From Bacteroidia bacterium (GTDB lineage: Bacteria > Bacteroidota > Bacteroidia > NS11-12g > UBA9320), in NCBI GenBank assembly GCA_029253325.1, contig JAQWZS010000230.1, positions 1 to 32,728 of the forward strand: DNA of 32,728 nucleotides, given 5' to 3'. Within the stretch, counting starts at the first letter, position 1. Every line of letters begins with the position of its first letter. Below are positions 1 to 32,728 of the stretch, piece after piece. Both the position numbers and the translations under genes were made by a program. The notes beneath the pieces were generated by a model. The model did not search any database and was not told the origin of the DNA. It saw only the letters and a list, made by a program, of their open reading frames with translations.

Positions 1-273
1 CCAACGGTATATGTTCCTAATGCCTTTACGCCAAACAATGATAATCTAAATGATGGTTTTGGAGTAAAGGGTATTGCCATTAATGAATTTTCAATTGAAA
101 TTTATAACCGTTGGGGTGAAAAACTCTACCAATCCAATGATATTAACGAAAAATGGTTGCCAACTTATATGGGCAATCGAATACAAGAAGGAATCTATTT
201 ATACTTAATTAATTACAGCGATTACAATAACAATAACTATAGAAAGGCAGGGACTATAACCTTGCTTAAATAG
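1..273 (+). CDS. CHU_C-type T9SS sorting domain, C-terminal part of a surface protein (5' end outside window)
   Basis: Reading frame 1 is open from the first base to a TAG stop and gives 90 residues. It contains the hallmarks of the gliding-motility-associated C-terminal (CHU_C) domain: VPNAFTPNNDNLND near the start, IEIYNRWGEKLY in the middle and an EGIYLYLINY strand before a short end. In Bacteroidota this domain is the C-terminal signal for export by the type IX secretion system, so the missing upstream part is probably a large extracellular protein. The same domain ends the lectin-like protein at 24268-26322 in this window, so the two are T9SS cargo of the same class. Nothing can be said about the function of the missing portion. 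No clear hairpin follows the stop, and the gene converges on rsmG with 15 bases between them. Confidence 0.85.
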   Translation, partial: PTVYVPNAFTPNNDNLNDGFGVKGIAINEFSIEIYNRWGEKLYQSNDINEKWLPTYMGNRIQEGIYLYLINYSDYNNNNYRKAGTITLLK

Positions 274-288
274 TTCGTATTTTTATGT

Positions 289-906
289 TTAAGAATTAAG
301 TCTTATAATCTTTTTAGTCTCAAAGAAATCTTCTGAAAAAAAATCATTCAACGCGGTTTCTTCCCAAGAGAATAATTTATGTTTCAGAAGTAAGTCATTT
401 TTTTCGATCTTCAAATCACCTCCTTTAAGAAAGATATGTTGGCTGTTATAAGTCATTGCATCCTTAGTTAAATCAACTAATTTAATGGCTGGGGCTACAG
501 CCCGAGATATAATAGTATTGTACTTTTGTTTGATATGCTCAAAACGATCATTCGTAACGGTTACATTTTCTAGTTGAAGTGATTCAGCAATAGCTCTAAC
601 AACGCGAGTTTTTTTTCGAATGGAATCGACCAAATGAAAATTAGTTTGAGGAAAAATAATGGCCAATGGAATGCCTGGAAATCCACCGCCTGTACCAATA
701 TCAAGTACATTTTCACCCTTCTTAAAGGAATAAATCTTAGCTATGGATAATGAGTGTAGAACGTGATTACAATAGAATTGATCCATATCTTTTCTACTAA
801 TCACATTTATCTTTGTGTTCCATTCATTATAAAGTGCTTTTAAGGCATGCAATTTATTATCCTGGTCAGTTGTTAAGTTCGGAAAATAGTAGCGAATTAA
901 TTCCAT
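289..906 (-). CDS. rsmG: 16S rRNA (guanine-527 N7)-methyltransferase RsmG
   Basis: The 205-residue product has the length and layout of RsmG (GidB). The SAM-binding loop VLDIGTGGGFPGIPLAI lies at about residues 67-83 and is the family signature. Upstream, NEWNTKINVISRKD and HVLHSLS match the conserved N-terminal helix region, and IISRAVAP plus the FLKGG strand follow as expected. The enzyme is cytoplasmic and methylates G527 of 16S rRNA in the decoding region; its loss is known to give low-level streptomycin resistance. The ATG start overlaps the end of the upstream glycosyltransferase gene by 10 bases, so the two are probably co-transcribed with translational coupling. No truncation or unusual residue is visible. 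Confidence 0.95.
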   Translation of the reverse strand: MELIRYYFPNLTTDQDNKLHALKALYNEWNTKINVISRKDMDQFYCNHVLHSLSIAKIYSFKKGENVLDIGTGGGFPGIPLAIIFPQTNFHLVDSIRKKTRVVRAIAESLQLENVTVTNDRFEHIKQKYNTIISRAVAPAIKLVDLTKDAMTYNSQHIFLKGGDLKIEKNDLLLKHKLFSWEETALNDFFSEDFFETKKIIRLNS

Positions 907-2015
907 GTTTTTGGTTTGATGAATGGTTTAATAATTCCAAATAAAATAAGATACAATGTAAATAAGATATCATAGAATGGTAGAGCATATGCGATTTTTT
1001 TTGCATTAATTTTAAGGGCAAATTTCCCAAATATGATCCATTGAATGAGCCATTTTAGGGTAATTAATCCGATAACCATGAACCAGTATTTTGGATAGAG
1101 AAGTAGGAAACTAATTGCCGAAATTAGCCAAAAGATTTGAGTAACAGCATAAAATCCTAATAACAACTTAAAGATAAACTTATATTCTTTGCTGGTTGAA
1201 AGATGCCTTACTTTTTGTTTGACCCATTCGCCGAAGGATGAGGGTGAATCTGAGTACATTAATGAATCTTGAGTAAAACATATACCCACTTTTTTGTTTT
1301 TTTCGGCTTCTTGAATGAACAAGTCATCGTCTCCAGACATGATATGTTGGTGACTAGCAAAACCTTTGCTTTCAAAAAATAGTGTTTTGGTATAACCAAG
1401 GTTTCGTCCCACACCCATATAGGTTTTGTCACGTAAGGAATAGCCTAAATACTGGATGGCTGTATGAAAAGTTTCATAGCTAATTATAGAGCCTAATAAA
1501 TTAGATTTAGTATTTAGCGGAGCAATACCTAAAATAATGTCATTTTTAGTGAATAAGTTTGCCATGTGTTGTATCCATAGAGTAGAATTTGGTTTGCAGT
1601 CAGCATCAGTAAAGAGCAGGTGCTCATTTTTTGCTGCTTTAATTCCCATGGTAAGAGCAAATTTTTTCCCCTTTTGATATTGTTCTTTCAGTTCTAAGTG
1701 AACCACTTTCAGATTTTGGTGAATTAATGCTATATCATCAAGCAGTTTTTTAGTACCATCAAAACTTCCATCATTAACGACTATGATTTCAAAATTTTTA
1801 TAATCTTGTTTGAGAAGATGTGGGAGATTTTGGTTTAGGTTTTCTCGCTCATTTTTTGCGGCAACAATGACAGAGATACCTTCTTTAAAATTGGTTTTGA
1901 TAGGTTTTGGTGCGTTTACCTTGAATAGTGTAAGGTAGTAGAGTGCTAGGACAATTGTAGTTGCAGCAACAATTATAAAAACAATGAACTGAGTGGTATG
2001 TAAAAAATAATCCAA
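897..2015 (-). CDS. Family 2 glycosyltransferase, membrane-anchored
   Basis: This 372-residue protein has one N-terminal membrane segment (about residues 10-30), a cytoplasmic GT-A domain and several hydrophobic segments in the last 90 residues. GT2 motifs are seen in order: ISVIVAAKNE, IIVVNDGSFDGT, LLFTDADC (the DxD-like metal site), SGDDDLFIQEA (the catalytic-base region) and QKVRHLSTS, a form of the QxxRW motif. This layout fits inverting enzymes that build or extend a glycan at the inner face of the membrane; donor and acceptor cannot be read from the sequence. The start is TTG at 2013-2015: an in-frame TAA lies five codons upstream and there is no ATG before the membrane segment. It is the first gene of a leftward pair with rsmG. 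A weak -7-like TAATCTTG sits at 2041-2048 on the same strand. Confidence 0.88.
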   Translation of the reverse strand: MDYFLHTTQFIVFIIVAATTIVLALYYLTLFKVNAPKPIKTNFKEGISVIVAAKNERENLNQNLPHLLKQDYKNFEIIVVNDGSFDGTKKLLDDIALIHQNLKVVHLELKEQYQKGKKFALTMGIKAAKNEHLLFTDADCKPNSTLWIQHMANLFTKNDIILGIAPLNTKSNLLGSIISYETFHTAIQYLGYSLRDKTYMGVGRNLGYTKTLFFESKGFASHQHIMSGDDDLFIQEAEKNKKVGICFTQDSLMYSDSPSSFGEWVKQKVRHLSTSKEYKFIFKLLLGFYAVTQIFWLISAISFLLLYPKYWFMVIGLITLKWLIQWIIFGKFALKINAKKIAYALPFYDILFTLYLILFGIIKPFIKPKTWN

Positions 2016-2117
2016 CTTGTGACTAAGTTATAGTAGGTCTCAAGATTAGATATAATATTCAAAAACCTGAAATAATTTTGCCAACAAACGATAAGAAAAA
2101 TTATTTATTAAAATAAT

Positions 2118-2146
2118 TTTGGGAGTATAATAAAAGTGTATTTTTG
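2118..2146 (+). promoter_or_regulatory. Bacteroidota sigma-ABfr promoter for the tRNA cluster
   Basis: TTTG at 2118-2121 is followed by exactly 17 bases and then TATTTTTG at 2139-2146. This matches the primary-sigma consensus of Bacteroidota (TTTG-N17-TAnnTTTG) in full. The predicted transcription start is about five bases further on, just before tRNA-Ser at 2157. It is the best-matching promoter I see in the window. Confidence 0.75.
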
Positions 2147-2156
2147 CACTCCTTTT

Positions 2157-2247
2157 GGTGGGGTGGGTGAGTGGCTTAAACCAGTAGTTTGCTAAACTGC
2201 CGTACCTCTCAAGGGTACCCCGGGTTCGAATCCCGGTCCCACCGCCA
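2157..2247 (+). tRNA. tRNA-Ser (anticodon GCT)
   Basis: The 91-base sequence folds as a class II tRNA. The acceptor strands GGTGGGG and TCCCACC pair, the anticodon stem GTAGT/ACTGC encloses loop TTGCTAA with anticodon GCT, a long variable arm follows (gtacctctcaagggtac region), and the T arm is CCGGG-TTCGAAT-CCCGG. Discriminator G is followed by an encoded CCA (2245-2247). It reads AGC and AGU serine codons. It is the first of three tRNAs in one rightward unit. Confidence 0.95.
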
Positions 2248-2277
2248 GTAGGAATTGTTCTTAAGAATAATACAAAT

Positions 2278-2351
2278 GGTTCCATAGCTCAACCGGATAG
2301 AGCAACGGTTTTCTAAACCGTAGGTTCCAGGTTCGAGTCCTGGTGGGATCA
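2278..2351 (+). tRNA. tRNA-Arg (anticodon TCT)
   Basis: The acceptor GGTTCCA pairs with TGGGATC, including two G-T pairs. The D arm is GCTC/GAGC, the anticodon stem ACGGT/ACCGT holds loop TTTCTAA with anticodon TCT, and the T arm is CCAGG-TTCGAGT-CCTGG. The 74-base gene ends at discriminator A; the next bases are CTC, so CCA is not encoded and must be added by the CCA-adding enzyme. It reads AGA arginine codons, which are common in AT-rich genomes. Confidence 0.95.
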
Positions 2352-2362
2352 CTCTTACACCT

Positions 2363-2437
2363 CGGGGTGTAGCGTAGCCCGGTTATCGCGCCTGCTTTGG
2401 GAGCAGGAGGTCGCAGGTTCGAATCCTGCCACCCCGA
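2363..2437 (+). tRNA. tRNA-Pro (anticodon TGG)
   Basis: The acceptor CGGGGTG pairs perfectly with CACCCCG. The anticodon stem CCTGC/GCAGG encloses loop TTTGGGA with anticodon TGG, and the T arm is GCAGG-TTCGAAT-CCTGC. The 75-base gene ends at discriminator A and the following bases (CAG) do not encode CCA. The C1-G72 pair is typical of bacterial tRNA-Pro. A strong terminator follows nine bases later. Confidence 0.95.
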
Positions 2438-2445
2438 CAGCCTTC

Positions 2446-2482
2446 AAACCCTTGCAATCATTAGATTTGCAAGGGTTTTTTT
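2446..2482 (+). terminator. Rho-independent terminator of the tRNA cluster
   Basis: A perfect 12-base stem, AAACCCTTGCAA (2446-2457) with TTGCAAGGGTTT (2467-2478), encloses a 9-base loop and continues into a T run (2476-2482). It ends the Ser-Arg-Pro tRNA unit and separates it from the PUL regulator. Confidence 0.92.
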
Positions 2483-2574
2483 ATTCACAATAATTTATAC
2501 AAAGGAACAAGTTTTGTACCCTATTTAACCCCTTTTTTCTCCTTTTCTTATATAAATGTTATATAATTATTATA

Positions 2575-2582
2575 TATTTTTG
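2575..2582 (+). promoter_or_regulatory. Candidate -7 element for the PUL regulator gene
   Basis: TATTTTTG fits TAnnTTTG and lies 31 bases before the ATG at 2614. No convincing TTTG -33 element is seen at the right spacing, so this is a half-site call. The surrounding 2483-2574 stretch is extremely AT-rich and otherwise shows nothing. Confidence 0.4.
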
Positions 2583-2613
2583 AATTACTTCGTAACTACC
2601 TGAAATCAATAAC

Positions 2614-5556
2614 ATGCTTCCTAGAAAATACACGTGGATATTTGTGTTGGCTGTTCATTTATGTTTAGGGCAACAACCATCTAATGCGTTGAGTTTTGAC
2701 TATCTATCAATTAAAAATGGACTTTCTCACAATACAGTATTTTCCCTTTTACAGGATCGATATGGTTATATTTGGATAGGTACTCAAAATGGTTTGAATA
2801 AGTACGATGGATATACTTGTAAGCTTTATCCGCTAGATGAATCAATTAGCAATAATCAAAATTATTCAGGAGAACAAGTATCTGCACTTTTTGAAGATAA
2901 AAAAGGTAACTTATGGGTAGGTACAAAAAATAATGGTATTAAAATAAAAAGCGTATCGAGTGATCGTTTTATTAGATTAAGGTATGATTCACTTTCAATA
3001 CCATTTGAAAGTTCAGAGATTTCATCATTTTATGAGGATGATCTAGGTTTAATTTGGATTACGACTATCGGCTCAGGCCTGATAAAGTACGATGTAAGTC
3101 AACAAAAAATTTCTGTCTTTAATACGCAAAATAGTCATATATCAAGTGATGTTGTATTTGATATTGTTAAAGATAAAAATGGCATGATATGGATAGCTAC
3201 TGCAGGTGGTGGTTTAAATTGTCTGAAAGAAGATGGACAGTTTGAAAGAAGTCACGAAATGCTTCCCAATAGTCCAAATATGGTTGGATTTCGTAAAAAA
3301 TTGCTTTTAGACGATGATTTTCTATGGGTAGGAACTGAAGGTTCTGGTCTCTATAAAATGAATATAAAGAATAGAAGTTATATTCATTTTTCTTCACTTA
3401 AAGGTGAGAATAGAATCAACTCTGAAGCTGTCATTGATTTGTTTAAGTCTAATGATGATCAAATTTATATTGCTACTGATGGTGAAGGTCTGAATGTTTT
3501 TGACATTCAGACTTCGAAAATGTATTCATACACTCAACAAACGAATTCTTTTGCTTCATTAAATAGCAATTCATTACGATGCTTTTTAGGCGACAGAACA
3601 GGAAATATATGGATTGGTACATTTAATGGTGGAGTCAACATATATAAACCTAGCAAAATACGATTTGATTACAATTTACCAGAGTCGGTTGATGAAAGAT
3701 TACCTGCACGTTCTATCTTGTCTGTTTTACAAACTCAAAATGGTCAAGCTCTAGTGGGTACAGATGGAAGTGGTTTGTATGAATTTAATAATCAGAAATT
3801 TAATACAAAACCATTCATTCATAATTCAGGTAATAAGAATTCTATAGGCGGTAATAAGGTTAAAACTTTATTTCAAGATAGTCAAGGCAATATTTGGTTG
3901 GGTTTTTTTGCAGGTGGATTGGATTTGTATGATATTAAAAGCAAAAAATTCAGACATTTTATGGATTGGAAACCAAATGTTTGGAGTATTACGGAGCTTA
4001 AAAATACCCAAGAACTTTTAATCGCAACTTTAGGTGATGGATTGTTTACATTAAATATCAACTCAAAAAAACTGGAGAGATATCTTCCTCAATCAAATAA
4101 GTTGAATTCTTTTTCAGATTTTAATATAACAACCGTTCATGAGGATAAAATAGGTCGATTATGGGTTGGTTCATTAGATAATGGATTAGATTTAATTGAT
4201 GAATCAAATCAAGTGTATGAGCATTTTAAATACATCTCTGAAGATTCATTTTCATTAAGTCATAATGCAATCCAAACTATATATGAAGACTCAGATGGTG
4301 AGATTTGGTTTGGAACAGATGGAGGTGGAATAAATAGATGGCTGGGGAATAATAAGTTTGAGCGAATCAATAAATCTAGTGGTTTGATTGATAATCATGT
4401 GATGAGCATGATAGAAGGTAAGAGTAATAATTTATGGATTTCAACTTTTCAAGGGGTCTGTCGTTATAATAAAAATGATAGAGATTTCTTGAATTTTAGC
4501 ATTAGATCATTTCAAAACACTAATCAATTCAATCAAAATTCAATATCCATTGATGATTATGGTAAACTCTATTTTGGAGGCATTTATGGCATGCATTCTC
4601 TTCACCCCAACCAACTTAATGATAGAATTACTGAGAATATCCATCAACTGATTTTCTCAGATTTAGAAGTTTTTGGCAAAAATATTCCCGTAGGTAAATT
4701 CGAGTCCAACAGACAAATTTTAGAAAAGCCTATTGAGAATAGTAGCGATGTATGGTTGAATTATGCCGATAAATCATTCACCATTTATTTCAAAGCAATA
4801 GATTATTTAAACCCCACGGGTGATTATCTTTTTAAAATGCAAGGGTTTAATGATAATTGGAGAATTATAACAGCAGGAGACCCGAGTGTAACCTATACTA
4901 ATTTGGATCCCGGTCATTACGTTTTTAATGTTAAATACAACGAAAAAATATCATCTATAAAGATTCACATTGCACCCCCATATTGGCAAACTATATGGTT
5001 TAAATTGCTCGTCTTCATATTTGGCCTTGGTTTGATTTCCTTCATATTATTGTTTTGGGTTAAAAGGAGGGAGGCGTCAGCAAAACGCATAATTCTTCAA
5101 TTACAAAATGATAAACTAGCAACAGAAGTAGAATCTAAAAATTCAAAGCTTGTTTTTTCTTCTGCTCAAATGGCCCATAAGAATGAGTTGCTGATTGAGT
5201 TGAAACAAAATCTAATCGACTACGAGAAGAAACCAGATGGGAATTTAAAGTCACTTTTTCGAAAGCTAGACTATGAACTAAAAAATGAAAATTATTGGAA
5301 TGAGTTTAATTTATATTTTAATGAATTTAATCATAATTTTTTAAATTTAATTACTATAGCTCATCCATCAATCACTAAAAATGATCTTAGACTCTGCTCA
5401 TTAATTAGAATGAATTTGAGCTCCAAAGAAATTGCATCATTATTAAATATTTCGCTTAGAGCAGTAGAACAGGGACGTTATCGACTTAAAAAAAGATTTG
5501 GTATTGATAAATCTGTAGATTTGGCTGACTATATTAAATCGTTCAATAACGCATAA
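2614..5556 (+). CDS. Transmembrane beta-propeller sensor with C-terminal LuxR-like HTH (PUL regulator)
   Basis: This 980-residue protein starts with a signal peptide (ends near LCLGQ). About fourteen two-component-regulator propeller repeats follow (for example GYIWIGTQNGLNKYDG, GNLWVGTKNNG, GEIWFGTDGGG). A Y_Y_Y immunoglobulin-like domain lies near 710-790 (KMQGFNDNW, LDPGHYVFNVKYNE), then one membrane helix (LLVFIFGLGLISFILLFWV), a coiled coil, and a C-terminal helix-turn-helix at about 935-963 (LSSKEIASLLNISLRAVEQG). The periplasmic part matches that of hybrid two-component systems (HTCS) that sense glycan fragments, but no histidine kinase, ATPase or receiver domain is present, so sensing and DNA binding are in one membrane-bound chain. 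Its place directly upstream of susC suggests it controls the downstream operon (inference). Target DNA and ligand are unknown. Confidence 0.9.
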   Translation: MLPRKYTWIFVLAVHLCLGQQPSNALSFDYLSIKNGLSHNTVFSLLQDRYGYIWIGTQNGLNKYDGYTCKLYPLDESISNNQNYSGEQVSALFEDKKGNLWVGTKNNGIKIKSVSSDRFIRLRYDSLSIPFESSEISSFYEDDLGLIWITTIGSGLIKYDVSQQKISVFNTQNSHISSDVVFDIVKDKNGMIWIATAGGGLNCLKEDGQFERSHEMLPNSPNMVGFRKKLLLDDDFLWVGTEGSGLYKMNIKNRSYIHFSSLKGENRINSEAVIDLFKSNDDQIYIATDGEGLNVFDIQTSKMYSYTQQTNSFASLNSNSLRCFLGDRTGNIWIGTFNGGVNIYKPSKIRFDYNLPESVDERLPARSILSVLQTQNGQALVGTDGSGLYEFNNQKFNTKPFIHNSGNKNSIGGNKVKTLFQDSQGNIWLGFFAGGLDLYDIKSKKFRHFMDWKPNVWSITELKNTQELLIATLGDGLFTLNINSKKLERYLPQSNKLNSFSDFNITTVHEDKIGRLWVGSLDNGLDLIDESNQVYEHFKYISEDSFSLSHNAIQTIYEDSDGEIWFGTDGGGINRWLGNNKFERINKSSGLIDNHVMSMIEGKSNNLWISTFQGVCRYNKNDRDFLNFSIRSFQNTNQFNQNSISIDDYGKLYFGGIYGMHSLHPNQLNDRITENIHQLIFSDLEVFGKNIPVGKFESNRQILEKPIENSSDVWLNYADKSFTIYFKAIDYLNPTGDYLFKMQGFNDNWRIITAGDPSVTYTNLDPGHYVFNVKYNEKISSIKIHIAPPYWQTIWFKLLVFIFGLGLISFILLFWVKRREASAKRIILQLQNDKLATEVESKNSKLVFSSAQMAHKNELLIELKQNLIDYEKKPDGNLKSLFRKLDYELKNENYWNEFNLYFNEFNHNFLNLITIAHPSITKNDLRLCSLIRMNLSSKEIASLLNISLRAVEQGRYRLKKRFGIDKSVDLADYIKSFNNA

Positions 5557-5677
5557 TTTCAATTTATTTCTAGTGTATTTTTTGTGATGTAGTAGTATTG
5601 TCGTAGTAATTCTTAATCTAGTGATTCCCTTTTTATTTTAATTCGTATTCATAATTTAATTAAGGCAATACAATCAA

Positions 5678-8600
5678 ATGCATAGATTATTATTTTTTGC
5701 AATTATCATACTCACAAGTTCTATTTTAATCAATGCTCAAGTAAGTGTGGGTGGAACAATTTCGGATGCATCCTCAGGAGAGAGACTTATTGGGGTCACC
5801 ATTTTAGAACAAGGTACAACTAATGGTGCCATCACAGATAAAAATGGTCAGTATAATATTTCATTGATATCAGATACAGCCTCTCTGCAATTTTTATATG
5901 TAGGTTATACCCCTCAAATCATAAAAGTAGGTAATCAAGTAGTTGTGAATATAGCTATGAAATTTGCAGAGTTTTTAGATGAAGCGGTGGTCATAGGGTA
6001 TGGTGAACAATCAAAATCAAAAATAACATCTGCTGTTTCGACGATTGATGCTAAAACTTTAAAAAAATTACCTGTACCAACTGTAAGTAACGGACTAGAA
6101 GGTCTTGCTTCGGGTTTATTTGTTCGTCAAGGAAGCGGTGAACCTGGATTTAGTGGTTCTTCTTTCGAGATCAGAAATTTTGGTAATGCTCTAGTTATTG
6201 TTGATGGATCTCCCGGTAATATTGATGATTTAGATCCCAACGAAATTGAAAATATATCCATATTAAAAGATGCAGCTGCAGCTGCTGTATATGGTGTTCA
6301 GGGTGGTAATGGTGTTATTTTGATAACAACTCGAAAAGGATCCATTGGAAAACCAGAATTAAACTACTCTAACCAATTTACCCAAACCTCATTTACACAA
6401 TATCCAGATTTTTTAAATTCTGTAGATTATGCTATCTTGCTTAACGAGGGTCTTGTTAATGATGGTAAATCTCCTTTTTATACTTCTGACGAGATTGAGT
6501 TATTTAGGTCAGGCTCTGATCCCATTAATTATCCTAATGAAAACTGGAAAGAGTTGATGTTTAAAAAGTATGGTTTTCAACAACGCCATAATTTAAACAT
6601 ATCAGGAGGTAATCAAAAAATAAAATATTTTGCCTCAGCTGGATTCTTAAATCAAGGATCAAATTACAAGGAGGATGTATTAAACTATAATCAATACAAT
6701 TTAAGAACAAATTTGAATGCTTACGTGAATGATTATCTCACGTTACAATTAAATTTAGCTGGCCGGAGAAGACTTAATGAAGCACCTGGCTACTCTGTCT
6801 ATGATATCTTTAGAGAGCTTAGTAGGGCACTGCCAAACAACCTCGCCTATTATCCAGATGGTACACCAGCTCGACCAAGTTTTAGTCCCAATCATATTTT
6901 AGAGGGTTTGCGTGATTTTAATGCGGGATATTTTCGTTCGAGAAATAATAATACTGATGCCAAACTTTCATTAGAATGGGATGCAGCTCAGGTAGGTATT
7001 GATGGATTAAAATTCAAATCATATGCATCGCTGGTTAATAATGTTTATTATAATAAAACTTGGGGCAAAAGTTATGAACTGTATACATTGAATCGTTTAA
7101 CTGGAGATTATGATGAGTATGTTGCTAGTCCAGAAGGTTCATTCAGTGAAACTGTCTTGACACATAGTATGAATTATAGCAATCATTATGTGTTGCAAGA
7201 GTCTGTTAACTATGATCGAAAGTTCAAAAAACACAGTATTTCGGCATTGTTACTGGGAGAATTACAAAATAATCAAGGAGAGAATTTTTATGGGAGAAGA
7301 CAAGATTACCAGTCGGATTTGATTGATCAATTATTTGCTGGTTCTAACGAAAATAAAGATGCCAATGGTGGAGAATATCGTGAAAATAGACTCGGTTTAG
7401 TGGGAAGAGCTAGCTACGATTATCTTTCTAGATATTTTGTTGAATCATCATTTAGATATGATGGATCCTCCAAATTTTCCCCTGACAATCAATGGGGTTT
7501 TTTCCCATCTATCTCAGCGGGTTGGAGAATATCCGAGGAAGATTTTTTCAAAGATTTCAAAGAAAAAATCCCACAACTTAAATTACGAGCATCTTTAGGA
7601 ACTGCAGGATATGACGGTACAGCAGCTTACCAATGGCTATCTGGGTTTACTTACAACCATTTCTTTGCTATTAACGAAACAGCTATTCCAACCATTGACA
7701 ATACATCGTTAGCTAATGAAGATTTAACATGGGAAACTGTAACTACACATGATGTGGGATTAGATGCTGAGTTTTTTAATCGAGAGCTAAAATTTTCTAT
7801 TGATTATTTTAAAAGGTATAAAAAGGGTGTGTTAGCATATGCTTCAGGTAGCGTTCCAAATACCTTGGGTGTTGGTTTAGCTGCTCAAAATTTACATGAA
7901 TATTCTAATGAAGGTTTTGAAACCTCTTTGAATTTTAATAAAAAATTGAATAGTAATTGGACCATCGGAGCGTTTAGTAATTTTTCTTATTCAAGAGAAA
8001 CAATCGAGTTTATAGATGAAGCTGTTATTGAAGATGATTTTATGAGAGGTAATTTGATGGTTACAGGTGGATTTACCAATCTCCGTAGAGGATATATTTC
8101 TGATGGATTATTCCAATCTCAAGATGAAATCGATGGAAGTCCTGTTCAAGATAACAATGACAATTCTACCCTTCAACCAGGTGATGTTAGGTATATAGAC
8201 TTAAATAATGATGGTGTTATTGATGTAAAAGACCAAAAAGTATTTGGTAATGGCGATAAGCCAGCTTATAATTTTTCATTAAATATATCTGCCCAATACA
8301 AAAATTTTGCACTCTCTGTGCTACTTACAGGTGCTGCAGGATATGATATTTATTTAGATGGAGAGGCTCAAAGTCCACTTCGAAATGGATTCAATGGCTA
8401 CACATATCAATTGGATTATTGGACACCTGAAAATACAGATGCAACATATCCTAGAATTTCAGATGGTGGTTTTAATGATAATAATTTCAGGTATTCAGAT
8501 TTTTGGAAACGAAGTGGTAATCATCTGAGATTTAAAAATATTAATTTAAGCTATACCTTACCGAAATTTGGTAAAAATAATGGCGGTTTTAAAGAGATTA

Positions 8601-8737
8601 GATTTTTTGCAACAGCCTACAATCTATTTGTTATTAAAACTTATGATGAAGACTTTGATCCTCAAATGCAATCATCAACAGGATGGTACTATCCTCAAAA
8701 TAAATCAACCACATTTGGTATCAATCTTACGCTATAA
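5678..8737 (+). CDS. susC: SusC-type TonB-dependent outer-membrane glycan transporter
   Basis: The 1019-residue protein has a signal peptide (ending ILINAQ), a carboxypeptidase-regulatory-like domain at about 22-105 (GGTISDASSGERLIGVTI), a TonB-interaction and plug segment (DEAVVIGYGEQSKSKITSAV, then FEIRNFGNALVIVDG and ISILKDAAAAAVYGVQGGNG), and a long beta-barrel to the C-terminus. These are the defining features of SusC transporters, which pair with a SusD lipoprotein lid to import oligosaccharides across the outer membrane using TonB/ExbBD energy. The susD gene follows after 11 bases. The ATG at 5678 gives a good signal peptide. The 121 bases upstream contain no clear consensus promoter but do contain a short direct repeat (see findings). 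The substrate is inferred from the GH genes to be a beta-glucan oligosaccharide. Confidence 0.95.
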   Translation: MHRLLFFAIIILTSSILINAQVSVGGTISDASSGERLIGVTILEQGTTNGAITDKNGQYNISLISDTASLQFLYVGYTPQIIKVGNQVVVNIAMKFAEFLDEAVVIGYGEQSKSKITSAVSTIDAKTLKKLPVPTVSNGLEGLASGLFVRQGSGEPGFSGSSFEIRNFGNALVIVDGSPGNIDDLDPNEIENISILKDAAAAAVYGVQGGNGVILITTRKGSIGKPELNYSNQFTQTSFTQYPDFLNSVDYAILLNEGLVNDGKSPFYTSDEIELFRSGSDPINYPNENWKELMFKKYGFQQRHNLNISGGNQKIKYFASAGFLNQGSNYKEDVLNYNQYNLRTNLNAYVNDYLTLQLNLAGRRRLNEAPGYSVYDIFRELSRALPNNLAYYPDGTPARPSFSPNHILEGLRDFNAGYFRSRNNNTDAKLSLEWDAAQVGIDGLKFKSYASLVNNVYYNKTWGKSYELYTLNRLTGDYDEYVASPEGSFSETVLTHSMNYSNHYVLQESVNYDRKFKKHSISALLLGELQNNQGENFYGRRQDYQSDLIDQLFAGSNENKDANGGEYRENRLGLVGRASYDYLSRYFVESSFRYDGSSKFSPDNQWGFFPSISAGWRISEEDFFKDFKEKIPQLKLRASLGTAGYDGTAAYQWLSGFTYNHFFAINETAIPTIDNTSLANEDLTWETVTTHDVGLDAEFFNRELKFSIDYFKRYKKGVLAYASGSVPNTLGVGLAAQNLHEYSNEGFETSLNFNKKLNSNWTIGAFSNFSYSRETIEFIDEAVIEDDFMRGNLMVTGGFTNLRRGYISDGLFQSQDEIDGSPVQDNNDNSTLQPGDVRYIDLNNDGVIDVKDQKVFGNGDKPAYNFSLNISAQYKNFALSVLLTGAAGYDIYLDGEAQSPLRNGFNGYTYQLDYWTPENTDATYPRISDGGFNDNNFRYSDFWKRSGNHLRFKNINLSYTLPKFGKNNGGFKEIRFFATAYNLFVIKTYDEDFDPQMQSSTGWYYPQNKSTTFGINLTL

Positions 8738-8748
8738 ATAAATTTAAA

Positions 8749-10521
8749 ATGAAACGCAACTTACTATTTATAATACTTTTAGTTTCAGTGATTAGTTCTT
8801 GTAAGAAAGAATTTTTGAATCAACCACCACTAGACCGAATTACAGAATCGGATGTTTGGAGTGATCGTGATTTGATGGATACCTACATATTCAAAATATA
8901 CGATAACATGCCTTGGGATTATTTGAAAGATTTTGGCGGTGGTGCTGGTTATGGAGCTCATCGAGATGCCTTAACTGATCTAGCTATGAGTACATACTCA
9001 TGGACACCAGCATACAATACTATTCGACCAGGGAATTGGGGTACATCAACCAATTATTGGCCATTAGATTGGTGGGGATATTACAATATCTGGAAAATTA
9101 ATTATTCCATTGAAAATATTGAACCATTAGGTGAGGATGTAATATCAAAAACAGAGAAAGATAATCGTCTAGGTGAATTATATTTTTTGAGAGCCTATTG
9201 CTATTTTGCTATGGCTAAACGTTACGGTGGTGTGCCTATCATACTGGAAACACAAGATCCAGATAATACCCCTGAAGATGAGTATTTTCCATTCAGAGAT
9301 TCTGAGGAAGCTGTTTATGATCAGGTCATTAAGGATGTCCAATTAGCATTTGATTTTTTACCAGATCGATGGTCTAGCCAAAAGGGTAGAGCTGGGAAAT
9401 GGGCTGCAAAAGCTCTTGAGTCCAGAGCTGCACTTTATGCAGCAACGATTGCAAAATATGGTACAGTTCAATTAAATGGTGTCGTTGGTATTCCGTCGGG
9501 TAAGGCATCTCAATATTTCCAGATTTCATTGGATGCTTCCAAAAAAATAATTAATGAAGGTGGATATGTACTTTTTAATCAATATCCTGATCCAGCTGAA
9601 AATTATAGTAGATTGTTTACTGATGAAACAGAAGATGAAACTATTTTCATGAAAGTATGGCTACCATATGATAAAGGACATTCGTATGATTTAAGAAATT
9701 CACCTTACAGTTATCGAGTTGATTGGGGCTCAAGTATGTCACCAACCAAAGGATTGATGGATAGTTACGAAATGTTAAATTCTGGTTTACTTCCCCGTGA
9801 GCCAAATTCTGGTTATGATCCTGACAACCCATTTGATAATCGTGATCCAAGGTTTAAGGGGACTTTACTAACGAACAATGACATCTTTCAGGGATCTCCT
9901 ATTCAAACTTGGTATGCTACTGTCAGAAATGGTGAGATTGATTACAATGCTGGTACTGGAGTAGGGAAGGATGGAATGGGTGTTCATCCTGATGCTTCAA
10001 AAACAGGTGTTTATGTTAGAAAATATCTTGCAGATGGATCTAGTCCGTTACTTATTCAACAATATTATTCAGGTCAAGATTGTATATTATTTAGATTAGG
10101 TGAGATATACTTAAATGCTGCTGAAGCTGCAATTGAACTTGGTTTGGATGGTGAAGCAAGATCTTTTATAGAACCAATTCGTATTAGAGCTGGATTGAAG
10201 CAAAATCTAGATTTTGGAACTTATTCAGGAACTGATCTTATGAACAGAATTAGAAATGAGAGAAAAATAGAGTTAGCTTTTGAAGATCATAGATATTGGG
10301 ATGTCAGAAGGTGGAGAACAGCAGAGGTTGATTTAAGTGTCATGACACAAGGGATAACATCTTTAAGATATTTGGACAATTTTGGAAACGAAACATTCAC
10401 ATATGAAATCATTGAACCAGAGCCACAAAAAACGAATTTCTTTTCAAGACATTATTACATACCAATAGGTCAAGACAGAAGAAATAATAACCCCAAACTA
10501 GTTGAAAATCCAGGTTACTAA
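8749..10521 (+). CDS. susD: SusD-type glycan-binding surface lipoprotein
   Basis: The 590-residue product has a lipoprotein signal with Cys at residue 18 (VISSC|KKEFLNQPP). The mature start, the LDRITESDVW segment, the TPR-like helices (LGELYFLRAYCYFAMAKRYGGVP) and the C-terminal block with IRNERKIELAFEDHRYWDVRRW are all classic for the RagB/SusD family. SusD proteins form the hinged lid over SusC and bind the incoming glycan. The gene lies 11 bases after susC and 12 bases before the PKD lipoprotein gene, so it is within the same operon. The length is usual for the family and no disruption is seen. Confidence 0.95.
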   Translation: MKRNLLFIILLVSVISSCKKEFLNQPPLDRITESDVWSDRDLMDTYIFKIYDNMPWDYLKDFGGGAGYGAHRDALTDLAMSTYSWTPAYNTIRPGNWGTSTNYWPLDWWGYYNIWKINYSIENIEPLGEDVISKTEKDNRLGELYFLRAYCYFAMAKRYGGVPIILETQDPDNTPEDEYFPFRDSEEAVYDQVIKDVQLAFDFLPDRWSSQKGRAGKWAAKALESRAALYAATIAKYGTVQLNGVVGIPSGKASQYFQISLDASKKIINEGGYVLFNQYPDPAENYSRLFTDETEDETIFMKVWLPYDKGHSYDLRNSPYSYRVDWGSSMSPTKGLMDSYEMLNSGLLPREPNSGYDPDNPFDNRDPRFKGTLLTNNDIFQGSPIQTWYATVRNGEIDYNAGTGVGKDGMGVHPDASKTGVYVRKYLADGSSPLLIQQYYSGQDCILFRLGEIYLNAAEAAIELGLDGEARSFIEPIRIRAGLKQNLDFGTYSGTDLMNRIRNERKIELAFEDHRYWDVRRWRTAEVDLSVMTQGITSLRYLDNFGNETFTYEIIEPEPQKTNFFSRHYYIPIGQDRRNNNPKLVENPGY

Positions 10522-10533
10522 TTATTATATACC

Positions 10534-11361
10534 ATGAAATTTAAAAGATACACAGTTTACATATTACCATTAATAATAACCTTTATGGGATGTATTGAAG
10601 ATAATGACAAATTAAGTGTTACTCCTGCCAATAGTGATGCAAAATTTACTTATTCCTTAGATCCTGACAATCCTAATTTATTAACATTCAAGAGTTCGCC
10701 AAGTGTTGAAACATGGTATTCTCATTGGAACTTTGGAGATAATACATCAGCTGAGGGATTAGAAGTGCAAAAAACATTTTACCTAAAAGGAGAATATGAT
10801 GTAAAATTTAAAATATTCACCGAAGGTGGAACAGCAGAATCTACTCAAACAATAGTTATTGATAATGACTTAACAGGATCTAATTTGGTCAGTAATGGTA
10901 AGATGGACAATGATTCCTCTTGGTCTTTATTATCAATTTCTCCAGGTGTTGATATCACATTTCAAGATGGAAAAGCAACATGGAGTGGCGGTGGTTGGGG
11001 ACAAACAGGAATATATCAACAATTTAACGTTGAGGCAAATAAGACTTATCAAATACAAATGGATGTTACTGGTAGCGGAATGACAGACTGTTGGTTTGAG
11101 GTATTTATTGGATCTACAACACCCTCTGATGGAGTTGATTACACAGATGGTGGAATACGATTGGGATTGAATACGTGGGATGGGTGTGGTAGTGAACCGT
11201 TCGACGGACCATTAACAAGTTTATCCTGTAGCGTTGGTGGTGGGGATGGTTCTTTTGAATTTGATGAAGATAAAAATGTTTATATTGTCATAAGAAGTGG
11301 CGGTGCTAATTTGGGTACTTCTGGCGTTTCAATTGATAATGTGACTGTGCAAGTATTGTAA
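10534..11361 (+). CDS. PKD-domain surface lipoprotein with C-terminal CBM-like beta-sandwich, SusE position
   Basis: The 275-residue protein begins with a lipoprotein signal (ITFMGC, Cys at residue 20). A PKD fold follows at roughly 30-115, recognised by WYSHWNFGDNTSAEG and FYLKGEYDVKFKIF. The remainder (about 118-275) begins NLVSNGKMDNDSSW and ends VSIDNVTVQVL, a pattern typical of carbohydrate-binding jelly-roll modules related to CBM4/9. It sits directly after susD, where SusE/SusF or surface glycan-binding proteins are usually encoded. PKD lipoproteins at this position are known from laminarin PULs of marine Bacteroidota (family knowledge). I infer a cell-surface glucan-binding role. No catalytic residues are recognisable. 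Confidence 0.8.
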   Translation: MKFKRYTVYILPLIITFMGCIEDNDKLSVTPANSDAKFTYSLDPDNPNLLTFKSSPSVETWYSHWNFGDNTSAEGLEVQKTFYLKGEYDVKFKIFTEGGTAESTQTIVIDNDLTGSNLVSNGKMDNDSSWSLLSISPGVDITFQDGKATWSGGGWGQTGIYQQFNVEANKTYQIQMDVTGSGMTDCWFEVFIGSTTPSDGVDYTDGGIRLGLNTWDGCGSEPFDGPLTSLSCSVGGGDGSFEFDEDKNVYIVIRSGGANLGTSGVSIDNVTVQVL

Positions 11362-11381
11362 AAATTTAATCTATTATTATA

Positions 11382-12419
11382 ATGAAAAGAATAATAAAAA
11401 CATTATGCATATCAATTCTATCGGTATCATCTGTTATTGCTCAGGTGAATATTACTTTTGAGTTGAATACATCAACACTTTCCAGCATTAGCCCAGAAGG
11501 CTTATTTATAGCTGGTGGAAATGGATTTGGGTTACCTGGAGATAATAGGCTATCAGATTTAGATGGTGATGGTGTATATACTATTACACTTCAAAAAGAA
11601 AGGGGCTTTTCGAGCTTTTTTATCTTTCTTAATGGAAACTGTAGTGTTTGGTCATGTAAAGAAAAATTAGCTGGCTTACCTTGTTCAGATTCTGAAAATT
11701 TTGATGATCGTTTCTTACCTCCAGTTATGTCTGATACGATAATAAAAGCTTGCTATAGTACATGTGATAATGATGGAAGCTGCACAATTATTACTGATTC
11801 TGTTGATCTTACATTTGAATTGAATACTGCTGAAATTGAAGTTGATCCGGGAGGATTATTTTTAGCGGGAGGTAGTGGTTTTGGTGTTGCTGGAGATTAT
11901 CCCATGATTGATCCAGAAGATGATGGCATTTATACTGTAACTGTAAGACGTGCCAAAGGATTTTTTAGTTATTATACTTTTCTTAATGGAAATTGTGGGG
12001 ATTGGTCATGTAAGGAAAATATCGAAGGTCAATCATGTGCTTATCCCGATGCATTTAATGATCGATTTATCCCTTCGGTTAAGGGTGATACAATAATCAA
12101 AACTTGTTTTGCTAAATGTACCAGTGATGGCTTGTGTATGATAGCAAATATTGGGCAACTAAAAATGGATAATGAATTATTTAATATTCGACCTACTTTG
12201 GTTAATGACTATATCAATGTAAGCTTTGATAATCATTATATATCGTTAGATAAAAAGATAAAAGTTGTTAATTACTCAGGTAAGATTTTTGAATCTTTGA
12301 TGTCAACGAATCAAGTTAAATTATCATTAAACACGATAGCTTATCCAAGTGGTGTTTATTTCATTACAATTCAAACTAATAATAAAATCCTAACACAGAA
12401 ATTTATTGTTCAGAAATAA
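11382..12419 (+). CDS. Secreted protein with two tandem Cys-rich repeats and T9SS sorting domain
   Basis: After a signal peptide (ending SVIAQ) the 345-residue protein has two consecutive homologous modules of about 112 residues (22-134 and 141-252). Each begins with (V)xxTFELNT, has a GDGVYTIT or DDGIYTVT strand, an FLNGNC-WSCKE segment and a DDRF/NDRF segment. Each carries six cysteines in matching positions, fitting three disulfides. The last ~80 residues (NIRPTLVNDYINVSF, PSGVYFITIQTNNK) are a type A T9SS sorting domain, so the protein is surface-attached or released. The module resembles small beta-sandwich domains attached to GH16 enzymes in Bacteroidota, but I do not recognise a named family. 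It is encoded between the PKD lipoprotein and the GH5 enzyme, so a glucan-binding role is the simplest inference. No enzyme motif is seen. Confidence 0.82.
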   Translation: MKRIIKTLCISILSVSSVIAQVNITFELNTSTLSSISPEGLFIAGGNGFGLPGDNRLSDLDGDGVYTITLQKERGFSSFFIFLNGNCSVWSCKEKLAGLPCSDSENFDDRFLPPVMSDTIIKACYSTCDNDGSCTIITDSVDLTFELNTAEIEVDPGGLFLAGGSGFGVAGDYPMIDPEDDGIYTVTVRRAKGFFSYYTFLNGNCGDWSCKENIEGQSCAYPDAFNDRFIPSVKGDTIIKTCFAKCTSDGLCMIANIGQLKMDNELFNIRPTLVNDYINVSFDNHYISLDKKIKVVNYSGKIFESLMSTNQVKLSLNTIAYPSGVYFITIQTNNKILTQKFIVQK

Positions 12420-12420
12420 A

Positions 12421-15162
12421 ATGATATATATAAAAATTAAGAAATATTTATTGCAAACTAGTCTGTTTTTCTTTATTTCATTGGGTGCCAATGCCCAACA
12501 TTTTTTGAGTACAAAAGGAAAAGCCATTGTTAATGAAAACCAAGATACCATTCTCCTGAGAGGTATGGGACTCGGTGGATGGATGGTCAAAGAAGGCTAC
12601 ATGATACAAACGAATGGTTTTGCAAATGCTCAATATGAGATAATGGATGCTATAGAAGATCTTATTGGTAAACAAAATACAGATACTTTCAATAATTTAT
12701 GGTTAACAAACCATGTTACAAAGATTGATATTGATTCACTAAAATCTTGGGGATTCAACTCTGTGCGTGTACCCATGCACTATAATTTATTTACATTACC
12801 TGTAGAAGAGGAACCCATAGAAGGACAACAAACATGGCTGACTATAGGATTCGAATTGTTAGATAGTCTTATTGATTGGTGTGAAGAAAAGGAAATGTAT
12901 GTTATTTTAGATTTACATGCAGCTCCAGGTGGACAAGGGAAAGATGCTGCTATATCAGATTATAACCCAACGAAACCATCTTTATGGGAAAGCAAGGATA
13001 ATAGAGATAAGATGGTTGCATTATGGAGAAAAATTGCTCAAAGATATGCTGATGAACAGTGGGTTGCCGGTTATGATTTATTAAATGAAACTAACTGGGA
13101 CCTTCCTGGCGGGGTTGCAATTAAAAATTTATACAAAGAAATTACAGATAGCATTCGTAGAGTTGATCAAAAACACATAATCTTTATCGAAGGGAATTGG
13201 TTTGCTAATGATTTTACTGGGTTGACACCCCCTTGGGATATTAACTTAGTTTATTCTCCACACAAGTACTGGTCGTTCAATGATCAATCATCTATAGGGA
13301 GTTTCCTAGAAATAAAAAACAAGTATAACGTACCTCTGTATCTTGGAGAAACAGGTGAAAATTCCAATGAGTGGTTTCAAAGTGCTGTCAAATTATATGA
13401 GGATAATAATATTGGGTGGGCGTGGTGGCCATTAAAAAAGATAGAATCTGTTGCAGGACCTGTATCTATCAATAAAAGTGAGGGTTATCAAATACTTTTG
13501 GATTACTGGAATAATGGGGGATCAAAGCCCTCTGTTGAATTTTCTAAAAAGGTATTGTTCCAATTAACTGAGGACTTGAAAATTGAAAATTGTCGATATC
13601 AAAAAGACGTAACTGATGCCTTGTTTAGACAGCCTTTTACTGATGAAACCATCCCCTTTTCAATACATACGATTCCAGGTATGGTATATGCACCCGATTA
13701 CGATCTGGGTAAAGCAGGTATGGCTTACGGTGATTTCGATGAAGCTAACTACTCTGTTTCAACTGGAGAATATACTGCTTGGAACAACGGATGGGCGTAT
13801 CGAAATGATGGTGTAGATATAGAAAAATGTGAAGATTTATCCAGTAACGGGTTTTCTATTGGTTTTTTAAATAGCGACGAATGGACTCAGTATGAAGTTA
13901 ATATTGAATCCGATGGGGTCTATGATTTAAATGTAAGAACAGCATCAGGAGGTTCAGGAGGCCGTATGTATTTTACTATGGATAATCAAAGTATTACAGA
14001 GTCTAAATTTGTTTACCCCTCTGGTGGTTGGCAAAAATGGGAAACTACTACTATTTCTGACATAATCTTAAACCAAGGAAATCATAAACTGAGATTTTAT
14101 GTTGATCGAGCGGGTTTTAATGTCAATAGTTTTGAATTCATAAAAAGTTCAATAAGTATAAATGATTTGACTACAAAATATCTAACTGCTGAAACATCAG
14201 ACGAGTATAATATTCAAATGAATATCAATAAGGATTTATCTTTTGATGATAAAATTAATTTAAATGATTTTCAAATTTCTGTGAACGGTTCTATCATTCC
14301 GGTAAGATCAGCATTTGTGGATCCGAATAATTCTAAAATTATTAATTTCAATCTAAACCAAATCCTTATTTATTCAGATATTATTAAAATTTCATACTCT
14401 GGAAATCAACTTAAAGCTACTGATGGGTCTGATCTTGAAGTATTTTCTTTAAAAAATGTCAGAAATACTCTGAGTTTTGTTTACCAAATACCAACAAAGA
14501 TTGAATCAGAAGACTTTACCTATCAAGAGGGTGTTGAGTTAGAAGAAACCTCAGATGTTGGCGGTGGAATGAATGTTGGGTACCTCGACCCAAATGATTA
14601 CCTTGATTATGAAATAAACGTAACTTCCTCTGGGGAGTATCAAATTAACTTTAGAACTGCTGCTCAGTTTGGAATAGGTTCGTTGAAATTACAATTTATA
14701 GATACGGCAGGTGTTTTATCACAAATTAGTAACCCTGTATTTTCATCAACTGGGGATTGGCAAAATTGGAAAACAACCAGTGAAGTAGTTCAATTAGATG
14801 CTGGTAGGTATACTATGAGGATTCTGATTACACAATCTCCTTTCAATTTAAATTGGGTCGAGTTCATAGCAAAATCTTTAAGTACACAAGATAAAATTAC
14901 TCAATCAAAATCTGTTTCATTATTTCCTAATCCGTGCAAGAATTTATTTAATATCCAATTTATCTCAGATCATATACAAGATATTAATTTATTTATTTGT
15001 GATTTTAGCGGTAAGATAATAGCTTCCAAAGACTGTTCAAAAACATTATATCTTGACGAACAAATTTCGTTAAGAGATTACCCCGTAGGAATATATCTTA
15101 TAAAATTGAGATTAGAGAATGGTTCTATATGTACAAAAAGATTAATTAAAACAAACCCATAA
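12421..15162 (+). CDS. T9SS-secreted GH5 glycosidase with two CBM6 modules
   Basis: The start is ATG 12421, one base after the previous stop; the track's TTG at 12406 lies inside the upstream gene. The 913-residue protein has a signal peptide ending ANAQ. Its GH5 barrel (about 30-375) shows GMGLGGWMVKEGY, FNSVRVPMHY, VILDLHAAPGG, acid/base Glu223 in YDLLNETNW and nucleophile Glu310 in YLGETGEN. A CBM6 follows (GFLNSDEWTQYEVNIESDGV), then a SwmB/SbsA-like Ig segment (LTAETSDEYNIQMNINK), a second CBM6 (VGYLDPNDYLDYEINV) and a type A T9SS sorting domain (SVSLFPNPCKNLFNIQF). GH5 enzymes are retaining beta-glycosidases; the PUL context suggests an endo- or exo-beta-glucanase. I cannot assign the subfamily by eye. 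Confidence 0.9.
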   Translation: MIYIKIKKYLLQTSLFFFISLGANAQHFLSTKGKAIVNENQDTILLRGMGLGGWMVKEGYMIQTNGFANAQYEIMDAIEDLIGKQNTDTFNNLWLTNHVTKIDIDSLKSWGFNSVRVPMHYNLFTLPVEEEPIEGQQTWLTIGFELLDSLIDWCEEKEMYVILDLHAAPGGQGKDAAISDYNPTKPSLWESKDNRDKMVALWRKIAQRYADEQWVAGYDLLNETNWDLPGGVAIKNLYKEITDSIRRVDQKHIIFIEGNWFANDFTGLTPPWDINLVYSPHKYWSFNDQSSIGSFLEIKNKYNVPLYLGETGENSNEWFQSAVKLYEDNNIGWAWWPLKKIESVAGPVSINKSEGYQILLDYWNNGGSKPSVEFSKKVLFQLTEDLKIENCRYQKDVTDALFRQPFTDETIPFSIHTIPGMVYAPDYDLGKAGMAYGDFDEANYSVSTGEYTAWNNGWAYRNDGVDIEKCEDLSSNGFSIGFLNSDEWTQYEVNIESDGVYDLNVRTASGGSGGRMYFTMDNQSITESKFVYPSGGWQKWETTTISDIILNQGNHKLRFYVDRAGFNVNSFEFIKSSISINDLTTKYLTAETSDEYNIQMNINKDLSFDDKINLNDFQISVNGSIIPVRSAFVDPNNSKIINFNLNQILIYSDIIKISYSGNQLKATDGSDLEVFSLKNVRNTLSFVYQIPTKIESEDFTYQEGVELEETSDVGGGMNVGYLDPNDYLDYEINVTSSGEYQINFRTAAQFGIGSLKLQFIDTAGVLSQISNPVFSSTGDWQNWKTTSEVVQLDAGRYTMRILITQSPFNLNWVEFIAKSLSTQDKITQSKSVSLFPNPCKNLFNIQFISDHIQDINLFICDFSGKIIASKDCSKTLYLDEQISLRDYPVGIYLIKLRLENGSICTKRLIKTNP

Positions 15163-15183
15163 GTATCTCTAAGATCTTAAATT

Positions 15184-17040
15184 ATGAATCGTTTGAATTA
15201 TAATGCAAAGTTAGTTTGGTTATGTTTTTTTACCATTCTATTGATGTTTTCTAACCTGTTGATAGGGAAAAATAAACATCCTTTTCAGATTCCTATTTAT
15301 GATAAGTTTCAAGTTGATTCATCAGCTTCTTATGAAGTACAGATTAATCAAATAATAAGTCTCATGTCTCTTGATGAAAAGATTGGTCAAATGACACAGG
15401 TTCGACATTTTGACGATATCAATTCAAATGATGTTACTGATAAATTTATTGGCTCTGTAATTCACACACAAGGCCCTTCACCTGGAGAGGGAGCAATGGG
15501 CTGGCAGGGAAAGTTTAAGAGACTTCAAAGTAAGGCATTGGAGACAAGATTAGGTATTCCTTTATTATTTGCAGTCGATGCCATCCATGGACAGAACACA
15601 TATAATGGTGCGACTATATTCCCACATAATATCGGAATGGGAGCAACCCATAATCCAAGGTTGATTGAAAAATCAGCAGCGATAACTGCTCTTGAAACCC
15701 AAGCTACAGGATTTAATTGGACGTTTTCTCCTTGCATAGCCATTCCATATAATGAAAAATGGGGTCGTGTTTATGAAGCGTATTCAGAAAGTACTGATTT
15801 GACCTCAAAGCTTGTGAGTGCATCTATAAGAGGATATCAAGGTGATTTGTCAGCACCACATACTGTTATGGCCACAGCAAAGCACTTTATTGGTGATGGT
15901 TCAACGGATTACGGAAAAGAGGGTGGCGAAATATCTCTAACCATGCAAGAGATCAGTCAACGATTGTTACCACCATACAAACAAGCAGTAAAAGAAGGAG
16001 TTGGTTCGATCATGGTTTCTTTTTCGTCATTGTCTGGTATACCCTTACATGCTCACAAAGAGTTAATTATGGATACGCTCAAGGATGCTATGGGTTTTGA
16101 TGGTATTGTTGTATCTGATTGGAAAGGGTATTCACGTTTTGGTAAAAATGAGATTATTAATGCAGGTGTCGATTTAATAATGGCTGTAGATGGCGACTTA
16201 AATATATTTCAATCAGGGCTAAAAAGTGCCGTCAAAAGTGGACAGGTTAATCAAAGTAGAATTAATGATGCTGTTAGACGTATTTTAAGGCAAAAATTTA
16301 GGCTAGGTTTATTTCAAAACCCTTTCCCAGATCCTAGTCTAGTATCACATATTGGTAAATCTTCCCATCGATTAATCGCAAAACAAGCCGTTAGGGAATC
16401 CCTTGTTTTACTAAAACATCAAGGTAATGTGTTACCAATTAAAAAAGATTGTAAAAAAATTGTTGTAGTAGGCGAGCATGCTGATAATGTGGGTTTGCAA
16501 TCGGGTGGTTGGACACTCGCTTGGCAAGGAGTTAGTGAAAATTATTCAAGAGCAACATCTATTCTAGAGGGTATCCAAAAAGTAGCAAAGGGACAGGTGG
16601 TTTACGATCCATATGCTCAATACAATCATTCTGATGCTGATGTCATTATCGTTGTTGTTGGAGAAACACCCTATGCTGAATTTATGGGAGATATTACTAA
16701 TGGGGAAAATAAACACCAACTAACGTTATCAAAAAAACACCAGGCCTATGTCAGTTCTTCTGTTAATAGTGAATCGAAGGTAATTACCATTTTAATTTCT
16801 GGTAGGCCCTTAATTGTATCTCAGCAGATTGAACAATCAGATGCATTTATTGCCGCATGGCTTCCAGGTTCTGAAGGGGATGGAGTTGCTGAGGTGTTAT
16901 TTGGTGAATATAATTTTACGGGGAAACTTCCTCATTCATGGCCTAAATCATTTGCAAACTTTGAGGGTAAATACGGACCTAATTTTTGGGATGAATCCAA
17001 TATTCCACTTTTTAAATATGGCTATGGTCTTCAATATTAA
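15184..17040 (+). CDS. GH3 beta-glucosidase / exo-beta-glucanase
   Basis: The 618-residue protein has an N-terminal hydrophobic export signal (LVWLCFFTILLMFSNLL) and a two-domain GH3 body. The nucleophile is Asp312 in GIVVSDWKGY. The conserved KHFIGDGST and GRVYEAYSE segments that line the glucose subsite are intact. Glu499 in VVGETPYAEFMGD matches the acid/base position of barley ExoI-like enzymes, so this belongs to the exo-1,3/1,4-glucanase branch rather than the long beta-xylosidase type; it has no fibronectin-III tail. It releases glucose from non-reducing ends. It has no lipobox and no sorting domain, so it is probably periplasmic. Its start is 21 bases after the GH5 stop. Confidence 0.92.
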   Translation: MNRLNYNAKLVWLCFFTILLMFSNLLIGKNKHPFQIPIYDKFQVDSSASYEVQINQIISLMSLDEKIGQMTQVRHFDDINSNDVTDKFIGSVIHTQGPSPGEGAMGWQGKFKRLQSKALETRLGIPLLFAVDAIHGQNTYNGATIFPHNIGMGATHNPRLIEKSAAITALETQATGFNWTFSPCIAIPYNEKWGRVYEAYSESTDLTSKLVSASIRGYQGDLSAPHTVMATAKHFIGDGSTDYGKEGGEISLTMQEISQRLLPPYKQAVKEGVGSIMVSFSSLSGIPLHAHKELIMDTLKDAMGFDGIVVSDWKGYSRFGKNEIINAGVDLIMAVDGDLNIFQSGLKSAVKSGQVNQSRINDAVRRILRQKFRLGLFQNPFPDPSLVSHIGKSSHRLIAKQAVRESLVLLKHQGNVLPIKKDCKKIVVVGEHADNVGLQSGGWTLAWQGVSENYSRATSILEGIQKVAKGQVVYDPYAQYNHSDADVIIVVVGETPYAEFMGDITNGENKHQLTLSKKHQAYVSSSVNSESKVITILISGRPLIVSQQIEQSDAFIAAWLPGSEGDGVAEVLFGEYNFTGKLPHSWPKSFANFEGKYGPNFWDESNIPLFKYGYGLQY

Positions 17041-17075
17041 ATTTGCACTATGTATTGTATAACTAAGCTATTTTT

Positions 17076-18542
17076 ATGAATCATAATACTTTCAGTCTCA
17101 TATTACTTCTAATGGTATGTGGGATTATAACTGTCGATACTTTTGGACAATCTCAAGTTCAATCAAATTTTGTAAAAAATACAGATACTGTATTGGTCTA
17201 TTCGACTGCAAAAGATACAGATTTAAAGTTATCACTAGTCTCTAAACCTACTTTCAAACTAGCAAACCAACCTTTGGAAACAGAGGTGTCCATTTTTGTA
17301 AATCCTAACAAAACCTTTCAAACCTTTTTCGGTATAGGTGGGGCTATTACTGATGCTTCTTCAGAGGTTTTTGCGTGCTTACCCAAGTCTAAACAAGAAG
17401 AATTTTTAAAAGCATATTTTAGTGTTGATGATGGCATTGGTTATTCATTGGCTCGAACTCATATTCACAGTTGTGATTTTAGTAGAGAGAGTTATACCTA
17501 TGTGTCAGATAAAGATAAATTTTTAAAAACCTTTACTATTGACCATGACAAGAAATACCGTATTCCATTAATCAAGCGAGCTATAGCAATGGCTAATGGT
17601 CAATTGCCATTGTATGTAAGCCCTTGGAGTCCACCATCATTTATGAAGAGTAACAACAGTATGCTTCGTGGAGGTAAGTTATTGCCAGAGTATCGAGATG
17701 CTTGGGCTTTGTACTACGCTAAATTCATTAAAGCATACGAAAAAGAGAATGTTCCGATATGGGGGCTGACCATTCAAAACGAACCTATGGCTACGCAACG
17801 TTGGGAATCTTGTATTTACACCGCTGAGGAAGAAAGAGACTTTTTGAAAAATAATTTGGGACCTACACTAGAAAAAGAGGGATTAGGTGACAAAAAAATC
17901 ATTGTTTGGGACCATAATCGAGATTTGATTGTCAATCGTGCAAACACAATTTTTGATGATCCTGAAGCATCAAAATATGCTTGGGGTATCGGATTTCATT
18001 GGTATGAAACTTGGACAGGTGGAGATCCCATGTTTTCCAATTTAGGCAATGTCAATGAGTCTTATCCATCGAAAAATCTAGTATTTACTGAAGGATGCAA
18101 TGAGGGGTTTGATTCATCTAAGTATCAGTATTGGCCAAATGCTGAACGCTATGGTCGTTCGATGATTAATGATTTTAATAATGGGACAGTTGCTTGGACA
18201 GATTGGAACATACTTTTAGATGAAACTGGTGGACCAAATCATGTAATGAATTTATGTTTTGCTCCGATACATGCCAATACCCAAACAGGTGATTTAATCT
18301 ATACACCTAGTTACTATTATATCGGTCACTTTTCTAAATTTATCAGACCTGGAGCTAAACGAATGAGTACAGTATCTAGTAGAAGCATATTAGAAGCAAC
18401 TTCTTTTGTACATGATGATGGTCAAATGGTTACCGTGGTAATGAATCCTAAGGATGAAAAAATCAGATATCACTTGTACATAGATTCTATGTCAATATCA
18501 TCAGAGATATTGCCCCATTCAATGCAGACCATAGTGTATTAA
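17076..18542 (+). CDS. GH30 beta-glucanase / beta-glucosidase
   Basis: The 488-residue protein carries a signal peptide (ending TFGQ) and a GH30 (beta/alpha)8 domain with side beta-sandwich, complete in length. Family motifs are FFGIGGAITDASSEV, LYVSPWSPPSFMK, acid/base Glu236 in LTIQNEPMATQRWE and nucleophile Glu339 in LVFTEGCNEGF. The C-terminal strands (MVTVVMNPKDEKIRYHLYI) finish the side domain. GH30 members in this clade cut beta-1,6- or beta-1,3-linked glucose; GH30 with GH3 is a recurrent pairing in laminarin and pustulan loci (family knowledge). The exact subfamily (GH30_1 or GH30_3) is not decidable by eye. It is the last gene of the PUL and converges on rmuC with 11 bases between stops; no clear terminator lies in that gap. 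Confidence 0.92.
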   Translation: MNHNTFSLILLLMVCGIITVDTFGQSQVQSNFVKNTDTVLVYSTAKDTDLKLSLVSKPTFKLANQPLETEVSIFVNPNKTFQTFFGIGGAITDASSEVFACLPKSKQEEFLKAYFSVDDGIGYSLARTHIHSCDFSRESYTYVSDKDKFLKTFTIDHDKKYRIPLIKRAIAMANGQLPLYVSPWSPPSFMKSNNSMLRGGKLLPEYRDAWALYYAKFIKAYEKENVPIWGLTIQNEPMATQRWESCIYTAEEERDFLKNNLGPTLEKEGLGDKKIIVWDHNRDLIVNRANTIFDDPEASKYAWGIGFHWYETWTGGDPMFSNLGNVNESYPSKNLVFTEGCNEGFDSSKYQYWPNAERYGRSMINDFNNGTVAWTDWNILLDETGGPNHVMNLCFAPIHANTQTGDLIYTPSYYYIGHFSKFIRPGAKRMSTVSSRSILEATSFVHDDGQMVTVVMNPKDEKIRYHLYIDSMSISSEILPHSMQTIVY

Positions 18543-18553
18543 TTTAGAATTCT

Positions 18554-19888
18554 CTATAGTTCGATTCCTTCATCACTTTTCTCTGATGAATCTGGAAGTA
18601 TTGTTTCAGTTGTTGTAGAAGGTAGTTTTTCCACTTTTTTCAATTTGGACATCATCATTCTGGTTCGGGTGCCTACTAGGGTATCTAATTCTTTGTTTGC
18701 TTCATTAAGTTTTCTCTGAGCTTTATCCAGTACACCACCAAATTTCCCAAATTCTGTTTTTACAGCTCCTAAAATTTTCCAAACCTCACTACTTCGTTTT
18801 TGGATAGCAAGTGTCTTGAAGCCCATTTGAAGACTATTAAGCATGGCTGCTAGGGTAGTCGGGCCAGTAATAATGATTTTGTATTCTCGCTGCAATAAAG
18901 CTACCAAGTCTGGTTGACGTACTACTTCAGCAAACAAACCTTCTACAGGTAAAAACATAATACCAAAATCGGTAGTATTCGGTGGGTCGATGTATTTTTC
19001 CTGAATATCTCGAGCAAATTTTTTAATGCTTTGTACCAATGCTTTTTTAGACTCTAAAATTCCATCTTGATCGTTATTGTCATAAGCTTCTTGAAGCCTT
19101 ACATAGTTTTCTTGGGGAAATTTTGCATCCACTGGCAGATAGACCTCCTGACCATATTCGTCTTTGCCTGGCAGTTTGATCGCAAACTCTACATGATCAT
19201 TAGATCCTTGTTTGGTTTTAACATTGGCTTCATATTGTTCAGGTGCCATGATTTGTTCTAGGATATTGCCTAGTTGGATCTCTCCTAAAACTCCACGTGT
19301 TTTTACGTTGCCTAATACATTTTTTAAATCGCCAACGTCACTTGCTAGACTTTGCATTTCACCGAGTCCTTTTTGAACAGCCTCAAGTCGGTCACTTACA
19401 ATTTTAAATGATTGCCCCAGACGTTCTTCGAGTGTTTTATGAAGTTTTTCGTCTACGGTTTCTCGCATTTTTTCGAGTTTTTGTTCGGTCGATTTTACTA
19501 ATTCGTCTTGTTTTAGAGTCATCGAATCAAATTTCTCTTTTTGCAAATCATTGAATTCTTTGATATTTTGACTGAATCTTGTACTAAAATCTTTGAGTGA
19601 CTGATTGAGTTCCTGACGATTATCCTTAGCATTTTTATTCAATCCCTCACTAATTTGAGTTAGTTTGTCCTCTAATTTTTGGGTGAGTGTATTTAATGCG
19701 TCAGTAAGTTCTTTCCGATTTACCGTCAATGAAGAAGCTAACTCAATCCGATTTTCTTTCGATTCATTTTTTAATTCATTCCGAAATAGGTCAATTCCGT
19801 TAGAGTCTGTTTTTGAGTTGGTTTTAATCCATAGCAGAATCAGTAAGAATATGCAGATTGACGTAAATATGAGTTCAATTATTTCCAT
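18554..19888 (-). CDS. rmuC: DNA recombination protein RmuC
   Basis: The 444-residue protein has one N-terminal membrane segment (IIELIFTSICIFLLILLWI), a long charged coiled coil (about 25-175) and the RmuC domain. The conserved blocks are NVKTRGVLGEIQLGNILEQI, VYLPVDAKFPQENYVRL, DFGIMFLPVEGLFAEVV and ITGPTTLAAMLNSLQMGF, the last two being the family hallmarks. RmuC limits inversion of short inverted repeats in E. coli and has a PD-(D/E)XK-like nuclease fold; its exact biochemical role is not settled. The acidic tail after the domain is not conserved. It is leftward and 47 bases downstream of the tsaC-like gene, so it may belong to the same leftward unit. Confidence 0.93.
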   Translation of the reverse strand: MEIIELIFTSICIFLLILLWIKTNSKTDSNGIDLFRNELKNESKENRIELASSLTVNRKELTDALNTLTQKLEDKLTQISEGLNKNAKDNRQELNQSLKDFSTRFSQNIKEFNDLQKEKFDSMTLKQDELVKSTEQKLEKMRETVDEKLHKTLEERLGQSFKIVSDRLEAVQKGLGEMQSLASDVGDLKNVLGNVKTRGVLGEIQLGNILEQIMAPEQYEANVKTKQGSNDHVEFAIKLPGKDEYGQEVYLPVDAKFPQENYVRLQEAYDNNDQDGILESKKALVQSIKKFARDIQEKYIDPPNTTDFGIMFLPVEGLFAEVVRQPDLVALLQREYKIIITGPTTLAAMLNSLQMGFKTLAIQKRSSEVWKILGAVKTEFGKFGGVLDKAQRKLNEANKELDTLVGTRTRMMMSKLKKVEKLPSTTTETILPDSSEKSDEGIEL

Positions 19889-19935
19889 GATAATTATTTT
19901 ATCAATTTATTAAAACATTAATTAACATAAATTAT

Positions 19936-20883
19936 TTAATTACTTGCAGCCCTTTTCAATCGATCATCAATCGCTCTTCCAATTCCCTCGATTTTGATCG
20001 GCTCAATTAGGATGCAGTCCGTAGAATCTTGATCGGCCAATCGCATCATGGCAAAGAGTTGGTTGGCAATTTCGCTCAAGTTGTAATCCTTGGATAAAAA
20101 GTAAGAATATTTAGTTGGGGAATTACTCTGCTTTTCATAATAAAGGATAGAGCAGAGTTGTGTTGGGTTTTCTTTTAAGTATTCAGATATAGAATCTACA
20201 ATATACAAGGGTTTTTGGGTAGCATAATGCTTTTTTAGTTGTCCTGGTGTTTGTACTGTTTTTTCGGTAGATACTGAAATTTTAAGTCCGGTTTGTTTTA
20301 AAATAACTTCTTGGGATATTCCACCTTCACGAAGAATTTGAACCCGACCATTCTCGATGGATATGATGGTACTTTCAATTCCAACTTGGCATCTGCCTCC
20401 ATCGAGTATATAATCAATTTGATTGCCAATTCCATTTTTAACATGGTCAGCAGATGTAGGACTTACTGTATTTGAAATGTTGGCACTGGGTGCTGCCAAT
20501 GGAAAATTAATACGGTTTAATAATTCAAGGGTAAGGGGATGATTGGGAACTCTAAGTACGACTTGAGAAGACCCTGCAGTTACAACATCGGGAACGATAT
20601 TATTTTTAGGCAACAAAATACTCAATGAGCCCGGCCAAAAATGCTGAGCTATTTTCTCAGCTTCAATTGGAAAATGGGTTACATATCGTTTTGCTGCTTC
20701 CCAATTGGGCACATGTAATATCAAGGGATTAAAACTGGGCCTATTCTTGATGCGATAGATTTCAGCTATTGCATTTGGATCTAGAGCATTAGCAGCTAAA
20801 CCATACACAGTTTCAGTAGGAATGGCTACGAGTTTACCTTGGCTAAGTAAGTTAGCAGCTTTGGTAACATCTCTACCAATCAT
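19936..20883 (-). CDS. L-threonylcarbamoyladenylate synthase (Sua5/TsaC2 type)
   Basis: The 315-residue protein has the YrdC domain at the N-terminus (LVAIPTETVYGLAANALD, IYRIKNRPSFNPLILHV, PLAAPSANISNTVSPT) followed by a linker (TPGQLKKHYATQKPLYIV) and a C-terminal Sua5 domain. It makes threonylcarbamoyl-AMP from threonine, bicarbonate and ATP, the first step of t6A37 synthesis in tRNAs that read ANN codons. The extra C-terminal domain marks the longer TsaC2/Sua5 form rather than E. coli TsaC. Its ATG overlaps the TGA of the sigma-54 regulator gene (ATGA), indicating translational coupling between the two, which have no obvious functional link. Confidence 0.93.
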   Translation of the reverse strand: MIGRDVTKAANLLSQGKLVAIPTETVYGLAANALDPNAIAEIYRIKNRPSFNPLILHVPNWEAAKRYVTHFPIEAEKIAQHFWPGSLSILLPKNNIVPDVVTAGSSQVVLRVPNHPLTLELLNRINFPLAAPSANISNTVSPTSADHVKNGIGNQIDYILDGGRCQVGIESTIISIENGRVQILREGGISQEVILKQTGLKISVSTEKTVQTPGQLKKHYATQKPLYIVDSISEYLKENPTQLCSILYYEKQSNSPTKYSYFLSKDYNLSEIANQLFAMMRLADQDSTDCILIEPIKIEGIGRAIDDRLKRAASN

Positions 20884-22244
20884 GTATTATTATTTCGCTT
20901 GAGATCAAATTTGTCAATTTTGTTATACAAATGGCTTCGCTGAATATCAATTTCGGCGGATGTTTTGGCGACATTCCAATTGTTCTTTTTCAGTTTTGCA
21001 TCGATGAACATCTTCTCAGCGTAGTCTTTAAAATCTTGAAAACGACTAAATTCATTAATAGCATCAATGGTTCCTGGTTTTTTCTTGCCGTTATTGGCAT
21101 ACAACTGAATGTCTTCTTCTGAAATTTTATCATCACAAAGGATAACTAACCGTTCGACGATATTACGAAGCTCACGGATGTTACCACTCCAGTAGATGTT
21201 TTTGAGTCCCTGCATAGCACCCGCAGTGATTTGTTTTTTATTGATGCCATTATCTTGACAGATGTCTTCCATGAATTTTTCGGCAAGAATAGGAATGTCT
21301 TCTACACGCTCATTAAGGGTAGGAATATGGACTACAATAACTGATATACGGTGATAAAGGTCTTCCCTAAAATTACCATCATCAATTTCTTGCATCAGGT
21401 CTTTGTTGGTAGCTGCAATAATTCGAACATCTACTTCAATGTCTTTTTCGCCACCAACACGAGTTATTTTGTTTTCTTGAAGAGCTCTAAGAACCTTAGC
21501 TTGAGCAGCTAGACTCATATCACCAATTTCATCTAAAAATAGGGTGCCACCTGACGCTTTTTCGAACTTTCCTAGCTTTTGTTTAATTGCAGAAGTAAAA
21601 GAACCTTTTTCATGACCAAATAATTCACTTTCAATAAGTTCCCCAGGAATTGCTGCACAATTCACTTCAATAATGGGTTTATCTGCTCGGTTGCTTTTTT
21701 CATGCATCCATCGAGCAACCAATTCTTTACCAGTCCCATTTTCGCCGGTAATTAAAACTCTTGCATCAGTAGGAGCTACCTTTTCGATAGTCTTTTTAAT
21801 TTTTTTGATGCTAGGAGAATCACCCAATATTTCACGAGTTTTAGTAATTTGACGTTTTAAAACTTTGGTTTCGATAACCAAGTTGTTTTTATCTACCGCA
21901 TTTCTTACTGTGATTAATAGTTTGTTAAGATCTGGTGGTTTATTAATGAAATCAAAAGCTCCTTTTTTAGTAGCTTCAATGGCAGTTTCCATGGTGCCAT
22001 GTCCAGATATCATGATGAATGGAAGTTCCGGAGCTATTGATTTTGCTTTTTCGAGTACTTCAATGCCATCAAGTTTTGGCATTTTAATGTCCGATAAAAC
22101 AGCATCATAATTAAATTTTTTAATTAATGCGATTGCTTTTTCGCCATCTTTTGCCTCTTCAATTTCATATCCTTCGTACTCCAATATTTCACGGAGGGTT
22201 TCTCTGATGCTTTGTTCGTCATCTACAATTAGTATTCGTGCCAT
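20880..22244 (-). CDS. Sigma-54-dependent NtrC-family response regulator
   Basis: The 454-residue protein has a receiver domain with phospho-acceptor Asp52 (AVLSDIKMPKLDG), an AAA+ domain with Walker A GENGTGKE (167-174) and Walker B GTLFLDEIGD (233-242), and a Fis-type HTH at the end (NNWNVAKTSAEIDIQRSHLYNKI). The sigma-54 contact loop reads GSFTSA (214-219) instead of GAFTGA, keeping the key Phe-Thr. It should open RNA polymerase-sigma54 promoters upon phosphorylation. No histidine kinase gene is nearby, so its partner is unknown. It starts 31 bases after the 3' end of rnpB on the same strand and is followed by the overlapping tsaC-like gene. It is close in organisation to AtoC/ZraR-like regulators. 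Confidence 0.93.
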   Translation of the reverse strand: MARILIVDDEQSIRETLREILEYEGYEIEEAKDGEKAIALIKKFNYDAVLSDIKMPKLDGIEVLEKAKSIAPELPFIMISGHGTMETAIEATKKGAFDFINKPPDLNKLLITVRNAVDKNNLVIETKVLKRQITKTREILGDSPSIKKIKKTIEKVAPTDARVLITGENGTGKELVARWMHEKSNRADKPIIEVNCAAIPGELIESELFGHEKGSFTSAIKQKLGKFEKASGGTLFLDEIGDMSLAAQAKVLRALQENKITRVGGEKDIEVDVRIIAATNKDLMQEIDDGNFREDLYHRISVIVVHIPTLNERVEDIPILAEKFMEDICQDNGINKKQITAGAMQGLKNIYWSGNIRELRNIVERLVILCDDKISEEDIQLYANNGKKKPGTIDAINEFSRFQDFKDYAEKMFIDAKLKKNNWNVAKTSAEIDIQRSHLYNKIDKFDLKRNNNT

Positions 22245-22275
22245 GTGGTTTTAAGTCTTAATTTTTTATTCAAAA

Positions 22276-22639
22276 GTGGCAAAACTATAAGCCGGGTTCT
22301 GTCTCTTCGCCTATGCGAATGAGCTTATCATTTATCTATGCAACCTACCCTCTACAGCGATCAGAAAACTGATACTAGGACGAGTAGCCCTAAGTCTGTA
22401 GTTTACTTGGTTTTACAACATGCAAGGTTTGTACCGAATGAATATTACTATTCAAGCGTGTGAGCTCTTACCTCACTTTTTCACCCTTATTCGCCTAAGC
22501 AAACGGTTATTTTCTGTTACACTTGCTGTTATCTCAGTTTCTCAACCAAGACACCCTTTGTTTCCAAAGGTGCATTACTCTGTGTTGCCCGGACTTTCCT
22601 CAGATATGAAACATACCCGCGATAAGCCGTTTTGCCATT
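22276..22639 (-). ncRNA. rnpB: RNase P RNA (bacterial type A)
   Basis: Read on the minus strand, the 5' part contains the universally conserved P4 block GAGGAAAGTCCGGGC and the 3' part contains ACAGAACCCGGCTTAT, the matching conserved 3' region. The two ends form helix P1: GGCAAAAC (22636-22629) pairs with GTTTTGCC (22285-22278), extendable by A-T and G-T pairs to 22275/22639. The total of about 362 bases is usual for type A. A perfect -7 element (TACATTTG) lies 4-5 bases upstream of the predicted first G. RNase P RNA is the catalytic subunit that removes tRNA 5' leaders. The ORF track lists only shadow ORFs here. No terminator is visible between it and the next gene. Confidence 0.95.
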
Positions 22640-22640
22640 A

Positions 22641-22648
22641 CAAATGTA
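22641..22648 (-). promoter_or_regulatory. rnpB promoter -7 element
   Basis: On the minus strand TACATTTG (22648-22641) matches TAnnTTTG exactly. The first G of helix P1 (22636) is five bases downstream, which agrees with the usual initiation distance. No clear -33 TTTG is visible at 17-23 bases upstream. Confidence 0.6.
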
Positions 22649-22825
22649 TAGTTTTTTAAACGCTTATTTCACGCTAGGGTTATTCACGGAATATGAACAT
22701 GGTGATTCTTTAAGTTTAACAGGGATGTTGGTGCAGGTATCTAATCCACAACTACATAAAAACATGTTATTAAGATTGTATAGAACTAGACACACATTGG
22801 TTGTTTATTTGCAAGCATTAAGCGT

Positions 22826-24205
22826 ATGACGTTAATTAAATCAATATCGGGTATTCGTGGGACCATTGGAGGTACAGAGGATAATGCCTTGACTCCAATC
22901 GATATCGTAAAATATACAGCAGCTTATGCAGACTGTATTATTACTACTGAAAACAAAAAAGTTGTCGTGGGTAGAGATGCACGTATTTCTGGATTTATGG
23001 TCAATCAATTAGTGTGTGGAACATTGATTAGCAAAGGAATTGATGTAGTAGACTTAGACTTAAGTACTACACCAACGGTGGAGATGGCTGTTGTTAAAGA
23101 AAATGCAGCTGGTGGCATCATACTTACAGCAAGTCACAATCCAAAACAATGGAATGCACTGAAACTACTGAATAGCCAAGGTGAATTTATTTCAGAAGAA
23201 ATAGGTAATCAAATTATTAAGAAGGTTCAAGACGCTGATTTTGAGTTTAATGATGTTGATACACTGGGAAGCTACAAGTTAGAAAGTGGATATATCGATT
23301 GGCATATTGAGGAAATACTTAAATTATCATTGGTTGATAGCTCTGTTATTCGTAAGAAAAATTTTACCGTAGTGGTAGATGCAGTAAACTCTACAGGAGG
23401 AATAGCAGTACCCCAATTACTTAAAAAGTTGGGAGTAGCTAATGTGATCGAAATTTATTGTGATCCTACCGGGAAATTCCCGCATAATCCTGAACCTTTG
23501 CCAGAACATTTGACGGATTTATCTGCTGAAGTTGTTAGGAATAATGCAGATCTAGGAATAATTGTTGACCCAGATGTAGATCGTTTAGCCTTTGTAAATG
23601 AAAATGGTGATGTATTTGGAGAAGAATATACCCTGGTAGCCGTAGCAGATTATGTATTGAGTCAGAGCAAGGGAAATACAGTTTCTAATTTGTCCAGTAC
23701 CCGTGCTTTAAGAGATGTGACTGAAAAGCATGGCGGAATTTATCACGCTAGTGCAGTAGGAGAGGTCAATGTTGTGAAAATGATGAAAGAGACCAATGCC
23801 GTCATTGGTGGTGAAGGTAATGGTGGTATTATCCTACCAGAATTACATTATGGTAGAGATGCTCTTGTTGGAATTGCTTTGTTCTTGACTCATTTAGCTA
23901 AAAAAAATAGGCCCATTAGCCATCTTAAAGCTTCATATCCAAACTATATTATTAGTAAAAATAAGATTCAATTGACCTCTGAAATTGACGTTGATTTAAT
24001 TTTAGACCGTCTTAAAGAAAAATATAAAAATCAACCCATCAATACGGTGGATGGTGTTAAAATTGAGTTTGATATGGAATGGGTACACCTTCGTAAGTCA
24101 AACACCGAACCGATTATTAGAATATATGCTGAAGGTAACACTAAAAGTGTTGCTGATAGTTTGGTCAAAAAGATCAAATCTGATATTAAGGAACTCACTT
24201 CTTAG
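22826..24205 (+). CDS. glmM: Phosphoglucosamine mutase GlmM (alpha-D-phosphohexomutase family)
   Basis: The 459-residue protein has the four-domain phosphohexomutase plan. The phospho-serine loop is TASHNPKQWNALK with Ser103, the metal loop is DPDVDRLAF (from residue 248), the sugar-specificity loop is GGEGNGGI, and the phosphate-binding loop is RKSNTEPIIRIYAEG. SNTEP and GEGNGG fit the GlmM / phosphomannomutase-glucomutase branch. GlmM converts glucosamine-6-P to glucosamine-1-P for UDP-GlcNAc and peptidoglycan, although short Bacteroidota homologues are hard to separate from PMM/PGM by eye. The ATG at 22826 begins the conserved SISGIRGTIGG segment. A near-consensus -7 (TTTATTTG, 22804-22811) lies 14 bases upstream. 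Confidence 0.88.
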   Translation: MTLIKSISGIRGTIGGTEDNALTPIDIVKYTAAYADCIITTENKKVVVGRDARISGFMVNQLVCGTLISKGIDVVDLDLSTTPTVEMAVVKENAAGGIILTASHNPKQWNALKLLNSQGEFISEEIGNQIIKKVQDADFEFNDVDTLGSYKLESGYIDWHIEEILKLSLVDSSVIRKKNFTVVVDAVNSTGGIAVPQLLKKLGVANVIEIYCDPTGKFPHNPEPLPEHLTDLSAEVVRNNADLGIIVDPDVDRLAFVNENGDVFGEEYTLVAVADYVLSQSKGNTVSNLSSTRALRDVTEKHGGIYHASAVGEVNVVKMMKETNAVIGGEGNGGIILPELHYGRDALVGIALFLTHLAKKNRPISHLKASYPNYIISKNKIQLTSEIDVDLILDRLKEKYKNQPINTVDGVKIEFDMEWVHLRKSNTEPIIRIYAEGNTKSVADSLVKKIKSDIKELTS

Positions 24206-24211
24206 TTTTTC

Positions 24212-24240
24212 TTACTTATAGTTTTAAATACTATAAGTAA
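24212..24240. repeat. Perfect 10-base inverted repeat after glmM
   Basis: TTACTTATAG (24212-24221) and CTATAAGTAA (24231-24240) are perfect inverted copies around a 9-base AT loop, beginning seven bases after the glmM stop. It is AT-rich and not followed by a T run on either strand, so it is a poor terminator. It lies 12 bases upstream of the -7 element of the next gene and could instead be an operator. Confidence 0.6.
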
Positions 24241-24251
24241 AAACTTATACT

Positions 24252-24259
24252 TATATTTG
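24252..24259 (+). promoter_or_regulatory. Candidate -7 element for the lectin/CHU_C gene
   Basis: TATATTTG matches TAnnTTTG and ends nine bases before the TTG start at 24268. If correct, the 5' leader would be only a few bases. No good -33 element is visible. Confidence 0.4.
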
Positions 24260-24267
24260 TTGCTAGC

Positions 24268-26322
24268 TTGTTAGTTTTTAAAAAAAATCAATTATTGTTT
24301 TTAAGTTTTTTAATGCTTATGTCATTAAAAACAATTTATGGCCAATCTTATTTTGCTAACGGAAATGCTAGGGCTTTAGGAGGAAATTGTTATCAATTGA
24401 CAGGTGCTCTCGATTGGCAATTAGGTTCTGTTTGGTATGCTGATCCAATTGATTTATCTAAGGATTTTGATTTGGAGTTTTATTTAAATTTTGGTGATAA
24501 AGATGATACTGGTGCTGATGGTATTGTATTTGTCATGCAGGATGTAAGTAATAAAGCAATTGGAAAAGCAGGTGGTGGGCTAGGATTTGAAGGTTTTTTA
24601 CCAAGTTTTGGTATTGAGTTTGATGATTTTAACAATCTAGATAAAGGTGATTTGGTTAGTGATCACATAGCCATTTTAAAAAATGGGAGTGTCGATCATA
24701 ATAGTTCGAATAGTATTAGTGCTCCTGTGCCTGCACTTCCTGGAGCAGTTAATATTGAGGATGGGCAAGATCATTTGGTTCGAATAGTATGGATTGAAAA
24801 TACCAAAGAATTACAGGTTTGGTTTGATTGTAATCTTCGACAACAAATCACCTACGATATTCAAAAAAATATTTTTAATGGAGATAATTTGGTTTATTGG
24901 GGTTTTACATCTTCTACAGGAGGATTAAATAATCGTCAAACGGTTTGTTTACGTGATGATATATTGGTTGATGATACCATGACATTATGTAAAGGAGAAT
25001 CCATCTTATTGAATGCACGTGATAGTAAAGATGATCAATATACCTGGACGCCAAATCTATATTTAAATGATAATTCTATACGAACACCTTCTTGTTCAAC
25101 TACTCAACCTATAACTTATTATGTAGAATATAAAGACTTATGTGACAATGTTTTCAAGGATACCTTACATGTGGAAGTAGACGAACCATTCAATTTAGAT
25201 GATGCAAAGGATACATTGTTGTGTAATGGTTTAGGGTATTCATTTGATTTTACATTAAATTATGATTCTATTCGTTGGAATAGTGGTTCTCGAAGTAAAA
25301 AAATAACATGGTTTACAGAAGGGGAGTATTCTTTAAGAGCATGGCAAGGAGTATGTTATGATGATGATACCTTTAATATTACAACAAGTGTTAGTCCAGT
25401 AATTACAATTACAGGTGATAGTGTATTCTGTCAGGGTGATTCTACACTAATAAACCTTGAAATTATCCCAAGTGATGCCGTTTATTATTGGGAGGACGGA
25501 TTGTCAAGTTTGTCTCGTTACTTTAGTTCATCGGATGACATTCTTGTAGTGGCTAAGAATGGTTGTGATTCAGTGTCTCAAAACTATTCAACTCGTGAAA
25601 TTATTTTGGAAGAATTATCTCTTGGAAATGATACATTTCTTTGTATGGGAGATACACTTACGATTGGGCCAAAGTCGTTAAACTCAGTCGACTATGCCTG
25701 GAGTACTGGTAGTAGCCTATCGAGAATAGATTTAACAGAAGCAGGGACTTACACTCTTGAAATTAGTAAAGAAAACAAATGTTATGACTCAGATACTATT
25801 TTAGTAAGTGACTTGGAGGTTCCACTATTGGATAATATAGATGATATTCTTTTATGTAAAAGTGAGAAAATAGAGTTATCTATACCTAATTCGAATGGTC
25901 AAGTAATATGGAATAATCAAGAAATAGGAGAGTCTTATATCTTGGAAAATATTGATGGAAAGGTTGATGTTAAGATGACTAATTTATGTGGAGAGGATAG
26001 TTTATCATTTGATGTAAGCTTAATTGATTGTTATTGTAATCTGTTTTATCCTAATGCATTTACACCAAATGATGACAACCTGAATGATTTTTTTAGACCA
26101 ACACCAGATTGTCCAAAACTTTTTGAGTTTAAATTACAAGTATATAATCGTTGGGGGGAGCTTATTTTTGAAACGACAGACATAAACGAATCTTGGGATG
26201 GTACTTACCAGAATAAGAGATGTCAAGATGGAGTATATTTTTGGACTTCAAACTGGAAGGGTGTACTAAATGGAATTTCACAAGTACAATCATCTAAAGG
26301 TGTTGTCCATTTAATGAGATAA
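24268..26322 (+). CDS. L-type-lectin-like surface protein with Ig-like repeats and CHU_C T9SS domain
   Basis: The 684-residue protein has a signal peptide (ending KTIYGQ). A legume-lectin-like jelly roll follows at about 27-230, recognised by GADGIVFVMQD, GGGLGFEGFLPSFGIEFD and YWGFTSSTGGLNNRQTV. Then come several short Ig/PKD-like repeats with a recurring LCxG(D/E)S(T/I)L pattern (CKGESILLNA, FCQGDSTLINL, LCMGDTLTIGP). The last ~85 residues are a CHU_C sorting domain (FYPNAFTPNDDNLNDFF, VYNRWGELIFET, CQDGVYFWTSNW). It is therefore T9SS cargo displayed on or shed from the surface, probably binding glycans. The start is TTG; the first internal ATG would cut the signal peptide too short. A bidirectional terminator follows at once. 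Confidence 0.85.
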   Translation: MLVFKKNQLLFLSFLMLMSLKTIYGQSYFANGNARALGGNCYQLTGALDWQLGSVWYADPIDLSKDFDLEFYLNFGDKDDTGADGIVFVMQDVSNKAIGKAGGGLGFEGFLPSFGIEFDDFNNLDKGDLVSDHIAILKNGSVDHNSSNSISAPVPALPGAVNIEDGQDHLVRIVWIENTKELQVWFDCNLRQQITYDIQKNIFNGDNLVYWGFTSSTGGLNNRQTVCLRDDILVDDTMTLCKGESILLNARDSKDDQYTWTPNLYLNDNSIRTPSCSTTQPITYYVEYKDLCDNVFKDTLHVEVDEPFNLDDAKDTLLCNGLGYSFDFTLNYDSIRWNSGSRSKKITWFTEGEYSLRAWQGVCYDDDTFNITTSVSPVITITGDSVFCQGDSTLINLEIIPSDAVYYWEDGLSSLSRYFSSSDDILVVAKNGCDSVSQNYSTREIILEELSLGNDTFLCMGDTLTIGPKSLNSVDYAWSTGSSLSRIDLTEAGTYTLEISKENKCYDSDTILVSDLEVPLLDNIDDILLCKSEKIELSIPNSNGQVIWNNQEIGESYILENIDGKVDVKMTNLCGEDSLSFDVSLIDCYCNLFYPNAFTPNDDNLNDFFRPTPDCPKLFEFKLQVYNRWGELIFETTDINESWDGTYQNKRCQDGVYFWTSNWKGVLNGISQVQSSKGVVHLMR

Positions 26323-26358
26323 AAAAAAGTCCCTCACAAACGTGAGAGACTTTTTTTT
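26321..26358. terminator. Bidirectional rho-independent terminator
   Basis: An A run and GTC-C-CTCAC (to 26337) are mirrored by GTGAG-A-GAC and a T run (26342-26358) around a short loop, so the structure reads as a terminator on both strands. It separates the lectin/CHU_C gene (+) from the small basic protein gene (-). Confidence 0.88.
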
Positions 26359-26376
26359 ATAGATTAGAGAAAATAA

Positions 26377-26628
26377 TTACTCCTCTGTTTTTACTTCTTG
26401 TACTTCTTCTTTAACAACTTCCTTTTTAGGAGCAGCTTTCTTTGCTTTTGCAGGTTTTGTGTTCATTGATGATAAAACTTCCATCACTCCACCAACAACT
26501 ACACCAGATTCCTCCTTGTTAGGAGATTCTACAGTAGATTTACTTATTAATCTCTTGATAGTTGCAACCCTAACCTTAGCTACAGTTTTGTTTTTTCTAC
26601 CTTTTCTTTCTAATCGTGTTACTCCCAT
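26377..26628 (-). CDS. Small basic protein with Lys/Ala/Glu-rich tail, function unknown
   Basis: I use ATG at 26626-26628 (MGVTRLERKGRKNKTVAKVR), giving 83 residues; the track's TTG start six codons upstream falls on the promoter -7 element. The first ~30 residues are very basic and look nucleic-acid-binding, a short middle segment is hydrophobic (SGVVVGGVMEVL), and the tail (KPAKAKKAAPKKEVVKEE) is low-complexity like histone H1 or some ribosomal protein tails. I recall similar short basic proteins as conserved hypotheticals in Bacteroidota but cannot name a family. A ribosome- or nucleoid-associated role is an inference from composition only. It has its own -7 promoter element and ends at a bidirectional terminator, so it is a monocistronic unit. 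Confidence 0.75.
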   Translation of the reverse strand: MGVTRLERKGRKNKTVAKVRVATIKRLISKSTVESPNKEESGVVVGGVMEVLSSMNTKPAKAKKAAPKKEVVKEEVQEVKTEE

Positions 26629-26643
26629 TGCTAAAAATTTGTG

Positions 26644-26651
26644 CAAATGTA
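26644..26651 (-). promoter_or_regulatory. -7 element for the small basic protein gene
   Basis: On the minus strand TACATTTG, identical to the rnpB element, ends 15 bases before ATG 26628. The 48-base gap to the divergent gene at 26677 must hold both promoters. Confidence 0.5.
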
Positions 26652-26676
26652 ATACTTTTACAATTGATAATTAATC

Positions 26677-27261
26677 ATGATAAGAAAAAAAATAAGTTCC
26701 TCTATTCCGTCTTTTTTTTATTCGTATGAAACAAATGTACCTTTCAAGCATTGTACGATGTGTAATGAGTCGTTTACGGATTCATCCCGGTATTTTATTG
26801 AAAAGGTTTTTAAGCAAAATATAGTCTTAAATAAATCAGAAATAGTATACGAATATGCCATTTGCGAATTGTGTGCGACATCGATGTCTAATGAAATCAG
26901 CGAAGAAAGTAAATTATCGATTACTGAGCTATATGAAGCACACAGCGAAAATTTACTCCGTAAAATTGATTACTTGCATCGTACGGAAAAATATTCGATT
27001 GACAGCTGGGTTGACCGTTGTTCAATGACGGGTAAAGAAGTTCGGCTTTGTGATGAATATGCAGTGAATGGTATAGTTGAAAATGGATGTTTGGTATATG
27101 AGCATACACCTATTGTAATTTCAGATGACTTTGTTCAAAAAATTCAAGAAGTCTTATCTAAGGAAACCAAAGACACATTTAATGACTTCAAAAAACAAAT
27201 AACGGATTGTAGTCCTTCAGTTGAAGATTTAATCTTTTCCCCTTCACCAAGTATTTTTTAA
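26677..27261 (+). CDS. Hypothetical protein with two CxxC (zinc-ribbon-like) motifs
   Basis: The 194-residue protein has no signal peptide and begins at ATG MIRKKISSS. Two CxxC pairs occur, CTMC (26-29) and CELC (63-66), spaced like a zinc ribbon, and four further cysteines lie at 115, 125, 138 and 178. The rest is charged and mostly helical in appearance (SITELYEAHSENLLRKIDYLHR; FVQKIQEVLSKETKDTFNDF). No enzyme motif is recognisable. It is divergent from the small basic protein gene across 48 bases, and ends at a terminator shared with a leftward T9SS protein gene. I infer a soluble cytoplasmic zinc-binding protein; it is not a family I can name. Confidence 0.72.
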   Translation: MIRKKISSSIPSFFYSYETNVPFKHCTMCNESFTDSSRYFIEKVFKQNIVLNKSEIVYEYAICELCATSMSNEISEESKLSITELYEAHSENLLRKIDYLHRTEKYSIDSWVDRCSMTGKEVRLCDEYAVNGIVENGCLVYEHTPIVISDDFVQKIQEVLSKETKDTFNDFKKQITDCSPSVEDLIFSPSPSIF

Positions 27262-27280
27262 TATGTTGGTGGTATGCCAT

Positions 27281-27313
27281 AAAAAAACCTCACCAAAATG
27301 GTGAGGTTTTTTT
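27281..27313. terminator. Bidirectional rho-independent terminator
   Basis: AAAAAAACCTCACCA (27281-27295), a 3-base loop and TGGTGAGGTTTTTTT (27299-27313) form a perfect 15-base hairpin with A/T tracts on both sides. It serves the converging genes ending at 27261 (+) and 27335 (-). Confidence 0.93.
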
Positions 27314-27334
27314 CTAATGATTTAAAGCTAATAG

Positions 27335-28639
27335 TTAGTTAACAATGAATTTTTTGGTTGCAGAACCAAATTCAGTTGATATATTATACAAGTACATCCC
27401 TGTATTTAGATCATTGATTGAAACATCAATATTATGTTGTCCAGGAACGTAAAATTGGTTAGTTACATTCTTTACAACCTTACCTTGTAAATCAGTAATA
27501 CTTATATTTACATTACTAGGTTTGATGATTTTAAAATCAGCAAATAATACGTCGCTTTGTTTTGCTGGGTTAGGCTTTAATGCAAATGATACATTATCAT
27601 TGATATCGTTGATTCCTACATTTTGACCAGATACTTTAAATAGGATGTAATTGAAAAGCTTGTTTGCTCCTGGAGGTGCATAAGGCAGGAAGAACCAGTT
27701 TTCATTATCAGAATAACGCTGACCACTAAAAAGAAGTAATCCATGATTTTGTGATTCATCAGAAACAGTTATTCCACCAGTACCTTGCATATTTAGCAAA
27801 CTAAACATCGAAAGATTGTTAGCGTCTAGATTATTAGAATCATTGTTTGTAAGTGGTTGTCCCAAAGTTGATGCTCCAATCTTTGGCATGAACTGAACAG
27901 TAACACCAAATAAGTTTCCTCTTTCAGGATCATTATTAGCAGGAGTGACATCAACATTTACAGCTAAATCAAGACTTCCAGCAATGAAAGATGCAAAAGA
28001 AGTTCTGAAGAATCCTTCAGTATTATCTGTACTATCAAGTCTAACAATCTCAGTTTTATTTGGGTCAATTACGCTATTTGTTGCTGGAGCATAACTTACC
28101 GTTGAAGATGTTTCACCCGAGGCCCATCGAACACCGCCCATACGATCTCCAGCAGTATATGAAATTATTAATGAATCAGTAGTAGATCCAAAATTGTGGT
28201 ATTTGAATGGTATAGAGACAGAATCTATAGTATATTTTAAATGTCTTGAATATTCTAAATCATTGGAATTTACAGACCAAAATAAACTAGCAGGATCAAA
28301 CATCATCCCTCCACCATGAACATTTATGTGGTTAGGACCATCGTCGGAAGATGTTGTTGCCAATGAGTCTGGCATCATATACATACCGGTATAGTATGTG
28401 TAAGTTTCACCAAAAACACGTGCATCATCGATATAGTCGAACCATAAAGATTCTTGTCTTTTGGCCTTGAAATTAGCATAATTCTTAATCGATGATAAAT
28501 CTTCAGGTACTGGATATGCTTTTCCAAGTTTAGAAGGTTGATCAAAATTGATTGTTTGATTTGTTTGAGCATTTAGCTTAGAGAAAGATGCAGATAACAC
28601 TATGCTAAGCAATGCTAAATTTTGTAGTACTTTTTTCAT
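27335..28639 (-). CDS. T9SS type A cargo protein, function unknown
   Basis: The 434-residue protein has a clear signal peptide (ending SKLNAQ). The central part (about 60-340) is an all-beta-looking region with no motif I recognise; it contains YTYYTGMYMMPDS, IISYTAGDRMGGVRW and LDLAVNVDVTPANNDPERGN. The last ~85 residues are a type A sorting domain (SFALKPNPAKQSDVLFADF, INDLNTGMYLYNISTEFG, KKFIVN), so it is exported across the outer membrane by T9SS. It has its own -7 element and ends in a shared terminator, so it is transcribed alone. It has no obvious link to the neighbouring dehydrogenase gene. I cannot suggest an activity; a secreted adhesin-like or structural role is possible. Confidence 0.82.
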   Translation of the reverse strand: MKKVLQNLALLSIVLSASFSKLNAQTNQTINFDQPSKLGKAYPVPEDLSSIKNYANFKAKRQESLWFDYIDDARVFGETYTYYTGMYMMPDSLATTSSDDGPNHINVHGGGMMFDPASLFWSVNSNDLEYSRHLKYTIDSVSIPFKYHNFGSTTDSLIISYTAGDRMGGVRWASGETSSTVSYAPATNSVIDPNKTEIVRLDSTDNTEGFFRTSFASFIAGSLDLAVNVDVTPANNDPERGNLFGVTVQFMPKIGASTLGQPLTNNDSNNLDANNLSMFSLLNMQGTGGITVSDESQNHGLLLFSGQRYSDNENWFFLPYAPPGANKLFNYILFKVSGQNVGINDINDNVSFALKPNPAKQSDVLFADFKIIKPSNVNISITDLQGKVVKNVTNQFYVPGQHNIDVSINDLNTGMYLYNISTEFGSATKKFIVN

Positions 28640-28667
28640 TGTTCTAGATTTAAAATTAAGTATGCCT

Positions 28668-28675
28668 CAAATTTA
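28668..28675 (-). promoter_or_regulatory. -7 element for the T9SS cargo gene
   Basis: On the minus strand TAAATTTG fits TAnnTTTG and ends 28 bases before the ATG at 28639, leaving a leader of about 23 bases. No -33 element is evident. Confidence 0.4.
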
Positions 28676-28748
28676 AGTTAAATTATATAATTACATATCA
28701 TAAATATGTCATTTGGGAATCGTTTTTGATTCAATTTGAAGGATTGTT

Positions 28749-29423
28749 TTAGATGTCACCTGCCATTGGACGTAATATAATCTCTTCTAATACAGTTGTA
28801 TCAGATAATTCATAAGCTGTCCAAATAAGTTTTGCAATTGATTCTGGTTCGCTAAAACGATCTTTTGGCAGTTCAGTACCCGCCCATGAGTTGGTCAATG
28901 TTGCCCCAGGTAGAACGGCACTTACTTTAATTTTATCTTCTTTTAATTCTTCTCTCAACACCTTAGTAAAACCCATTTGGGCATATTTGCTAATGCAATA
29001 TGAACCTCCATTGAGGTAGGGAGTGATACTAGCCGTTGAACAAATATTAAATATATAAGGCTTTGAGGATTTTCTTATCGCATGAATGGTTTGGCGTGTC
29101 AAGTGATAACTCGAGGACAAGTTGGTATTTATTTGTTTTTCGAACGAACCTTCTTCTTCATCCATTAATTTACCAGGAATAAATACACCCACGTTATTAA
29201 TTAAAATATCGATGATTTTTTCTTGTCCTAAGACAAACTCTGAAAAACTTATGACACCTTGTTTTGTAGAGAGGTCTGAGGGGAATTGAATTAGGTTTTT
29301 ATGGGAAAAATTGGGATCAATTGTCCGAGCTGATGTATAAACTTTGCAATTATTTTCAAGTAAAATTAGGCATATTGCTCTACCAATACCCTTGGTGCCT
29401 CCACTAACTACTGCTACTTTCAT
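28749..29423 (-). CDS. Short-chain dehydrogenase/reductase (SDR), substrate unknown
   Basis: I choose ATG at 29421-29423 (MKVAVVSGGTKGIG), giving 224 residues; the longer TTG start in the track runs through the promoter -7 element. The cofactor loop SGGTKGIGRAI (7-17), NNVG motif (77-80), catalytic Ser129 (FNICSTAS) and YCISK (Tyr142, Lys146) are all in place, so it should be an active classical SDR using NAD(P)H. The Ser-Tyr spacing of 13 residues is standard. The substrate cannot be inferred: it stands alone between a T9SS protein gene and the divergent mla-like genes. Confidence 0.88.
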   Translation of the reverse strand: MKVAVVSGGTKGIGRAICLILLENNCKVYTSARTIDPNFSHKNLIQFPSDLSTKQGVISFSEFVLGQEKIIDILINNVGVFIPGKLMDEEEGSFEKQINTNLSSSYHLTRQTIHAIRKSSKPYIFNICSTASITPYLNGGSYCISKYAQMGFTKVLREELKEDKIKVSAVLPGATLTNSWAGTELPKDRFSEPESIAKLIWTAYELSDTTVLEEIILRPMAGDI

Positions 29424-29441
29424 GGGATAAATACTATTTGA

Positions 29442-29449
29442 CAAATGTA
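29442..29449 (-). promoter_or_regulatory. -7 element for the SDR gene
   Basis: TACATTTG on the minus strand is the same octamer as in front of rnpB and the small basic protein gene. It ends 18 bases before ATG 29423. No -33 element at the usual spacing is visible. Confidence 0.5.
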
Positions 29450-29534
29450 TGTACAAATGATTTTGTTTTATTCTGTATTAGAAAGTTTTTTACAAGCTGT
29501 GGACTATTTCATTCGTATAAAATTTAGATGTATG

Positions 29535-29542
29535 TATCTTTA
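29535..29542 (+). promoter_or_regulatory. -7-like element for the mlaE-like gene
   Basis: TATCTTTA differs from TAnnTTTG in the last base only and is followed by CACCCGAT and then ATG, giving a very short leader. TTCG at 29512-29515 is a partial -33 with a 19-base spacer. Confidence 0.4.
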
Positions 29543-29550
29543 CACCCGAT

Positions 29551-30288
29551 ATGACATTCTTTTATCATTTTGGTAAATACCTACTTTTTTTGAAAGGCAT
29601 GTTTTCAAAGCCTGAAAAATTATCAGTTTATATTGATAGAACAATTACAGAGATGAATAATATTGGAGTTGGTTCGTTGTCTATCGTTGTGATTATTGCT
29701 ATTTTCCAAGGTGCAGTTACTACGCTTCAAATCGCCTATCAATTAATTTCTCCTTTAATTGCTAAACCTGTTATTGGCTCAATAGTCAGCGATTCATCAA
29801 TGCTTGAGTTGGCACCAACAATAACATGCCTTGTTTTAGCAGGTAAGGTTGGATCTCATATCGCATCTGAAATTGGTACGATGAGGGTGAGTGAGCAGAT
29901 AGACGCTTTAGAAGTTATGGGTATTAATTCTAGTGGATACCTTGCTTTACCTAAGATTGTTGCAGGACTTATTATGATTCCCATGTTAGTTATCATTTCT
30001 ATATTTTTAAGTAATCTTGGTGGTGTAATTGCAGGTGAGGCCTCAGGTATATTAACATATGAAGAATATTTTCAAGGAGCTCGAGAGTCTTTTATGCCAT
30101 TCAATCTTTTATTTTCATTGATTAAAGCATTTACTTATGCATTTATCATTACTTCTGTTTCTGCATTTCAAGGTTATACCACTAATGGTGGAGCACTAGA
30201 GGTTGGAGCAAGTAGTACTAAAGCAGTAGTTTATAGTGCTGTTGCTATTTTATTTTCAGACTATCTTTTAGCTCAAATATTATTATGA
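29551..30288 (+). CDS. MlaE-family ABC transporter permease (phospholipid trafficking)
   Basis: The 245-residue protein has the MlaE/YrbE (PF02405) pattern: an N-terminal amphipathic stretch, IAIFQGAVTTLQIAYQL, the LVLAGKVGSHIASEIGTMRVSEQIDALEVMGI block that is the family signature, and five or so membrane segments. In Proteobacteria MlaE dimers with MlaF ATPases move phospholipids between the inner membrane and the periplasmic MlaD ring to maintain outer-membrane asymmetry. Its TGA overlaps the mlaF-like ATG by four bases (ATGA). No MlaD (MCE) gene is visible up to the end of the window. Confidence 0.9.
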   Translation: MTFFYHFGKYLLFLKGMFSKPEKLSVYIDRTITEMNNIGVGSLSIVVIIAIFQGAVTTLQIAYQLISPLIAKPVIGSIVSDSSMLELAPTITCLVLAGKVGSHIASEIGTMRVSEQIDALEVMGINSSGYLALPKIVAGLIMIPMLVIISIFLSNLGGVIAGEASGILTYEEYFQGARESFMPFNLLFSLIKAFTYAFIITSVSAFQGYTTNGGALEVGASSTKAVVYSAVAILFSDYLLAQILL

Positions 30289-31016
30289 TAGAATTAATCA
30301 ATGTTTCTAAATCCTTTAAAGGAGTTAAGGTGCTGAAAAATATCTCAACAAAATTTGAAACAGGAAAGGTGAACTTAGTTATAGGTAGTAGCGGTCATGG
30401 TAAAAGTGTCATGATGAAATGCATGGTTGGCTTGCTAAAACCCAGTTCAGGAAATGTGATGTATGATGATCGGGATTTTACTAATTTAGGGTACTCTCAA
30501 TTGCGTGAAGTTAGAAAAGAAATTGGGATGCTTTTTCAAGGAACAGCTTTGTTTGATTCGCTTACAGTGGAACAGAATGTAGAGTTTACTCTAAAGATGT
30601 TCACATCAATGACTCCAGCTGAACGAAGAGATCGAGTAGATTTTTGCTTAGAGCAAGTTGAAATGAAAGGCATCAATAACAAGTTCCCTGCGGAAATAAG
30701 TGGGGGTATGAAAAAACGTGTAGGAATAGCTAGAGCAATTGCACTTGATATAAAGTATCTGTTTTGTGATGAACCCAATTCAGGGCTAGATCCTGTTACT
30801 TCTCGTGTAATTGATGAATTACTTAAGAGTATCACAGAAGAATTTAATATTACCACCATCATAAATACCCACGACATGAAAACCGTTTTTGATATTGGTG
30901 ATGATGTAATATTTATATACCAAGGAATGAACGAATGGAGTGGCAAGGTGAAAGACATCCATTCTAGTAATAACGAAATGCTAACTAATTTTATAAAAGC
31001 ATCTTATTTCGATTAA
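30285..31016 (+). CDS. MlaF-family ABC transporter ATP-binding protein
   Basis: The 243-residue protein is a complete ABC ATPase: Walker A GSSGHGKS (34-41), Q-loop LFQGTALFDSL (83-93), signature EISGGMKKR, Walker B YLFCDEP (158-164) and switch His in NTHD. FQGTALFDSLTVEQNV and the GMKKRVGIARAIALD segment are typical of MlaF rather than sugar or drug transporters. It powers lipid transfer by the MlaE-like permease encoded directly upstream, with a 4-base overlap. An S46 peptidase gene follows 23 bases after its stop and may be co-transcribed. Confidence 0.92.
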   Translation: MIELINVSKSFKGVKVLKNISTKFETGKVNLVIGSSGHGKSVMMKCMVGLLKPSSGNVMYDDRDFTNLGYSQLREVRKEIGMLFQGTALFDSLTVEQNVEFTLKMFTSMTPAERRDRVDFCLEQVEMKGINNKFPAEISGGMKKRVGIARAIALDIKYLFCDEPNSGLDPVTSRVIDELLKSITEEFNITTIINTHDMKTVFDIGDDVIFIYQGMNEWSGKVKDIHSSNNEMLTNFIKASYFD

Positions 31017-31039
31017 TTAAAGACCCAATAAATTTGAAC

Positions 31040-32728
31040 ATGGATAGAGCATTAATAGTAGCCGTATTAACAATTTTTTTGTTTTCCTTTAAATCTGATT
31101 CCCTAGAAGAGGGAATGTTCCCGATGAGTCAATTAAACGCTCTTGATCTAAAAACTGCAGGTTTAGAGATTTCTACTAGTGATATTTATAATGAAGCACA
31201 ACCTGCATTGGTGAATGCTTTAGTAAGGCTAGGTGGTTGTACTGGGTCATTCATTTCTGATTCTGGTCTGATTATCACAAATCATCATTGTGTGTTTAGT
31301 TCTGTAGCATCTGCGAGTTCATCTAAAAATAATTATTTAGAGAATGGGTTCTATGCAATTAAAAAAACCGAGGAAATAAAAACCTCTCTACCCTGTAAAA
31401 TAACCATGTCTTATGTTGATGTTTCGGAGGAAGTTCTAGCAGGTATTGATGTCAATACTCCCGCACTCAAGAAGCAAGAAATTATATCAAAAAACAGAAA
31501 ACTAATCATTGAACGAGAGCAAAAGGCTAACCCTAATCTTACACCTGAAATATCAGAAATGCTGGTAGGTAAGTCTTATACGTTATTTCGATATAAGACA
31601 CTAGATGATGTGCGATTAGTGTATGTTCCACCAAAAAATATTGGAAAGTTTGGTGGTGAGACAGACAATTGGGAATGGCCAAGACATAATGGTGATTTTT
31701 CGATTGTTCGTGCATATGAAAACGGGATTCCATATGTTCCTGAAAAATATCTGGAGGTAAACCCATCTGGAACTTCAGAGGGTGATTTTACCTTTATTTT
31801 AGGTTATCCAGGACGTACATACAGAAACCAAACTGCTCAATTCTTAGATTATCAAAACAATTATGTTTTGCCAATTATTGCTGATTGGTTCGATTTTCAA
31901 ATTGAAGCGATTAAGTCATTTGCTGGTGATGACATTGACATGAAATTGAAGTATAGTGGAAGATTAGCTAGTTTAAACAATACATCGAAAAATTTTAAAG
32001 GGAAGATGCAAGGGCTTCAACGTACCGATGTTATTGCTCAGAAGTATGATAATCAGAAAAAGTTAGCCGAATATGCTGCTGTAACCAAATCATTCAATGG
32101 GTATCAATTATTATTTAAAAAGAATGAGGAATTGTACGCCCGAAAATTTGCTTTAGCTAGAGATTATATTTATATAAATCAACTCTATAGAAATGGAATA
32201 TTTAGCGGGGCTGCTTTTACTCAGATTAATAATGAAAGTATTCAAATCTTAACAAAAGATGAACGAGCAGAATATCTAGATCAAAATTCTGCTAAAATAC
32301 TTAGGCAATTATCTTCCTACAGAGGGTTAGAATCTAGATTATCACTTGAAAAGAAACTTTTTTCAGAGTTACTTTATCAATTATCACTGAGCCATTTATC
32401 TGAAATTAAGTTTTTATTTGATCACAAATTTTATTCAGGATACAGCACCTCACGCAATTCGGCTTATAGATTTGCTGATATGTTATGGGAGAGTTCAAAA
32501 TTAAGGAAGATTCAAAAAAATAACAGTTTGATGGAGTCTGATATGAGTAAGTACCTTAGAACTAATGATGAACTTATATCATTCGCATCAAAAGTGAACC
32601 GTGTATTTAGAGATATGCAAAAAGAAATGATTCAGATTAATGCAGAAATTGATGCAATCATTCCTCGATTTAACGATATTGATATGGAAATGAAAGGAGG
32701 AAGTTTTATTCCCGATGCTAATGGTACA
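31040..32728 (+). CDS. S46 family dipeptidyl-peptidase (DPP7/DPP11-like), 3' truncated by window end
   Basis: An open frame runs from ATG 31040 to the last base (563 codons) and is missing from the ORF track because it has no stop here. A signal peptide (LIVAVLTIFLFSF) is followed by EEGMFPMSQL, the usual start of mature S46 enzymes. The catalytic His lies in LIITNHHC (His83) and the Asp in WEWPRHNGDFSIVRAY (Asp219). TFILGYPGRTYR and the final IPDANGT also match the family. The serine nucleophile (in a GNSGS-type motif) would lie beyond the window. S46 enzymes remove dipeptides from peptide N-termini in the periplasm of Bacteroidota. The residue that separates DPP7 from DPP11 specificity is not in view. 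HHC is followed by VF instead of the common GY. Confidence 0.9.
   Translation, partial: MDRALIVAVLTIFLFSFKSDSLEEGMFPMSQLNALDLKTAGLEISTSDIYNEAQPALVNALVRLGGCTGSFISDSGLIITNHHCVFSSVASASSSKNNYLENGFYAIKKTEEIKTSLPCKITMSYVDVSEEVLAGIDVNTPALKKQEIISKNRKLIIEREQKANPNLTPEISEMLVGKSYTLFRYKTLDDVRLVYVPPKNIGKFGGETDNWEWPRHNGDFSIVRAYENGIPYVPEKYLEVNPSGTSEGDFTFILGYPGRTYRNQTAQFLDYQNNYVLPIIADWFDFQIEAIKSFAGDDIDMKLKYSGRLASLNNTSKNFKGKMQGLQRTDVIAQKYDNQKKLAEYAAVTKSFNGYQLLFKKNEELYARKFALARDYIYINQLYRNGIFSGAAFTQINNESIQILTKDERAEYLDQNSAKILRQLSSYRGLESRLSLEKKLFSELLYQLSLSHLSEIKFLFDHKFYSGYSTSRNSAYRFADMLWESSKLRKIQKNNSLMESDMSKYLRTNDELISFASKVNRVFRDMQKEMIQINAEIDAIIPRFNDIDMEMKGGSFIPDANGT

Follow-up and report, generated by a model that had tools for sequence, protein, structure and literature searches.

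Architecture of the tandem-module protein

Why should a polysaccharide operon code, between its lipoproteins and its enzymes, for a small exported protein made of two copies of a cysteine-rich module? This is the question raised by the gene located at 11382..12419 of a stretch of 32,728 nucleotides from a Bacteroidia bacterium (hereafter the window, meaning the whole stretch analyzed). A previous sequence-only reading had proposed a new glycan-binding module, forming a multivalent glucan-binding protein of the cell surface.

The ORF (plus strand, 345 aa) codes for a signal peptide, two modules that we call type A and, at the C-terminus, a sorting domain of T9SS type A. The signal peptide (11382..11441, +) is of type I, with a cleavage site read from the translation at MKRIIKTLCISILSVSSVIA/Q and an N-terminus that is kept in the orthologues (consensus MK...AQ). 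No lipobox, as a lipoprotein anchor would have, was found at the cleavage site. Module 1 (11442..11792, +) contains Cys 87, 92, 101, 124, 128 and 134, and module 2 (11799..12146, +) Cys 205, 210, 219, 242, 246 and 252. The sorting domain (12150..12416, +; PF18962, E 1.8e-9; TIGR04183, E 2.8e-10) was the sole library match of the protein and no catalytic domain appeared, as had been anticipated. Export by T9SS, also claimed beforehand, is backed by these two matches and by the presence in the same genome of SprA (in two contig pieces) and of a T9SS (PorU-type) sortase above the cut-off. The modules had been said to make up nearly all of the mature protein; this is correct if the sorting domain (~86 residues) is excluded. 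Such domains are normally removed by T9SS.

The match between the two repeats was fully borne out. Residues 21-139 and 140-258 share 58 identities over 120 columns (48% identical), and the alignment score of 337 lies ~53 SD above that of shuffled sequences (13.4 +/- 6.1, maximum 49, n=1000). Each module has six cysteines at the same positions together with the segments FLNGNC-xx-WSCKE and (N/D)DRF. The proposed length of 112 residues was slightly off, since the start-to-start spacing is 119 residues, with a profile core of 108-109 (~117 including the sixth cysteine). At the DNA level no repeats above chance were found, so the duplication of the modules is old. Orthologous modules of a sister species are 87-88% identical, and the two modules within one protein ~50%. 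Between sister genomes dN/dS was ~0.05-0.10 for the modules and ~0.15-0.23 for the tail (Nei-Gojobori; approximate values, with synonymous sites near saturation), so purifying selection on the modules is strong. A search of a phage collection with the protein gave no match. The model of the whole protein (pLDDT 75, pTM 0.40) is too weak to place the two modules relative to each other.

The operon around the gene

As the sequence-only reading had stated, the gene lies within a CAZyme operon, which is compact and located on one strand (+). It starts with a regulator (2614..5556) made of a Reg_prop propeller, Y_Y_Y and a LuxR/GerE-type HTH; the HTH is C-terminal, and a weak match to the PorZ model is due to the propeller. 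Then come a SusC/RagA TonB-linked transporter (5678..8737; TIGR04056, E 1.3e-254), a SusD-family glycan-binding lipoprotein (8749..10521; PF07980, E 8.6e-50) and a PKD-domain lipoprotein (10534..11361; PF18911, E 5.4e-9), the probable first surface glycan-binding protein. By eye, the part of this lipoprotein after the PKD domain has a CBM4-type look; Pfam gives PKD only. Downstream of the tandem-module gene are found a GH5 enzyme carrying two CBM6/35 domains along with a T9SS tail (12421..15162), a GH3 of the exo-beta-glucosidase type (15184..17040; its closest PDB chains being the beta-glucosidase 5m6g and the barley beta-glucan exohydrolase) and a GH30 enzyme (17076..18542; PF02055, E 1.1e-72). 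Only 20 bp separate the tandem-module gene from the PKD gene. The GH5 gene was called from a TTG at 12406, and its likely start, the ATG at 12421, is one base past the stop codon of the tandem-module gene. A promoter scan gave a number of sites at chance level and does not support an internal promoter.

The enzymes of the operon are all of beta-glucan types. Among PDB sequences, AaBglC is the closest to the GH5, and the GH30 is nearest to the glucosylceramidase group. The parts of a 1,6-beta-glucan PUL of the BT3309-BT3314 type (SusCD, GH30, GH3 and a binding protein) are all found in the window, but against its best NCBIfam model, the endo-1,6-beta-glucanase BT3312, the GH30 scores only 234.6 bits, far under the cut-off of 700. 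There is no GH16 in the PUL, and two GH16 genes are located on other contigs of the genome. A sister genome (L019/L108) carries this operon as well, but there the GH3 gene that separates GH5 from GH30 is missing.

Two module types and a starch-binding fold

Neither module of the window matched Pfam, even at E<=10. We searched for relatives with one scan of genome contigs, which provided 57 loci, and a profile was then built in successive rounds. Two subtypes were distinguished, type A with the SCKE motif (48 non-redundant modules) and type B with the pattern FNGW...EYKF...DGW...NR (80 modules). In many proteins they alternate, for example as ABAB, ABBB or BAB. The hosts are uncultured and mostly marine Bacteroidota (Flavobacteriales, Saprospiraceae and Crocinitomicaceae), plus one Neomarinimicrobiota MAG. 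Type A is uncommon; at E<=1e-20 it was detected in five of 395 genomes of the class, the one of the window included, and in four of 104 genomes of the order, all in a single genus. We found no published description of the type A family in the open-access literature.

The stand-alone pair of modules described beforehand holds for the window and not for the family, in which proteins carry from 1 to 12 modules and eight have a single type A module fused to a CotH-kinase domain. These eight (L032, L041, L042, L043, L049, L055, L056 and L059) have ~850 residues, with the module N-terminal to the kinase domain, and belong to marine Flavobacteriales, outside PULs. The longest array seen, with 12 modules in 1735 residues, is L054:9467-14671. 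Small proteins of the same genus end in a single type B module (G000:C180, that is L002:1-369; L010:1198-2115; L011:991-1773); one relative matches SnoaL_2, and that of L010 resembles a lipoprotein. The supposed likeness to accessory domains of GH16 enzymes was verified in one case only, and for type B, located N-terminal to a GH16 (L051:14733-15884). There, in the Neomarinimicrobiota MAG, a nine-module protein adjoins the GH16 enzyme (L051:9869-15884). This occurrence outside Bacteroidota is possibly a horizontal transfer or a binning error. Kazal-domain matches, in six relatives only, probably come from cysteine-rich linkers and were set aside.

The type A profile gave no significant match against PDB sequences. 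The best was the BP39L lectin (E 0.5; 0.075 with phmmer), which we discarded as a chance match because only a short G-F-G stretch of the propeller blades is involved. The relationship appears through type B. The profiles of both types align over the whole module (Prob 99.3, E 7e-21), and type B matches the AMPK beta-1 glycogen-binding domain with E 1.4e-5 and also AMPK1_CBM, CBM_48 and X25 directly. Among the 128 modules, 61 match AMPK1_CBM and 41 CBM_48, and a few match PF16411 weakly. The direct profile match to the superfamily is thus that of sister type B, with type A linked through this intermediate. The AlphaFold model of a type A module (module 2, pLDDT 93.7) has the fold of a starch-binding module. 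Its top Foldseek match is the CBM20 of STBD1 with maltotetraose (E 8.3e-4, prob 1.00, TM 0.57/0.66). Starch-binding or CBM48 domains (CBM20, CBM25, CBM41, CGTase starch-binding domains, CBM48) account for almost all of the first 50 matches, with moderate TM-scores (0.5-0.6). Because the match between A and B profiles, that of type B to AMPK and the AlphaFold/Foldseek result coincide, the predicted fold is a firm assignment, and type A reads as a divergent, unmodelled branch of the CBM48/AMPK-GBD/CBM20 superfamily. The CBM20/48-like fold suspected from the start is in this way confirmed by profile and model, and the novelty claimed for the module is real as regards an unmodelled and divergent sequence, not as regards the fold or the superfamily.

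A predicted site different from that of alpha-glucan binders

We compared the residues W100, K126, W133 and N150 of AMPK, which we take to be the contacts with alpha-glucans and which were the four alignable positions. By alignment, not by structure, type B keeps the equivalents of all four and type A only that of W133, with W100 replaced by G, K126 by T (I in module 1 of the window) and N150 by D. At the sequence level this loss fits a change of specificity. Type A has in addition the cysteines C66 and C71, both missing in three of the 48 modules and never singly. Their joint loss suggests that a disulfide specific to type A bridges the hairpin bearing the tryptophan. This residue, W69, is a tryptophan in 44/48 modules and otherwise F or Y, and K72, E73, D88 and R89 are invariant in all 48. 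Judging from these residues, the predicted site looks like one re-tooled more than decayed.

Recurrence beside beta-glucan genes

The survey of neighbours gave the association with CAZyme genes that had been foreseen. Of the 61 loci where type A is clearly present, at least 34 have SusC, at least 35 have GH16, GH5, GH30 or GH3, and at least 30 have both. These are lower bounds, with many contigs cut, and any percentages are rough given that the survey was seeded with the protein of the window and many contigs are short. Pfam identified 23 GH16 among 109 PUL neighbours. Loci fetched by an HMM-based genome search, and not by a peptide pattern, agree, with GH16 in L104, GH16 and SusCD in L106 and SusCD in L107. 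Long arrays (L029, L034, L035, L054 and L064) are distant from PULs, and type A is also present in other loci without a PUL.

Proposed function and alternatives

We consider that the tandem-module protein is probably a T9SS-exported, surface-attached and non-catalytic beta-glucan-binding protein that keeps the polysaccharide within reach of the GH5 enzyme and SusCD. What the analysis established is the architecture, the fold relationship, the operon, the recurrent beta-glucan PUL context and the purifying selection; glycan binding, beta-glucan specificity, attachment to the surface and a bivalent action (avidity) are what we infer. The protein would be made together with the SusC/SusD importer, the PKD lipoprotein, the GH5-CBM6 endo-enzyme, GH3 and GH30. 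At the cell surface its two CBM48/CBM20-like beta-sandwich modules, each presumably locked by disulfides, would bind one and the same chain of beta-1,3/1,6-glucan, of the laminarin or pustulan-like kind, at two points. With the chain kept close to SusCD and the GH5 enzyme, the local concentration of substrate would rise, much as it does for starch with SusE/SusF. More tentatively, and with slightly less than an even chance in our judgement, type A would be a CBM family not yet described, whose starch-binding fold has been rebuilt for beta-1,3/1,6-glucan (equivalents of W100, K126 and N150 lost, a new disulfide-closed WSCKE hairpin). It would form a class of T9SS-exported, stand-alone, multivalent surface binders that uncultured marine Bacteroidota encode in their beta-glucan PULs.

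The relatives of type A by fold and profile are almost all alpha-glucan binders, and it is conceivable, if unlikely, that the modules retain an ancestral binding to alpha-glucans (starch- or glycogen-like, algal or self-made), with the beta-glucan operon serving mixed algal storage glucans. GH13 genes do exist on other contigs of the genome, and L006 and L007, with type B only, adjoin a GH13 cyclomaltodextrinase-like gene. However, with the GH13 proteins of the genome itself and that of L006 as queries, not one of the 61 loci clearly carrying type A had a neighbouring GH13 (two extra matches were the module proteins themselves). The loss of three contact equivalents in type A and the enzymes of the operon, for beta-glucan only, also speak against alpha-glucans. 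The fold is not in itself proof of binding, because the CBM48 domains of the D. mossii CE1 esterases bound none of the glycans tested (PMC8040265). This is the main reason for caution, and it would suit modules that bind no glycan and act as structural or protein-binding Ig-like spacers joining the GH5 enzyme, SusCD or the surface layer.

Such spacers would also agree with the eight CotH-kinase fusions and with the long arrays outside PULs (L054, L029, L064). We deem them improbable in view of the strong recurrence beside SusCD and GH16/GH3/GH5 and of the conservation of W69, K72, E73, D88 and R89, which looks beyond the need of a spacer, although the invariant charged positions may be structural. 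The T9SS targeting, the copy number of 1 to 12 and the homologues outside PULs could equally be those of a general adhesin, fixing cells to algal or fungal surfaces and not involved in import. This we regard as very unlikely, since the window and its relatives have the gene closely packed into a SusCD operon (20 bp to the PKD gene, ~1 bp to GH5), and it is because of this packing that we argue for a role in uptake. The SusD and PKD lipoproteins of the same operon could do the binding instead.

Laminarin and related beta-glucans are major marine carbon currencies. A recurrent, multivalent, T9SS-exported binder in the operons for their uptake would, if true, add a missing surface component and indicate that a starch-binding beta-sandwich can be re-tooled for beta-glucan. 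There is also a practical side. Automated annotation leaves the type A modules of the window blank, and the models that catch type B modules label them as glycogen/starch, which may mislead the prediction of PUL substrates.

Comparison with known systems

SusE and SusF of B. thetaiotaomicron are non-catalytic proteins of the outer surface, with tandem modules of starch-binding fold and coded in a SusCD operon. The tandem-module protein, with its predicted place on the surface, resembles them in all these respects. It differs in its T9SS sorting domain, where SusE and SusF have a lipid anchor, in its six-cysteine modules and in an operon for beta-glucan instead of starch. It is most likely SusE/F-like in role, not in lineage. 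Like the surface glycan-binding proteins of PULs in general it is non-catalytic and adjacent to SusC/SusD, but it has a type I signal peptide and a T9SS tail. Among them, BT3313 of the B. thetaiotaomicron 1,6-beta-glucan PUL is a binding-only surface protein whose affinity for this glycan is ~10-fold above that of the SusD homologue (PMC5481569). Both are non-catalytic proteins of a PUL with SusCD, GH30 and GH3; BT3313 is however a lipoprotein with DUF5016 Ig-like domains (PMC5481569), and ours is T9SS cargo. By position, the likelier counterpart of BT3313 is the PKD lipoprotein of the window (10534-11361), and the tandem-module protein would be an extra binder.

PULs with GH5-CBM6 and GH30 have been predicted as laminarin/beta-glucan PULs (PMC6298971, PMC6794258). 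The window shares GH5-CBM6, GH30, GH3 and SusCD with variants C/D of the laminarin PULs known from marine Flavobacteriia (PMC6298971) and with the GH5_46-CBM6 variant (PMC6794258), which carry GH16 within the PUL, unlike the window; the excerpts of these papers that we used do not mention a tandem-module protein. CBM92 modules are multivalent binders of beta-1,6/1,3-glucan, often in T9SS-exported proteins (PMC11039641). They are beta-trefoils with three sites per module (PMC11039641), unrelated to the type A beta-sandwich. That beta-sandwich is the starch-binding fold common to CBM48 (PF02922), the AMPK beta glycogen-binding domain (PF16561) and CBM20 (PF00686), from which type A differs by its own six-cysteine pattern, the extra C66-C71 pair and the loss of three of the four aligned alpha-glucan contacts. 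The fold is thus a known one, and the new element is an unmodelled subfamily that occurs in beta-glucan PULs as a T9SS protein on its own.
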